NCBI RefSeq assembly: GCF_000447755.1
Contig: NZ_AUNE01000005.1
Coordinates: 1-64,000, forward strand
Length of the DNA stretch: 64,000 bases
Reading direction: 5' to 3'
Origin: Bacteriovorax sp. BSW11_IV
GTDB lineage: Bacteria; Bdellovibrionota; Bacteriovoracia; Bacteriovoracales; Bacteriovoracaceae
The notes beneath the pieces were generated by a model. The model was not told the DNA's origin. It made no database searches and saw only the letters and a list, made by a program, of their open reading frames with translations. The position numbers and the translations under genes were made by a program. Within the stretch, counting starts at the first letter, position 1. Each line of letters begins with the position of its first letter. Positions 1 through 64,000 of the stretch are shown in pieces.

Positions 1-199
1 CAAGGTTTGATACTTTTGTATTCATATTTTCAATTAGTTCTGAAAGTTTAATGTCCAGCTGACCTACAGATACTTTGGCATATTCCACGTTTGCTAGAAG
101 CTTACCTTCAGTTACAAGATAGTCCACATCACTAGGAACGATTGCTAGAGAAGAAAGTGAAGTAATTGAAATTGCAAGTAAAACGGCTAATTTTTTCAT
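1..199 (-). CDS. Small exported protein of unknown function (partial, C-terminus outside the window)
   Basis: The frame opens at an ATG (197-199, read on the minus strand) and stays open for 66 codons to the window edge. The first 19 residues form a signal peptide (MKKLAVLLAISITSLSSLA) followed by a polar, acidic stretch starting IVPSDVDYL. A strong Shine-Dalgarno (GGAGG, complement of 206-210) sits just upstream and supports the start. No family is recognised from this fragment. A 16-bp palindromic repeat (240-255) lies 40 bp upstream of the start codon, where an operator could sit. Secretion is inferred from the signal peptide only. Confidence 0.6.
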   Translation of the reverse strand, partial: MKKLAVLLAISITSLSSLAIVPSDVDYLVTEGKLLANVEYAKVSVGQLDIKLSELIENMNTKVSNL

Positions 200-239
200 T
201 AGGGCCTCCATAGGTTTTTTTGAATGATATCGCGAAAAG

Positions 240-255
240 TGGTCCTATGGGGGCA
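240..255. repeat. TGGTCC-family palindromic repeat, single copy
   Basis: TGGTCCTATGGGGGCA. It belongs to the 16-bp family seen in mnmE and downstream of parB. The right arm ends GGGGCA instead of GGACCA, as in one of the parB-side copies (20579-20594). It lies in the 5' region of the minus-strand exported-protein gene that starts at 199. Confidence 0.6.
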
Positions 256-310
256 AGGTTAGAAAGATTTCATGGGGTGTTTAAAGTTTATACACACTAG
301 AATTTGGTCA

Positions 311-335
311 AAAAAAAGGGAGTCTTACGACTCCC
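311..335 (-). terminator. Rho-independent terminator of the atpB-atpE cluster
   Basis: GGGAGTC-TTAC-GACTCCC (318-335) is a perfect 7-bp stem with a 4-nt loop. On the minus strand it is followed by a run of seven T (complement of 311-317). It lies 38 bp past the atpE stop codon. Confidence 0.85.
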
Positions 336-373
336 TCTCTTAACAGAATTTTTTGTAAATTCTATCTCTGAAA

Positions 374-595
374 TTAACCAGCAAGGAAAACAGAGATAAG
401 AACGAAGATTACAAGTGATTCCATAAGAGCAAGACCAAGAATCATTGGAGTTTGAATCTTGTCAGCTGCAGATGGGTTTCTTGCGATACCTTCTAGAGCA
501 ACAGAAGCAGCTCTTGATTGAGCAGCAGTTCCACCGAAAGCTGCGATAGCCATAGCTAGGAAGTAAGCGATGTACTTAATTGCGATAGTTTCCAT
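374..595 (-). CDS. atpE: F0F1 ATP synthase subunit c
   Basis: Rotor-ring proteolipid of the membrane F0 sector. The 73-residue protein is a two-helix hairpin: helix 1 about residues 5-35, the polar loop ARNPSA (38-43), helix 2 about residues 47-72. The ion-binding carboxylate is Glu59 in ALMESLVIF. Gln26 in helix 1 and Ser60 next to Glu59 align with Gln32, Glu65 and Ser66 of the sodium-binding c subunit of Ilyobacter, although the following Thr is Leu61 here; sodium coupling is therefore possible but unproven. It is the last gene of a minus-strand cluster with atpB and ends at a clear terminator. The F1 genes lie 20 kb away at 21-27 kb. Confidence 0.95.
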
Positions 596-643
596 GATTT
601 TCTCCTTAAAGAAAAAAGTTAATTATTAGCCGACGGCCTTCTA

Positions 644-1447
644 TTAGTGAGCATGGTGCTCATCATGATCGTGATGAGCAGTAGCTAAGCTAATATAAAC
701 CATAGTCAGCATTGTAAATACGTAAGCTTGAATAAAACAAACAAGTAGACCTAAGAAGTAGAACGGAAGTGCTGCTCCAAAGTAAGCTACTTTGATTCCC
801 AGAATTTCTAGGTTTAAGAAAGTTCCAAGTACCATGTGGTCACCCATCATGTTACCTCTTAAACGAAGAGCCAGAGAGATTGGTCTAATGAAGTTAGAAA
901 GAATCTCAATTGGGAAAATAAGAATCGCCATGTACCAAAGTGGACCTGCGAAGTGCTTTAGGTAATTAATAGTTCCTAATTCCTTACATCCTTTAATGTT
1001 GTAATAAATGAATGAAAGAACCCCAAGAGCTAGAGTTGTAGAAACAACTTCAGTTGGAGGTAGGAATCCTGGAATCAAACCGATTACGTTTGAAAGGAAA
1101 ATAATTATAAAGATAGTCGAAATGAACTTAAAGTACTTAGGTGCTTGTTCCCCAAGAACTGCGTTACATTGTGAATAAATGAATGATCCATATAGTTCAA
1201 CAATGTTTCTTAGAGAAATTGTTGAATCAGGAATAATTGTATTCTTAACTTTAGAGATTTTTAATCTATAAAGTAGACCAACAGTTATTGTAATCACAGA
1301 AACTAAAAGTAGTGTTCCGATATGTTCGAAATGTACTAAGTGGTCTAAGTGAAGACTGTGGATTAATGAACTGTACCAAGTAAAGCCACCAGCGGCATAT
1401 ACGTTGATTGATAATAGTGATGTAATTAATGCAATTAGTGATTTCAT
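644..1447 (-). CDS. atpB: F0F1 ATP synthase subunit a
   Basis: Stator subunit that forms the ion half-channels against the c-ring. The 267 residues contain five to six membrane helices and the family signature SLALRLRGN, where Arg195 is the essential arginine facing the c-ring Glu. The N-terminus (MKSLIALITSLLSINVYAAG) looks like a cleavable signal peptide, and the C-terminus is a histidine/aspartate-rich tail (HHDHDEHHAH). The stop lies 48 bp upstream of atpE, and the gene starts 4 bp after the AtpI-like gene, so the order is the usual I-B-E. The signature makes the identification secure. Confidence 0.95.
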   Translation of the reverse strand: MKSLIALITSLLSINVYAAGGFTWYSSLIHSLHLDHLVHFEHIGTLLLVSVITITVGLLYRLKISKVKNTIIPDSTISLRNIVELYGSFIYSQCNAVLGEQAPKYFKFISTIFIIIFLSNVIGLIPGFLPPTEVVSTTLALGVLSFIYYNIKGCKELGTINYLKHFAGPLWYMAILIFPIEILSNFIRPISLALRLRGNMMGDHMVLGTFLNLEILGIKVAYFGAALPFYFLGLLVCFIQAYVFTMLTMVYISLATAHHDHDEHHAH

Positions 1448-1451
1448 TAAC

Positions 1452-1832
1452 TCATTTACCCTTTTTAAAGCTTACGCCTAGAATTAAAATCTGAAGAATG
1501 TAGTTAATCACGCATATTATTATCCGACTTCCCATGATTTGTACACCTAATAATAGCGCAATGATGAGAACGAGTAATTTCGTCGCGAAAAGTCCCAACA
1601 CTTTTCCTTTACCATCTTTTCTTTTGTCATAATTTTTATCCGTATATGGTCTAAAAAGTTCTGCAACTGCTAAAAAGAAAATATAGAGATAGGCGAGTGT
1701 TGCTATATAAACACCTATAATCGTGTAAATCTCTGCGAGACTTTTTGAGAAGCCTAGCGTTATAGCTAATGATAAAAATGACAGTAGAAAAAATCGTTTA
1801 AGATTTATCTTTTCCTTTAACTCGAAGAGCAT
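1452..1832 (-). CDS. Small membrane protein in the atpI position
   Basis: The 126-residue protein has four predicted membrane segments (about residues 14-32, 35-58, 79-98, 100-118) separated by a basic cytoplasmic loop (RPYTDKNYDKRKDGKGK). AtpI proteins of this size and layout sit just upstream of atpB and assist F0 assembly. No diagnostic motif was recognised, so the AtpI call rests on position, length and topology. Its start overlaps the 3' end of the 70-residue gene upstream by 35 bp, which points to coupled translation. Confidence 0.6.
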   Translation of the reverse strand: MLFELKEKINLKRFFLLSFLSLAITLGFSKSLAEIYTIIGVYIATLAYLYIFFLAVAELFRPYTDKNYDKRKDGKGKVLGLFATKLLVLIIALLLGVQIMGSRIIICVINYILQILILGVSFKKGK

Positions 1833-2010
1833 ACCAAACCATCAAAAAAATAGAGTTTATAATAATTAAAATAAAAATTAACCAGCCCAAAGTCTTTGGC
1901 ACAACGTTACTTTTTATAAGAGCATCAGTTACTAATGCTAATCCAAAAATTGTAGAGGGCAGACTTAAGGCCAGAGCAACTACCTTTGCCCATTTGCTTT
2001 GAATTAACAT
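1798..2010 (-). CDS. AtpZ/ATPase_gene1-like two-helix membrane protein
   Basis: A 70-residue protein with two membrane helices (about residues 9-32 and 41-64). A short loop contains an Asp (TDALIKSNVVPKTLGW), as in the AtpZ family that precedes atpI in many bacteria and is proposed to help with Mg2+/Ca2+ or F0 assembly. It ends in a basic tail (RVKGKDKS). It is the first gene of the I/Z-B-E cluster and directly follows the TPR lipoprotein gene (3-bp gap). Similarity is by topology and position only. Confidence 0.55.
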   Translation of the reverse strand: MLIQSKWAKVVALALSLPSTIFGLALVTDALIKSNVVPKTLGWLIFILIIINSIFLMVWYALRVKGKDKS

Positions 2011-2013
2011 TAA

Positions 2014-2829
2014 TTATCTCTTTCTTGCAACTCTTCTTGCATAAATTGCATTGAGTCTATTTTGAATTACTTGGGTATTAGGATATTCACCTAGAATTGA
2101 ATAGTAGATATTATATGCTGTTTTCAAGTTTTCCATTGTTTCGTAAGCATTGGCCATTAGAAATTTTGCTTGTGTAATACTATCTCTTCTCGTCTCTCGT
2201 TTAATATACTCTTTCCAAAATGCAATGGCGTATTTCCATTTTTTCATTTCGAAATTTATTAAGCCAAGCTCATAAAAAGAGCGCGTGTTATATTCGTGAT
2301 TGCTTCGCTTTTGAATATCATTGAATATGATCTCTGCTTTTTCATAATCAAGCATATGAGAGTAACTTTGGGCCAAACGATATTCATAAAAATCATAACG
2401 ACTCAATCTGGGAGTAAATTCTGTTAGTTTTTTATAGCTCTCTGATGAACATTCATAGTCGCGTTTATAAGTGAAGCAAACTTCAGCAATGCGCTCTTCT
2501 GCCTTTACAAGCCATAAGGGATCTTCAGTTAGCTGTTTTACTTTTCTATAATGCTCTAGCGATTCTAAACTTTTGCCTAAGTTTATACTTAGAATCTCAG
2601 CTATCTGATAATGAATTTTAACCTTGATATCATTTGAAGGATTATCTCTAAGAATCAATCGATATTGATTAAGAGCATTTTTATAATCTTGGTTATTTAA
2701 ATATTCCTGCGCTAAAAGAATTCTTTTATGAAAGCGGGGAGTGAAATCACATGAAGTAACCAGGGTGCTAAAAATTAGCACCCCGATTAATTTTTTAAGA
2801 ATTTGATTCTTCAACAACTTCGTCATCAT
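2014..2829 (-). CDS. TPR-repeat lipoprotein (BamD/YfiO-like architecture)
   Basis: The N-terminus is a lipoprotein signal: a basic start, a hydrophobic stretch ([11 protein letters not shown]) and the lipobox LVTSC, with Cys27 as the lipidated residue. The remainder is helical with at least five tetratricopeptide-type repeats, for example [20 protein letters not shown] and [18 protein letters not shown]. Such proteins are periplasmic scaffolds; BamD is one example but no specific signature was seen. The gene overlaps the 3' end of gyrA by 35 bp and leads into the ATP synthase cluster. Two adjacent ATG codons (2829 and 2826) make the exact start ambiguous. Confidence 0.7.
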
Positions 2830-5287
2830 TTTCTGGATCTACAATTTTCTCAACCGATACAACTTTTTCTTGGTCTTTTACTGTAATCAAGCGAACACCT
2901 TGTGTTGCTCTACCCATCAATGAAATTCCAGAAATCTTAGTGCGGATAACTTGACCTTTATCTGTAATGATCATTAGGTCGTCTTTATCAGTAACTGGTT
3001 TAATTGCAATAATATCACCTGTTTTATCAGTTAATCTCATTGCTAGAATACCTTTACCACCACGACTTTGCTTTCTGTACTGCGAAGACATAGTACGCTT
3101 ACCGTACCCATTATCTGTTACTGATAGGATTTCAACGCTATCGTCGATAAGTTCCATACCAATAATTTTTTCATTATCATCAAGTGTAATACCTTTTACA
3201 CCTTGAGATACACGACCCATAGGTCTTGCATCATTTTCGTCGAAACGAATAATCTTTCCAGATGTAGAACATAGTAGAACGTCTTTATTTCCGTCAGACA
3301 CTCTTACACTACAGATTGAATCTCCATCTTGTAGTTTAATTGCTCTAATTCCAGATTGTTTAATCTTCTTGTATTCAGATAGATCTGTTTTCTTAATTAG
3401 ACCTTTTTCACTGGCCATAATTAAGAATTTTCCATCCATTTCTTCCTCTTTAGGAATACACATGATCTCTTTAATTGTTTCTCCACTTGGAATTGCAATT
3501 AAGTTAGCAATGTTTCTTCCTTTAGAAGTACGAGAACCTTCAGGAACGTTATAAACTTTCTTAGAGAAGACTTGTCCTCTATTTGTAAAGAATAGAATAG
3601 TAGAGTGAGTATTTGCTACGAATACGTTTGTGAAGAAGTCGTCATCATGTGATGCGCCTTTAACACCTTTACCACCACGGTTTTGAGTTTTATATGTGTC
3701 TAGAGTTAAACGCTTAATATAACCTTGGTGTGTAATTGTTACGATTACATCTTCTTGTTTTACAAGGTCTTCAAGATTGATCTCATCGGCCTTAGCGATA
3801 ATTTCTGTTCTTCTCTCATCACCATATTTTTCAAGAACTTCTTTAAATTCATCAATGATGATGCCCTTAATTTTTTCTTCACTTGAAAGGATACTTTCTA
3901 AGTAAGCAATCTCTTTCATAATGGCATCGTAATCAGCAATAATCTTATCTCTTTCAAGACCTGTTAGTCTTTGTAGTCTCATATCCAGAATAGCTTGCGC
4001 TTGGATATCAGATAACTTGAATCGAGACATTAATTTAGTCTTAGCGTCTGCTGGACCTTCTGATTTTTTTACAAGTTCAACAACTTCATCAATATTTTCG
4101 ACGGCTACTTTTAAACCTTCTAAAATATGAGCTCTTTCTTTTGCTTTTTTCAGTTCGTAAATTGTTCTTCTAATTACAATTTCACGTCTGTGGTCAATGA
4201 AACACTCAAGCATTTCTTTTAGGTTAAGAACTTTTGGAGATCCATTAACAATAGAAAGTAAGATAATACCAAAAGAAACCTGAAGCTGAGTCGTTTTGTA
4301 TAATCTGTTCATGATTACCGATGCAATTTCTCCTTTTTTAAGATCGATTGCAATACGGATACCTTCACGAGAAGATTCATCGCGAATATCAGAGATACCA
4401 ACCAGAGTTTTATCGTTAACAAGTTCAGCTATTTTTTCAATTAGCTTTGCCTTGTTAACTTGATAAGGAATTTCTGAGATAACAATTCTTTCTCTATCTT
4501 GCCCTTTCCCATATTGTTCAACATCCATTTTTGCACGGACTTGAATAATACCTTTTCCTGTGTGGTATGCAGAACGAATACCTTCAGTTCCATGAATTGC
4601 ACCAGCAGTAGGGAAGTCTGGGCCTGGGATATATCTTACTAGATCCTCGATTCCTAAACTTCTATCCTCAGTCAGAGCAATTAATGCATTCATAACTTCT
4701 GTTAAGTTATGCGGAGGAATATTTGTCGCCATACCTACAGCAATACCAGCTGAACCGTTAATTAAAAGGTTCGGAATTTTTGCAGGAAGAACGCGTGGCT
4801 CTTTTAAAGAGTCATCGTAGTTTGGTTGCCAATCAACTGTTTCTTTATCAAGATCTTTTAGAAGCTCTTCTGCAAGCTTCTTCATTCTGATCTCAGTATA
4901 CCTCATGGCCGCAGCACTATCACCGTCGATTGAACCAAAGTTACCTTGACCATCAACTAGTGGATAACGAAGAGAGAAATCTTGGGCCATACGTACGATT
5001 GTATTATATACGGCAGAGTCACCGTGTGGGTGATACTTACCGATAACGTCACCGACAACCCTTGCTGATTTCAAGAAAGGCTTGTTGTGATAGTTACCAA
5101 GTGTATTCATGGCATATAGTGCACGTCTGTGAACTGGTTTAAAACCATCTCTAACATCTGGAAGTGCACGTCCAATAATTACTGACATCGCATAATCAAG
5201 ATAGCAATTTTTCATTTCTTCTTGAATTGCTATTGGTGCGATATTTCCGTGGTTATGTTCTGGTGTATTGTTATTTTCATCACTCAT
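2795..5287 (-). CDS. gyrA: DNA gyrase subunit A
   Basis: DNA breakage-reunion subunit of gyrase, which introduces negative supercoils. It is 830 residues. The catalytic tyrosine is Tyr130 in [10 protein letters not shown]. Two GyrA-box-like motifs, QNRGGKG and QSRGGKG, occur in the C-terminal DNA-wrapping domain; the first identifies gyrase rather than topoisomerase IV. In the quinolone-determining region ([15 protein letters not shown]) Ser91 matches E. coli Ser83, but E. coli Asp87 is Asn95 here. The C-terminus is acidic (DDEVVEE). It lies 22 bp downstream of gyrB and is probably co-transcribed with it. Confidence 0.97.
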
Positions 5288-5309
5288 ATTCTTACCAAAA
5301 TCCCTTTAA

Positions 5310-7793
<2,484 letters not shown>

Positions 7794-7814
7794 TCAATAG
7801 AATAAATTTCAAAA

Positions 7815-8912
7815 CTATTTGAGTATTGATCCACTCTTAATAATTATTTTTTTTGCATCCCTTATTTTTTCGAGTTCTTCTTTGAACGCCTCATTGGCCG
7901 TGGTAATTAAAACTTGAAATTGGCTTTTTTCCAAATGCTCAACTAACTTTTGCCAGCGAAAGCGATCTAGCTCTCCTGAGACGTCGTCAATCAAGACAAT
8001 AGGGTATGCCCTAAATTTATACCTAAATAGCTCTATATAGGCAAATAAGAGGCTCAGATAGCTCATTTTTTGTTGCCCTAAGGAGCAAAATTCGAAAGAA
8101 TTCAGTCCATCGAATAGAAGCACATAGTCATCTTTGTGCACGCAATAGGTTGTGTGACCTACTATTTGATCTTTTTCGAGTCTTGTCTGCAGCATGTCAT
8201 ATATATTCTTGCTTGTTAGACCAATGACGCGAGAATCTAAAACAATTTCTAATTTATGTTCTTCTGAAAAAACTTGTTGAAACGTTTGGCCACAGTAAGG
8301 ATTCAATTCTTTTAAAAATTGCATTCTCTTTTCTGTCAGTATTTTTGCACATTCAGAAAAATCAATATCGATAACCTTAATCTGTTCAAGATACTTGCTC
8401 GGTTTTTTGCTTAAGAGTGTATTTCTAAATTTTAAAGCAGAGTTGTATCGTGAAAGAGTTTTTTTATATTGGTCGTCTAACATTGATAGGTGAGTATCTA
8501 TCCAGTTTCTTCTAAACGATGATGTGTTATGAAATGAAAAAGAATCAAATGGATTTATAAATACGACATTGATACCAATTTTTCTTTTTGTCGGTTGGCC
8601 ATTCAAATACCAATTAGAACTACCATTCTCCATTTTACCTGAATAACTCACAAGTTCTTCATCTTCATTGTGTAAAACAGATGAAAATATTATCTCAGGT
8701 TTCTCACCATCTATTCCCAAGTACTGTGGAAAACTTGTATTTTTTCTGAATGATTTTTTATTTGCTAGGACGTAAACGGCTTCTAGAATATTTGTTTTAC
8801 CGTTTCCATTTTCACCAAGGATGCAATTGATTTGCGGTGAGAATTCGATAATGTCTGGTTGCAGGTTTCTAAAATTAGTTACCTGCAACTTAGAGATTTT
8901 ATAACTCGCCAT
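7815..8912 (-). CDS. recF: DNA replication and repair protein RecF
   Basis: SMC-like ATPase that helps load RecA at single-strand gaps. It is 365 residues, the normal length. The Walker A is GENGNGKT (residues 33-40), the ABC-type signature is CSLGQQKMSYLSLL, and the Walker B is VLIDDVSGELD near the C-terminus. The N-terminal sequence ISKLQVTNFRNL is typical of the family. It starts 3 bp after the dnaN stop, with little Shine-Dalgarno of its own, so it is likely translated by coupling with dnaN. Confidence 0.95.
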   Translation of the reverse strand: MASYKISKLQVTNFRNLQPDIIEFSPQINCILGENGNGKTNILEAVYVLANKKSFRKNTSFPQYLGIDGEKPEIIFSSVLHNEDEELVSYSGKMENGSSNWYLNGQPTKRKIGINVVFINPFDSFSFHNTSSFRRNWIDTHLSMLDDQYKKTLSRYNSALKFRNTLLSKKPSKYLEQIKVIDIDFSECAKILTEKRMQFLKELNPYCGQTFQQVFSEEHKLEIVLDSRVIGLTSKNIYDMLQTRLEKDQIVGHTTYCVHKDDYVLLFDGLNSFEFCSLGQQKMSYLSLLFAYIELFRYKFRAYPIVLIDDVSGELDRFRWQKLVEHLEKSQFQVLITTANEAFKEELEKIRDAKKIIIKSGSILK

Positions 8913-8915
8913 TAA

Positions 8916-10031
8916 TTAAATCTTAAGTGGCATAATAATTCCCAAGTAATTAGGAGAATTATTAGACTTGATAATCACCGGTGTTAATTCGTTATTAAGT
9001 TCAATCGAAATTTCACCTTCATCAATTGTTTGAAGTGTGTCGATTAAAAATCTTGCATTAAATCCAACTTCCATTTCTTTGCCATTGAATTCAACGGGAA
9101 TTGTCTCTTGAGCGTCACCAAGTGATGGGTGATTAGCTGTAATAGTCATTTCCTTTTCTTGAATTAAAATACGAACGCCATTTGATTTCTCATTGGCCAT
9201 AATTTTAATTCTTCTGATGGCGTCTAGTAAGTTTTGTTTTTCAACAGTAATTGAATAAGTTGTCTTACTTGGAATGATTGCTTGATATTTTGGATACTCT
9301 CTAGCGATTAGACGAATTGATAAATAGTATTCGTTATTCGCATTAATATACATGAAAGATTCATCAACTGAGATAGTAATTTTTTTATCAGGATAATTCT
9401 CAGCAAGCTTTTTAATTTCAAATACACCTTTCTTTGGAATAATAATCCCATTTATTAGCGTATCGATATTTCCTTGCTCAAGATCTGTCTCAACAAGTGA
9501 TAGTCTTAATCCATCTGTTGCTACAGCTCTTAGCTTATATTCTACTTCGTGAAGATAGATCCCATTTAATTGTAAACGAGTCTCATCGTCTGAAATTGCG
9601 TACGAAGTTTTGTTGATGATCTCAATTAATTGGTCTGATAGTAAATTGAATCTTGAACTTTCATTTCCAAAAATAAGTTTTGGATATTCATCACTTGGGT
9701 AGATCAAAAGTGAATAGTGAATATCATTGCAATTTAATTTTAGGACATTTTCACTAGTATCAAGAATAAGTTCGATTTCACTGTTAGGAAGTTCTTTTAA
9801 TATATCAAATAAATTCTTGGCATTTACACAGAAGTTCCCAGAGTTATCAACAACAGCATCAACTTTTACTTTTGCTGATACTTCTAGATCAGTTGCACAT
9901 AATTCAATTGAATCTGTATTCGTAGAAATTAACGTGTAAGTTAAAATAGGTCTTGAGTTCTTCTTGTCTACGACAGTCAGAATTTTATTAAGTCCGCTTT
10001 TAAGCGAGTCACTATTCAGCTTAATGCGCAT
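8916..10031 (-). CDS. dnaN: DNA polymerase III beta sliding clamp
   Basis: Ring-shaped processivity clamp of the replisome. It is 371 residues with the three repeated clamp domains. Recognisable landmarks are ATDGLRLSLVE in the middle domain and the C-terminal NYLGIIMPLKI, which matches the hydrophobic-pocket tail of the family (usually MPMR). The start codon has a GGGGTG Shine-Dalgarno. It is first in the dnaN-recF-gyrB-gyrA run; its promoter must lie in the origin region upstream. The terminal MPLKI instead of MPMRI/L is a mild departure. Confidence 0.96.
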   Translation of the reverse strand: MRIKLNSDSLKSGLNKILTVVDKKNSRPILTYTLISTNTDSIELCATDLEVSAKVKVDAVVDNSGNFCVNAKNLFDILKELPNSEIELILDTSENVLKLNCNDIHYSLLIYPSDEYPKLIFGNESSRFNLLSDQLIEIINKTSYAISDDETRLQLNGIYLHEVEYKLRAVATDGLRLSLVETDLEQGNIDTLINGIIIPKKGVFEIKKLAENYPDKKITISVDESFMYINANNEYYLSIRLIAREYPKYQAIIPSKTTYSITVEKQNLLDAIRRIKIMANEKSNGVRILIQEKEMTITANHPSLGDAQETIPVEFNGKEMEVGFNARFLIDTLQTIDEGEISIELNNELTPVIIKSNNSPNYLGIIMPLKI

Positions 10032-10079
10032 TTGAACACCCCAATAGAAAGTTTAAAATGTTTTAGCTTCATTCAAACA

Positions 10080-10580
10080 GCAAATCAATACATGATTCTA
10101 TATATTTATATATATATATTAATCTTATTATATATTATAGGCCGTTGATAAGTTGAAAAACCTCTAAGTCCTTTTGTAATCGAGTTTTTGCGATTTTTCC
10201 AGTTATGAATAGTTCTAATAACTCTTCTATGCTGCAAATGCTCAATTCGGATATTCTTTTTTTCATCCACAATTTAAACAGTTATTCCCAAGTAATTCAC
10301 AAATTATTAGTAGATTAAAAATGTCGGCCTTTTAGAGGGCCAATAAATCCTATTTTTTTCAAAAGTTATAAACATTCTTTAAACATGTTGATAACTTTTT
10401 TTTTAACATCTCAAGATTACTGCCTCAAAGTTATTCACAATGTTGATAAGTATCCAAAATTGTATCTAAGTATCTATTAATAAAGAGATATGTTTTCCAC
10501 GGCCTCGTGTGGAAAACTTTAATGTTATAAACAAGGCCGTGGAAAACTAGGTTAAGTGATTAATCTTTGTGGGTAACTTT
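10080..10580. other. Probable chromosomal replication origin (oriC)
   Basis: The 624-bp gap between dnaN and dnaA has no gene. It has an AT block almost free of G and C (about 10096-10139), a good candidate for the unwinding element. Beyond it are many 9-mers one step or less from DnaA boxes: CGTTGATAA 10143, TCATCCACA 10263, TTATTCCCA 10282, TAATTCACA 10293, TGTTGATAA 10386 and 10441, TTATTCACA 10431, TTTTCCACG 10493, TGTGGAAAA 10508, CGTGGAAAA 10538 and TGTGGGTAA 10568. Only the box at 10431 matches TTATNCACA exactly. The dnaA-dnaN location is a common origin site. Promoters for dnaN must also lie here, but none was singled out. Confidence 0.85.
10492..10547. repeat. Nested inverted repeat of DnaA-box-like sites in oriC
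   Basis: GTTTTCCAC (10492-10500) pairs perfectly with GTGGAAAAC (10509-10517) across 8 bp. The longer GTTTTCCACGGCCT (10492-10505) also pairs perfectly over 14 bp with AGGCCGTGGAAAAC (10534-10547). One left arm can therefore form either of two hairpins. Each arm contains a TTTTCCAC(A/G) DnaA-box-like core. It sits at the dnaA-proximal end of the origin. Confidence 0.8.
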
Positions 10581-10589
10581 TTAACAAGC

Positions 10590-10616
10590 AAAAAAAAAGG
10601 GAAGCTTCCGCCTCCC
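10590..10616 (-). terminator. Rho-independent terminator of dnaA
   Basis: On the minus strand GGGAGGC and GCTTCCC form a 7-bp stem with one G-U pair and a GGAA-type loop, followed by a run of eight to nine T (complement of 10590-10598). It begins 39 bp past the dnaA stop and separates dnaA transcription from the origin. Confidence 0.85.
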
Positions 10617-10655
10617 TTTCATTGAGTTATTTACATGAATAAGTGAATAATTTGT

Positions 10656-12239
10656 TTATAGTTTTGTTTCGATGGCAATAACATCTTTAGAAAGTGACAT
10701 GTCCGTTTCTAATCTTTTCACAATTGTTTTTTCGGCATGCACAACAGAACTGTGATCACGACCACCATAAAAGATACCAATTTCTTCTTGTGTAGCATTT
10801 AAAATTTTTCTTGATAGGTACATTGCTATAAATCTTGCGTGAGCTATATCTTTTGTACGCGACTTTGACTTCAGATCAGCAAGATGAATCTTGAAGTGCT
10901 GAGCAGTGATCTTACCAATTTGTTCTAAGGTGATCTTTTTGTCTGTATCGATATCCTTAATCATAAGGATTTCTTTCACCATTTCCGCGTCTATATCAAC
11001 TTTCATCATCTCACTGAAAGCGCTTAACTTAACAAGTGACCCTTCAAGTTCACGGATACTATTTTTAATGTGGCAGGCAACTAGAGTAATAATATCGTCC
11101 GTTACATACAGATCTAGTTCGTAGGCCTTTCTTTTTAAAATCGCAATTCTTGTCTCTAAATCTGGTTTTTGAATATCAACAACAAGTCCCCATTGAAGTC
11201 TTGTCTTGATTCTTTCCTCGATACCATCAATTTGATGTGGAGCCTTATCCGATGTGAAGATAAGTTGCTTACCTTTATTATAAAGCTCATTAAAAACGTG
11301 GAAAAACTCATTTTGAGTACTTTCTTTGTTTTTTAGTTCATGAATATCATCAATCATTAGTACATCTACTTTTTCAGAGTACTTTTTTTGGAATTCATGG
11401 AGCTTTTTATCTTTCATTGCATCGATCATCTCTTTCATAAAGTCACGTGCAGTGATTAAGCATATTACAAAGTGTGGATAATTCTCTTTAATACCATTAG
11501 CAACAGCATGGAGAAGGTGAGTCTTACCAAGTCCAGAGTTACTGTAGATATATAAAGAAGGGTATTTACCATCTTTTCCTGGATTTTTTGCAATAGCAAT
11601 TGCAGCTGCATTGGCCAGGTTGTTTGAAGGTCCTACAACAAAGTTATCAAATGTTTTAACTGGATCAATGATCATTCCAGGTTGCTCTGGATTCATATGA
11701 TCAATGTATACGCTTTCAACTTTTGTGAGTAGGTCATTCTTTGACTGGTTTAAATCAAGTGTGAATGATACGTCTCTTGCGCTTTTTGGCTTATTTGTTG
11801 TGTAGTCCTGAGCTCTTCTATCAATATTTGAAGTGAAGCCAGTTGGTCCAGCTTGCTCAGAAACATTAATGACTATGTTATATTCTTTACCGAGCGCATT
11901 TCTAACAGCTTCACCAATTTGTTCACTATTTTTTTCAACCATAGATTTGATTAAATTACTTGGCACTGAAAATTCTAGTGAGTCTAATGTAATATTAGTT
12001 AGGCTTAAAGCATTGTTAAAAAACGCATTATACTTTTGTACATTGATAAGAGATTTTAATGTGTTGTGAATTTCATCATTAATAAGGTTTAGTTCTTCTG
12101 TAGAGAAAAATTCTTCATTCGTATCTGTAGCAGCAACTTGTTTAGTTGTTTCTACTGTCTCTTTGTTATTGAAAATATTAGAATTGTTCTGGTCGAATGT
12201 GGCTTTAAGAAAATGATCGAATGGAAAATTTTGATTCAT
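10656..12239 (-). CDS. dnaA: Chromosomal replication initiator protein DnaA
   Basis: AAA+ initiator that binds DnaA boxes and opens the origin. Domain III has Walker A NSGLGKTH (about 234-241) and Walker B VLMIDDIHEL (about 293-302). Domain IV has the DNA-binding signature GGRDHSSVVHAEKT near the C-terminus. At 527 residues it is longer than usual (about 450-470). About 50 extra residues, rich in Asn, Thr and Glu, precede domain I, and the usual tryptophan of domain I (FxxWIxPL) is replaced in YNAFFNNAL. It is convergent with the origin and divergent from rpmH. Confidence 0.97.
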   Translation of the reverse strand: MNQNFPFDHFLKATFDQNNSNIFNNKETVETTKQVAATDTNEEFFSTEELNLINDEIHNTLKSLINVQKYNAFFNNALSLTNITLDSLEFSVPSNLIKSMVEKNSEQIGEAVRNALGKEYNIVINVSEQAGPTGFTSNIDRRAQDYTTNKPKSARDVSFTLDLNQSKNDLLTKVESVYIDHMNPEQPGMIIDPVKTFDNFVVGPSNNLANAAAIAIAKNPGKDGKYPSLYIYSNSGLGKTHLLHAVANGIKENYPHFVICLITARDFMKEMIDAMKDKKLHEFQKKYSEKVDVLMIDDIHELKNKESTQNEFFHVFNELYNKGKQLIFTSDKAPHQIDGIEERIKTRLQWGLVVDIQKPDLETRIAILKRKAYELDLYVTDDIITLVACHIKNSIRELEGSLVKLSAFSEMMKVDIDAEMVKEILMIKDIDTDKKITLEQIGKITAQHFKIHLADLKSKSRTKDIAHARFIAMYLSRKILNATQEEIGIFYGGRDHSSVVHAEKTIVKRLETDMSLSKDVIAIETKL

Positions 12240-12281
12240 GTCTCAGCGACCTTACTTTAATATATGGTTATCGGGCAAAAT

Positions 12282-12310
12282 TTTGTAGCATGGCCCCATT
12301 CACTTTCCAA
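12282..12310 (-). promoter_or_regulatory. Candidate dnaA promoter
   Basis: On the minus strand TTGGAA (complement of 12305-12310) and TACAAA (complement of 12282-12287) are separated by exactly 17 bp. Both match four of six sigma70 consensus bases. The spacer contains GCATGGCC (read on the plus strand, 12288-12295), a word repeated at 12332-12339 and inverted in part at 12347-12352, so an operator may overlap. Sequence match only. Confidence 0.4.
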
Positions 12311-12377
12311 CCAAAAAAATCCTGTTTTTTTGCATGGCCAAAGTTTCCATGCGCTTAGATTTTTTTGCTCAGGGCCA

Positions 12378-12406
12378 TTGACCTTTCCAGTGTCTGCGTG
12401 TAAACG
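12378..12406 (+). promoter_or_regulatory. Candidate rpmH promoter
   Basis: TTGACC (12378-12383) is a good -35 box. The hexamer at 17 bp spacing, TAAACG (12401-12406), is a poor -10. It lies 50 bp upstream of the rpmH start in the dnaA-rpmH divergent gap, where a promoter is expected. Confidence 0.3.
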
Positions 12407-12455
12407 TACTAATTCATAATTTCGATGTAAATTTGTAGTTGAAGAGGAAATAGTT

Positions 12456-12611
12456 ATGGCAGCTAAAAGAACATGGCAACCAAAGAAAAAGAAAAGACTT
12501 AGAGTACACGGTTTCCTAAAGCGTATGTCTACAGCAGGTGGTAAGAAAGTTATCAGTGCTAGAAGAGCTAAGGGAAGACACAGCTTAACAGTTAAGACTG
12601 GTACTAAGTAA
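12456..12611 (+). CDS. rpmH: 50S ribosomal protein L34
   Basis: A 51-residue, very basic protein of the large ribosomal subunit. It begins [20 protein letters not shown] and contains the family pattern [20 protein letters not shown], with RHSLTV near the end. The extra residues at both ends make it a few residues longer than the usual 44-47. A GAGGAAA Shine-Dalgarno precedes the ATG by about 8 bp. It is first in the plus-strand run rpmH-rnpA-yidC; the dnaA-rpmH divergent arrangement is classic for origin regions. Confidence 0.95.
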
Positions 12612-12618
12612 TAGTTGT

Positions 12619-13014
12619 ATGGCCGATAATCGCTTTCCGAAGGAAAACAGGCTTTTGTCGGCTAATGACTTCAATTATCTAAAATCTAAAAGTCACTTCT
12701 TAAAAAATAGATGGTTAAAAGTCTATTTCAAAGTCTCGCAAAAAGAGTCTGTGAATTCTATTGTCAATAAATCTCGTGTGGGTATATCTGCTTCTAAGAA
12801 AGTAGGTAAGGCCAATATTCGCAATATCTGTAAGCGTACTATTCGTGAGTCATTTAGACTTCATGATGTTCGAAATTGTGGACAAGATATTCTCGTTATT
12901 GTTTCCCCCTTTTTGTTCAAATCTTTCCAGACAAAAGATGAAGGAAGAGAGCAGTTACAACAAGCGATAAATTCTATTTTTAATCAAATTGCCTTAAAGT
13001 CTAAAAATCAATAA
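12619..13014 (+). CDS. rnpA: Ribonuclease P protein component
   Basis: Protein subunit of RNase P, which trims the 5' leader of tRNA precursors. It is 131 residues. The N-terminus FPKENRLLSANDF is typical, and the basic RNA-binding helix is KVGKANIRNICKRTIRESFR, a variant of the RNxxKR signature. It starts 7 bp after rpmH, so L34 and RnpA are made from one transcript. The usual yidD gene is missing: only 36-72 bp separate it from yidC. Confidence 0.93.
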   Translation: MADNRFPKENRLLSANDFNYLKSKSHFLKNRWLKVYFKVSQKESVNSIVNKSRVGISASKKVGKANIRNICKRTIRESFRLHDVRNCGQDILVIVSPFLFKSFQTKDEGREQLQQAINSIFNQIALKSKNQ

Positions 13015-13086
13015 TCCTTTGTTCTCTATCCATTTTTACTGTGGTAGAAAGTGAAATCTTTCAAAAGAATCAAGGAGATACTCATC

Positions 13087-14580
13087 GTGAATGGTGATCA
13101 AAAACGCACTTTTTTATTCGTTATTCTAGCAGGTCTTGTCCTGTTTACGTGGCAACTATTCTTTGCTCCACAAAAGACAAGCGTGACAGAATTAGCAAAA
13201 GAAAAGGTGATTGAAACTCGTAAAGTTGAAGCCGCTAAGAATGAAGTAGTCCAAAAGCAAGACACACAAATCGAAAATAATACTAATGTTGTTGTAGAAG
13301 AGCAGACAATCACTCTATCAAATGAGAATCACTCTATCACTTTTGACAATTTCCTTAGGATTAAAGATTTTAAAAATTCTAACTCACAATTTAATTTCGA
13401 AAGCACAATTGGACATCCTAAAGAATCTTTCAAAGTTCAAGTTGCCCCTGAGAAATCAAAGAATTTTAGAGATCTTCAATTTCAGTTTTCTAATATTACA
13501 GAAACGAGTGTCGAAGGTTTTGATCCTGCCCAAAATGTAAAAGTTATTCTAACTCTAACTGAAGATGGTCGAGTTAATCTTGGACTTAATTCTACAGCAG
13601 CATACAGTTATAGATTATTCTTTGGCGGTACAAATTCAGATGACGAAAAACATGAAACAAATAATCACAAGTCACGTGAGTTTGTTTTCTTCTCTTCAAA
13701 AGTATTACGTGCAAAAGTTGGTAAGACTGAAACAGGTGAAGGTGCTCTAAAGTGGGCCGGTGTAGATTATAATTACCACTTATTCTCAATGATCTTCAAA
13801 GATAAGCCTAATGCCGTTTTCAACGCTTATGAATCAGGAGATTTCTTTGTAGAGTTAACTACTCCTACAACAGCATTTAATTCAGATTTAGTATTTTTGA
13901 AAAAAGATTACGATAAGCTTATGGCCTTCGGAGACAAGCTTGAGCTTTCAGTTGATTTCGGTTTCTTTGGAATTATTGCTGTTCCAATTCTTCGTGGACT
14001 TCAATTTTTCTATAACTACGTAGGAAATTATGGTCTTGCAATTATCGTTCTAACTTTTGTTATCAGAATGTTAATGTTCCCTCTTCAATACAAGTCTTTC
14101 AAGAGTATGAAGAAGATGCAAAAAGTTCAGCCAGAACTGCAAAAACTAAGAGAAAAATTCAAAGATGATCCAGCAAGAATGCAAAAAGAGACAATGGAGC
14201 TTTTCAAGAAAAGCGGTGCCAACCCACTTGGAGGTTGTCTTCCATTAATTCTTCAAATGCCAGTTTTCTTCGCGTTCTATCAAGTTCTTTATAATGCAGT
14301 TGAACTTGTTGGAGCACCTTTCTACTTATGGATTTTCGACCTAAGTCAAAAAGACCCATACTATGTACTCCCTGTTCTTATGGGGATTGCTATGTTTGGA
14401 CAAACTAAGTTGAATCCATCTGCTTCTGCTGATCCTAATCAACAAAAGATTATGTACATCATGCCATTGATCTTTTGTTTTATGATGAAAGATCTACCTG
14501 CAGGTCTTAACCTTTATATTTTTGTTTCAACTGTTTTTGGTATTGCTCAACAGTTATACGTTTATAAATCAGCTGAATAA
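13087..14580 (+). CDS. yidC: Membrane protein insertase YidC/Oxa1 (GTG start)
   Basis: Inserts inner-membrane proteins, alone or with SecYEG. The first membrane helix (RTFLFVILAGLVLFTWQLFF) is followed by a periplasmic beta-sandwich domain and the conserved C-terminal core: a membrane segment (YGLAIIVLTFVIRMLMFPLQ), the basic loop FKSMKKMQKVQPELQKLREK and GGCLPLILQMPVFFAFYQVL. The frame is open from a GTG at 13051, but the GTG at 13087 has an AAGGAG Shine-Dalgarno 9 bp upstream and places the first helix at the true N-terminus, giving 497 residues. The stop overlaps the mnmE start by one base. Confidence 0.95.
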   Translation: MNGDQKRTFLFVILAGLVLFTWQLFFAPQKTSVTELAKEKVIETRKVEAAKNEVVQKQDTQIENNTNVVVEEQTITLSNENHSITFDNFLRIKDFKNSNSQFNFESTIGHPKESFKVQVAPEKSKNFRDLQFQFSNITETSVEGFDPAQNVKVILTLTEDGRVNLGLNSTAAYSYRLFFGGTNSDDEKHETNNHKSREFVFFSSKVLRAKVGKTETGEGALKWAGVDYNYHLFSMIFKDKPNAVFNAYESGDFFVELTTPTTAFNSDLVFLKKDYDKLMAFGDKLELSVDFGFFGIIAVPILRGLQFFYNYVGNYGLAIIVLTFVIRMLMFPLQYKSFKSMKKMQKVQPELQKLREKFKDDPARMQKETMELFKKSGANPLGGCLPLILQMPVFFAFYQVLYNAVELVGAPFYLWIFDLSQKDPYYVLPVLMGIAMFGQTKLNPSASADPNQQKIMYIMPLIFCFMMKDLPAGLNLYIFVSTVFGIAQQLYVYKSAE

Positions 14581-16067
14581 TGATTTTTTACGATGATAAG
14601 CCCATAATTGCATGTTCAACTGGCACTCTGTCAAACACAGCAATTGGGCTTATTCGTCTCTCTGGATTTAAATCTCTTTCTGATTTAAAAGAATTCTTCA
14701 GTACAGATATTTCAAATTTAAAACCAAGATATGCCCATTACACAAATATTCTTAGTGGCGCAGTTGTTTTGGATAGCATTGTCGTGACTTATTTTAAGGG
14801 TCCAAACTCTTATAATGGGGAAAACATTCTTGAACTTGGTGTTCACGGTAATCAAATCAATATTTCTCGAATTATAAGATTATTTATCGACTCTGGTAAA
14901 TTTAGGGCCGCTCACGAGGGTGAATTTACGTATAGAGCGCTTTTAAATAAAAAGCTTACACTTGCCCAGGTTGAAGGCCTTGACTTGCTTTTAAATGCCA
15001 ATTCTGGCCTTATGCTGCAACAAGGATTATCGACTCTTCAAGGCGCACTCTTTGAAGAGTACACAAAGCTTTATGATCTCTACATGAAATTGAAGTCAGC
15101 TATTGAGATTAATATCGATTTTGCTGAGGATGTAGGGGAGGATGAGTCGGCTGCATTTTTAAAGCGCTCATTCAATAGTTTTTTCACTTTGATTAAGTCA
15201 TTGCATAACAGAACAATTGGAAATGTTAATAGTCTACAATCCCCAGAAATCGTACTGGTTGGTCAGACTAATGCGGGAAAGAGTTCTTTATTCAATTTAC
15301 TCTTAGACAACAACCGCTCCATTGTTTCAAATATCGCTGGGACAACTCGCGATTATGTAAGTGAATATGTATTTATTGATGATGTAAATTATAAGCTTGT
15401 CGATACTGCTGGTATTCGTGAAACAGAAGATTATGTAGAAAAGATCGGTATCGATAGAACTTTTGAAGTTTTAAGAAGAGCTTTTTTTAAAATTTTGGTT
15501 ATAAATCCTCTTGAAACAGATTATAACGAATTCAATAAACTTCCATCTGATATTGTTTTTGATTATTTATTTATCACGCATGCAGATGCTGAAAAGATCG
15601 ATTACAAAGCCGTTTTGACTAAGATTCCCAAGTTTAAAAAAGGTGTGTTCTGCTCATTAAATTCTTCTGGTCCTATAGAACCAGAATATTTTTTTGGTCC
15701 TATAGAACCACAAAATGATGTAGATAATAATGGTCCTATGGGACCAGTTGAAAAAGTTGGTCCTATAGAACCAGCATCTGTTTTTGGTCCTATAGAACCA
15801 GTAATCGCATTGAAGAGCGATATTTCATATAAATTCAAAGACTTAACTGTTTCTAATCCGATACTACTCGATAGGCATCGTGAGTCAATAAAAGACATTT
15901 ATAGTAAATCTGTTTATTTTCAAGAACTTATGTCTGAAGTGGATGATATCGCCATTCTCTCGTCTGAGATGAATGTTCTTGGAGTTTCCGTTGCACAACT
16001 AATTGGAATTATTAGACCAGAGGATGTTTTAAATAATATCTTCTCTAATTTCTGTATTGGTAAGTAG
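14580..16067 (+). CDS. mnmE: tRNA modification GTPase MnmE with an in-frame palindromic-repeat insertion
   Basis: With MnmG it makes the cmnm5 group on U34 of certain tRNAs. The protein has an N-terminal folate-binding domain, a helical domain and an inserted G domain: P-loop GQTNAGKS (about 227-234), IAGTTRDYV, DTAG, and the catalytic C-terminal tail CIGK. The usual G4 motif NKxD reads THAD (333-336). Residues 364-407 hold five copies of GPIEP (one GPMGP) encoded by a 16-bp palindrome; these add about 40 residues to the usual 454 and sit just after the G domain. No frameshift is seen and the catalytic end is intact, so the protein is probably functional. Confidence 0.93.
   Translation: MIFYDDKPIIACSTGTLSNTAIGLIRLSGFKSLSDLKEFFSTDISNLKPRYAHYTNILSGAVVLDSIVVTYFKGPNSYNGENILELGVHGNQINISRIIRLFIDSGKFRAAHEGEFTYRALLNKKLTLAQVEGLDLLLNANSGLMLQQGLSTLQGALFEEYTKLYDLYMKLKSAIEINIDFAEDVGEDESAAFLKRSFNSFFTLIKSLHNRTIGNVNSLQSPEIVLVGQTNAGKSSLFNLLLDNNRSIVSNIAGTTRDYVSEYVFIDDVNYKLVDTAGIRETEDYVEKIGIDRTFEVLRRAFFKILVINPLETDYNEFNKLPSDIVFDYLFITHADAEKIDYKAVLTKIPKFKKGVFCSLNSSGPIEPEYFFGPIEPQNDVDNNGPMGPVEKVGPIEPASVFGPIEPVIALKSDISYKFKDLTVSNPILLDRHRESIKDIYSKSVYFQELMSEVDDIAILSSEMNVLGVSVAQLIGIIRPEDVLNNIFSNFCIGK
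15668..15800 (+). repeat. Five TGGTCC-family palindromes inside mnmE
   Basis: TGGTCCTATAGAACCA occurs at 15668-15683, 15695-15710, 15758-15773 and 15785-15800. TGGTCCTATGGGACCA occurs at 15731-15746. The starts are 27, 36, 27 and 27 bp apart, all multiples of three, so every copy is read in the same frame as G-P-I-E-P (or G-P-M-G-P). The first copy is part of a longer 22-bp near-palindrome reaching from TTC to GAA. The intervening 11 or 20 bp are not conserved. Confidence 0.9.
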
Positions 16068-16121
16068 AATCTATAGAATTTTAAATAGTTATGGACTTTT
16101 TTTCGTATTTGGACTAGAAAA

Positions 16122-16137
16122 TGTTCCACGTAGAACT
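16122..16137. promoter_or_regulatory. parS-like site 1 (imperfect)
   Basis: TGTTCCACGTAGAACT differs at two positions from the perfect palindrome 28 bp downstream. It lies in the mnmE-mnmG gap. It is a likely ParB binding site given the parAB genes 2.6 kb downstream. Confidence 0.65.
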
Positions 16138-16149
16138 TTTTTATTCTTT

Positions 16150-16165
16150 TGTTCCACGTGGAACA
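16150..16165. promoter_or_regulatory. parS site 2 (perfect palindrome)
   Basis: TGTTCCACGTGGAACA is a perfect 16-bp palindrome. It matches the known bacterial parS consensus TGTTTCACGTGAAACA at all but the symmetric pair at positions 5 and 12, and equals the core of the Pseudomonas sites. It ends 10 bp before the mnmG ATG, so bound ParB could also affect mnmG expression. Confidence 0.88.
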
Positions 16166-16175
16166 ATGGGGAAGC

Positions 16176-18023
16176 ATGAAACAATTTGACGTAACTATCA
16201 TTGGTGGTGGTCACGCTGGTGTTGAGGCGGCTTGGATTTCTGCCCAGTTTGGGTTGAAAGTGGCCATCGTTACAATTCCAGGTGTTGGTCTAGCATCTGC
16301 ACCTTGTAATCCTGCTGTTGGCGGGGTTGGCAAAGGTCAAGTCGTGAGAGAGATCGATGCTCTCGGTGGATTAATGGGTAAGCTAGCTGATAAGGCCGGC
16401 ATTCAATACCGTATTTTAAATGAATCGAAGGGGTACGCTGTTCAATCGACTAGAGTTCAAGTTGATAAAGAGCTTTATAGTCAATACGCTGAAGAGTATG
16501 TTTCTCAGGTTACAAATATTGAAGTTATTCGTAAGTTGGTCTTGTCTATAGTCGACGCTGATGGTGGCTTTATCGTTACTACAGATGATGAGGCTATTTT
16601 TTCGAAAAAAGTAGTCGTCACAACTGGTACTTTTCTAAATGGGAAGCTTCATACTGGAGAAGAGCAGGTTGAAGGTGGAAGAGTTGATTGTCAAAAATCA
16701 CCAGGCCTTTCGAGTATATTTTCCAAAGTAGAAACTCTTGGTAAAAGATTTAAGACAGGAACACCCGCAAGATTGGATAAGGCCACTATTGATTATTCAG
16801 TGATGGAAGAGCAGGCAAGTGACGAAAGAGCTAGAAACTTTAGTTGTCTATCGGATCCATTAAGTCGCAATTCACGTCAGGTGTCTTGTTTCTTAACAAG
16901 AACAAATCAAACAACATTAGATATAATTAGAGATAATAAAGAGCGAAGCCCGATCTTCAATGGTCAAATACAGGGAATTGGTCCACGTTACTGTCCATCG
17001 ATTGAAGATAAGGCCTTCCGTTACCCAGAAAGAAATAGTCACCATGTTTTCATTGAGCCTGAGGGACTAGATATCCAAACAGTCTATCCAAATGGTGTAT
17101 CAACTTCACTTCCAAAAGAAGTTCAGCTTGAATTTCTTAGAACAATTGATGGTCTAGAGAATGTTGAGATCTTGGTCTATGGTTATGCGGTTGAATATGA
17201 CGTAGTGGATACATCAAAGCTTAATCTAGGCCTTGAATACATTGATATCCCTGGTTTGTATTTTGCTGGCCAGGTTAATGGTACTAGCGGTTATGAAGAA
17301 GCTGCTGGTCAGGGAATTATTGCAGGAATTAATGCTTCTCTAAGTGTGTTGGGGAGAGAAAAGTTCGTGTTGTCTCGAGATGATACTTATATTGGTGTTA
17401 TGATCGAGGACTTGGTCTCATCTAAGAGAGATGAGCCTTATAGATTGTTTACGGCAAGAAATGAAAACCGTCTTTATGTAAGAGAGGATAATACACTTGT
17501 TCGTCTTTATAATTATCGTAGAAGTTTTGGTTTGAATGATACGCTTGATATTTACTTGGATGAATACATTCGACAATATGATCTTCTTTGGAATGTCTGT
17601 AAAAAATTTGTCTATAGAATAAGCGCTGAAACAAAGCAGTACTTTTCTGAAAACAATTATGGCCCATTGGATACCAATACGTTTATGTTTGAGCTCATTA
17701 AAAGATCTCAACTAGACCCGTATGAGACTTTAAAGAGGGAGTTGCTCAATAAAGGACTTCTTTTTGATGATAATGTCGTTCGAACTGTGGCAATTGGGAT
17801 TAAGTACGAAGGATATATTCAAAGAGCGAATAGTGAGAACGAAAGAGTAAATAGACTTGCATCTATGAATATTGACTGGCAAAAGCTCGTTGAGTCGGGA
17901 AATATTTCTTATGAGTGCAAACAACGAATAAAAGAGATTAGGCCAGAGACTTTTGGCGCTCTTCAGAAGATAGATGGAATTAGGCCAGCAACCTTGGCCT
18001 ATGTAGCAGGAAATATAATTTAA
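16176..18023 (+). CDS. mnmG: tRNA uridine-5-carboxymethylaminomethyl modification enzyme MnmG
   Basis: FAD-dependent partner of MnmE in U34 modification. It is 615 residues from the ATG at 16176. The N-terminal dinucleotide fold is DVTIIGGGHAGVEAAW. The family signatures are GPRYCPSIEDKAFRYPER (about residue 268) and GLYFAGQVNGTSGYEEAAGQ (about 360). The frame is open upstream from a TTG at 16149, but that stretch is the parS palindrome, and the ATG has GGGGAAG just before it. The stop overlaps the rsmG start by one base. Confidence 0.96.
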   Translation: MKQFDVTIIGGGHAGVEAAWISAQFGLKVAIVTIPGVGLASAPCNPAVGGVGKGQVVREIDALGGLMGKLADKAGIQYRILNESKGYAVQSTRVQVDKELYSQYAEEYVSQVTNIEVIRKLVLSIVDADGGFIVTTDDEAIFSKKVVVTTGTFLNGKLHTGEEQVEGGRVDCQKSPGLSSIFSKVETLGKRFKTGTPARLDKATIDYSVMEEQASDERARNFSCLSDPLSRNSRQVSCFLTRTNQTTLDIIRDNKERSPIFNGQIQGIGPRYCPSIEDKAFRYPERNSHHVFIEPEGLDIQTVYPNGVSTSLPKEVQLEFLRTIDGLENVEILVYGYAVEYDVVDTSKLNLGLEYIDIPGLYFAGQVNGTSGYEEAAGQGIIAGINASLSVLGREKFVLSRDDTYIGVMIEDLVSSKRDEPYRLFTARNENRLYVREDNTLVRLYNYRRSFGLNDTLDIYLDEYIRQYDLLWNVCKKFVYRISAETKQYFSENNYGPLDTNTFMFELIKRSQLDPYETLKRELLNKGLLFDDNVVRTVAIGIKYEGYIQRANSENERVNRLASMNIDWQKLVESGNISYECKQRIKEIRPETFGALQKIDGIRPATLAYVAGNII

Positions 18024-18679
18024 TGAAAGAATTTGCAAAACAATATCTGGCAATACTAACTGGTAGGCTGGCAGGACTTAACTTAACAAGAATTGAATCA
18101 GAAGAAGACTTTTATATGAAGCAGATTGTTGATTCAGTTCTACCTTTGGAGCAGAGTGATGTATTTGTCGAGGCCCTGCAGAGAACTGGTGTCCATGTTG
18201 ATGTAGGGTTCGGTGGAGGTTTTCCATTACTACCAATTGCTAAAGCTGTACCCGAGTTAAAGTCAGTTGGATTTGAAGCAAGAGGTAAGAAGGCAAAGGC
18301 GGTTCAATCTATTGCTGATGAACTTGGTCTTACAAATGTTAAAGCTCTTCACCAACGTGTAGAGAATGTCTACTTTGACTGCGATGCTGTTGTAACATTG
18401 AAGGCCGTTGGTAAAGTTGAAGACTTTCTTCCTTTGTTAATTTCAGATAAGAATTTATACGTGTTCTTCTACAAAGGTCCCAACTTTTATGAACTAGAGA
18501 ATTTAGAAAAGATCATGAGGTATTGGGAACTAATAGAAGAGAAGTACTATGATCTACCTGGTACAGAAGGACGTATGTTAGTTGGATTCAAAAACAGAAA
18601 TGTTCTACGTGGAACATTAATCAAAAGATTACAAAAAAATAAGCAGAAAGACCTTGTCAAACTCACTGACTTACTTTAA
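18023..18679 (+). CDS. rsmG: 16S rRNA (guanine527-N7)-methyltransferase RsmG
   Basis: Methylates G527 of 16S rRNA with S-adenosylmethionine. It is 218 residues. The SAM site is DVGFGGGFPLLPIAKAVPEL (residues 56-75; the family usually has DVGSGGGFPGIP), followed by the acidic loop VGFEARGKKAKA. It overlaps the mnmG stop by one base and precedes parA by 49 bp, the classic gidA-gidB-parA-parB order. A parS-like site lies within its 3' end (18601-18616). Confidence 0.92.
   Translation: MKEFAKQYLAILTGRLAGLNLTRIESEEDFYMKQIVDSVLPLEQSDVFVEALQRTGVHVDVGFGGGFPLLPIAKAVPELKSVGFEARGKKAKAVQSIADELGLTNVKALHQRVENVYFDCDAVVTLKAVGKVEDFLPLLISDKNLYVFFYKGPNFYELENLEKIMRYWELIEEKYYDLPGTEGRMLVGFKNRNVLRGTLIKRLQKNKQKDLVKLTDLL
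18601..18616. promoter_or_regulatory. parS-like site 3 (inside rsmG)
   Basis: TGTTCTACGTGGAACA differs by one base from the perfect site at 16150. It is inside the rsmG coding end, 110 bp before parA, so the match has survived as codons N-V-L-R-G-T. Confidence 0.72.
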
Positions 18680-18728
18680 TCCTAATATAAGAAATTTGAA
18701 CATCAATTGATCACTTTGGGGGATCTAA

Positions 18729-19589
18729 ATGGCTAAAATTATTGCTATGATGAACCAAAAAGGCGGGGTTGGTAAGACAACTTCGGCCATTAATCTTGCT
18801 GCTTGTTTAGCAGTTGCTGAGAAGAGAACATTAATCATTGATCTTGATCCTCAGGGGAATGGTTCTGTTAGTGTTGGTTTAGACTCAGCGCAGCATACTG
18901 CGTGCAATATTTATCATGCACTTATTGGTGAAGCCAATATTAAAAATGCTATTTATAAAACTGAACTACCATACTTTGATATCTGTCCATCTGATAACAA
19001 TCTATCTGGTGCTGAAATTGAACTTGTAAGTTTATTTGCAAGAGAAGCGAAACTAAAAGTCGCTCTAATGGAAGTTTCTGACGATTATGATTTTATCATT
19101 ATCGATTGTCCTCCATCACTTGGTCTGCTTACAGTTAATGCTTTAAATGCAGCTGATACATTTATTGTTCCTATGCAAACAGAATATCTTGCAATGGAAG
19201 GACTTGCTCAGCTTGTGAATACAGTGAAGCTTATCAAAGCTTCATTAAATCCAAGACTAGAAATGGAAGGTATCCTTCTAACTATGTTTGATGCACGTTC
19301 ATCACTTCACAAGCAAGTTGCTGGTGAAATTAGAAAACACTTTGCAGACAAAGTTTTTGAAACAGTTATTCCAAGAAACGTTAAGCTTGCTGAATGTCCA
19401 AGTTTTGGTAAGCCAATTATTCTTTACGATATTGAATCAAAAGGCAGTGAAGCCTATTTAGCATTGGCCAAGGAATTAATTCTAAGAAGTAGAGCACAGG
19501 CCGTTAATGTCGCAAACACTCCAGTTCAAAGAGAAGTGCCTCCGGCAATTCCTTCGACACATGAGAGTTTTAGCCAACAACAACTGTAG
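18729..19589 (+). CDS. parA: Chromosome-partitioning ATPase ParA
   Basis: Deviant Walker ATPase that moves ParB-parS complexes after replication. It is 286 residues. The deviant Walker A is QKGGVGKTTS (residues 10-19), Walker A' is LIIDLDPQGNGS and Walker B is FIIIDCPPSLG. A GGGGG-type Shine-Dalgarno lies about 7 bp before the ATG. The tail of about 25 residues is Pro/Ala/Gln-rich and not part of the fold. It is 15 bp upstream of parB. Confidence 0.95.
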   Translation: MAKIIAMMNQKGGVGKTTSAINLAACLAVAEKRTLIIDLDPQGNGSVSVGLDSAQHTACNIYHALIGEANIKNAIYKTELPYFDICPSDNNLSGAEIELVSLFAREAKLKVALMEVSDDYDFIIIDCPPSLGLLTVNALNAADTFIVPMQTEYLAMEGLAQLVNTVKLIKASLNPRLEMEGILLTMFDARSSLHKQVAGEIRKHFADKVFETVIPRNVKLAECPSFGKPIILYDIESKGSEAYLALAKELILRSRAQAVNVANTPVQREVPPAIPSTHESFSQQQL

Positions 19590-19604
19590 AATTAGGAGAG
19601 AGAC

Positions 19605-20549
19605 ATGGCCAAGAAAGTTGCTCTAGGAAAGGGAATTGCTTCACTAATTGGTGGATCAAATACTGATTACACTAATGCATTGAAAGCAAAGATGGCATTA
19701 GATGAAGAGTTCACTGCTGAACAAGCAGAAGCATCTGTCGTTGCTGAGCCAACAAAAAAAGAAGAAGATCATTCTCCATATATGATTGATGTTGCTTCGA
19801 TTATTACTAATCCGAATCAACCAAGAAAAATCTTTAAAGAAAAAGAGTTAGAAGAACTTTCTGAATCGATTAAAGAAAATGGAATTATTCAGCCGTTGAT
19901 TGTAGTAAAAACGGATGAAGGTTTTGAACTAGTCGCAGGGGAAAGAAGACTTCGTGCTGCTAAAAGAGCAGGTTACGAAAAAGTTCCAGTTGTAATTAAA
20001 AGAGCTACAGATAAAGACAAGATGGTAATGTCTATTATCGAAAACGTTCAACGTAGTGACCTAAACTGTGTTGAAGAGGCCCTAGCTTATTATCAATTAA
20101 TGGATGATTTCAAACTTACTCAAGAAGAAGTTGCAAAGAAACTTGGAAAAGAAAGATCTACAGTAGCTAACTTTCTACGAGTACTAAAACTTCCAAGAGA
20201 CGTAATTGAATTACTTCAAAAAGAAGAATTATCATTCGGTCACGCTAAGTTACTTGCGGCAGTTAAAGAAAGAGAGAAGTGTATTCGTGTAGCACATGAA
20301 GCAGCTCTTAAGAATTTATCTGTTCGTGAAACTGAGAAACTTTTGAAGGCCAGAGTTGTCGCTAAAAAAGAAGCTGATGGAAATGTATATTTCGAAGAAA
20401 AGCTTGATCAGTATAAGCAAAAGCTTGAACAAAAAACTGGATTCCACTTTGCTATCAAATCGAATAAAAAGGGTGGCGGACAAGTTATGTTGAACTTCAG
20501 CAACGAAGCTGAGTTTAATGATATTTACGAGTTTCTTTTAAATAGATAA
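19605..20549 (+). CDS. parB: Chromosome-partitioning protein ParB
   Basis: CTP-dependent clamp that loads at parS and spreads. It is 314 residues. It has a long variable N-terminus, then the ParB/Srx domain with ITNPNQPRKIF and the CTPase box AGERRLRAAKRAG. The helix-turn-helix is KLTQEEVAKKLGKERSTVANFLRV (in two parts), followed by SFGHAKLL and a C-terminal dimerisation domain. The matching parS sites are at 16122, 16150 and 18601. It is followed by a cluster of four TGGTCC-type palindromes. Confidence 0.95.
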   Translation: MAKKVALGKGIASLIGGSNTDYTNALKAKMALDEEFTAEQAEASVVAEPTKKEEDHSPYMIDVASIITNPNQPRKIFKEKELEELSESIKENGIIQPLIVVKTDEGFELVAGERRLRAAKRAGYEKVPVVIKRATDKDKMVMSIIENVQRSDLNCVEEALAYYQLMDDFKLTQEEVAKKLGKERSTVANFLRVLKLPRDVIELLQKEELSFGHAKLLAAVKEREKCIRVAHEAALKNLSVRETEKLLKARVVAKKEADGNVYFEEKLDQYKQKLEQKTGFHFAIKSNKKGGGQVMLNFSNEAEFNDIYEFLLNR

Positions 20550-20556
20550 ACTCATA

Positions 20557-20651
20557 TGGTCCTATAGAACCACTGAACTGGTTCTATAGGGGCAAAATAT
20601 AAAGTGGTCCCATAGGACCAAAAAATCAAAAAAAGTGGTCCTATCGGACCA
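20557..20651. repeat. Cluster of four TGGTCC-family palindromes between parB and the bactofilin gene
   Basis: TGGTCCTATAGAACCA (20557-20572), TGGTTCTATAGGGGCA (20579-20594), TGGTCCCATAGGACCA (20605-20620) and TGGTCCTATCGGACCA (20636-20651). The first two are near-exact reverse complements separated by CTGAAC, so they can also fold into one hairpin of 14-16 bp. The last extends to an 18-bp near-palindrome and ends 10 bp before the GAGGG ribosome site of the next gene. No T-run follows, so none is a typical terminator. Confidence 0.9.
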
Positions 20652-20670
20652 CTATCAATTTGAGGGAATA

Positions 20671-21009
20671 ATGGCCAAGGATAAAGGTGAAATTTCAGCG
20701 ATCATTGAAGAGGGATGTAAGTTTGAAGGAAATCTTTCTTTTAACGGTGTTGCTCGTATTGCTGGAATAGTAAACGGAAGTATCTTTTCTAATGACACAG
20801 TTATCGTGTCAGAGGGTGCCATTATTAACGCAGATATCAACGCAAACGTCATTCTAATCAGTGGTACGGTTAAGGGTAATGTAAAGGCCAGCTCAAGGGT
20901 TGAAATCATTAAACCGGCAAGATTTGAGGGCACAATTACAACACCAAGTTTAATTGTTGAGGAAGGCGTTATTTTCCACGGTACGACTAAGATGCACGAC
21001 AGCAAATAG
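20671..21009 (+). CDS. Bactofilin family protein
   Basis: Cytoskeletal polymer-forming protein of about 112 residues made almost wholly of short beta-strand repeats with a right-handed helix pattern (GNLSFNGVARIAGIVNGSIF, SEGAIINADINANVILISG, GTVKGNVKASSRVEIIKPAR). The ATG at 20671 has a GAGGG Shine-Dalgarno. The frame is open from a GTG at 20635, but that part is the palindromic repeat and was rejected as coding. Bactofilins anchor ParA and ParB in Myxococcus, so its position right after parAB suggests a role in chromosome segregation or cell shape; this is inference. Confidence 0.88.
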   Translation: MAKDKGEISAIIEEGCKFEGNLSFNGVARIAGIVNGSIFSNDTVIVSEGAIINADINANVILISGTVKGNVKASSRVEIIKPARFEGTITTPSLIVEEGVIFHGTTKMHDSK

Positions 21010-21075
21010 TTGCGCAATTAATCAAACAAAATATTTTGAACAATTATAAAAACCAATGCGTAGGACCGAAATACC

Positions 21076-21104
21076 TTGACGAATTTTGCCCGTAAGTTTA
21101 TTCA
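21076..21104 (+). promoter_or_regulatory. Candidate promoter of the ATP synthase F1 operon
   Basis: TTGACG (21076-21081) and TATTCA (21099-21104) are spaced by 17 bp, 49 bp upstream of the first gene of the operon. Sequence match only. Confidence 0.45.
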
Positions 21105-21152
21105 TTAAACTCGAATTCGTAAGATGCATCTAATCTATGGAGTAAGGCCTTT

Positions 21153-21596
21153 ATGGATACTATTATTGGTATTTTTAAGTCACTTGGTGTTGACAGCACT
21201 GTTTTCACACAATTTATCATCATCTGTATTCTTTATCTCGTTTTGAGAAATTTACTTTTCGGAAAGCTTCAAGAAGTTCTTGAACTTAGAGAAGGTAAAA
21301 CGACTAAGCTTGAAGAGAATGCAAATAAGAAATTTATTGAAGCTGAAAATCTAGCTAAGTCATACAAAGAAAAAATCAACAATGCGCAGTCTGAAGCATT
21401 TTCAAAACTAAGCAAAGTAAAAGAAGAAGTTCTTGGTGTTGAAAAGCAAAAGCTTAAAGCAGAAGAAGCAAAACTTAATTCTGAAATTGAAGCGAAAGCA
21501 CAACAATTTGCGAATGAAGTTGAGCAAAAGAGACAAGAAGTTCTTGCTAATGCAGACGCTCTTGCAAACGATCTAATTACTAAACTTACAAATTAA
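21153..21596 (+). CDS. atpF: F0F1 ATP synthase subunit b (b'-type, first copy)
   Basis: Peripheral-stalk subunit that ties F1 to subunit a. It is 147 residues: one N-terminal membrane helix (TQFIIICILYLVLRNLLFG, about 19-37) and then a long charged helix (LQEVLELREGKTTKLEENAN onward) forming the dimeric coiled coil. It is first in the plus-strand operon b'-b-delta-alpha-gamma-beta-epsilon. Two b-type genes in tandem suggest a heterodimeric stalk; which one deserves the name atpF is not decidable here. Confidence 0.85.
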   Translation: MDTIIGIFKSLGVDSTVFTQFIIICILYLVLRNLLFGKLQEVLELREGKTTKLEENANKKFIEAENLAKSYKEKINNAQSEAFSKLSKVKEEVLGVEKQKLKAEEAKLNSEIEAKAQQFANEVEQKRQEVLANADALANDLITKLTN

Positions 21597-21609
21597 TAAT
21601 AGGTGGGTC

Positions 21610-22134
21610 ATGAAGAAGACATTACTAGTTTTATCTATTCTTCTATCTAATGCATACGCTGCTGGTGGTGGAGGTCATTTAACAGATCTTGTTATCCCAG
21701 CTCTTAACTTTGTTGTATTCGCTGGAATTATCTTTCTTGCTATCAAAGGGCCAATGAAGAAAATGTTCAGTGAAAACGCTGTTAAAGTTAAAGAACTTTA
21801 TACATATGCTGAAGGTAAAGATAAAGAAGCTCAAATCAAACTTGATATGTATGAAAAGAAAATGAATTCATTACAATCAGAGATTCAAAAAATTAACGAA
21901 GACATTCAAAAAGATGAAATTGTATTCAAGGAAAATGTAGCTAAGGAAACTGCTGCTCAACTTGAAAAAATGCAAAAAGATTCAATTCTTAAACTAGAGA
22001 GTGAAAAAAATTCTCTTCTTAAGAATCTAAATGAAGCTCTAGTTAATGAAGTAATTACTAAAGCAAAAAATAAAATTTCAGAAAATAAAGATTACAAAGA
22101 AAAAGCAACGAAGAAACTTGTTGCTGAACTTTAA
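21610..22134 (+). CDS. atpF: F0F1 ATP synthase subunit b (second copy, with signal-peptide-like start)
   Basis: The 174-residue protein begins MKKTLLVLSILLSNAYAAGG, which resembles a signal peptide, and then has the membrane helix PALNFVVFAGIIFLAIKG. A long Lys/Glu-rich helix follows (KEAQIKLDMYEKKMNSLQSE onward), as expected for the second stalk. The start YAAGG resembles that of AtpB. It lies 13 bp after the first b gene and 13 bp before atpH. Confidence 0.85.
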   Translation: MKKTLLVLSILLSNAYAAGGGGHLTDLVIPALNFVVFAGIIFLAIKGPMKKMFSENAVKVKELYTYAEGKDKEAQIKLDMYEKKMNSLQSEIQKINEDIQKDEIVFKENVAKETAAQLEKMQKDSILKLESEKNSLLKNLNEALVNEVITKAKNKISENKDYKEKATKKLVAEL

Positions 22135-22147
22135 TAATGGGTGAGAG

Positions 22148-22687
22148 ATGAAAGAACAAAACGTTTCTAAGGCCTACGCTAAAGCAATCATCGAACTTGG
22201 TAAAGAATCAAAGATTGATGTTGCTAAAGAACTTACAGACCTAAGTGAACTCATTAATAAATCTGGCGATCTTGAGACGCTACTTTTCTTAGACGTGTTT
22301 ACTGTTGAAGAAAAATTAGATGTGGCGAAAAAAGTTATGGCCAAGATTAACACTTCAGATCTTGTTCAAAAGTTTGTTGCGTTCCTTATCGGTGAAAAGA
22401 GAATGAACCTTTTCCCACTGGTTTTCAAAGACGTGATCGTTATTGATGATCATGAGAAAGGTTTCCTAAGAGGAACAATTGAAGGAAGTGAAGATCAAGT
22501 ATCTGACGAATTCAAAAACAAAATGATAACTTATCTAAAAGATAAAGCTGGAATCAGTGCTGAACTTAAGTATGTAAAGAACGAGTCAATCACTGCTGGT
22601 TACAGAGTAACTGTTGAAGATCTACAACTAGATGCTTCATTAGATAACCAATTAGAAAAATTTAAAGAAACAGTATTAAATAATTAA
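22148..22687 (+). CDS. atpH: F0F1 ATP synthase subunit delta
   Basis: Sits on top of F1 and holds the b stalk. It is 179 residues. The N-terminal helical domain begins VSKAYAKAIIELGKE, which matches the family start (AxxYAxALxxLA). The C-terminal part has KNESITAGYRVTVEDLQLDA, the conserved G-x-x-V-x-x-x-D-x-x-x-D-x-S pattern in relaxed form. It precedes atpA by 27 bp. Confidence 0.92.
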   Translation: MKEQNVSKAYAKAIIELGKESKIDVAKELTDLSELINKSGDLETLLFLDVFTVEEKLDVAKKVMAKINTSDLVQKFVAFLIGEKRMNLFPLVFKDVIVIDDHEKGFLRGTIEGSEDQVSDEFKNKMITYLKDKAGISAELKYVKNESITAGYRVTVEDLQLDASLDNQLEKFKETVLNN

Positions 22688-22714
22688 TTTCTTAACCACG
22701 AGTAGAGGTACAAG

Positions 22715-24223
22715 ATGTCAATGAACCCAGAAGAAATTACGAGCATCATTAAGGATAGAATTGCTAATTTCGAAACAAAATTAAAAGTTGATGAAGTTGG
22801 AACAGTTCTAACTATCGGTGACGGTGTTGCCCGTGCTTTCGGTCTTAAAAACGTTATGGCCGGTGAGCTAGTAGAATTTGAAACAGGAACTAAAGGAATG
22901 GTTCTAAACCTAGAAGCAAACAACGTAGGTATTGCTGTACTAGGGGAAGACCCAAATATTAGAGAAGGATCAACTGTAAAAAGAACTGAAAAAATCGTTG
23001 AAGTTCCAGTTGGTGACGCTCTTCTTGGTCGCGTAGTTAACGCTATTGGTGAGCCTATTGATGGTCAAGGTGAAATCCGCGCAACTGAGTACAGACAAGT
23101 TGAAATTAAAGCTCCAGGTATTATTGCAAGAAAGCCTGTTCATGAGCCAATGCAAACTGGTCTTAAAGCAATCGACTCTATGATTCCAATTGGCCGTGGT
23201 CAGCGTGAGCTTATCATTGGTGACCGTAAAACTGGTAAGACAGCTGTTGCACTAGATACGATTATCAACCAAAAAGGAAAAGATGTTGTTTGTATCTACG
23301 TTGCTGTAGGACAAAAGCAATCAACAGTACGTCAAGTACAACAAAAACTAAAAGATGCTGGTGCTCTTGATTATACAATCATCGTATCTGCAACTGCTTC
23401 AAATACAGCTCCTCTTCAATTCCTTGCTCCATATACAGGTTGTACAATGGGTGAGTTCTATAGAGATGCTGGTAAGCACGCGCTTATCATCTATGATGAC
23501 TTAACAAAACAAGCACAAGCTTATAGACAGATGTCACTTCTTCTTAGACGTCCACCAGGCCGTGAAGCCTTCCCAGGGGACGTATTTTATCTTCACTCAA
23601 GACTTCTAGAAAGAGCTTGTAAGCTTTCTGATGATCTTGGAGCAGGTTCACTAACTGCACTTCCAGTTATTGAAACTCAAGAAGGTGACGTTTCTGCATA
23701 TATTCCAACAAACGTTATCTCTATTACTGACGGACAGATCTTCCTAGAGTCAGACCTTTTCAACTCTGGTATCAGACCAGCAGTAAACGTAGGTCTTTCA
23801 GTTTCTAGGGTAGGTGGTTCTGCTCAGATTAAAGCTATGAAAAAAGTTGCTGGTACTCTTCGTCTAGATCTAGCTCAATACCGTGAACTTCAAGCATTCG
23901 CTGCTTTCGGTTCAGATCTTGATGCTACAACTAGAAAGCAATTGAGCAAAGGTGAGAGACTAGTTGAACTTCTTAAGCAAGGTCAATACCAACCAATGGA
24001 CGTATTAGACCAAGTAGCTGTAATTTACGCTGCAACTAAAGGTCTTCTAGACGAAGTTCCTGTAGCAAGAATTAGAGAATGTGAAAAAGATCTTCTTGAG
24101 CACCTAAACTCTAAGCACGCTTCACTTATGACAGACGTAAGAGCTGCAAAAGTAATCGAAGGTGCTAATGAAGGTAAGCTTGTAGAAATCATTAAAGAAT
24201 TCGTAGCTACTAAAAAATACTAA
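22715..24223 (+). CDS. atpA: F0F1 ATP synthase subunit alpha
   Basis: Non-catalytic nucleotide-binding subunit of the F1 hexamer. It is 502 residues, normal length. The P-loop is GDRKTGKT (about 169-176) and the alpha signature is [17 protein letters not shown] with the catalytic arginine in SVSR. The N-terminal [11 protein letters not shown] is typical. It is followed by a stem-loop and then atpG. Confidence 0.97.
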
Positions 24224-24232
24224 TTATCTTCG

Positions 24233-24258
24233 AAGGGCCCGAAATAAACCGGGCTCTT
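24233..24258 (+). other. Stem-loop between atpA and atpG
   Basis: AAGGGCCCG (24233-24241) pairs with CGGGCTCTT (24250-24258) over 9 bp with one G-U, loop of 8. It is followed by only a single T before an A, so termination would be weak. It may be a partial terminator or an RNA-processing or stability element inside the operon. Confidence 0.55.
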
Positions 24259-24278
24259 TAAAGTGATTGAGGGGCCAT

Positions 24279-26584
<2,306 letters not shown>

Positions 26585-26603
26585 TTTGATTGAGGGTTAA
26601 ATT

Positions 26604-27029
26604 ATGAACAACTTTACAGTAGATATTTTGACTCCAAATAAAGTCGTGGCTAAAGACATTCCAGCTGAGAATGTCTTTATCCCAACTCTTAAGGGTCAAA
26701 TCGAAGTAATGAAGGATCACACTCACATTGTTGAGAAACTTGATACAGGACTAATTACTGTTATCGGTTCTGGCGATGAGGCGAACAGATACTTCACAGT
26801 TACAACAGGGATTTGTAAAGTTCTTGCAGGTAAAGTTCAAATTCTTTCAAATACATCTGAAGAATCTTTCGAACTTGATCTAGAAAGAGCAGAACATGCT
26901 CTTAAAGATGCTCAAGGCAAACTTGCTAATACTACTCTTTCTGATGAAGAAATTGTTAAGTATCAGCGTAAAGTTGAGAGAGCTAAGCTACGTATTCACT
27001 GTGCTAAGCTTAACGCAGCTAGAAAGTAA
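26604..27029 (+). CDS. atpC: F0F1 ATP synthase subunit epsilon
   Basis: Regulatory subunit at the foot of the rotor. It is 141 residues. The N-terminal beta-sandwich begins FTVDILTPNKVVAKD and includes IPTLKGQIEVMKDHTHIVEK, as in the family (G-x-x-x-x-x-x-H). The C-terminal two-helix part is rich in Ala, Lys and Arg (ERAEHALKDAQGKL and VERAKLRIHCAKLNAARK). It is the last gene of the operon and ends at a terminator. Confidence 0.93.
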   Translation: MNNFTVDILTPNKVVAKDIPAENVFIPTLKGQIEVMKDHTHIVEKLDTGLITVIGSGDEANRYFTVTTGICKVLAGKVQILSNTSEESFELDLERAEHALKDAQGKLANTTLSDEEIVKYQRKVERAKLRIHCAKLNAARK

Positions 27030-27063
27030 GCAATTCCTGATTAAAACAATCAAAAATAAAAAG

Positions 27064-27092
27064 GCCCAGTATTCAACTACTGGGCTTTTTTT
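27064..27092 (+). terminator. Rho-independent terminator of the ATP synthase F1 operon
   Basis: GCCCAGTA (27064-27071) and TACTGGGC (27078-27085) form a perfect 8-bp stem with a 6-nt loop, followed by seven T. It lies 35 bp past the atpC stop. Confidence 0.92.
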
Positions 27093-27133
27093 ATCATCTT
27101 GAATTATCGAAAAATTTTGAAACAATAGAGATA

Positions 27134-28600
27134 ATGATGAAATTATTATGCTTCCTATTCATACTTGGTTCGATTCCAGCATTTTCTACAGAAAAAGAGC
27201 AGACTCTTGATCCATTATTTGTTGAATCGCTATTTACAGCAATTCATACAGATAATTGGGTAATGTCATATTACACAAAAAAAGATTATGCGAAGGTTGA
27301 AAAAAACGAAATTGGAAATGAAGTTGCCATAAATATTGAAGGTGATGAACTTATAACTGACGAAGTTACAAATAAGGCCAGTGCAACAAAAGAAGAAGTG
27401 AATCCCGGGCTAACAGACTTAGAGAAACTTGTAGATACGCTGAGTCCTGGACAAAAAATAAAAAAATCAAATTATTCTTCTACAATTAAACTGAAGGCAA
27501 ATTCATACAAATTAGGCTTTGGTGCAATAAAAGATCAAAAATATGAAGTCCTAAATGTTGGAACAGGTGATTTATCTTATCCAACTAAAGGTGTGACAGA
27601 AATTAATTACGATATTGCAAAAGAAGGATCAATTGTTCGCTATATGGTGGACGGAAAGAGCCTTGTGCCGCTTTCGTTTGAGGTTGGGTTATACTTTGGT
27701 CAAACAGAGTTTGAAATACCTCTAATTGAAAAAGAGAGCTTCTTGCGCTTTGTGGATAGATATTCAAGTGATGCCTATGGTGGTGCTCTTCTTGTTGATC
27801 TCTATGACAAACTAGAAACTGCTGAAATTGACCGTCCTTATGTTGAAAAAATCTATCTAACTGATGATTTTAGGAAGACAACACAAGATAATGATTATCG
27901 TTACCTTTTATTTCTTGGAATCGATCAAGGTAATGCTTTATTACAAGTGCAGACTATGGATGGGCTTTATGCTGAAAAAGTAATCAATATCCAAAATGAT
28001 GAAATATTTTTTGAGTATCCAGTTGTTGCAGAAGGCGAAGCTAAGGAGTTTAACTTATTTGAAGAGAGTATTCTTACAAATAAAGTACAAGAACTTAATA
28101 TTCGCAGTGGGATTTATCAATTCAATTCAAAAAACAGAGCAACTGAAGTTGGAATTAATCGTTATAAAATTAAAACGACATTTAGAATTAGCGGTATGAA
28201 AAATATGCTTGAGTTTGAAAATGATCGTGGAAATGTAATTGTTAGTTATAACGATGAATCAAATGTTGTCTTACCTTCGCAAGAGTATCAGCAATACTTA
28301 ATCGATCTTTTTGATCTTGGATCTATGGAAGAAAATTGTATAGTTGAAATTAGACCATCAAAGAAAATTAAAAATATTAGGTTTGACTCATTTGATAACA
28401 AAGGGAAGATGCCTACCGATCTTTATTATTTTGATGAAGATGGGATGTTTGATTTAGAGCCAAGTGAATTAACAACTAAAGCCTACTTTATTGGTGATGG
28501 TCCAGGTGTCATTTACTCTGAGATTGAATATATCGATGGCAAAAAAGATTATCTAAAAACTTATTGTTCTAAAAAAACTTATCTAATCGAACATTTTTGA
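27134..28600 (+). CDS. Exported protein of unknown function
   Basis: A 488-residue protein with an N-terminal signal peptide (MKLLCFLFILGSIPAFS) and then a mature part that starts with acidic, Thr/Asn-rich sequence and is mostly predicted beta-strand. It contains a single Cys pair near the C-terminus (ENCIVEIR and KTYCSKKTY). No domain was recognised. Two ATG codons (27134, 27137) are possible. It stands between atpC and a convergent transglycosylase gene, with a 22-bp overlap of the 3' ends. Confidence 0.75.
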   Translation: MMKLLCFLFILGSIPAFSTEKEQTLDPLFVESLFTAIHTDNWVMSYYTKKDYAKVEKNEIGNEVAINIEGDELITDEVTNKASATKEEVNPGLTDLEKLVDTLSPGQKIKKSNYSSTIKLKANSYKLGFGAIKDQKYEVLNVGTGDLSYPTKGVTEINYDIAKEGSIVRYMVDGKSLVPLSFEVGLYFGQTEFEIPLIEKESFLRFVDRYSSDAYGGALLVDLYDKLETAEIDRPYVEKIYLTDDFRKTTQDNDYRYLLFLGIDQGNALLQVQTMDGLYAEKVINIQNDEIFFEYPVVAEGEAKEFNLFEESILTNKVQELNIRSGIYQFNSKNRATEVGINRYKIKTTFRISGMKNMLEFENDRGNVIVSYNDESNVVLPSQEYQQYLIDLFDLGSMEENCIVEIRPSKKIKNIRFDSFDNKGKMPTDLYYFDEDGMFDLEPSELTTKAYFIGDGPGVIYSEIEYIDGKKDYLKTYCSKKTYLIEHF

Positions 28601-29955
28601 AGCTTTGAATACTTCACCCAATTAATAGGATATCTCTCTGTAAGGAGAGATTCCTGTAACTTCTGATACTTCTTTGAATTTAGAGTGATATCACTGAAGA
28701 CAATTTGACCTCGTGGATAAGCAATAGTCTTGTTTTTAAAATGATAGTTGTAATAGCCAATCATTGGTGAACTTTCAGTAATTATCTTCAGAAAGTGATC
28801 AGGTCTAAACTTACATAAAGTAATATAAGGATCAATGATACGAGGTTTCGTTTTCTTGAAAAGTTCATACTCATCTTTAAAAAAATAATCCATATATGTA
28901 AGAGTATAGGCCAGAGCGAGGAACTCACTATAAAAATTTTCTGCAGCGAAACCTATATGGGGATGGTCGTACTTTTTGAGAATGTCTTCTAATTTGGCGT
29001 CTTTGTCTTTTAATTGTCGTTTGGCCTTGAGAAAATGTTTCGTTCCAGAATTATAGGCAGCAACTGCAAGCGGCCATGTTCCGAGAATCTTATGATTTTG
29101 CTTTAAGAGATGAAGAGCAGATAATGTTGATAACAATACGTTATAAGAATCATTTATATTTCGATCACTATGCATAAAGGTCTTTGCGATATAGGGCATG
29201 AATTGCCAAACACCATTTGCACCCACCTTACTTCTTGCACGAATATTAAAAGAGGATTCTAGGAATGCAATTGCGACAAGCTCCTTTGGAACATTGAATC
29301 TTTGGATATAGTCATCCATCGTATGCTTAAAAGGGATATAATATTTAATTCCAGTACTTATATTATCACGTTGACCAGTTTGTGAGCGGATATTGCTTGA
29401 AAGTGATTTAAAGAAAATTGCACGCTTGTTTTTGTTTTTAGGAATTATAATTTTAAGCTCTAAAAGGCGGGCGAGTATCCTCTTTTCTAATTCACCTTTA
29501 TTTCTACCATTGGCAAGATTTCGGAATGCCTTTTTATATTTAGTAATCTCTTTATCAACTTGTTTGTTTTGGTAGAGATATCTCTCATGTGAGTTTGAGA
29601 TTTTATTTTTTAACTTAGAAAATTCCATTTCTTCATAAACAATATTTAAGTTCTTTTTGTCATGTATAACAACTGAAGTGCTTGGATACTTTGTATAAAT
29701 ATAGAACCAAAATTTTGTACTATTATAAAAAAACTGAGGAACTTTAAAATCAGGAGCAACCTTATCTTTCGGGTCGTTTATTAAATTATCAAAAACAGAA
29801 TCTTCTTTCGGATCAATAAGAATAGTTGCGTCATCGAGCTCTTTTCCGTAAACAATTTCAGTAATAAGAGAAATATCGTTCTGTAGAAAATTTTCTGGAA
29901 CGAGAGCATGGATATTAACTGTGAATAGTGCGAAAAATAGAACTAACTTTCCCAT
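28579..29955 (-). CDS. Membrane-bound lytic transglycosylase of MltD/SLT type
   Basis: Cleaves glycan strands of peptidoglycan with formation of 1,6-anhydromuramic acid. It is 458 residues with a signal peptide (LVLFFALFTVNIHA). The SLT domain in the middle reads VAIAFLESSFNIRARSKVGA with catalytic Glu in LESSFN, then GVWQFMP and VAAYNSGTKHFLKA. No LysM repeats were seen at the C-terminus, which typical MltD has, so the name MltD is not used. Its start overlaps the patatin gene by 13 bp, so the two are likely co-transcribed. Confidence 0.85.
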   Translation of the reverse strand: MGKLVLFFALFTVNIHALVPENFLQNDISLITEIVYGKELDDATILIDPKEDSVFDNLINDPKDKVAPDFKVPQFFYNSTKFWFYIYTKYPSTSVVIHDKKNLNIVYEEMEFSKLKNKISNSHERYLYQNKQVDKEITKYKKAFRNLANGRNKGELEKRILARLLELKIIIPKNKNKRAIFFKSLSSNIRSQTGQRDNISTGIKYYIPFKHTMDDYIQRFNVPKELVAIAFLESSFNIRARSKVGANGVWQFMPYIAKTFMHSDRNINDSYNVLLSTLSALHLLKQNHKILGTWPLAVAAYNSGTKHFLKAKRQLKDKDAKLEDILKKYDHPHIGFAAENFYSEFLALAYTLTYMDYFFKDEYELFKKTKPRIIDPYITLCKFRPDHFLKIITESSPMIGYYNYHFKNKTIAYPRGQIVFSDITLNSKKYQKLQESLLTERYPINWVKYSKLQKCSIR

Positions 29956-31121
29956 TCGTGATGCTTGAATACTTCCATGGTGCGTTTATAACCAGCGGTA
30001 ACGAGCTCACTAGTTTTTGCAGGGTTTAGAGAGAATGAATTCCTAAAAAATATTTTATATTGCTCGTGTTTAGGAAATATATCGATTAGGTGAACATTAG
30101 GTCTATAATCGAGCTTTCTTTCGAGGATAGAAAGAATTTTTTTTCTATGAATTTCATCCATGCGATTACTTTTCATATAGTCACTTACCGTATTAAGAAT
30201 ATCTTCCGCAGTGGCCCTTCTTGCCCTAGAAGCAACAATCTTTTTTTGGATCATAAGATAGATTGCTTGCATTGAAATTGCGGGAAGGCCGTAATTAATC
30301 AGAGATCCGATCTCATCATGGAAATGATAAGGAGTGTGGGTCCAACTACTAATGATGAACTCACAATTATTATCTATTGCAACGTGTGTTGATAAAGTCT
30401 CACGTATTTCGCCATCGATATAATAATCAGTCTGCCCCGTTTTCGGGTTTTTAATTGGGTGAGGCGAATAAAATGGTGGAACACTCATGCTTGCTGTAAC
30501 AGCTTCCGAAATAGGAATTCCAGTATAGTAACAGGCCGTAGAATCATGACTAGGACTTGGATAATTGTACTTACTGAAAATAACCTTTCGCGAGTGATCG
30601 AGTTGTGTGGCCACGACAAACATATCGGCCAAGTAGGATTCAAATGTGTCCTCAGTAATAATATTTTTAGTTATATATTCATGAAGACCTTGTGTTGAAA
30701 AAATACCAGATAGATTCAACACAGGATTTAAAAACTTTTTGAGCATGTAAGGGAAGCCCTCGAGGGGATCGTAAAAATCAGTATTACGTCCACCTTTCAT
30801 AGGGTGCTTAAGAGATAGCATATCTTTATAAGTGATACTCTTAATTTTGCCGTCTTTTGATTTGCCAATAAATGATTGAATAATATCGACGGGTCTGTAG
30901 CCACTAGCAAAGTACAGATTAATTAGTGAGCCAGCAGAGCTACCAACATATGTAGAAATTTCTAAATCTGTTTGTGCAGATGAATTACTTTTCAAGGTGA
31001 AACCTAGTTCTTCAAGCGCGTGGGCGACACCCAAATGCCAAGCAGCGGCCTTTACAACACCACCAGAAAGAACTAAGGCCACTTTTTTATTGCGAAAATT
31101 ATTTAAATCTACTCTTTGCAT
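29943..31121 (-). CDS. Patatin-like phospholipase
   Basis: Serine hydrolase of the patatin family, acting on phospholipids or other acyl esters. The fold signature is all present: the oxyanion-hole loop VLSGGVVKAAAWHLG, the nucleophile elbow GSSAG and the catalytic Asp in the DG dyad of YYIDGEIRE. From the ATG at 31121 it is 392 residues; the frame is open from 31244 with an extra 41 residues that are not patatin-like, and neither start has a strong Shine-Dalgarno. No signal peptide is seen from 31121. It is translationally coupled to the transglycosylase gene. Patatins are often effectors or membrane-remodelling enzymes. Confidence 0.85.
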   Translation of the reverse strand: MQRVDLNNFRNKKVALVLSGGVVKAAAWHLGVAHALEELGFTLKSNSSAQTDLEISTYVGSSAGSLINLYFASGYRPVDIIQSFIGKSKDGKIKSITYKDMLSLKHPMKGGRNTDFYDPLEGFPYMLKKFLNPVLNLSGIFSTQGLHEYITKNIITEDTFESYLADMFVVATQLDHSRKVIFSKYNYPSPSHDSTACYYTGIPISEAVTASMSVPPFYSPHPIKNPKTGQTDYYIDGEIRETLSTHVAIDNNCEFIISSWTHTPYHFHDEIGSLINYGLPAISMQAIYLMIQKKIVASRARRATAEDILNTVSDYMKSNRMDEIHRKKILSILERKLDYRPNVHLIDIFPKHEQYKIFFRNSFSLNPAKTSELVTAGYKRTMEVFKHHEWES

Positions 31122-31277
31122 GAGAATAGTATAGTTGGGAACTAAAATATAATAAAGAAATAGTCTATAATTTTGTAGAGTATGTTTGAGTAGTGAATCA
31201 AAACACTCAGGCATTAGTATCTTTGAAAAGTAATGTGATATCATTAGTATGACTAATAAACTATGAGAGAAATTAAA

Positions 31278-32741
31278 ATGAAAGGAATTGTTTTAGCTGT
31301 TTTTCTACTACTGTCATCAACTGCATTTGCAACTCAATCAATGCGTAGATGTATGTTACTACCTATTTCTGATCAGGTAGGAGGAAGTGTTGGTTTTAAA
31401 GTATTTGAAGAAGTTGAGAGATACTTAAAAGATTCTTCATGGTGTTACTACGAATCAAATTCTGAAATTCTGAATATTTTATCTAATTACAAAAATTCAC
31501 TTCATGAATCACTAGAGAACCCAGAAGTACTAAAAATTATCTCTGAAAAATCAAGAGCTGGAACATTGGTAAAAATAGATTTGAAATTTTATCCGAAAGG
31601 TAGTGATGTTCTCGTAAAAATAATAGGTGAAAACGGGAAAGATGTTTATTTCATAGAAAAAACATCACTCGATAGTAATGATCCTGTGATCTTGGGTCAG
31701 ACAGTAAAAAACTGGCTAGAAGTGTATGAAAAAAATATTCCATACGATGGTTTAGTAACTGGTGTTTTAGGAAATCAATTCACTGTAGATATTGGAAAAA
31801 TGTATGGTCTAGGAGTTGATAGAGATATTGAAATTAGAAGAATAAAAAGAAAAAGAAGACATCCACTTTTAAAAGAGATTGTTGATTGGGAAACAGTTAA
31901 GGTTGGTGAAGCTAGAATATTTCATGCCGCTGATACACAGGCCCAAGGGAAAGTTATAAAGTATGATGATAATCGACGTACACAAATTGGAGACTGGGTT
32001 CTGATTAAAGAGTTAGCTAGTGATGATGTCAAAGCAAAGTATAACGAAGTTAAAGAAGATGATAATAATTTTGGTAAACTTGGTAAGGCCGGAGTTTTCT
32101 TTACTCTAGGATCAGGAAGCGTTGCTGTTACTGGAGGAAGTTCAACTAAGAAGATGAGTGGCCTATTACTTGGAATAGATCTTGAAACAGAATTGTGGCT
32201 AACAAGAAAATATTGGGTAGGTTTTGATCTAACAAGAAAGTTTGGATCATATAGTCAAAGTACGGGCTCACTACAATCTGATTCAAATTCGATGTCATTT
32301 GGAAGTTATAAGTTAAAGGCCGGTTATAAATATCTTCCCCTAGGATTTTTCTATGGACCACAAATTGATGGATATATTGGTTATGCATCTAATAACTATG
32401 GTTTAGATACACAGGCCAATGATGGAATTACAGAGGTAACGTTTAGTGGACTATTATTAGGTGGTAGAGGAAGTGTGCCAATTGCAAACGAATATCGTAT
32501 TTATTTAGGGCTAGAGTTTATATTGGGTCCATCTTATGAAGAAGAAGTCGCTATAAATGGTGGTGATGATTCTGCATCGAACTTTGAGCTTGAAATTGGA
32601 GGTAGCTATCAATATAGTCCCTCTATGCAATTTGAAGCAGGTTTGAATCACCTTAATAGTAAGGCGAAATTTAAAAATCCTGATAAAACAATGAACCTAA
32701 AAGATACCTCTTTGAGGGTCGGAGCAACGTTTAATTTTTAA
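31278..32741 (+). CDS. Exported protein with probable outer-membrane beta-barrel C-terminus
   Basis: From the ATG at 31278 (GAGAGA upstream) it has a signal peptide MKGIVLAVFLLLSSTAFA. The N-terminal half (about 40-230) has mixed alpha/beta sequence with a conserved-looking patch RRCMLLPISDQVGG. The C-terminal half (about 260-487) has alternating hydrophobic strands and Gly/Ser/Asp-rich turns and ends in RVGATFNF, a typical outer-membrane C-terminal Phe. The frame also opens at 31263 (MREIKMK), five residues longer. No family name is given. It precedes ligA by only 2 bp. Confidence 0.72.
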   Translation: MKGIVLAVFLLLSSTAFATQSMRRCMLLPISDQVGGSVGFKVFEEVERYLKDSSWCYYESNSEILNILSNYKNSLHESLENPEVLKIISEKSRAGTLVKIDLKFYPKGSDVLVKIIGENGKDVYFIEKTSLDSNDPVILGQTVKNWLEVYEKNIPYDGLVTGVLGNQFTVDIGKMYGLGVDRDIEIRRIKRKRRHPLLKEIVDWETVKVGEARIFHAADTQAQGKVIKYDDNRRTQIGDWVLIKELASDDVKAKYNEVKEDDNNFGKLGKAGVFFTLGSGSVAVTGGSSTKKMSGLLLGIDLETELWLTRKYWVGFDLTRKFGSYSQSTGSLQSDSNSMSFGSYKLKAGYKYLPLGFFYGPQIDGYIGYASNNYGLDTQANDGITEVTFSGLLLGGRGSVPIANEYRIYLGLEFILGPSYEEEVAINGGDDSASNFELEIGGSYQYSPSMQFEAGLNHLNSKAKFKNPDKTMNLKDTSLRVGATFNF

Positions 32742-32743
32742 AT

Positions 32744-34633
32744 ATGAAGAACATTCAAGATCTAGAAAAGAAAATCCTATATTACAAAGCGCTCTACTAT
32801 CAAGGGCGCCCAGAAATAAACGACATTGAATATGACAAACTGGAAGAAGAGCTTAGAAAGCTCTCTCCAGAGAGTCATGTATTAAAAGTTGTTGGAAGTG
32901 TTGCTACTGGGCTAGATAAAGTGAAGCACGATAAGAAAATGCTTTCACTTGATAAGACATATGTAATTGATGATCTAATTTCATGGAAAGGCGATCATGC
33001 AATTGTGAGTATGTTTAAAATTGATGGTATTAGCTGTTCTATATTGTATGAAGATGGGAAATTTACTTTAGCAAAAACGAGAGGTGATGGATCTTTTGGA
33101 GAGAATATAACTTCAAAGGTTCAGTGGATTTCAAATGTTCCTCAAATCATTTCATCAAAAGGTAGAGTGGAAATTAGAGGAGAACTTTTTTGTACAGAAG
33201 AAGATTTTCTCAATTTATCTAACGAAATGGTTTCTGCCGGTCTTGAAAAACCTACTTCTCAAAGAAATATCGTTGCTGGACTAATGGGTCGTAAAGATCA
33301 CTTAGAGCTATGTCGCTATATTAAATTTAAGGCCTTTGATATTATCCGCGAAGATGAGTTTGAAGTTCGAACAGAAATGGATAAGTATCATCTCCTAAAA
33401 AAAGAAAAGTTTGATGTTCTAAATATCGAATTACATAAAGATGCTAAGGCCGTTGAAAAAGTAATTGAAGAGGCGAGAGAGTTTATGGCCGAGGGTGAAT
33501 ATCAAATCGATGGATTGGTATTTGCTTATAACGACCTGGCCCTTCATAGTGCCCTTGGTGAAACGGCTCACCATCCTCGATATAAGATGGCCTTTAAATT
33601 TCAGGGTGAATCAAAAACAACAATCATTGAAGACATTGAATGGTCTGTTTCAAGAAATGGAATTTTAACTCCTGTGGGGATTGTAAAACCGGTCGAACTT
33701 AGCGGAGCAATGATATCAAGGGTTACGTTACATAACTATGGTATGGTAAAGCAGTTTGAACTTAAAAAGGGTGATGAAATTGAAATCATTCGCTCGGGTG
33801 AAGTCATTCCCAAATTTCTATCAGTTGTAAAAGCATCAGAAAATAAATTCGAAAGACCATGCCACTGCCCAAGTTGTGGAAGAGAAGTTTTTGAAGTCGA
33901 TATACGACTTTTGTGTAAAAACGAAGAATGCCCGGCAGTAGTCTTAGAGTCAATTTTGAATTTTGTTCAAAAAATTGGCATTGATGATATTAGCGCTAAG
34001 AGACTTGAGGAGATGATTAACAATAAAATCATTAGAAATATTCCAGATCTTTATAGAGCAACAGAAGAAGATTTTTTAAAGCTGGATAAAGTTAAAGAAA
34101 AGTTAGCTACTAAATTTGTAACATCCATCGAAAAATCTAAAAAAGTTGATCTAGTAAAATTCTTATCGGCCCTAGGAATTTCTGGTGGGGCCATTAACAA
34201 ATGTGAAAGAGTCGTTAATTTTGGTTTTAATTCAATTGATAAAATTTTAGGCCTTACAGTTGAGCAACTTGTTATGATTGATGGATTTGCTGAAAAATCA
34301 GCGACAGATTTTATTCAGTCATTGCAGAGTAAAAGAGAACTTATTTTAGAGCTTAATAAAATCGGATTCAATCCAAGTTTTGAAATTGTTTCAGCTGAGG
34401 ACACTGTTCTCAAAGGGCAAGTTTTTGTCATCACAGGAACTTTATCGGAAAAACGAAGTGATATTGAAAAGCGAATAAAGCTCAATGGCGGAAAAACAGC
34501 AAGTGCAGTATCATCTCATACAAATTACTTAGTCTGTAATGATAAAAATAGTTCATCATCAAAAACTAAAAAAGCAAAAGAATTAAATATACCGATTATA
34601 TCTGAAGAAGAGTTGAGCAAGATGTTTACTTAG
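32744..34633 (+). CDS. ligA: NAD+-dependent DNA ligase LigA
   Basis: Seals nicks using NAD+. It is 629 residues, shorter than the usual 660-680. The Ia domain has INDIEYDKLEEEL, the adenylation site is FKIDG with Lys92, then TRGDGSFGENIT, GELFCTEEDF (motif III), QIDGLVFAYN (motif IV) and MAFKFQ with Lys285 (motif V). Four cysteines form the zinc finger (CPSCG and CKNEECPA), followed by helix-hairpin-helix repeats and a C-terminal BRCT domain (FVITGTLSEKRSDIEKRI). Motif IV has Ala261 where E. coli has the conserved Lys290. The 3' end overlaps the convergent gene by 8 bp. Confidence 0.92.
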   Translation: MKNIQDLEKKILYYKALYYQGRPEINDIEYDKLEEELRKLSPESHVLKVVGSVATGLDKVKHDKKMLSLDKTYVIDDLISWKGDHAIVSMFKIDGISCSILYEDGKFTLAKTRGDGSFGENITSKVQWISNVPQIISSKGRVEIRGELFCTEEDFLNLSNEMVSAGLEKPTSQRNIVAGLMGRKDHLELCRYIKFKAFDIIREDEFEVRTEMDKYHLLKKEKFDVLNIELHKDAKAVEKVIEEAREFMAEGEYQIDGLVFAYNDLALHSALGETAHHPRYKMAFKFQGESKTTIIEDIEWSVSRNGILTPVGIVKPVELSGAMISRVTLHNYGMVKQFELKKGDEIEIIRSGEVIPKFLSVVKASENKFERPCHCPSCGREVFEVDIRLLCKNEECPAVVLESILNFVQKIGIDDISAKRLEEMINNKIIRNIPDLYRATEEDFLKLDKVKEKLATKFVTSIEKSKKVDLVKFLSALGISGGAINKCERVVNFGFNSIDKILGLTVEQLVMIDGFAEKSATDFIQSLQSKRELILELNKIGFNPSFEIVSAEDTVLKGQVFVITGTLSEKRSDIEKRIKLNGGKTASAVSSHTNYLVCNDKNSSSSKTKKAKELNIPIISEEELSKMFT

Positions 34634-36056
34634 GTAAACATCCTGCAAATTTCTTTTTAGAAACAATATACACAGAACAATCTCGCATGTTCTTATACTG
34701 ATTGAATGGAAAACCATATTTTTTTTGAATGTGTTTTTGCAATGCCTGTATTTCAAACCAATCTAAAGAGATTGGTTTTTTTGTATGAACGTACACCGCA
34801 TCTTCTGCCGCGAAACTCTTTTCAGCTGTAAGAAGAACTGATTCATCACCGCGACCATAATCCCAAAGATAATAGAAATCATCAACGAACGTCTTTGTAA
34901 GTTCGATGAATGATTTTCCATGATAGAAAACAAGATTATCAAATTGCGTGTTTTCGGCCGTATCACTGAAGTTATATGACCCTGTTATGAGAACAGGATT
35001 CTTTGTTTCATGATCGATGATGATCGTTTTATTGTGATTCATTTGTGAAAAACGAATATTTGGTAAAAAAGAATAGTACTTAAATCTAATCGGAGGGTTT
35101 TGACCAGGGAAGAGCTTTAACCATTCACGGGCCATATAAGAAACTAATAATTTTGTACTCTTTGGTGAATATTCTTGATTATCAGCTACAATTTTAACTT
35201 CAATTCCATCATCTTTGGCACGCTTCAAAATTGCATCGGCCAAATCTTTGTGAACGAAATGGTTTACATTCAAATAGATTGATTTTTTGGCCTTGTTGAT
35301 TTCATTTAAAACGGCTTCTTTAACAACTTCTGTTTTTATTTTTTTATTATATTTACGTTTTAAAACAGAATAGATGCCATCCTTCTGAGCTTGTTCAATT
35401 TTTGGGTTTTCAAGAAATTCAAAATTCTCTGTACTCGAAATCATATTCACTTCTAGGTCTTTTCCTTCATCGAAATCAAAAATGATTTTATCTGAGACTT
35501 TGTCGTCTTTAGAAAGATAATCAGAGCTAGAATTCCATATGTTAGAAAATTCTTTTTTAAACTGAGAAAGGATAGATGAATACTTTATATCTAATTCTTT
35601 TCCTTCAAAGAATACAAAGGATTCATTATATGTAGAGTGGGCCTTGCTAGAGAAGTTCGCACTGGTGTTTACTAAAAAAATATCATCAACGATAGTAAAT
35701 TTAACATGCGATTTTTTTGCAGTTTTTTTGAATTCTACACATTTTGATTCAAGTTCTTCCATTCTCTTTTTTGTTGCAGCTGTTTTGAACAAATCACTAT
35801 GAATCGCGACTTTTACTTCGGCGCCATTAGTACATGCAGCAGCAAGAGCATTGTCTAGGCTAACTTCAGACCAAGAATAAATTGTCACATAGACATATTT
35901 TTTTGCATTTGAAATTCGGTCATAAATAATATCAAAGGCTTCTTTACCTGTTCGCGGTGAAAACTTTGAATAGATTGTCTCTGTCGATGAGGGTGCTCTG
36001 TCAAGATGAGAGCAACTAGCGATTAAAAAAACAAGAAGTAGAGGTATAAGTTTCAT
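34626..36056 (-). CDS. Phospholipase D-family lipoprotein
   Basis: From the ATG at 36056 (TAGGAT upstream) it begins MKLIPLLLVFLIASCSH, a lipoprotein signal with lipobox IASC. Two PLD-type half-sites follow: HVKFTIVDDIFLVNTSANFS (HxK-x4-D) near residue 140 and HNKTIIIDHETKNPVLITGS (HxK-x4-D) near residue 370. These catalyse phosphodiester transfer in cardiolipin synthases, phospholipases and nucleases. The C-terminus has several lysines and two cysteines (DCSVY, AGCLPK). The extended frame to 36137 adds a non-conserved N-terminus and was not used. Likely periplasmic or outer-membrane anchored; substrate unknown. Confidence 0.82.
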   Translation of the reverse strand: MKLIPLLLVFLIASCSHLDRAPSSTETIYSKFSPRTGKEAFDIIYDRISNAKKYVYVTIYSWSEVSLDNALAAACTNGAEVKVAIHSDLFKTAATKKRMEELESKCVEFKKTAKKSHVKFTIVDDIFLVNTSANFSSKAHSTYNESFVFFEGKELDIKYSSILSQFKKEFSNIWNSSSDYLSKDDKVSDKIIFDFDEGKDLEVNMISSTENFEFLENPKIEQAQKDGIYSVLKRKYNKKIKTEVVKEAVLNEINKAKKSIYLNVNHFVHKDLADAILKRAKDDGIEVKIVADNQEYSPKSTKLLVSYMAREWLKLFPGQNPPIRFKYYSFLPNIRFSQMNHNKTIIIDHETKNPVLITGSYNFSDTAENTQFDNLVFYHGKSFIELTKTFVDDFYYLWDYGRGDESVLLTAEKSFAAEDAVYVHTKKPISLDWFEIQALQKHIQKKYGFPFNQYKNMRDCSVYIVSKKKFAGCLPK

Positions 36057-36118
36057 AAAAATAATCCTACAATAAGTACTAGAAGACTTATCGGACTTAA
36101 AGATAAAGGGTTGAGCTA

Positions 36119-37486
36119 ATGGCCAAGAAAAAATCAACTGTATTTACATGTAATAATTGTGGACACCAAACGGCAAAATGGTTGGGAAGATGTCCTGATT
36201 GTGGTGAATGGAATTCGTTCGAAGAGGAGTTATTCACCAAGCAAACTGTTAATATTACAAACAGTTCAGTTATTGGCAGAAGCGAGCCACCTAAATTAAT
36301 TAGCGAAGTAGAAAAGTCGGTTTATGAGAGAGTTAAAACTGGTATTGGAGAATTTGATAGAGTTGTAGGCGGTGGAATTGTAAAAGGTAGCTTACTTCTT
36401 ATTGGTGGAGAACCAGGTATTGGTAAATCAACCTTACTCACAGAACTCATGGCAAAACTATCGGACTTAAAATCTGGTAATGTGCTGTATGTCTCAGGTG
36501 AGGAAAGTGTTAATCAAATTGCCGATCGTTGTAAACGAATTGGTGTTGATGAGAGTAATTTCTATATTTATAACGAAACTAGTTGGCAAAAAATTCAAGA
36601 ACAAATTCATAAGATAAAACCCCGTTTTATGGTTTTGGATTCAATTCAAACTACGACTTCTTCCGAAATCCAATCTGCCCCAGGAACAGTTTCACAAATT
36701 CGTGAAGTAACCTATGAGCTTATGAATCATGTGAAATCTAACGGGATAACATGTTTTGTAATTGGTCACATCACAAAAGATGGAGCTATTGCTGGTCCAA
36801 AAATTCTTGAACATATGGTTGATACAGTAATCTATTTCGAAGGAGATCAATTCGGCCAATATAGAATGCTAAGGGCCATTAAGAATCGTTTCGGAAATAC
36901 AAATGAAGTTGGAATTTTTGAAATGGGCGAGGGTGGATTGATTGAAGTGAAAAATCCAAGCCAATACTTCTTAGATGAACATCTAGAGGGTTCATTTGGT
37001 CGAAGTTTAAGCTGTGTCATAGAAGGTTCTCGCACATTGTTTATCGAAGTTCAATCTCTCGTTGTTGAAAATAAGTATGGTAACGGTAGAAGAACGACTC
37101 AAGGAATAGATACAAATCGACTTGCAATGCTAGTAGCTGTAATTGAAAAATATATGGGAATACCGCTTGGTTTTAATGATATTTATCTAAATGTTGTAGG
37201 TAATATGAAACTTACAACTAGAGAAAGTGATCTTAGTGTGATTGCTTCTTTATTGAGTTCCTATCGCGCTAAACCTGTAGATGGTGGAACGGTCTTCGTT
37301 GGTGAAGTTGGTCTAACTGGTGAAGTTAGAAGTGTGCCAAGAATGGAAATGAGATTGAAGGAATTGGCCCAGCTAAATTATAAAAAAGTTGTTACCAGTG
37401 CTAAAGTTGCTTCAGAATTTAAAGGAAAATACTCTCTTGATATCATTGGCATCAAGAGAGTACAGGAGCTTGATAAGCTTTTATAA
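36119..37486 (+). CDS. radA: DNA repair protein RadA
   Basis: ATPase that helps branch migration in recombination. It is 455 residues. The N-terminal zinc finger has two CxxC pairs: FTCNNCGHQTAKWLGRCPDC. The Walker A is GGEPGIGKST (about 98-107), the RadA-specific KNRFG motif is in IKNRFGNTNEVGIFEM, and the C-terminal Lon-like domain has VFVGEVGLTGEVRSV. The start ATG is 62 bp from the divergent phospholipase-D-like gene. The stop overlaps the glpK stop by 6 bp on the opposite strand. Confidence 0.95.
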   Translation: MAKKKSTVFTCNNCGHQTAKWLGRCPDCGEWNSFEEELFTKQTVNITNSSVIGRSEPPKLISEVEKSVYERVKTGIGEFDRVVGGGIVKGSLLLIGGEPGIGKSTLLTELMAKLSDLKSGNVLYVSGEESVNQIADRCKRIGVDESNFYIYNETSWQKIQEQIHKIKPRFMVLDSIQTTTSSEIQSAPGTVSQIREVTYELMNHVKSNGITCFVIGHITKDGAIAGPKILEHMVDTVIYFEGDQFGQYRMLRAIKNRFGNTNEVGIFEMGEGGLIEVKNPSQYFLDEHLEGSFGRSLSCVIEGSRTLFIEVQSLVVENKYGNGRRTTQGIDTNRLAMLVAVIEKYMGIPLGFNDIYLNVVGNMKLTTRESDLSVIASLLSSYRAKPVDGGTVFVGEVGLTGEVRSVPRMEMRLKELAQLNYKKVVTSAKVASEFKGKYSLDIIGIKRVQELDKLL

Positions 37487-38971
37487 GAACATTTTTTTAA
37501 CGCTATTTTGCCAGTAAACTTTCTTTTCTTGGCAGTAGTCTGAAAGTGTATTGTCTGGGGTGAAGGTTCTATCTTCACGCCAGAGTTCACTGATTTGACT
37601 GAATGAAAGTTTCTCCATTCCAACAAGTGCACCGAGCGCGGCACCATAGCCTGTTGTTTCAATAACTTCAGGACGAATAATTTTTAAATTTGCAAAAGTA
37701 GATTGTAGTGACAAAAGTAAATTGTTAGCAGTAGCACCACCATCAACGCGTAGTTCTTCAATTTTATGTTTAGAATCTTCTTCAAAAGCAGTAATAATAT
37801 CATCAATAGATAATGCTATACCTTCTAGGCAGGCCCGAGCGATATGAGCTCTTGAAGTGTCTCTCGTTAAACCAATGATGGCCCCCTTTGCTTCTGGATT
37901 CCAAAATGGACTTCCTAAACCTGAGAAAAAGGGCATGAAAAGAATATGTTTCATCTCATCCATATTTTTTACAGTTTGCGAGAGTTCTTCAATGGCGCTG
38001 GCGGAGTCAATGAAATTTAAATTATCACGAACCCATTGAACTGCAGCACCAGCAATATAGCAGCTACCCTCAAGGGCATAATGATTAATGCCTTTGTGTC
38101 TGAAGGCATTGGTAGATAATAACCCGTTTTCAGATTTAACAATTTCCGTACCAGTATTTAGAAGAAGAAATGCCCCTGTACCATATGTGCATTTCATATC
38201 TCCTTTTGTGAATCCTGCTTGGCCAAAAAGGGCCGATTGCTGATCACCGATTAAGCAAGTGATAGGGATACCATCCGGAAGAAAAGCTAAACCTTTTGTC
38301 GTACCGAAATGACAAAAAGTATCACAAATCTCAGGTAATATTGATTGAGGCACTTCTAAAATATCACAAAGTTCTTCATCCCAAGAAGATGTTTGGAGAT
38401 CCATAAGAAGTGTTCTTGAGGCATTTGATGTATCAGTTTTAAAACTATGGTTGCCTGAAAGTTTATACAATAAATATGTATCTATTGTACCGACTCTAAG
38501 GTCATTGTTTGCGAGTGCAGATTTAACAGCATCGTTATTTTTTAATAGCCAGTTGATTTTTGTACCAGAAAAATAAGGATCGAGCGGTAAACCAGTTTTT
38601 GATTTGAAAAGGCGATTATTGCCACCTTCTTGAAGGCGTAAACAAAACTCACTTGTTCGGCGATCTTGCCATACAATCGCTTTTGCTAGAGGCTTACCGG
38701 CCTTATTAAAGGCGCATGTTGTTTCACGTTGATTCGTAATACCAATCGCTTCGATTGCACTAGCATTTATTGAGTTTTTATCGAGTAGTTCTTTAACGGC
38801 CATCGAGACAGAGTGCCAGATATCATCAAGATCGTGCTCGACCCATCCTGGCTTTGGATAATGTTGAGTATATTCAAAATTGATCTTATCAATAATATTT
38901 AGTTTCTTAGAATCAATCAGAAGCGCTGTTGTACCAGTCGTTCCTTGATCAATGGAAAGGATAAATGACAT
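37481..38971 (-). CDS. glpK: Glycerol kinase
   Basis: Phosphorylates glycerol with ATP to glycerol-3-phosphate. It is 496 residues. The FGGY-family start is FILSIDQGTTGTTALLID, followed by AIGITNQRETT and AIVWQDRRT (the substrate-binding Arg and Asp), GDQQSALFGQ and CTYGTGAFLLLNTG, and the C-terminal LRVDGGATANNLLL. No glpF or glpD is seen nearby. It follows the pilin-like gene by 11 bp in the same direction. Its 3' end overlaps radA. Confidence 0.96.
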   Translation of the reverse strand: MSFILSIDQGTTGTTALLIDSKKLNIIDKINFEYTQHYPKPGWVEHDLDDIWHSVSMAVKELLDKNSINASAIEAIGITNQRETTCAFNKAGKPLAKAIVWQDRRTSEFCLRLQEGGNNRLFKSKTGLPLDPYFSGTKINWLLKNNDAVKSALANNDLRVGTIDTYLLYKLSGNHSFKTDTSNASRTLLMDLQTSSWDEELCDILEVPQSILPEICDTFCHFGTTKGLAFLPDGIPITCLIGDQQSALFGQAGFTKGDMKCTYGTGAFLLLNTGTEIVKSENGLLSTNAFRHKGINHYALEGSCYIAGAAVQWVRDNLNFIDSASAIEELSQTVKNMDEMKHILFMPFFSGLGSPFWNPEAKGAIIGLTRDTSRAHIARACLEGIALSIDDIITAFEEDSKHKIEELRVDGGATANNLLLSLQSTFANLKIIRPEVIETTGYGAALGALVGMEKLSFSQISELWREDRTFTPDNTLSDYCQEKKVYWQNSVKKMFL

Positions 38972-38982
38972 TTAGACCTCTT

Positions 38983-39183
38983 TTATAAAACTTGGATATT
39001 AGATGGAGTTGGGGCGGCAATAATTTTTATGAGTATGGTCCATCGCTCGGCCACTTGGCCATTTACACCTCTAATCATGATATAGGAAAGTGTAATCATT
39101 ATTGCAATGAGGAGTAAGAATTCTAGAAATGTCTGACCACGTTCGTCGGAAAACTTCTGGTCAAATTCGTTCTTGTCGATCAT
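38983..39183 (-). CDS. Short type IV pilin-like peptide
   Basis: The 66-residue protein begins with a charged leader (MIDKNEFDQKFSDERG) and continues QTFLEFLLLIAIMITL. Cleavage after Gly16 would leave a mature peptide with Glu at position 5, the hallmark of type IV pilins and pseudopilins. The remaining 30 residues are short, with one Trp and a Pro-rich tail, so it resembles minor or Flp/TadE-like pilins more than a major pilin. No pilus genes are near. It sits just upstream of glpK, opposite the tlpA-like gene. Confidence 0.6.
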   Translation of the reverse strand: MIDKNEFDQKFSDERGQTFLEFLLLIAIMITLSYIMIRGVNGQVAERWTILIKIIAAPTPSNIQVL

Positions 39184-39248
39184 TTAGAGATTTTCTGATA
39201 TACTCGCTTAGTAATAGTTCTATTTTAGTAGCTGGAACTCTAATAACA

Positions 39249-39794
39249 ATGAAGAAATATTTACCTTGGATCACAGTATTAGTTTTATTGTCGGTAATTT
39301 TATTACCTCAATATTCTAACGTCTTTAAATCAATCGCGAAACCTTCTAAAACAGAACAGAAGATCAATTCTCTGTATGAGAATAAGTTGAAAACGATAAA
39401 TGCAAAGACATTTGATGGTAAAGACATTGATGGCAAGAAACTGCAAAACGTTGTAATCTTGAATTTTTGGGCCAGCTGGTGCCAACCATGTCTCGAGGAA
39501 TTCCCAAGTCTAGTTGAACTTAGAAAGAGTTTCAAAAACGAAGATCTTTCTATTGTTGCCATTTCTTCTGATAAAGAAGATTCTGAAAAAGAACTTAAAA
39601 AAGTGATTAAAAAATTCGGATTAAATTTTGATATAATTCCTTTTTCGGACGGCAAAATAATTGATGAATTTATGATTCAGGCAATTCCAATTACTATTGT
39701 CTTCGCTAAGGGTAAAGTTCAAAAAGTTTACAATGGCGGAGTTGATTTCAATTCAGAAGAATTCAAAGAGCAAATAAAGGCCTGGTTAAAGTAA
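39249..39794 (+). CDS. TlpA/ResA-type thioredoxin-like membrane protein
   Basis: From the ATG at 39249 it has 181 residues: a signal anchor (YLPWITVLVLLSVILLP), then the thioredoxin fold with NFWASWCQPCLEEFPSLVEL, where the WCQPC pair is the redox site, and later IQAIPITIVFAKG with cis-Pro. The frame is open from 39129 across the pilin gene, but that part is not thioredoxin-like. Such proteins reduce periplasmic disulfides, for example in cytochrome c maturation; the partner is not visible. Its 3' end overlaps hutI by 9 bp. Confidence 0.82.
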   Translation: MKKYLPWITVLVLLSVILLPQYSNVFKSIAKPSKTEQKINSLYENKLKTINAKTFDGKDIDGKKLQNVVILNFWASWCQPCLEEFPSLVELRKSFKNEDLSIVAISSDKEDSEKELKKVIKKFGLNFDIIPFSDGKIIDEFMIQAIPITIVFAKGKVQKVYNGGVDFNSEEFKEQIKAWLK

Positions 39795-41006
39795 CGAGGC
39801 CTTGAAGTTTCTTCCCCATGAATATGTAATTTCATCTACAGAATCTACTGCAAAACATGAGAATCTTGGTTTTAGACCAGGAATGATCGCTCCTTGTTCT
39901 CTTAAATCTAATGCATGAGCAGCGTTTAGTGTGATGGCCGCCCAAAGTTCAGTGAGTGTCATTTTATAATGTGGGGCTGCGAGGGATGCTACAAGTATGA
40001 CGTTGTCGCAATGACATGATCCAGGATTATAATCAGAGCCGATGGCAACTTTGACTGAAGCATCTAAAAAAGCGCGAGCTTTCGCTTGGGGCTTACCAAG
40101 AAAGAATCCTGTTCCCGGAAGCAGTGTCGCTACAGTAGAAGATTGCGCAAGGGCCTCAATTCCATCTTTTTCTGTGCAAAGTAGATGTTCAGTACTCGAA
40201 GCACCAGAAGTTGCAGCAAGGACTGCGCCCTTATTATCAATAAACTCGTCAGCATGGCTCTTGAATTTCAGACCAAGTATTTGGGCCATATCAAAAAGTT
40301 TTTGTGTATCTTTGTTATCAAAGTACCCAGCTTCATGAAAAATATCGACAAAATCTATTCCAACGCCGTCGTCTACCAGCTTTTTCATGAGTGGAATAAC
40401 GACTTCATCTAAATATGCAGACGAACTGGCAAAAGATTTTGGAACAGCGTGAGCGGCCATATAAGTATTGATGATTTGTATTCCTAGCGATGCATACTTT
40501 TGTTTTAGATCATCAATAATAAGAGAACACTCGTATTCTTTATCAAAATTTAAACCATAACCACTTTTGATTTCAATTGTCCCTACACCATATGAATTGA
40601 TTCTCTCAATTCTCTCACAAGCAAGATCAAATAATTCGCTTCGAGTGAGCTCATTAGTCTTGTTCATTGTGTATAGAATTCCACCACCGGCCTTGGCTAT
40701 GTCTTGGTAATCAGCACCATTTAGTCTCATTGAGTATTCTTTGGCGCGATTGCCTCCAAAAACAAGGTGTGTGTGACAGTCTACTATCTCAGGTAGGAGA
40801 ACATGCCCTTTCTTATTTAGGTAAGGAATATTCTTATAATTTTCTGGTAGTTCTTCATCAGCTCCAACCCAAATAATTTTTTCTTCATCAAAAACAACAG
40901 AACCATTTTCAATAATAGAAAGATCGCAATTTTTTAGATTGCGACCATCAAGTTCATGAGCTTTTTTTAATGTAATAATTTGATTGAAGTTACGAAGAAC
41001 TTTCAT
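39786..41006 (-). CDS. hutI: Imidazolonepropionase
   Basis: Hydrolyses 4-imidazolone-5-propionate to N-formiminoglutamate, the third step of histidine degradation. It is 406 residues. The amidohydrolase metal site begins PEIVDCHTHLVFGGNRAKEY; others are IEIKSGYGL, DIFHEAGYF, and SDYNPGSCHCDN, which binds substrate. It starts 2 bp past the hutH stop. Urocanase (hutU), which makes its substrate, is not in the window. Confidence 0.95.
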   Translation of the reverse strand: MKVLRNFNQIITLKKAHELDGRNLKNCDLSIIENGSVVFDEEKIIWVGADEELPENYKNIPYLNKKGHVLLPEIVDCHTHLVFGGNRAKEYSMRLNGADYQDIAKAGGGILYTMNKTNELTRSELFDLACERIERINSYGVGTIEIKSGYGLNFDKEYECSLIIDDLKQKYASLGIQIINTYMAAHAVPKSFASSSAYLDEVVIPLMKKLVDDGVGIDFVDIFHEAGYFDNKDTQKLFDMAQILGLKFKSHADEFIDNKGAVLAATSGASSTEHLLCTEKDGIEALAQSSTVATLLPGTGFFLGKPQAKARAFLDASVKVAIGSDYNPGSCHCDNVILVASLAAPHYKMTLTELWAAITLNAAHALDLREQGAIIPGLKPRFSCFAVDSVDEITYSWGRNFKASLL

Positions 41007-41008
41007 TG

Positions 41009-42559
41009 TTACCTCAACTCGCCAGCGTGAGTTTCAATGGCCGTTAAAATTTCACGTCCTTCGATTAGGCGAACAAGTTTTTCCATATCTTTGTAGAAAA
41101 TTCTGTCTTCTTCAATTGGGCGAATATGTTTTCTAACAACGTTACGAGCTTCCTCAATAGCAGGAGAAGATTTCTGTGTTTGAAAATCTAGGGCCTGAGT
41201 ATTACAAAGAAGTTCAATTCCAAGAACTTGTTTTAAATTGAAAACAACTTCATGAAGCTTTCTTCCGGCCGTTACACCCATAGAAACGTGGTCTTCTTTA
41301 TCTGTTGATGTTGGTACAGAGTCAACAGAAGCAGGATGACATAGATATTTATTTTCAGATGTAAGAGCTGCAGCAGTTACGTGAGCAATCATAAGTCCAC
41401 TGTTTAGTCCTGAATCTTTAACGAGAAATGCAGGTAATTCAGAAAAAGTTGGATTCATCATTTTCTCAATTCTTCTTTCAGAAATATTACAAAGCTCAGC
41501 AAGACCCATGGCCAGATAATCCATGGCAAACGCTAAGGCCTCTCCATGGAAGTTTCCACCAGAAATAACTTTGCCTTCTTGAACAAAAATAAGTGGATTG
41601 TCAGTTACGGCATTAAGTTCTGTTGTAATTACATCTCTTGCATGGATTAAAGTCTGGCGACAAGCACCGTGAACTTGAGGTACGCAACGAAGAGAATATG
41701 GATCTTGAACCTTAGTACATTCTCTATGAGAATCTTTAATTTCAGAACCTTCTAAAATATTATTTAAATTAACAACGACATCTAATTGACCTGGGTGAGG
41801 TTTCAAAGATGTAATTAATGGATTGTAAGCAGAATCAGTTCCTTGCACACCATCTAAAGTCATCGCCGCAACAACATCAGCAAGTTTCATTAAATCTGTA
41901 CCTTCATGAATAGCAAGTGCACCAAGTGCAGTCATTACAGCTGTACCATTAATTAGGGCAAGACCATCTTTTGGACCTAGTACAGCTGCTTGCTTCTTTA
42001 TTTGGTCAATTGCAAAAGAAGAGTTAACGATTTTACCTTCATACTCAACTTCACCTTCTCCGATTAATGCAAGGGCAATGTGTGATAGAGGAGCAAGGTC
42101 ACCTGAAGCACCAACAGATCCTTTTTCCGGAACAACTGGAGTAACACCGTAATTGATAAAATCAAGAAGGAGCTGAACAATCTCTGGGTTTACTCCGGAG
42201 AAGCCAGATGCCAAACAATTTGCTCTAAGAACCATAATTGCACGAGTAACTTCTCTGCTAAAAGGTCTACCAACACCTGTACAATGAGAGCGAATTAGGT
42301 TGACTTGAAGTTGTGCAAGATCTTTTTCAGCAATGTGTTTGCTTGAAAGGGCGCCGAAACCTGTATTAATACCGTAGACAGGTTTCCCTTTTTTTACAAT
42401 ATCAAATACAAAGTCACGAGACTCTTGCATTCTTTTTTTAGAGTCAGAAGAAAGTTCTAACTTAATATCACCGATTTTGGCGTGAGCAATTTTATAAACT
42501 TGTTCAATAGTTAACGTAAATCCATCGATTTGAATTTCTTTTGCGTCTGTAAAATTCAT
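41009..42559 (-). CDS. hutH: Histidine ammonia-lyase
   Basis: Deaminates histidine to urocanate, the first step of degradation. It is 516 residues. The Ala-Ser-Gly triad of the MIO cofactor is in GSVGASGDLAPLSHIA (about residue 150), preceded by GINTGFGAL. The family sequence TDKEDHVSMG is also present. It lies 1 bp after rpe and 2 bp before hutI, in one transcription unit with translation-initiation genes. Confidence 0.96.
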   Translation of the reverse strand: MNFTDAKEIQIDGFTLTIEQVYKIAHAKIGDIKLELSSDSKKRMQESRDFVFDIVKKGKPVYGINTGFGALSSKHIAEKDLAQLQVNLIRSHCTGVGRPFSREVTRAIMVLRANCLASGFSGVNPEIVQLLLDFINYGVTPVVPEKGSVGASGDLAPLSHIALALIGEGEVEYEGKIVNSSFAIDQIKKQAAVLGPKDGLALINGTAVMTALGALAIHEGTDLMKLADVVAAMTLDGVQGTDSAYNPLITSLKPHPGQLDVVVNLNNILEGSEIKDSHRECTKVQDPYSLRCVPQVHGACRQTLIHARDVITTELNAVTDNPLIFVQEGKVISGGNFHGEALAFAMDYLAMGLAELCNISERRIEKMMNPTFSELPAFLVKDSGLNSGLMIAHVTAAALTSENKYLCHPASVDSVPTSTDKEDHVSMGVTAGRKLHEVVFNLKQVLGIELLCNTQALDFQTQKSSPAIEEARNVVRKHIRPIEEDRIFYKDMEKLVRLIEGREILTAIETHAGELR

Positions 42560-42560
42560 T

Positions 42561-43208
42561 CTATTTCCTTAGAGATTCGATATTTAAAATATATGTTTCA
42601 GGTTTGTTATTAAAGACATATGAACCAGCGACTAAATTATCCGCACCGGCATCTGTAAGCATGTGAGCATTAGATCCTTTAATTCCACCATCAACTTGGA
42701 TTGTAAAATTAAACTTTTTTTTCAGTGAAGAAAGTTTTTCGATTTTATCAAGAGAACTTTCTTGGAAAGACTGGCCACCGAAACCAGGCTCTACAGACAT
42801 AATTAATACTAGGTCAAGTTCTGAAAGAATATCATCAGTAAGAACATCGACAGAAGTATTTGGCTTAATAGAGATACCAACGCTTTTGTAATGTTTTTTT
42901 GCTTCTCTTATTAGGTCTATGGGATTTGATACAGCTTCAATATGAAAAGTGATATTGTGTATACCGAAATCCTTCATCTGATCGATATGGAACTCAGGAT
43001 TTGTCACCATTAGATGAGCATCTAAAGGAAGCTTTGTAATTTCAGATATTCTTTTAATTACAGGTATGCCAAAAGTTAGATTTGGAACGAAGTGACCATC
43101 CATAATATCTAAATGGACCCATACGTCTTTGACATTTTCGATAACAGAAATTTCTTTTTCAATATTAACAAAATCACAGGCCAAAATGCTTGGTGAAATA
43201 ATTGTCAT
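42561..43208 (-). CDS. rpe: Ribulose-phosphate 3-epimerase
   Basis: Interconverts ribulose-5-phosphate and xylulose-5-phosphate in the pentose phosphate pathway. It is 215 residues, a TIM barrel. Signatures: ISPSILACDF (start), HLDIMDGHFVPNLTFG, IMSVEPGFGGQSF, and IQVDGGIKGSNA with the catalytic Asp. It overlaps the fmt stop by one base and precedes hutH by one base. Confidence 0.96.
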   Translation of the reverse strand: MTIISPSILACDFVNIEKEISVIENVKDVWVHLDIMDGHFVPNLTFGIPVIKRISEITKLPLDAHLMVTNPEFHIDQMKDFGIHNITFHIEAVSNPIDLIREAKKHYKSVGISIKPNTSVDVLTDDILSELDLVLIMSVEPGFGGQSFQESSLDKIEKLSSLKKKFNFTIQVDGGIKGSNAHMLTDAGADNLVAGSYVFNNKPETYILNIESLRK

Positions 43209-44158
43209 TAGAGATCCCCATTAATTAAAATTGGCTCTTTTGAATTCTGAAGACCATTTAACAAATCAGAATCTAGGCAGGCCTTTTTTCCCTCAAGCTG
43301 AATAAACTTCAAACGAATCGTACAGTCTTTGGCACCCACAAGGATTTGGTTATAAACAACTTCTGTCTTACCCGGTATTAATGTTGAATGATGTTTTTCA
43401 ATTTCAAAAACTTTAAGTCTCTTCTTTCCTAGAAAACAGTAACAACCCGGCCATGGGTCTAAGGCACGTAGTCGATTTGTGATTTCTTCAAATGTTTGTT
43501 CTTTGAAATTGAGAAGTCCATCCTCTTTTTTTAGAGTCGGAGCAAAAGTAACAAAACTTTCGTCTTGTTGGGTGTATGTCACTTTATCTTTAGAGATATC
43601 TTCAATTAAATCTGCACAAGATAAGGCCGCTTGGAACTTTAATCTTGTATAGAGAAGACCACCATTTTCATATTCAAAAATTGGTACTGGATGAGAAATC
43701 GCAAGATCGCCAGCATCCATTTTCTTAACCATCTTTTGTATTGAAACACCTGTTTCTTTATCGCCATTTAAAAGAGCGTATTGAATAGGCGCGGCCCCTC
43801 TAAATCTAGGAAGGACAGATGTATGGATGTTGAAGCATCCTAGCTTTGGCATATTCAATATTTTATTACCAAGAAATTGAGCGAAAGCAAGGACTACAAA
43901 AAAATCAATATTTTCATTTTCAAGTTTTGTTAAAAAGTCAGCTTCTTTATTAATATTTTCAGTTTGAAAAAGAGGAAGCTTATGAGCTTTGGCAAATTCG
44001 GCCACTGGCGGGCTCTGTAGGTTTTGACCACGCCCGGCCGGTCTGTCGGGCATTGTGATAACGTACTTGATATTTATTAGTGGGTGAGTGCTTAATAGTT
44101 CTAATGTTGGAACAGAAAAATCAGGTGTCCCACAGAAAACAACATTAAACTTTTTCAT
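43208..44158 (-). CDS. fmt: Methionyl-tRNA formyltransferase
   Basis: Formylates initiator Met-tRNA. It is 316 residues. The N-terminus is KFNVVFCGTPDFSVPTLELL, and the catalytic core holds FNIHTSVLPRFRGAAPIQYA (His and downstream DAGD: KKMDAGDLA). It starts one base after def, the usual def-fmt pair. It overlaps rpe by one base. Confidence 0.96.
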   Translation of the reverse strand: MKKFNVVFCGTPDFSVPTLELLSTHPLINIKYVITMPDRPAGRGQNLQSPPVAEFAKAHKLPLFQTENINKEADFLTKLENENIDFFVVLAFAQFLGNKILNMPKLGCFNIHTSVLPRFRGAAPIQYALLNGDKETGVSIQKMVKKMDAGDLAISHPVPIFEYENGGLLYTRLKFQAALSCADLIEDISKDKVTYTQQDESFVTFAPTLKKEDGLLNFKEQTFEEITNRLRALDPWPGCYCFLGKKRLKVFEIEKHHSTLIPGKTEVVYNQILVGAKDCTIRLKFIQLEGKKACLDSDLLNGLQNSKEPILINGDL

Positions 44159-44159
44159 C

Positions 44160-44756
44160 TTACAGGCCTTTTTTCTTTTTTAGTTTTAAGAATTTTTTTG
44201 CCAGAAGATTTTTCTTGAGAAGACTTAGGCGGTCAATAAATACAATTCCGTCAAGGTGATCGTTTTCATGTTGCATGCAAACGGCACGAAATTCATGAAT
44301 CTCTTCAGAAATATGATTTCCGTCTAGGTCTTGATATTCAACAACTAGAGACTCAGCTCTTTTAACTTCTTCATAAATACCTGGAAGAGATAGACATCCT
44401 TCTTCACAAATTTGCTCACCAATTTTTTGTTTAAAAACAGGATTAATTAAAACTTTTGGATTGAAATTTGAAAGCCTGTAATCTGTTGTACCATCAGCGA
44501 GGGTTACTTCTTCACGATCGTAATCAATGTCCATAACAAAAACACGGATACTTTTACCAACTTGCGGTGCTGCTAAACCAATTCCTGGTGCCATGTACAT
44601 TGTATAAAGCATATTTTTAACGAATGTTTTTAACTCATCATTAAATTCAGTAACGGGCTCGGCAACCTTTTTAAGAATAGGTGCAGGGTAAGTAAAAATA
44701 GTGAGGGACTCGCCCTCTAACTTATAGTTTTCTAATAGATTTTGTGTCGTATTCAT
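44160..44756 (-). CDS. def: Peptide deformylase
   Basis: Fe2+ metallo-hydrolase that removes the formyl group from nascent proteins. From the ATG at 44756 (AAAGAG upstream) it is 198 residues; the extended frame starts at 44774. All three motifs are present: GIGLAAPQVG, EEGCLSLPG and the metal site QHENDHLDG (HExxH). The ArnT-like gene lies upstream on the same strand with a 40-bp gap. It heads the def-fmt-rpe-hutH-hutI run. Confidence 0.95.
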   Translation of the reverse strand: MNTTQNLLENYKLEGESLTIFTYPAPILKKVAEPVTEFNDELKTFVKNMLYTMYMAPGIGLAAPQVGKSIRVFVMDIDYDREEVTLADGTTDYRLSNFNPKVLINPVFKQKIGEQICEEGCLSLPGIYEEVKRAESLVVEYQDLDGNHISEEIHEFRAVCMQHENDHLDGIVFIDRLSLLKKNLLAKKFLKLKKKKGL

Positions 44757-44796
44757 GGACTCTTTATAGCACATTCGCGCCGCACAAGTCCAATGA

Positions 44797-46428
44797 TTAT
44801 GGGTTGTAGTCCGTGTTCTTAATGAGGACCATAGGCTCTTTTAACGAATCGATATTACCTTGTTTTAATGCATCCATAATGTGCGCTAAAGTTCTTCTTC
44901 TTTTCCATACTTTCCATTCTTCAATAATAACAGTGTGTTGGCCTAAAGCTAATTCATCAAAATTACTTTTGTAAGTAATGGCATAAGTATGATTATAGGC
45001 CATATAGCTTGAGAGTTTATCGCGAGGTACTGCTTCTACATCTCTATTGAAGGACTCGGAAACAAAATAAGGTTTGTGCACAGTCGATACAATTTTGTTA
45101 TTGCCGACGACATCAATAACCTTACCTGGAACAAGAGGTAGTGTGAATGAAGGAATAAGTATGGTCCAAAATGAACCAAACACAAGTGCCGCACAAAAGA
45201 ATTTATAGATATTTGCTGATTTATTTGCAAAAAATAAAGCACCAACGATACATGAACCCATTGCAAAAAGAATACTAATGAGATGGTATGTATTTGAATG
45301 GATATCCTTAAGTGTTAAAGAAACTGCTAAAAAGAAAACTAATACTAAAAGAAAAATACTTATTAAATAGCATAGAAAGTTAAAAAGCTGTCTTCGTCTA
45401 GGAGCAAGGTCTACTAGAAACGAACTCTTGTAGATAAGAATTAAGAAAAAGGGAATCGAAGGTACAGCATAGTGATGTGACCTTTGGCTTGGAATTAACC
45501 ATAAAACAAAAAAGAAAAAGAAGTTCAAAAAAACAAACATAAAATTGTCGTTAACAATTTCTGATCTATTGATGTCTTTTCTATCAAGGAAGAAATAGTA
45601 AATAAATGGAATGAAAAATGACCATGGGAGAGCATAAATAATTAAACCCTGGAAAACATGGCGAATTGGATAAGACTGCGCCGTAAACTTTCCAACATTT
45701 TCACGTAAGAAAAAGTAGTTGAAAAATTCACTGCCATACTTTGTGTAACAAGCGATGAACCAGATTGAACCAATTAGTAGTGAAAGAAGAGTCCAATAAA
45801 TACCTTCTTTCAATATGATTTTTTTGCGAGTGTAGTAAAGATAAATTTGATACAGGAAACTGCCACCAACGGCCATAACAAGAGAAACTGGTCCTTTCAC
45901 AAGTATTGAAAGGCCTGTAAATAAAGCAGCTAGTACAAGATATCGTTTAGACTGTGTATTGATATAGTCGAGGAAGTATAAACTTCCAAGTGCAGTTAAG
46001 CAGGCGAGAGGTATCTCCATCATATAAATACGGCCGTATTTAAAAAAACAAAAAGTTGAGAGGAAAAAAAGAAATGTCGTTAAGAAAGATGCATTAAAAT
46101 TTCTTTTAACCCATAGAGAGAATCCAAAAATAGAAAAAAATGTTAGAAGTAGAACGGAAAGTCTGGACATGAAAAGACTCGGTTCTCCATCAATTGCATA
46201 AAAAGGCATCGCCATCCAAAAATGTAGAGGTGGCTTAGACCAATGTTCCGCTCCCATATAAAGTGGAGTCATGAAACTTTTAGCGTTGAACATTTCTTTT
46301 GCAATTTGAAGATAGAAACCTTCTGTACCTTGTCTTAGACCGTTTATATTTCCTAAATCAATAAAGTAGAAAATAATAATTATTAAAATGGCAAACAAAG
46401 TAAAAAGAAGGTTTCTAGATTGGCTCAT
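44797..46428 (-). CDS. ArnT-like family 39 glycosyltransferase
   Basis: Integral-membrane transferase that moves a sugar from an undecaprenyl-phosphate donor to a lipid or glycan. It is 543 residues with about 11-12 membrane segments. The N-terminal periplasmic loop has RQGTEGFYLQIAKEMF and HWSKPPLHFWMAMPFYAI, as in ArnT, where the acidic EG pair and KPP are conserved. A possible acceptor is lipid A, but nothing here proves it. It lies 7 bp after the LptF/G-type gene. Confidence 0.85.
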   Translation of the reverse strand: MSQSRNLLFTLFAILIIIIFYFIDLGNINGLRQGTEGFYLQIAKEMFNAKSFMTPLYMGAEHWSKPPLHFWMAMPFYAIDGEPSLFMSRLSVLLLTFFSIFGFSLWVKRNFNASFLTTFLFFLSTFCFFKYGRIYMMEIPLACLTALGSLYFLDYINTQSKRYLVLAALFTGLSILVKGPVSLVMAVGGSFLYQIYLYYTRKKIILKEGIYWTLLSLLIGSIWFIACYTKYGSEFFNYFFLRENVGKFTAQSYPIRHVFQGLIIYALPWSFFIPFIYYFFLDRKDINRSEIVNDNFMFVFLNFFFFFVLWLIPSQRSHHYAVPSIPFFLILIYKSSFLVDLAPRRRQLFNFLCYLISIFLLVLVFFLAVSLTLKDIHSNTYHLISILFAMGSCIVGALFFANKSANIYKFFCAALVFGSFWTILIPSFTLPLVPGKVIDVVGNNKIVSTVHKPYFVSESFNRDVEAVPRDKLSSYMAYNHTYAITYKSNFDELALGQHTVIIEEWKVWKRRRTLAHIMDALKQGNIDSLKEPMVLIKNTDYNP

Positions 46429-46435
46429 TATAGAC

Positions 46436-47542
46436 CTATGTCAATTTCCGGTTTTTATAAAAGTAAGTTGCTAAAAATAGCATAAATATAATAGGCACGC
46501 TAAACGTCGATGAAATTGGATCAAGTTTAGAGTTCACACCTAGTTCGATACTGTATGAATTAATCAACCAATATGCAATTGTGAAGACAAAGACAAAAAG
46601 AATATTCTTACCAAATGAACTATTTCGCCTATTGGGATTAAAAATAGGAACGCAGGCCAGTAGTGAAAATACGATACAAATTACAGCGCTTGAAATTTTT
46701 TCATAAAAAACTACAAGGTACTCATTAACATTTAATCCAGAAGATTTGATATTCTGGATATATTGATAAAGTTCAGCATGATTTAGTGTCGTAATATCTG
46801 CTTCGATTTGACTGAAATCATCTAATGTCTCATTGAGCTTAATCTCATATTCAGGGAAGGTTTTCATGAATGGAAAAGTGGGCTCATCGATTTTAGAAAT
46901 AATTGTTACATTTTTTCCCATCCATCTGCCATCTTCAGTGTAAATAACTTCATCTGCGAATACCTTTCGAGCAAGATGATAATCATTTGAATAATAGTAA
47001 ATACTCGTGTTGATGATTGTGTTTGTCTTAGAATCAAATTTTATGAAAGAAAAATAGTAATCTTTACTTTTATACCAAATAAGACCGCTTCCAATTGTAG
47101 ACGCCTTTATCCCTTTTGATTTTAGGTTTCTAAATTTAGCATCGGAGTTTTCAATTAGAATGTGACGACGCGATTTTACAAAAGGTTCTACGTAGGCCCC
47201 GATGAGAAACTGGAATAGAGCGACAAAAATTGAAACTTGAAAAATATTTATAAGAAAGTTTTTACGTGAAAAGCCTGCAGCAAAAATAGCTGTGAGCTCA
47301 TTTCTATTTTTTAATTTGTTGATTGAAAAAAGGGATGCAATCAAGCATGAGATGGGAATAACTCTGTTAAGGGCCGAGGGTAACTCGAGAAAATAACTCA
47401 TGATAACTTCAACGGCCGTAATATTTTCCCTTAGAAAACCATTAATCAATGTTCCAACGGAAACAAGGATTAGAAAAACAATGAAAGAGGCCAAAAAGAA
47501 GCGCAGCCACTCTTTAATGATGAGTTTTTTTAATGCGTGCAT
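46436..47542 (-). CDS. LptF/LptG-family permease
   Basis: Membrane component of the LPS transport bridge. From the ATG at 47542 (368 residues) it has three N-terminal membrane segments, a periplasmic domain of about 180 residues, and three C-terminal segments. Family-like sequence: PISCLIASLFSINKLKNRNE and NELTAIFAAGFSRKNFL. Which of LptF or LptG it is cannot be told. A longer frame starts at a TTG (47560); neither start has a clear Shine-Dalgarno. It overlaps the CFI-box gene by about 29 bp. Confidence 0.82.
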   Translation of the reverse strand: MHALKKLIIKEWLRFFLASFIVFLILVSVGTLINGFLRENITAVEVIMSYFLELPSALNRVIPISCLIASLFSINKLKNRNELTAIFAAGFSRKNFLINIFQVSIFVALFQFLIGAYVEPFVKSRRHILIENSDAKFRNLKSKGIKASTIGSGLIWYKSKDYYFSFIKFDSKTNTIINTSIYYYSNDYHLARKVFADEVIYTEDGRWMGKNVTIISKIDEPTFPFMKTFPEYEIKLNETLDDFSQIEADITTLNHAELYQYIQNIKSSGLNVNEYLVVFYEKISSAVICIVFSLLACVPIFNPNRRNSSFGKNILFVFVFTIAYWLINSYSIELGVNSKLDPISSTFSVPIIFMLFLATYFYKNRKLT

Positions 47543-48242
47543 ATTTATAGATTGTATCAATACCTTTAATTAAAGGTTTGAATAAAAATTTTGTTAATAC
47601 TTTGTTTAGATAATCATTTGAACGAAGAAAATCAATGAGAATAGGAGACTTCGCATAGTAAATCTCAACAAATTTTCTCCCCAAATAAATTTCTAATAGC
47701 TGATTCTTTAGCTCGCGAAGATTAGTAAGAAGAACTTCGTCTTCTGGAAAGCAATGAGTGGCAATGAAACAGGCCTTGGAATTAACATAAATTCTATTAT
47801 AAGCTTCTTGAAATGCAGGAAGATTATAGGCCCTTCTTCTTTTTACAAACTTTTTAACCATTTGAGCGTTAATATGCTGGAATTTGAAACCAGTAGAGAA
47901 GCGCACAAATTTTTCAAGGCATCTGACAGACTCGTGTCTTAATCGAGGTGATCTATCGTAGGCCTTGGCCAAATCCCAATAGGCATGGCTTATAAGTAAA
48001 AGTTCAGCAATATCTTTTTCAGGATCAAAATGTTTAGGACCTAAATCTTCTTCTGTAGTGAAGTGATAGGCCGCAAGTGTATTTAAATAGGTGTTGTATC
48101 TTTCAACGGCCTTTGGAATATCACCGCGAGCTGAAAATTCTTGTGCTCTTTTAAGAACAGTAAGTCTCTCGCGATAGGCCATGAGCATGGCCTGAGAGCG
48201 TTTTTCGCCTTCTTCTGCTTGATTAGGTTTTTTGCCGGCCAT
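47514..48242 (-). CDS. CFI-box-CTERM domain protein
   Basis: The 242-residue protein is rich in charged and aromatic residues and has an internal TPR-like stretch (EFSARGDIPKAVERYNTYLN). Its C-terminal third reads CFIATHCFPEDEVLLTNLRE, then FVEIYYAKSPILIDFLRSND. This fits the CFI-box pattern (CFIATAAYG-type) of a known C-terminal domain of unknown role. No signal peptide is visible. It overlaps the LptF/G-type gene by up to 47 bp, and the outer-membrane protein gene lies 2 bp upstream, which suggests coupling. Confidence 0.7.
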   Translation of the reverse strand: MAGKKPNQAEEGEKRSQAMLMAYRERLTVLKRAQEFSARGDIPKAVERYNTYLNTLAAYHFTTEEDLGPKHFDPEKDIAELLLISHAYWDLAKAYDRSPRLRHESVRCLEKFVRFSTGFKFQHINAQMVKKFVKRRRAYNLPAFQEAYNRIYVNSKACFIATHCFPEDEVLLTNLRELKNQLLEIYLGRKFVEIYYAKSPILIDFLRSNDYLNKVLTKFLFKPLIKGIDTIYKYARIKKTHH

Positions 48243-48244
48243 GA

Positions 48245-49114
48245 TTAGAACCTATAAGAAAGAGAGAATGAGGTTTCTTTGATTTTCTCTGATTCTTGGT
48301 TTAGTTCTTCGTCTTCATTAAGTGTTGTATTTTTGATAGCAAAATTAACCACCAATCTTGGTTGAACCCAAGTTAGGCCAGCACCAGTTGCTTTTTCTTT
48401 TCTACCTTTATCTTCTGAAGCACCAAATCTAATGAAAAAATCGTTGTAGACTTTAAATTGTGCTGCTGCGCGAACAAGTGAAGAAGTAGAAAGTTCTTTA
48501 TTATAATCGGCCCCACCATCAATCATTAAACTAATATAGTCTTTAAACATATATTGCAGACCGACGATGGCCCTTGTTTCATGAGGTTTAACTTGGAAAG
48601 GGTCATTAACAACAACACCCATTGAAAATTCACGATTTACGAAATGTGAAACTCCAAAAGAAGAAACATTGTATTGCTTTTTATCACCATCAATAATTTC
48701 ATTAATTCTTTTATAAGTGACACCGAATGCGGAATTTTTACCGGCCATAGTTGCCATTGAGGCCGCAAACTGTTTTCTTTCTTCGTTATTATCAGATTGC
48801 TTTATATAACTGATATTGCCTTTCATCGAACCCTTAGTGTCTGAAAGAACAACACCGAGAGAATCAGACTCAATAGTGTTTGCATTTTCAGGGGTTGAAT
48901 CAATATTAGTCTTTTGCAAATAAAGCGCAGACATATTGAAATAAGCTAAAGTTGATGGGTTTAAAAACGACGCTTCATCAACCAGTGGTGTTGCAATACC
49001 AGTACCTGCAGTTGATTTCATACGAGTCGTTTCGTAGTCAATTAAGCGTGCATGTGTCTTGCTTATACAAAGTGAAAGAACTAAAATGAGAGAAATTTTT
49101 GAGGTTAGTTTCAT
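48245..49114 (-). CDS. Probable outer-membrane beta-barrel protein
   Basis: From the ATG at 49114 it is 289 residues with a signal peptide (KLTSKISLILVLSLCISKTHA). The mature part has amphipathic strands and ends TSFSLSYRF, a C-terminal aromatic typical of barrel insertion. The N-terminal mature part includes DEASFLNPSTLAYFNMSALY, resembling FadL or PorV/TraF-type proteins; no family is claimed. It is divergent from galU (54 bp) and heads the run to hutI. Confidence 0.7.
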   Translation of the reverse strand: MKLTSKISLILVLSLCISKTHARLIDYETTRMKSTAGTGIATPLVDEASFLNPSTLAYFNMSALYLQKTNIDSTPENANTIESDSLGVVLSDTKGSMKGNISYIKQSDNNEERKQFAASMATMAGKNSAFGVTYKRINEIIDGDKKQYNVSSFGVSHFVNREFSMGVVVNDPFQVKPHETRAIVGLQYMFKDYISLMIDGGADYNKELSTSSLVRAAAQFKVYNDFFIRFGASEDKGRKEKATGAGLTWVQPRLVVNFAIKNTTLNEDEELNQESEKIKETSFSLSYRF

Positions 49115-49168
49115 AGAATACCCGATAATATTAATCATCCTTAATTAATACAAGATAGGATCAGTATA

Positions 49169-50056
49169 ATGAAAATAAGAAAAGCTGTCATCCCTGTTGC
49201 AGGAAAAGGGACAAGATTTTTACCTGCGACTAAGCAAGTACCAAAGGAAATGCTTCCTATCATTAATACGCCAATGATTCACTATGCTGTAGAAGAAGCC
49301 GTTAATTCAGGTGTAGAGGAACTTATATTCGTTACATCGTCTGGAAAAGAAGCAATCGAGAACTATTTTGATAGAAATCTAGAACTTGAAAGATTCCTAG
49401 AAGTAAATGGTAAGCATGAGATGTTAAAAACAGTTCATAGAATTGGAACCATGGTTGAAATCGTTTCAGTAAGGCAAAAAGAGCAATTAGGACTTGGACA
49501 TGCAATCAATTGCGCTAGAACATTGATTGGAAATGAGCCTTTTGCTGTTATTCTAGGGGATGATATCATTCTTCACGAGACGCCTATTACAAAGCAATTG
49601 ATTGATGTTTCTGAAAAATTTGGTGCAAAATCAGTTATTGGCGTAATGGAAGTCGATAGAAACGAAACAAATAAGTATGGTATCGTCGATGGGAATTTTC
49701 TAGATGGCAGTAAATCTACTCTTCTAATGAATAAAATGGTTGAAAAACCAAGACCTGAGGATGCCCCTACTAATATCGCAACACCAGGAAGATATATTTT
49801 AACAGCGGAGATTTTTGACTGCTTAAAAGAAATCCCTAAGGGTGTTGGCGGTGAGTATCAACTAACTGATGCTATCAATATGCTTTGTGGTAAAGATCAA
49901 GTTTACGCACATATCTTTAAAGGGGATCGATTTGATACGGGATGTATCGATGGCTATCTCGATGCCACTGTAGAGTTTGCATTACGTGATCCGCAGACAA
50001 GAAAGATAATGGAAGAAATTATTAAGGAAAAAGTAAAAAAATATAACCTTGGATAA
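49169..50056 (+). CDS. galU: UTP-glucose-1-phosphate uridylyltransferase
   Basis: Makes UDP-glucose from UTP and glucose-1-phosphate for surface glycans and lipids. It is 295 residues. The nucleotide-binding start is AGKGTRFLPATKQVPKEMLP (residues 11-30), and other motifs are GLGHAINCARTLIG, ILGDDIIL and GRYILTAEIFDCL. The gene is divergent from the outer-membrane protein gene. It precedes the exported-protein gene by 3 bp. Confidence 0.95.
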   Translation: MKIRKAVIPVAGKGTRFLPATKQVPKEMLPIINTPMIHYAVEEAVNSGVEELIFVTSSGKEAIENYFDRNLELERFLEVNGKHEMLKTVHRIGTMVEIVSVRQKEQLGLGHAINCARTLIGNEPFAVILGDDIILHETPITKQLIDVSEKFGAKSVIGVMEVDRNETNKYGIVDGNFLDGSKSTLLMNKMVEKPRPEDAPTNIATPGRYILTAEIFDCLKEIPKGVGGEYQLTDAINMLCGKDQVYAHIFKGDRFDTGCIDGYLDATVEFALRDPQTRKIMEEIIKEKVKKYNLG

Positions 50057-50059
50057 AAA

Positions 50060-51055
50060 ATGAAAAAATGGATTTTTTCGCTAGCACTTATTTTAAGTTT
50101 TAAAATTACTGCAGCAGTACCAACAGCTGAGGGATTACTTCGCAATCCTAACAATAACGACATCACAGGTAATCTTATATTACTAAATGTTAGCGTCCTT
50201 CACACGATGACAGGGGAACTAAGTGATGAAGCAGCAGAGACTACGAAAAAATCGAGCTTGGGCTATTACAAGTTTCTTCTTAATAACGAAGAAAGAAGAA
50301 GTGGGGAAATAATTCAAGGGCAGTACTTTAACTCATCTTTTTCTGATCGCGAGATTGCAAGATTAGATTCATATAGAAACCTAGGGGCCACTCTTCAAAG
50401 TGATCAGATTATTGAACGTGAATTATTTTATTCTTTGATGATGATGTTTGCGATGAACGAATCAAAGTATATGGGTAATTTCATCAAAAAGTATTCTTCT
50501 GACTTCAAACTAAATAATGAAATGTTGAATAGAGAAAAAGTAAAATTACTTGATGAGTATAAAAAGTATTTAACAATGATCAAGGCAGACCCAAGTTTAA
50601 AGGATCATGTAAAATCTCCCTTGGCAAAAGAAGGCGAAGAAGAAGCTAAAAAAATTAAAGAGATCATGGATTCACCAACGTACGATGATAATAAAAATGT
50701 TGAACTCGTAAAAATAGGTGAAAACTTTTTTTGGAAAGTTAAATTTGATAATGGGGAAATGATGTTCTCAAATGAAGAGCATCAGCTACAACAAATGACT
50801 TTAAACTTTGGTGGGAAGAAAATTAATGTTTATGCTCTCGAATATTTATTATTTGATGGCCAACATGAAATGCCAAAGAAAATTAAAATTGAAATGGGTG
50901 ATGGGAATACATATGACGTAAGTATCCTAGTCTATAAAGATATCCTTTCTAAAAATAAAACATTTAGTGAACGTCTAAAAGACTTGAAGACTGTGCAATC
51001 AAATGTTGACGTAAAAACTAGAGAGCCTGTGTTTCCAATGGGCATAACTTACTAA
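50060..51055 (+). CDS. Exported protein of unknown function
   Basis: A 331-residue protein with a signal peptide (KKWIFSLALILSFKITAA). The central part is helical and charged, and the C-terminal third is mixed. It has no cysteine and no recognised domain. It starts 3 bp after galU and is probably co-transcribed with it. A small hairpin downstream (51067) may end the unit. Confidence 0.72.
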   Translation: MKKWIFSLALILSFKITAAVPTAEGLLRNPNNNDITGNLILLNVSVLHTMTGELSDEAAETTKKSSLGYYKFLLNNEERRSGEIIQGQYFNSSFSDREIARLDSYRNLGATLQSDQIIERELFYSLMMMFAMNESKYMGNFIKKYSSDFKLNNEMLNREKVKLLDEYKKYLTMIKADPSLKDHVKSPLAKEGEEEAKKIKEIMDSPTYDDNKNVELVKIGENFFWKVKFDNGEMMFSNEEHQLQQMTLNFGGKKINVYALEYLLFDGQHEMPKKIKIEMGDGNTYDVSILVYKDILSKNKTFSERLKDLKTVQSNVDVKTREPVFPMGITY

Positions 51056-51066
51056 AAACACTGAAA

Positions 51067-51096
51067 ACCTATAAAAATAGGTCAAGTTTTTTTCCT
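51067..51096 (+). terminator. Possible weak terminator after the galU-exported protein unit
   Basis: ACCTAT (51067-51072) and ATAGGT (51077-51082) make a 6-bp stem with an AAAA loop, and CAAG then a run of T follows. The stem is short and AT-rich, and the T-run starts 4 bp later. Confidence 0.45.
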
Positions 51097-51149
51097 GTGA
51101 TCCGAAATGAGTAGAGAAGTGGGACTATACTTATTAAGGACACAGGCTT

Positions 51150-53114
51150 ATGAAGAATTTTTACAAAATCCTACCAATTTTTACTCTGGCAATAAATGCC
51201 ACACAGGCCCTTCCTTTTAAAAGGATTGGAGCAGGGACAAAAATTAGTAGCGAGAGTACATCTTCTAATAGATCATCAGGAACAGTTTCTCAGCCAGATT
51301 ATACAGATACATCAGGTGGAGAATCAGTTTCATGTTCGAGAGGAGATATGGGGAATAATATCTCATATGACTTTCTTAGAACGGTCATGGGTGATGAAGA
51401 CATCGCTATTGCAAAAAGTGAAGATGGCTCACACTTCAGAATGATTTTTCCAAGTTATGTTTCTGCATGTCTTGATCTCGATTTCGATGTAAAGACTAGC
51501 GATAATAATTTCTATATTAAATTTAAAAATAAATATTCATTCGACTATAGTGCATTAGCTAATGAAGGTGAAAGCAGACAAGCTTTTGAATCATTAACAG
51601 CAGAAGAAAAGTATTATAGATGTCTAGATAAACAGTATCCTGATATTGTTAAAAATGGAGAATTCGATCGTGCGAAAGCGAACGAATTAGATCTGTTAGA
51701 AAACAAAACGATAGAATATCCACTTACTGGTACGAATAAAGAATATAGCTCAAAGGCCTATATTGTTTCACCACTTCATAGTATCTTTAATGGCGTTGCT
51801 CACGGTAAGAAAGAAGAATACCGAGCTCCTCGTGAGAGTGATTGGCAATGTACATTTGCAGAGAATATCAATAGACAAAAAGACGTCTTAGTTTACGAAT
51901 CTCAAATGGATAAAGATATTCGAAAGGCCTATGAAGCTTGTAATTCAGAAGATCTGAAAAAAGTTTTTACAGAGCTATCGAGACTTAAAGATTCGAGAAC
52001 AGTTGGTAACTACGGTGATCTAATCAATGTTCTTGAAAATGTTAAAGATAAACTTAGAGAACAAAAAGCGGATGAATATTTAGCCAGAATGAAAGAAATC
52101 GAAAGACAGTTTCAACCTTCAGAAGAAGATATTGAAGAGGGGCGCGAGTTTGGAGTTGCTGGTAGAGATGAAGCAAAAGAGCTTGTTGATGAATACTTTA
52201 AAATTTTAGCTGAATATGATTCTCTAATTCTTGATAGTGCAATCGAAGATCTTTATGAGCTTCAAGTTGTTAGAGCGAGAGCTACTCCAGAAGAAAGAGT
52301 TGCGATTGATAAAAGAGTTGAAGGCCTGAACTCTTTGATTGGAAGATTTAATAAAGATTCTAATGAAGATGATTTCAAATTTATGGTTGATGCAATGAAA
52401 AACTATAATATGAAGAATACAGGTAAGAATATCTTTGCAACTAAGTCAAAGTCTCTTCACTTTTCGAATGTGTATTTTGAAAGAGAGAAGAAAGAACGTG
52501 GTAAAAAGTTAACTTTCAAAACGGCTGAAGCAAATATGAAAGCTGATCTTGATAAATTTTCTAAGCAAACACTTAGAGAATGGCAAGATGTTGCGGATCT
52601 AAGAAGAGGAAGTACTAAGCCTCTAGATAGAATCAGACAACAAATGAACAGAACTCAACAGCAGCAGCAACAGGCGTATCAGACTTATTATCAGAACTAT
52701 CAAAAGGACTATAATAAGAGCTGTAAGCCAAATATCTTAGGATACGTGAATCAGTATTCATGTAATTTGTTCCAACAAAGACAGAATGCTAATCAATATA
52801 TCCTTGGTAGAAATATGCAAAATTTTCAAGGGAATCTAACTCAACAGAATTCTCTTTTTAGAAATTATGAGCAGATCTATCAAAATGCTCTGATGCAAAG
52901 AAGTATTGCTAGCCAAGGAGCACCAGGAGGAACGGCAGACATGTTTAATATGTGGGGCTATTCTGGAGATTTTGGTATGGGTTCTACTGCAACAATGACT
53001 GGTGGAATGCCAATGGGGATGCAACTACAAATGCCTCAGTTGCAACAGCAACAACAGCAAATGCAGATGCCTAGTAACGTAATTCAATTATCAAACCCAA
53101 TGGGTGGATATTAA
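51150..53114 (+). CDS. Large exported protein with glutamine/asparagine-rich C-terminus
   Basis: It is 654 residues with a signal peptide (KNFYKILPIFTLAINATQA) and AAGGA before the ATG. Residues to about 500 are charged and helical with few cysteines (SVSCSRG, SACLDL, RCLDKQ, ACNSED). The last 150 residues are low-complexity: runs of Gln (NRTQQQQQQAYQTY), many Asn and Tyr, then Gly/Met-rich sequence and again QQQQQQMQM. This composition resembles prion-like or phase-separating domains. No domain was recognised. It ends at a shared bidirectional terminator. Confidence 0.78.
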   Translation: MKNFYKILPIFTLAINATQALPFKRIGAGTKISSESTSSNRSSGTVSQPDYTDTSGGESVSCSRGDMGNNISYDFLRTVMGDEDIAIAKSEDGSHFRMIFPSYVSACLDLDFDVKTSDNNFYIKFKNKYSFDYSALANEGESRQAFESLTAEEKYYRCLDKQYPDIVKNGEFDRAKANELDLLENKTIEYPLTGTNKEYSSKAYIVSPLHSIFNGVAHGKKEEYRAPRESDWQCTFAENINRQKDVLVYESQMDKDIRKAYEACNSEDLKKVFTELSRLKDSRTVGNYGDLINVLENVKDKLREQKADEYLARMKEIERQFQPSEEDIEEGREFGVAGRDEAKELVDEYFKILAEYDSLILDSAIEDLYELQVVRARATPEERVAIDKRVEGLNSLIGRFNKDSNEDDFKFMVDAMKNYNMKNTGKNIFATKSKSLHFSNVYFEREKKERGKKLTFKTAEANMKADLDKFSKQTLREWQDVADLRRGSTKPLDRIRQQMNRTQQQQQQAYQTYYQNYQKDYNKSCKPNILGYVNQYSCNLFQQRQNANQYILGRNMQNFQGNLTQQNSLFRNYEQIYQNALMQRSIASQGAPGGTADMFNMWGYSGDFGMGSTATMTGGMPMGMQLQMPQLQQQQQQMQMPSNVIQLSNPMGGY

Positions 53115-53143
53115 AAAAAAAGGCTCCTAACGGAGCCTTTTTT
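53113..53143. terminator. Bidirectional rho-independent terminator
   Basis: GGCTCC-TAAC-GGAGCC (53122-53137) has a 6-bp stem, nine A on the left (53113-53121) and six T on the right (53138-53143). It ends both the plus-strand unit and the minus-strand porin-like gene whose stop is at 53146. Confidence 0.88.
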
Positions 53144-53145
53144 AT

Positions 53146-54597
53146 TTAGAATTTCATACCAACATTGGCCTGTAATAAATAAGAGTTTGATGCTTCATTT
53201 TTAACATTAGCATCGTTGGTGAATGACCAGTAATCACCTGTGAAAAGGTAAGCAGTGTTCACACCAACTTCAACAGCTTCATTCCATTGGTACTTGAAGC
53301 TAAGATCTACTTCCATACCAAGATCATCTGATTGATTTGCATTAGCAGAGTTAACCAATGTTTGAGTTTGGTGATTGAAAAATGTTTCACCCTTTTGAGC
53401 AACTTCGTTCGCTTTCGCCCAAATGATAGCTGTATCCCAGGTCCACTTTTCATTTTTGTATTGAGCTTTAACTTTTCCATACATTGCATTTGTTACATAT
53501 GAATCGTAAACAGATTGAGTATCATCTGTAATGGCGTGCATATTGTATCTGAAAAGAAGATTAGCAACTTGGAAATTTGGGTTTAGGTAAGCAGCTTCAA
53601 ATGAAGAAGTTGTCGCTCCTTGACCACTAACTTGACCAGCGTCGAAACCAACTGACCATGTATCAGAAAGTTTATAGTTAGATGAGAAAAGAATCGCTTG
53701 CGCTTTGTATTTAGTATTTCCAGTAGTTGTTAAATAGTGACCAAGCTCTCCAGAAAATAGAGGTACTTCTAATTCGAATGATAGATCACTGAATTTTTTT
53801 CTGAAGTAGAAATCTGTGACTTTAACATCTGTTTGACCAAGAGTAACACCTGCTGGGCCATTAACATTTTTCTCTGAATATGATGAACTTGTCTTAACAC
53901 CGTAAAGAACACCAAAGGCCATATCGCTATCGATATTATCGTAAAGTAGAGTGATACCAGTTTCTTTAGTTCTATGAGATCTTGTTAAAGAACCATCAGA
54001 AGAAATTCTTGCGAAATAAGGATTGATGAAGAAGTTACCAATCTTCAGTTTAGCAGTGATTCCATCTCTGATAAATGAATGACGGTCCCAAAGGTTGTCA
54101 CCAGAGTTTTGAACGGCCCCAAGACCCCAATCAGCAGAGTGACGACCAATTACATAAGTTGCAGAATCAGCATAAAGCTCCATGTAGAGCTTATTAATGT
54201 TTAATTGGTTATCAGATGTTGTTGTATAGTGGTAAGGAACCTGACCACCTTTTTTACTTTTTTGATCGTTTTCACCAACGCGTCCACCTCTTCCATAGCC
54301 AGATGTTAATTCTGCTTTGAAAGTTGCTGAATCATTAACGATTAGAGTTGGATTAAGTCTGAACACATAACTTTGGAAAGAAGCGTTTTGCTTTGAACCA
54401 TCAGTTAAAGCAACCTCTTGTGATCCAGAGTTTGTCGTAACAGGTACGTTATTTGTCTTTGCCTTTACTCTTCTGTAGTTATTAAGGATAGAAGAATCAA
54501 CTCCGAAAGCTCCATGCCAATCAATTGGTAGAGAGTAAGCTGAAGTTGAAGCTAGCATCATTGCTGCTAATAAATTTTGTTTCTTGAACACTTGCAT
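53146..54597 (-). CDS. Putative outer-membrane porin-like beta-barrel
   Basis: From the ATG at 54597 (GGAGA just upstream) it is 483 residues with a signal peptide (NLLAAMMLASTSAYS). The mature protein starts LPIDWHGAFGVDSSIL and consists of many amphipathic strands and Tyr/Gly/Asp-rich turns (YGRGGRVGEN, RHSADWGLGAVQNSGDN). It ends VGMKF, a barrel C-terminus. The frame stays open upstream to 54687, but the good ribosome site picks 54597. Its size fits a barrel of about 16-20 strands; substrate unknown. Confidence 0.75.
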   Translation of the reverse strand: MQVFKKQNLLAAMMLASTSAYSLPIDWHGAFGVDSSILNNYRRVKAKTNNVPVTTNSGSQEVALTDGSKQNASFQSYVFRLNPTLIVNDSATFKAELTSGYGRGGRVGENDQKSKKGGQVPYHYTTTSDNQLNINKLYMELYADSATYVIGRHSADWGLGAVQNSGDNLWDRHSFIRDGITAKLKIGNFFINPYFARISSDGSLTRSHRTKETGITLLYDNIDSDMAFGVLYGVKTSSSYSEKNVNGPAGVTLGQTDVKVTDFYFRKKFSDLSFELEVPLFSGELGHYLTTTGNTKYKAQAILFSSNYKLSDTWSVGFDAGQVSGQGATTSSFEAAYLNPNFQVANLLFRYNMHAITDDTQSVYDSYVTNAMYGKVKAQYKNEKWTWDTAIIWAKANEVAQKGETFFNHQTQTLVNSANANQSDDLGMEVDLSFKYQWNEAVEVGVNTAYLFTGDYWSFTNDANVKNEASNSYLLQANVGMKF

Positions 54598-54636
54598 TCT
54601 CCTGCGGGAAATGGTGCGATAAAATACTTTGGGAAA

Positions 54637-56571
54637 ATGATATATGATAATAAAAGTTATCGTCAAAATAATAAGAGAATTGGGCAAGGTGTTAAAGTTG
54701 TGAATGTTGTACTAAAAATCGTTAAATATACATTAGTTGTAATCACAGCAATGCTGTTAATCGCAGTGTTTTACGCTACTGGGATAATCTCAACAGTTGA
54801 TCTGACGCCATTTGAGAGGATTGTAAAGAACAGTGAAATATACTCTACAAAAATTAAATTTGAAGAAGGTGCTCTCGTAAATAGAGAAGAATTCGATTTA
54901 TTTCTAAAATTTACAAGATCTGAATCATATCCAAGTGATTTCTTGAATAAACTGGTTTCAACAGGTGTTTTGAGAGTTCGCGCAAAAGATTATGAAATTC
55001 TGAAAGATTTTGAAACAGAAGGACTCTATAGAAATGACTGTAAAGAACTATACTGTTTTCAAAATTATCAGCTATTTCAAAATATCCCATCAGACATGTG
55101 GAAAGGGTTGATTGGAATTGAGGATTTTAGATTTTTGTCACACTCTGGTGTTGATTTTAGATCAATTCTTAGAGCAATTATTATTGATATTAAAGAAATG
55201 CGTATGGTTCAAGGTGGATCTACTTTGACCCAACAATTAGTTAAAAATCTCTATCTAACAAATGAAAAAAAGCTAAGTAGAAAACTGAAAGAATTAATTA
55301 TCTCCTTGTACTTAGAAAGCAAATACGAAAAAGATAAAATCTTAGAACTTTACTTTAATGAAGTTTTCTGGGGGAGTATCAATGGTGTGCGTGTAAAAGG
55401 TGTATATGCTGCATCTGTACTCTATTTTGGAAAAAGACCGGCCGAGCTTACACCTTATGAGTCAGCAATTTTAGTAAGTATGCTTAAAGGACCGAATTAT
55501 TTCCACCCAATAAAGCATATGGAACGATTGAAAAAAAGAGCTAACGTTGTTTACGAAGTTTTGAAAGAAAAATCGATGACGCCAATTACGATAAATTACA
55601 AATGGAATGATGTAACTTGGTCAAATTGGTCTAAGAATCTCGAGAAAGAAAATAATAAAATACTCTACCGATCATTGTGGTGGACCACAACAGAGGAGAG
55701 CCGTTTTGATGAGTATGAGAGATATGTTTTAAAAATAAAAGCTCTCGAAAAATTGAGTAGTGCAAATTATGAAAACTTGGCGTTCAAGGCCATGATTAAA
55801 GATTTGCAGACATCGAATATTTATTCATTCTACTCTAAGTATGAACGAGATAAAGAGAAAGCAATCAAAGAAGAAAAACATCAAATTGGTAGTACGATTA
55901 AACCAATTGTGTACGGGATATATAGAAAACTTGGCCTGGATTGGAATGAAGAAGTCTCGACGGCGCCCATTACTGTTAAATTGAAATCAGGAGACTGGGA
56001 ACCTAAGGATTCAGAAAAAATTAATGAGGAATTTGTTACGGCCTCTGAGGCCTTGGTTCGATCAATTAACAGACCACTGATTCGGCTTGCTGTGAAATAT
56101 GGATTTGATGAAATTGAAAAAGAGCTTTCACCAAAACTGCCTGATATGAAAAAACCTCTGGCCGAATATCCAGCACAACTACTAGGTGCTTATGAAATTT
56201 CTATGGGCAGCTATATGGATCTTTACGAAAATTTCATCATTGATAATTGTAAGGATTTCGAAAATGACTCAGTTCTTTTAGTTCTTTCAGATCCCACAAA
56301 GACAACGGTGAGAAAGGCCGTAGGAAAAAACTTAAGAGAAATGAGATTTTTTGGTAAAACAGGAACGACCAATTCTGGTTATGATAATTGGTATGTTGCA
56401 TTTGATGGGCGCTATTTATCCCTATTTTGGTTTGGATATGAAGGGGCCCGTGATGGACAAATGTTAAAACTCTATGGAAGCACGACGTCATTCAAGGTTT
56501 TCAATGATTATAGTAGAGATAAAGGAAAAAGATTTAACGAGCTAAGTTGCGAAATAATTAACAACCAGTAG
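54637..56571 (+). CDS. Class A penicillin-binding protein (bifunctional)
   Basis: Builds and crosslinks peptidoglycan. From the ATG at 54637 it is 644 residues, with a membrane anchor (YTLVVITAMLLIAVFYATG). The GT51 domain has IEDFRFLSHSG (catalytic Glu near 161), QGGSTLTQQLVKNLYL, SRKLKELIISLYLE and KILELYFN. The transpeptidase has GSTIK (SxxK near 417), SIN (SxN) and KTGT (near 573). The frame also opens at a TTG (54577) that overlaps the divergent porin gene, so it is not used. The transpeptidase part is short for the class. Confidence 0.9.
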   Translation: MIYDNKSYRQNNKRIGQGVKVVNVVLKIVKYTLVVITAMLLIAVFYATGIISTVDLTPFERIVKNSEIYSTKIKFEEGALVNREEFDLFLKFTRSESYPSDFLNKLVSTGVLRVRAKDYEILKDFETEGLYRNDCKELYCFQNYQLFQNIPSDMWKGLIGIEDFRFLSHSGVDFRSILRAIIIDIKEMRMVQGGSTLTQQLVKNLYLTNEKKLSRKLKELIISLYLESKYEKDKILELYFNEVFWGSINGVRVKGVYAASVLYFGKRPAELTPYESAILVSMLKGPNYFHPIKHMERLKKRANVVYEVLKEKSMTPITINYKWNDVTWSNWSKNLEKENNKILYRSLWWTTTEESRFDEYERYVLKIKALEKLSSANYENLAFKAMIKDLQTSNIYSFYSKYERDKEKAIKEEKHQIGSTIKPIVYGIYRKLGLDWNEEVSTAPITVKLKSGDWEPKDSEKINEEFVTASEALVRSINRPLIRLAVKYGFDEIEKELSPKLPDMKKPLAEYPAQLLGAYEISMGSYMDLYENFIIDNCKDFENDSVLLVLSDPTKTTVRKAVGKNLREMRFFGKTGTTNSGYDNWYVAFDGRYLSLFWFGYEGARDGQMLKLYGSTTSFKVFNDYSRDKGKRFNELSCEIINNQ

Positions 56572-56581
56572 AATTTTCATG

Positions 56582-56610
56582 TTGTCAAAAGGACGTTAGC
56601 GAGTTATATT
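56582..56610 (+). promoter_or_regulatory. Promoter of tRNA-Gln
   Basis: TTGTCA (56582-56587) and TATATT (56605-56610) are spaced 17 bp. The tRNA begins 26 bp after the -10 box, leaving a leader of about 20 nt for RNase P. Each hexamer has five of six consensus bases. Confidence 0.65.
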
Positions 56611-56635
56611 TTTTGACATTGTATTTCAAATACAC

Positions 56636-56711
56636 AGGGGTATCGACAAGTGGCTAAGTCAGCAGATTTTGATTCTGCCATTCGAAGGTTCGAGTCCTTC
56701 TACCCCTGCCA
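56636..56711 (+). tRNA. tRNA-Gln (anticodon TTG)
   Basis: A complete cloverleaf of 76 bases including the encoded CCA. The acceptor AGGGGTA (56636-56642) pairs with TACCCCT (56701-56707). The D-stem is GAC/GTC, and the anticodon stem GCAGA/TCTGC encloses the loop TTTTGAT with anticodon TTG (56669-56671), which reads CAA. The T-arm is GAAGG-TTCGAGT-CCTTC. It lies between the PBP gene and prs. Confidence 0.95.
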
Positions 56712-56733
56712 CTTCTAAGCTCGTGGAGAGGCA

Positions 56734-57678
56734 ATGAAAAGAATAGTCCTGGTATCAGGCAATTCAAATCCAAAATTAGCTTCCCAAATTTCCGACTTTT
56801 TAGACGTACCTCTTGTTGACCCCCAGATTGTTAGATTTGCCAATGGCGAGATTTTTTGTGAAATCGAAAAAAACGTTCGTGGTGCAGACGTCTTTGTTAT
56901 TCAGTCAACATGTCCACCTGTAAATGATAATCTTATGGAACTATTGATTATGATAGATGCTCTTAAAAGAGCTTCTGCACAATCAATTACAGCAGTGATT
57001 CCTCATTACGGTTATTCTAGACAAGATAGAAAGGCGAGCCCGAGAACTCCAATTTCGGCGAAACTTGTAGCTGATCTTTTGACTGTAGCAGGAGCTACTC
57101 GAGTGATCACAATGGATCTACACGCTGGACAGATTCAAGGTTTCTTCAATATTCCATTCGATAATATTTATGCTTCTCCTGTTCTTGTTGATTACATTGA
57201 GAAGAATCTTTATACAGAAAATACAATTTTCGTGTCACCAGATGCTGGTGGTGTTGAGCGCGTAAGGCATTATGCTAAAAAGCTAAAGGCCGACATTGCG
57301 ATGATCGACAAAAGAAGAACGGGTAAAAATATTGCAAAGGCCATGAATATTATTGGTGATGTTAATGGCAAGAACTGTATTATCGTTGATGACATGATTG
57401 ATACTGCAGGAACTTTGATTGAAGCTTGTAAAGCACTGAAAGATCATGGGGCCACTAAAGTATACTGTTGTACAACACACCCTGTTTTTTCTCCTCCGGC
57501 CATTGAGCGTATCAAGAATTCGGAAGATTTAGATCTTGTTATTGTAACAGATACTATTCCTCTTACTCCTGAGGCCCAAAAAGTTGATAAGATTAAAGTT
57601 CTTTCTACAGCAGAGATCTTGTCAAAGGCCATCCACAGAACATTTAATAATGATTCTGTAAGTTCACTTTTTATATAG
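56734..57678 (+). CDS. prs: Ribose-phosphate pyrophosphokinase
   Basis: Makes PRPP for nucleotides, histidine and tryptophan. It is 314 residues. Signatures: VSGNSNPKLASQISDFLDVP, FANGEIFCEI, HYGYSRQDRKASPRTPISAK and the PRPP-binding loop CIIVDDMIDTAGTLIEACKA. Its start lies 22 bp after the tRNA and it is followed by pth, ychF in the same direction, a common arrangement. Confidence 0.96.
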   Translation: MKRIVLVSGNSNPKLASQISDFLDVPLVDPQIVRFANGEIFCEIEKNVRGADVFVIQSTCPPVNDNLMELLIMIDALKRASAQSITAVIPHYGYSRQDRKASPRTPISAKLVADLLTVAGATRVITMDLHAGQIQGFFNIPFDNIYASPVLVDYIEKNLYTENTIFVSPDAGGVERVRHYAKKLKADIAMIDKRRTGKNIAKAMNIIGDVNGKNCIIVDDMIDTAGTLIEACKALKDHGATKVYCCTTHPVFSPPAIERIKNSEDLDLVIVTDTIPLTPEAQKVDKIKVLSTAEILSKAIHRTFNNDSVSSLFI

Positions 57679-57689
57679 TTGGGAATGAA

Positions 57690-58259
57690 ATGCCAAAATT
57701 AATTGTGGGTTTAGGAAATCCTGGGAGCCAATATCATAAGACTCGTCATAATATTGGTTGGGATTCCTTTGAAAAATTGTCTTTTTTCGACAAACTTAAT
57801 TGGAAAGAAAAGTTCAAAGGTCTCTATTCAATTCATGATGGAGAGGACAAAATCTATATGCTCAAGCCTCAGACATATATGAACTTGAGTGGGGAAAGCG
57901 TTCAGCCTTTGATGAGTTTTTTTAAGATAGACGTAGCGGATCTTTTAGTTGTACATGATGAGCTAGATCTTCCCTATGGAACAATTTCTTTTAAAAACGG
58001 CGGAGGCCTTGCTGGGCATAATGGACTTAAGTCAATTGCTCAATGTCTGGGAACCCAAGAATTCAAAAGACTGAGAATGGGAATTGGTAGACCACAACAC
58101 GGTTCAGTTAGTGATTGGGTTTTAGGTCATTACCATGAAGACCAAAAAATTGTATTTGATAAGTATTTAGAAGGATCGGCCCGTGCAATTGAATCCTATT
58201 TAAAAAGCGGTTTTTCAGTTGTTCAAGGACGTTATAATAAAAAGAAAATAGTTGAATAG
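57690..58259 (+). CDS. pth: Peptidyl-tRNA hydrolase
   Basis: Frees tRNA from peptidyl-tRNA that falls off ribosomes. It is 189 residues. The active-site region is VGLGNPGSQYHKTRHNIGW (catalytic His in RHN), MLKPQTYMNLSGESV, VVHDELDLPYG (Asp) and GGGLAGHNGLKSI. It is 11 bp after prs and 11 bp before ychF. Confidence 0.96.
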   Translation: MPKLIVGLGNPGSQYHKTRHNIGWDSFEKLSFFDKLNWKEKFKGLYSIHDGEDKIYMLKPQTYMNLSGESVQPLMSFFKIDVADLLVVHDELDLPYGTISFKNGGGLAGHNGLKSIAQCLGTQEFKRLRMGIGRPQHGSVSDWVLGHYHEDQKIVFDKYLEGSARAIESYLKSGFSVVQGRYNKKKIVE

Positions 58260-58270
58260 AGAGGTAAATA

Positions 58271-59380
58271 ATGGCCCTTAATTGTGGTATCGTAGGACTT
58301 CCAAACGTTGGTAAGTCAACAATCTTCCAAGCAATCACATCTGCACCAGCTGAAGCGGCAAACTACCCGTTTTGTACAATTGAACCAAACGTAGGTATCG
58401 TAAACGTTGGTGATGAAAGACTACAAAAAATTGCAGACATCGTTGGTCCTGAAAAAATCATTCCAACAATTGTAGAATTCGTAGATATCGCAGGTCTTGT
58501 AAAAGGTGCGAGTAAAGGTGAAGGTCTTGGTAACCAGTTCCTTGGTCACATCAGACAAGTAAACGCAATTGTTCAAGTTGTTCGTTGTTTTGACGATGGT
58601 AACGTTATTCACGTTGCTGGTCGTGTTGATCCGATCGACGATATTGAAATTATCAATATGGAACTAGCACTTGCTGATCTAGAAGTTGTTCAGAGAAAAA
58701 TCTCGAACCTTCCAAAATTGATCAAAAATCAAAATAAAGAAATTTCATCAAAAGCTAAAATGGTAGCACCTGTTTTAGATAAACTCGTTGCACACCTTGA
58801 AGAAGGAAGACCTGCTAGAATTTTAGATCTATCTGATGAAGATCTAGAACTAGTAAGAGACCTAAATCTAATTACACTGAAGAAGACACTTTACCTATGT
58901 AACGTTTCAGAAGATTACCTTGTGGAAGACAATGAATATGTACAAAAGGTTAGAGAATTTGCTGCGGTAGAAGGTTCTGAAGTTTTAAAGATTTGTGGAA
59001 AATTAGAGTCTGAAATTGCTTCGCTTGAGTCAGAAGAAGAGAAGAAAGAATTTATGGAAGCGGCTGGAATTGAAACTTCTGGTCTATCACTACTTACAAA
59101 TGCTGCTTATAAAATGTTAGGTCTTAGAACTTATTTTACTGCAGGTGTAAAAGAAGTTCGTGCTTGGACATTTAGAGCTGGAGCTAAGGCGCCTGAAGCT
59201 GCTGGTGTTATCCACTCTGACTTTGAAAGAGGTTTCATTAAAGCTGAAATTTATCACTGTGATGATCTTTTCAATCTAGGCTCAGAATCTAAAGTAAAAG
59301 AAGCTGGAAAGCTTAAGATGGAAGGAAAAGAGTATGAAGTGAAGGACGGAGATGTCATCCACTTCAGATTCAATGTCTAA
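58271..59380 (+). CDS. ychF: Redox-regulated ATPase YchF (Obg-like)
   Basis: OBG-family P-loop protein that prefers ATP. It is 369 residues. It begins ALNCGIVGLPNVGKSTIFQA (P-loop GLPNVGKS, residues 8-15), then VDIAGLVKGASKGEGLGNQF, and has a C-terminal TGS-like domain (FTAGVKEVRAWTFRAGAKAP, then AGVIHSDFERGFIKAE). The 3' end overlaps the Slt-type gene by 4 bp. Confidence 0.96.
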   Translation: MALNCGIVGLPNVGKSTIFQAITSAPAEAANYPFCTIEPNVGIVNVGDERLQKIADIVGPEKIIPTIVEFVDIAGLVKGASKGEGLGNQFLGHIRQVNAIVQVVRCFDDGNVIHVAGRVDPIDDIEIINMELALADLEVVQRKISNLPKLIKNQNKEISSKAKMVAPVLDKLVAHLEEGRPARILDLSDEDLELVRDLNLITLKKTLYLCNVSEDYLVEDNEYVQKVREFAAVEGSEVLKICGKLESEIASLESEEEKKEFMEAAGIETSGLSLLTNAAYKMLGLRTYFTAGVKEVRAWTFRAGAKAPEAAGVIHSDFERGFIKAEIYHCDDLFNLGSESKVKEAGKLKMEGKEYEVKDGDVIHFRFNV

Positions 59381-61437
59381 AATCCATTAACTTTGAAAGA
59401 CTCATTCAATGAAAGAGTGAGTCTATTATTGTTTTGAAGTAAGTTATAGAAAAAGAGATTGCGATAGATATACTTAACGTAGTCTCTTGTTTCATCATAT
59501 GGAATTGATTCAATCATAATGAGAGGATCAGTTGTTCTAAAATGATTTTTCACCCAATATTTAACTCTATTTTGGCCAGCATTATAAGATGCTAATGACA
59601 GAATTAAATTTCCATCAAACATACCTAGTAACTTCTTAAAGTACTTCATTCCAATCTTCAAATTAGTCTCAGGTGTTTTTAAATCAGAAGCCACGACCCT
59701 AGAATTAAAATCTTTTGCCGTTGATGGCATAAGTTGCATTAAACCTCTCGCACCGACATGTGATTTTGCATCGGGATTAAATGCTGACTCCTGACGGATA
59801 AGTGATAGAACGAGTAGAGGGTCAAGTGAGTTATCAATTTTTTTAATTTTTTCGACATATTCAAAAGGAAAAAGAAATTTTAATGATCGGGCCTCTACTG
59901 AAAAAATATTTTGATCAAAAGATTTATAAAGAAGCTTAAACGTTTGCAGATAATTACCATTCTTATTGAAATCCTGAATAAGAGAAGATGTTAGATAGCG
60001 CTTAATTTCTTCATCTGAATAGTGCTTGTACTTATCTCTATTTTTTAAAATTTTAGTTTGTGGTGAATACAAAATTGCTGAAACTTCTTGTTCAGCATAA
60101 GAACCATACTCAAGTTGATTCCAGATAGTTAGGCGTGTAAGAGAGTTTCTAAGCTCATGAGTAAAATCATCATGTGAGACATTAAAGATATTAGACTCGG
60201 TCTGATAATGCTTAACTAAACCGTGGGGGGAAGTTTGATTATCTATCATATCAATATGCTTCAATGAGAGAATGGAATAGTAGCTTAGTGGTGAATTCTT
60301 GGTGATTAATTTAAATAAATGTCGAGCAATAGAAATTTCGTCGTTTTTAAAGAAAGAATATGAAATCCAAAATTTTGTACGCTCATCAATGTTTGGAAAT
60401 TTGTTAATCAAATCATTCTTATCAATTGTTGTTACTGCATCTTTAAATTTTCCATTTAGGATATCGGCCCAAATAAGATAGAAGTAATTATCATCTTTTT
60501 GAGAATTTTTTGAGATCAATAAGGCATTAGAGTAGAACGTCTTTGCTTTCTCTCTTTCGTCTCTGTAGAGGAGGTTATATCCAGTATTGATGAAAAATTT
60601 CCAAACTTTTTCTTGTTGGATGTATTTTTCATTAGATTTATAAAAACTTAAAATATGTTCACCTGTAGTGATTAGTTGAGCATATTTTTTTTCTTTTAAA
60701 TGACTTTTTCCTTCAATAAACATTTCTTCGATTGCACTGTTGAAGAATTCAGAATCTTTAGTGTTCATAACACCATTTTCTTGGATAAATGTTGTTAAAG
60801 CAGGGCTAATTTTCATTTTCTGGAGGATCGATTTTTCTGGAAATTGGTCTAGTCCACGATAAATTTTTATTAAAAAATCAGTAAGCTTCAAATGATCGTC
60901 TTCTTTCAAAGATGCTAGGTCTAAAACGGTATTAACAGTTTTCCCATTTGCTATTTTAACTTCTTCGCTTAATGAATTTCTAAAGTATATTTCGTCCTTT
61001 GGAGAGAAAGATGAAATTGAAATTTTCTCTTTTGCTAGAGTTTCAAAAAAACGATCACGGCAAAATTTTGAATAGTTTTCAGAGAGATTTTTCTTAATTG
61101 GGTTAGGGCCATTAAATTGAGTGTGTTGGTAGCAAAGTCCAGCAATTTCTTTAAAGTTTAGACCCTTGGATTTCAGCTTTCTAATATTTGCAAAGAAATT
61201 TCTTTCTACATCAAAAATGGGATTGGTTTTTGTTTTTTCTAGCACGTCTAATGTGTAATCGGTTGGCCCATTAAAACGAAGTTCACGATTGAGAGTGAGA
61301 AGGGCATTACCAAAATTTAAATCTTCTTTTTTGATGCTTTCATTATCGGGCAATATAGAAAGATCGCGGCGAGTGGCCGCGTTTACTGTAGAAGACACAA
61401 GGAACAGGAAAAGAAAAATTTTTTTTAATTTATACAT
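59377..61437 (-). CDS. Slt-type soluble lytic transglycosylase
   Basis: From the ATG at 61437 it is 686 residues with a signal peptide (LKKIFLFLFLVSSTVNA). A long helical solenoid (about 30-530) comes before the C-terminal SLT domain: LVLSLIRQESAFNPDAKSHV with catalytic Glu, GARGLMQLMPSTAKDF and LSLASYNAGQNRVKYW. The architecture matches E. coli Slt70. It acts in the periplasm on glycan strands. The start overlaps the HAMP-like gene by 8 bp, so they are probably one unit. Confidence 0.87.
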   Translation of the reverse strand: MYKLKKIFLFLFLVSSTVNAATRRDLSILPDNESIKKEDLNFGNALLTLNRELRFNGPTDYTLDVLEKTKTNPIFDVERNFFANIRKLKSKGLNFKEIAGLCYQHTQFNGPNPIKKNLSENYSKFCRDRFFETLAKEKISISSFSPKDEIYFRNSLSEEVKIANGKTVNTVLDLASLKEDDHLKLTDFLIKIYRGLDQFPEKSILQKMKISPALTTFIQENGVMNTKDSEFFNSAIEEMFIEGKSHLKEKKYAQLITTGEHILSFYKSNEKYIQQEKVWKFFINTGYNLLYRDEREKAKTFYSNALLISKNSQKDDNYFYLIWADILNGKFKDAVTTIDKNDLINKFPNIDERTKFWISYSFFKNDEISIARHLFKLITKNSPLSYYSILSLKHIDMIDNQTSPHGLVKHYQTESNIFNVSHDDFTHELRNSLTRLTIWNQLEYGSYAEQEVSAILYSPQTKILKNRDKYKHYSDEEIKRYLTSSLIQDFNKNGNYLQTFKLLYKSFDQNIFSVEARSLKFLFPFEYVEKIKKIDNSLDPLLVLSLIRQESAFNPDAKSHVGARGLMQLMPSTAKDFNSRVVASDLKTPETNLKIGMKYFKKLLGMFDGNLILSLASYNAGQNRVKYWVKNHFRTTDPLIMIESIPYDETRDYVKYIYRNLFFYNLLQNNNRLTLSLNESFKVNGF

Positions 61438-62011
61438 GCTTTGTAAATCGCAATTGGATCTCATCTAAGTTTCTATTGATTTCTTCAAGAACAACTTTCT
61501 TATCTTCAGGTACAACGTGTACTAAGTTTTTTAGATACGAATTGACTTCACTTAAATACACAACGTCACGTTTGTAATTTTCTTTGATGGTTTCAAAAGT
61601 TTCATTAACGTCATCTTCTAGATCGCGGAAATAATCACCTTTACGAAAGAAAAGTTTCCCTTCAGTAACACCTTCTCTTATTGTCGCGAGATACTTTTGA
61701 AGTTTATAAATCGGTCCTGCAATCTTATGAGTGAAGATAATGCAAATAATGAAGACTAGAACAGAAAAGCCAATTTGCCATAAGGCCAGAGCAATAATGA
61801 GTGCATTTTTATATTGCTTCACATCAAGAATTTTTTCAGGGTTAGTGGCAGAAACGAGAGAAACATATCTTTCAATCAATTCATAAATTGTGAAAGGGTA
61901 GAAAAGACTTGAAATAATTACGAGAACCGTGATTAAAAAAGAAAACTTCAATTGGAAGCTTGGATTCACTAGATATATTCGTCTGCGGTATTGGGACACT
62001 TTCTTCTCCAC
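61430..62011 (-). CDS. Two-helix membrane protein with HAMP-like region
   Basis: A 193-residue protein with two membrane segments (about 22-42 and 73-93) enclosing a short periplasmic loop of about 30 residues. The second helix is followed by HKIAGPIYKLQKYLATIREG, which has the Pro and helix pattern of a HAMP domain, and then charged helices. There is no kinase, cyclase or methyl-accepting domain. It is likely to sense or scaffold at the membrane. It is first in the unit with the Slt-type gene. Confidence 0.68.
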   Translation of the reverse strand: MEKKVSQYRRRIYLVNPSFQLKFSFLITVLVIISSLFYPFTIYELIERYVSLVSATNPEKILDVKQYKNALIIALALWQIGFSVLVFIICIIFTHKIAGPIYKLQKYLATIREGVTEGKLFFRKGDYFRDLEDDVNETFETIKENYKRDVVYLSEVNSYLKNLVHVVPEDKKVVLEEINRNLDEIQLRFTKHV

Positions 62012-62140
62012 TGAATGAGATATTCTTATTTAATGATAAAAGAACCTAGATATTTCTCAAGTGGTTGATATTTATTCCCTCTATCAATTGATTAGTGTAG
62101 TGAAATTCATTAGAATCTTGAGAAAATGATGAGGTGAAAA

Positions 62141-63280
62141 ATGGATAGAAAAATTCAAGATATTTTAGAAAGTATCAAAAATCCAAATAGTGGTGAGACG
62201 CTAAAAAGCGAAGGTCGTATTCAAGAAATTAAGGCCGATAAAGATACTCTGTCTTTTACATACGAGCGTGATGGAATCACTCCTGAACAAAAAAGAATTA
62301 TAGAAGATATAATTATCAACGAGTTAAAGTCTTTTTATAACGAAGATAAGATTACAGTGAAAACTGTATCAAAAAACTCTGCTGATGTTATGGCAACTAA
62401 GCCTCAAGCGGCTCCTGCACCAAAAGCACAGATTAAAAGTGGACATGGTCCTGTAGGGGCAACTAAAAGACGCGTTCCCGGTGTTAAAAATGTCATTGCG
62501 GTTTCATCAGGTAAAGGTGGAGTTGGAAAGTCTACTGTTACAGTCAACCTTGCATATGCTTTGAGAAATCTCGGGAAGAAAGTCGCAATTCTAGATGCTG
62601 ACGTTTATGGGCCATCGGTTCCGATGCTTCTAGGAAAAAGAGATGCTAAGCCAGCGGCCACTGATGAAAAGAAAATCATTCCAGTTGAAAGCAATGGTGT
62701 TGGATTTATCAGCTTTGGATTGTTCATCGGTGAAGATGATGCAGTTATATGGCGCGGACCAATGCTTGGTGGTGTTTTAAATCAATTTTTATTCGACGTT
62801 AATTGGGGAGAACTTGATTACCTTCTCATAGATCTACCTCCAGGTACTGGCGATATGCAATTATCTATGGTTCAGGCCACAGAAGTTGACGGGGCCCTTG
62901 TTGTATCTACACCACAAGACGTTGCCCTTTTGGATGCGAGAAAAGGTCTTAATATGTTCAAAAAAGTAAACGTACCAATTATTGGTATGGTTGAAAATAT
63001 GAGCTATTTCGTACCAGACGATGCACAAGATAAGAAATACTATATCTTCGGTGAAGGTGGAGTAGAGAAGGCTGCAACTGCACTTGAAACAAGATTTTTA
63101 GGTCAAGTTCCAATGGAAATTGCACTTAGAGAGAGTTGTGATAAAGGCCAACCATATATGGCCAATTCTAGCTATGAAGGTCGTGCAGTATGGAATGCAT
63201 ATATGAGTCTTGCAAAAAATTTAGAAGATGGTGACAATAGTAAAAAAGGTTTTTTCAAAAATATTTTTAAGAGAAGTTAA
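62141..63280 (+). CDS. mrp: Mrp/ApbC-family P-loop ATPase
   Basis: Iron-sulfur carrier ATPase family. It is 379 residues. The N-terminal domain (about 1-80) resembles a degenerate DUF59. A Pro/Ala-rich linker leads into the deviant Walker A SSGKGGVGKSTVTVNLAYAL (about 124-143), LDADVYGPSVPML and LPPGTGDMQLSMVQ. The usual CxxC pair just after VENMS is absent: the stretch reads VENMSYFVPDDAQDKKYYIF, so bridging of an Fe-S cluster is doubtful. The linker has a TGGTCC-like repeat. Confidence 0.88.
   Translation: MDRKIQDILESIKNPNSGETLKSEGRIQEIKADKDTLSFTYERDGITPEQKRIIEDIIINELKSFYNEDKITVKTVSKNSADVMATKPQAAPAPKAQIKSGHGPVGATKRRVPGVKNVIAVSSGKGGVGKSTVTVNLAYALRNLGKKVAILDADVYGPSVPMLLGKRDAKPAATDEKKIIPVESNGVGFISFGLFIGEDDAVIWRGPMLGGVLNQFLFDVNWGELDYLLIDLPPGTGDMQLSMVQATEVDGALVVSTPQDVALLDARKGLNMFKKVNVPIIGMVENMSYFVPDDAQDKKYYIFGEGGVEKAATALETRFLGQVPMEIALRESCDKGQPYMANSSYEGRAVWNAYMSLAKNLEDGDNSKKGFFKNIFKRS
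62446..62461. repeat. Degenerate TGGTCC-family repeat in the mrp linker
   Basis: TGGTCCTGTAGGGGCA differs by two bases from the copies at 20579 and at 240, and codes for G-P-V-G-A in the same frame as the mnmE copies (GGT CCT). Chance similarity is not excluded. Confidence 0.4.
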
Positions 63281-63282
63281 TA

Positions 63283-63819
63283 TTGTCATTCATTAAAACA
63301 GTTGAAGAACAAGTCGCATTTAGATTTACGGGGAGAATTAATATTCTCCTCGCTTCAAATAATCAATTCCTGGGTCGTGTTCTTTTAAACGAAGGCGTAA
63401 TAGTAAACGCAACGTTCAAAGGTCAGCACGATAAGCCCGCCATGTTTTCAATTATATTTGAAGATCTTGATGGCAAATTACCCATGAAATTTGTTGTTGA
63501 GCCTGAAGTTGTTCCTTCTATTGAATGTAAAATGAAGGCCGATATAGAAAAAATAAAAAAAGAAGCGGCGCGACTATATGAGCAACATTCTAAGTCGCTA
63601 AAATTGCGCCCACCAGATAGTCTTCATCTAATGATTGATAGTGATTTTATTATTGAAGGAGCTGGTTTATCATATGACGAATTTCAGGTCATGGAGATGC
63701 TTACAGAGTTCTCAAAAGTAGGAGATCTTTATAAACATCTCGATATGTTTGACTATGAAATCACGAAAGTATTAGTATCTTTACGAAAAAAGAAGGCCTT
63801 AAAAGTTATCAAAGTATAG
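63283..63819 (+). CDS. DUF4388-like protein (TTG start)
   Basis: A 178-residue protein that starts at TTG, 2 bp after the mrp stop. The N-terminal half matches the DUF4388/PATAN pattern by eye: FTGRINILLASNNQFLGRVL followed by NEGVIVNATFKGQHDKPAMF. The C-terminal part is helical (YDEFQVMEMLTEFSKVGDLY) and resembles a winged-helix. In other bacteria such proteins act with two-component systems. The start and family are by resemblance only. Confidence 0.62.
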   Translation: MSFIKTVEEQVAFRFTGRINILLASNNQFLGRVLLNEGVIVNATFKGQHDKPAMFSIIFEDLDGKLPMKFVVEPEVVPSIECKMKADIEKIKKEAARLYEQHSKSLKLRPPDSLHLMIDSDFIIEGAGLSYDEFQVMEMLTEFSKVGDLYKHLDMFDYEITKVLVSLRKKKALKVIKV

Positions 63820-63833
63820 AAAGGGGAAGGCGC

Positions 63834-64000
63834 GTGAAATCTCAAGTGCACAATCAAGGCGAATTAAAAGAGTTAACAGTTAAAATCGAAAAGAACGTTG
63901 TTGAATCAATTGAAAGAATGTCACAAAACTCAGGTCTTTCAGTAGATGAGATCGTAGTTATTGCTCTTAAGAGATATAGAGCTAGCCACTCTGACTATGA
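63834..64000 (+). CDS. Ribbon-helix-helix protein (partial, GTG start)
   Basis: Open from a GTG at 63834 (AAGGGGAAGG just upstream) to the end of the window, at least 55 residues. The sequence LKELTVKIEKNVVESIERMS followed by QNSGLSVDEIVVIALKRY has a beta-strand and two helices with the spacing of a MetJ/Arc-type DNA-binding fold. The C-terminus is outside the window. Confidence 0.68.
   Translation, partial: MKSQVHNQGELKELTVKIEKNVVESIERMSQNSGLSVDEIVVIALKRYRASHSDY

Follow-up and report, generated by a model that had tools for sequence, protein, structure and literature searches.

The window, i.e., the whole 64,000-nucleotide stretch of DNA analysed (positions 1 to 64,000 of contig NZ_AUNE01000005.1 of Bacteriovorax sp. 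BSW11_IV), has a putative oriC between dnaN and dnaA, a gap in which oriC was likewise predicted in Halobacteriovorax (PMC5124646), followed by mnmE, the canonical parA and parB genes and a bactofilin gene. Five copies of a 16-bp palindrome, TGGTYCTATAGRACCA (hereafter P), are carried by mnmE, all in its reading frame. A second cluster of P lies after parB, and three canonical parS-like sites sit between the two clusters. The features of this neighbourhood are the following.

240..255, + strand: outlying P site, TGGTCCTATGGGGGCA
10032..10655, no strand: putative oriC (dnaN-dnaA gap), where DnaA-box-like 9-mers cluster
14580..16067, + strand: mnmE (495 aa), which hosts the array and retains P-loop, DTAGIR and C-terminal FCIGK; THxD replaces NKxD
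15668..15683, + strand: P site 1 in mnmE, TGGTCCTATAGAACCA, read as GPIEP
15695..15710, + strand: P site 2 in mnmE, TGGTCCTATAGAACCA, read as GPIEP
15731..15746, + strand: P site 3 in mnmE, TGGTCCTATGGGACCA, read as GPMGP
15758..15773, + strand: P site 4 in mnmE, TGGTCCTATAGAACCA, read as GPIEP
15785..15800, + strand: P site 5 in mnmE, TGGTCCTATAGAACCA, read as GPIEP
16122..16137, + strand: canonical parS-like site, TGTTCCACGTAGAACT
16150..16165, + strand: canonical parS, TGTTCCACGTGGAACA
18601..18616, + strand: canonical parS-like site, TGTTCTACGTGGAACA
18729..19589, + strand: canonical parA (ParA1)
19605..20549, + strand: canonical parB (ParB1), recognition helix GKERSTVAN and GHAK kept
20557..20572, + strand: P site in the parB/bactofilin gap, TGGTCCTATAGAACCA
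20579..20594, + strand: P site in the same gap, TGGTTCTATAGGGGCA, one GT-type and one CC-type half
20605..20620, + strand: P site in the same gap, TGGTCCCATAGGACCA
20636..20651, + strand: P site in the same gap, TGGTCCTATCGGACCA
20671..21009, + strand: bactofilin gene, 3' of the second P cluster; the name follows the parB-bactofilin order reported for Bdellovibrio

The copies in mnmE start at 15668, 15695, 15731, 15758 and 15785 and are translated as GPIEP (four times) and GPMGP (once), at approximately residues 363-407 of 495. This agrees with an earlier sequence-only reading of the window, which had noted five in-frame copies with these peptides at spacings of 27, 36, 27 and 27 bp. The exact 16-mer that it placed after parB is indeed found at 20557, followed by three variants (20579, 20605 and 20636) before the bactofilin gene. 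Most copies are imperfect palindromes (7/8 base pairs). Allowing up to three mismatches on both strands, the window has 17 matches to P, for 0.39 expected and a maximum of three among 100 shuffles. Across the whole genome (3.65 Mb, 59 contigs), matches to the perfect palindrome with at most one mismatch occur only in the mnmE and post-parB clusters; the genome-wide tests of P are pattern searches. A sister species has TGGTTCTATAGGGGCA about 15.4 kb before its mnmE array, which matches the distance of the outlying site at 240. There is also a weak P-like site, TGGTCCTGTAGGGGCA, at positions 62446-62461, about 42 kb beyond parB, for which we found no conserved counterpart.

Distribution and anatomy of the palindrome

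P is a conserved DNA element, restricted to the host family and, there, to the origin region. At one mismatch or fewer it is present in 120 of the 129 genomes of the order, all of one family, and in 71 of the 73 high-quality ones; all 36 same-family relatives have at least one match at two or fewer mismatches. The 22 genomes of other families essentially lack it: five single matches (two or fewer mismatches) were found there, and a reversed-pattern control gives more. Matches to the degenerate pattern TGSYYCBATRGRRSCA in nine well-assembled genomes are almost confined to the origin region; nearly every P site of well-assembled genomes is about 13-25 kb or less from the origin, next to canonical parS. 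The one-contig genome G003 (3.43 Mb) has 9/9 P sites inside 13 kb. Beyond mnmE, relatives carry P inside parB, mnmG, dnaA and yidC, in the parB/bactofilin gap, in intergenic DNA and, in locus L015, between parA and parB. Genus g5 has only degenerate P sites.

Two loci differ in layout around mnmE. In G061 (L035, oriented positions 6542-6669) the array lies just past the mnmE stop codon and before mnmG, with two 29-bp spacings, and looks as if shifted out of the gene. In L060 (G059), approximately 2.3 kb of extra DNA lies between mnmE and mnmG.

The anatomy of P was analysed in 227 sites from 39 origin loci. Each site is made of two inverted 8-bp half-sites (TGGTCCTA, TGGTTCTA, TGCCCCCA, TGCCCCTA, CGGTCCTA and rarer forms), whose positions 3-4 vary as one unit, being either GT or CC. 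The pairing of the halves is uneven: 151 sites are GT/GT, 70 are CC/GT and just two are CC/CC. CC halves favour C at position 7. The centre of the site is CTATAG or a near variant, not the canonical parS core tGTTNCACGTGNAACa. Because GT-type and CC-type halves are combined, 76 of the 227 sites can pair as a stem on neither strand. These sites, together with the lack of a match to any Rfam family, led us to reject an RNA hairpin, structured RNA or terminator. The spacings within mnmE are mostly 24, 27, 30, 33 and 36 bp, and those outside mnmE include non-triplet values (22, 23, 26, 28, 29, 31, 32, 34 and 37 bp).

P copies were found in 34 of 37 complete mnmE genes. As the sequence-only reading had suggested checking among relatives, their number varies, from 1 to 11 per carrier. 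Nearly all share one frame (138/142, with two in each other frame). For most variants, TAG falls in one of the other two mnmE frames; the two copies in frame 1 are TATGGG-type sites, free of TAG. We searched the MnmE proteins for the peptide class independently of the DNA and found 141 matches in the insert. These peptides (e.g., GPIEP, GSIGP, GPMGA, APIEP) differ between and within species, tracking the DNA variant. Their codons are nearly fixed: the first-position Gly is always GGT (36% elsewhere in these genes) and Ile is almost always ATA (23% elsewhere in these genes). Since the codons are fixed, the peptide varies and RNA pairing is not kept, selection on a double-stranded DNA site with two separately read halves would be the simplest account.

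This speaks to two other explanations of the array. One is selection on a GPIEP-like peptide of MnmE, to which the single frame of 138 of the 142 copies would lend some weight. That frame bias has to be set against the TAG that most variants bring into one of the two other frames, the constancy of the DNA while the peptides and not the codons change, and the identical DNA in non-coding sequence and in other genes, so that we give this explanation next to no credence. The sequence-only reading had taken the DNA to be primary, and had proposed that the same peptide written with different codons in relatives would point to the peptide instead. The outcome was the opposite, as P DNA encodes 140 of the 141 peptides and is present in further genes, in other frames and between genes as well. 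The other explanation sees in P a palindromic repeat that moves or expands, comparable to Rickettsia elements, REP or BIME, and that entered mnmE in frame. Rickettsia palindromic elements are longer than P and dispersed, and are read in frame inside conserved genes. The variable copy number and the locally duplicated look of the arrays fit such a repeat, and P shares with the Rickettsia elements that palindromic DNA is read in frame in conserved genes. However, P is a 16-bp putative binding site, its close matches are near the origin only, genome after genome, with nearly none elsewhere, it occupies the same places family-wide and is linked to one promoter (see below), and a third of its sites (76/227) form a stem on neither strand. 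We thus regard a mobile repeat as very improbable. The likeness to Rickettsia elements drawn in the earlier reading does not hold up for an element confined to the origin, at conserved places family-wide, with the form of a protein site and a link to ParAB.

Within MnmE, the insert follows the degenerate G4 motif of the G domain and precedes the C-terminal helical part, and a tolerant loop is a plausible description of the host site. A structure prediction from a two-sequence alignment gave a pLDDT of 31 and was set aside. MnmE proteins of the host family have THxD or SHxD instead of the G4 motif NKxD and retain DTAG[ILV]R and the C-terminal FCIGK; that of L015 retains NKSD.

A second ParA-ParB pair and its promoter

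A search with ParB1 revealed a second ParB relative, ParB2, throughout the host family. Its gene lies directly 3' of parA2 (contig C18 of G000, approximately 21296-23015), and in assembled genomes the two genes are 300-390 kb from the origin. ParA2 orthologs are present in 118 of the 129 genomes and in 72 of the 73 high-quality ones. The high-quality genome G026 was rejected as a counter-example lacking ParB2: its parA2 match hits a contig end, so the absence is uninformative. Apparent stop codons in the parB2 of G032 were dismissed, the match being open up to residue 256. Outside the host family, no ParB2 ortholog was found in approximately 110 genomes, the best E value of about 1e-16 being the level of an ordinary ParB. 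A search of plasmids returned only distant ParB relatives (below 60% identity) and no clear source. P and ParAB2 may be shared because they arose once, and the correlation between them therefore counts few independent events.

ParA2 has the deviant Walker motif KGGVGKT and matches Pfam AAA_31 at 5e-43. ParB2 matches ParB_N at 3e-16 and HTH_ParB at 0.02, below its cut-off, and has the motifs GERRFRA and ENS.RE; its best solved relative is Noc. The features of partition systems are found together: a ParA with a deviant Walker motif, a ParB with an N-terminal domain of the CTP-binding type (ParB_N) and a helix-turn-helix (HTH) region in the same operon, and multi-copy palindromes near the origin. 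Across 31 loci the recognition segment of ParB2 (SERKI..LGISKSEVHR) hardly varies, and other residues stand in place of those that contact parS (residue roles in ParB and Noc specificity from PMC7383237). The ParB1 of the host family keeps a canonical DNA-contact region, including the equivalents of R173 and G201. A third ParB_N-like protein, of 310 aa, is encoded at L038:2184-3116 and has apparent relatives in many genomes of the family.

P is tied to the promoter of parA2. When the 8-mers upstream of this gene were counted blindly, TAGGACCA, a P half-site, came up. Half-sites were found in the promoter at 22 of 71 loci, and in several genera they overlap or follow the -10 element of parA2. 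The first 31 loci have 13 half-sites in 4.65 kb of parA2 upstream DNA, against seven in 111.7 kb of surrounding DNA; in a control, 3 of 400 permuted motifs did as well, owing to the conservation of promoter words in general. The 40 held-out loci gave 12 in 6 kb against nine in 112.5 kb (p about 7e-13). The signal is limited to certain lineages, with one of 20 loci from additional, more distant genera having it. No full P site scores above 9 bits at the parAB2 locus, where half-sites only are found.

The arrangement of the half-sites varies. In g14 two inverted half-sites are separated by a 9-10-bp spacer, with TGGTCC-class and TGCCCC-class halves interchanging at one place; in g24, g62 and g66 the two are direct repeats 12 bp apart. 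In L041 and L136-L139, an inverted pair (9-10-bp spacer) lies over a terminator-like hairpin before the -35 box of parA2; the classes of half-site exchange there, the position staying constant. A pattern for the direct-repeat arrangement, searched genome-wide in 14 genomes, gave 12 matches. Nine of them are no more than about 60 bp upstream of parA2, and in the remaining three the second half is non-canonical.

Candidate readers of P and comparison with known systems

The confinement of P to the origin, the matching distribution of ParAB2, the helix of ParB2 and the half-sites in the parA2 promoter make P most likely a parS-like site. We consider it probable that it belongs to a family-specific second ParABS-type system with ParB2 as its reader. 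Both this identity of the reader and the function of the complex are what we infer to be most likely from the sequences. Some observations count against this. In g5, ParB2 and its helix are retained while P is degenerate. A full P is lacking at parAB2, and so are half-sites in most of the distant genera.

The same observations bear on whether P is read by something else. Another family-specific DNA-binding protein, one that regulates or organises the origin and controls parAB2 as well, could bind P and have ParB2 as a target, since half-sites in the parA2 promoter indicate regulation and not the identity of the regulator, and g5 keeps ParB2 despite its degenerate P. We consider such a protein unlikely: 16-bp palindromes are what the protein family of ParB2 binds, ParB2 has a near-invariant recognition helix of its own, and the paired-half-site operator occurs almost only at parA2 in the 14 genomes, so that autoregulation fits better than a wider regulator. 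An alternative, relaxed parS for the canonical ParB1 is suggested by the length and symmetry of P, its location among parS sites and the 10/16 positions that it has in common with TGTTCCACGTGGAACA. This is improbable given that P lacks the CACGTG core, ParB1 keeps the R173- and G201-equivalents that go with parS, nearly all loci keep canonical parS and sister families have ParB1 without P. Just as improbable are transcriptional operators for the mnmG-rsmG-parAB-bactofilin genes with no centromere-like role. Both mnmG and the bactofilin gene do have P clusters upstream, and the parA2 half-sites are operator-like, but the arrays hold up to 11 full sites within coding sequence and their places differ by genus (dnaA, yidC, mnmG, parB, after mnmE), with proximity to the origin as the sole commonality.

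With ParB2 as reader of a parS-like site, the system might work as follows. P would be a double-stranded protein-binding site of two inverted 8-bp half-sites. Within 5-10 kb of oriC, dimers of ParB2 would bind the P arrays of mnmE, of the DNA following parB and of nearby places, loading onto the origin region, and ParA2 would act on the ParB2-P complex, giving a second handle that moves or holds the origin. ParB2 would also bind single or paired half-sites in the parA2 promoter and thereby regulate its own operon. The mnmE gene would be a host only, its variable stretch after G4 accepting 1-11 copies in the frame in which the TAG of CTATAG is not read as a stop. A broader proposal, on which we are evenly divided, is that the family runs two ParABS-type systems at one origin: parS with ParB1, and the P array in mnmE and beside parB with a distant, self-regulated ParAB2. 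The second system may serve growth as a multi-chromosome filament, if division in these bacteria resembles that of Bdellovibrio. If true, a family probably including predators would have acquired in its evolution a second centromere, with a ParB specificity of its own and a coding gene as scaffold. This would be a natural case of divergence in ParB/Noc specificity, would bear on why one chromosome needs two partition handles at the same origin, and would show arrays of DNA sites constraining a conserved tRNA enzyme. In the literature searched, we found neither the P motif string nor a description of a ParB paralog in the host family.

The proposed system resembles the chromosomal ParABS/parS systems of Bdellovibrio bacteriovorus (PMC10547168), Caulobacter and Bacillus in having an operon of ParA and a ParB-family protein, and 16-bp palindromes that cluster near oriC, some of them inside genes. 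It differs in that it is an extra system beside the canonical one, its site has no CACGTG, its genes are 300-390 kb from P, the arrays are dense and it is found in one family only. For B. bacteriovorus HD100, a single parB and two parS sites are reported, along with two orphan parA genes that have no parB next to them (PMC10547168, PMC7186360); a search of Bdellovibrio-like loci for other origin palindromes found none. Noc and its NBS sites, which act in nucleoid occlusion in Firmicutes, are also a ParB paralog of changed specificity with its own 16-bp palindrome on the same chromosome. However, NBS are scattered around the chromosome (PMC7383237, PMC4331003, PMC8429893) and P is confined to the origin; ParB2 has its own ParA; and both the HTH residues and the site differ, the ParB2 helix being ISKSEVHR where the specificity residues of Noc are QKKR (PMC7383237), and P not being of the NBS type.

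A second ParAB in sister families (L104-L107 and L110) also comes with a multi-copy 16-bp palindrome, GGTCGCCGCGGCGACC. Its palindromes differ from P in sequence and lie directly upstream of its parA at a spacing of approximately 50 bp, not at the oriC/mnmE locus. The GGTCGCC(RY)GGCGACC arrays of f8, f12 and f15 were rejected as counterparts of P, as they belong to this unrelated second ParAB. They are found at L104:6570-7252, L105:6352-7113, L106:6134-6778, L107:9481-9971 and L110:8771-9067, and are possibly parS of a chromid or plasmid type.
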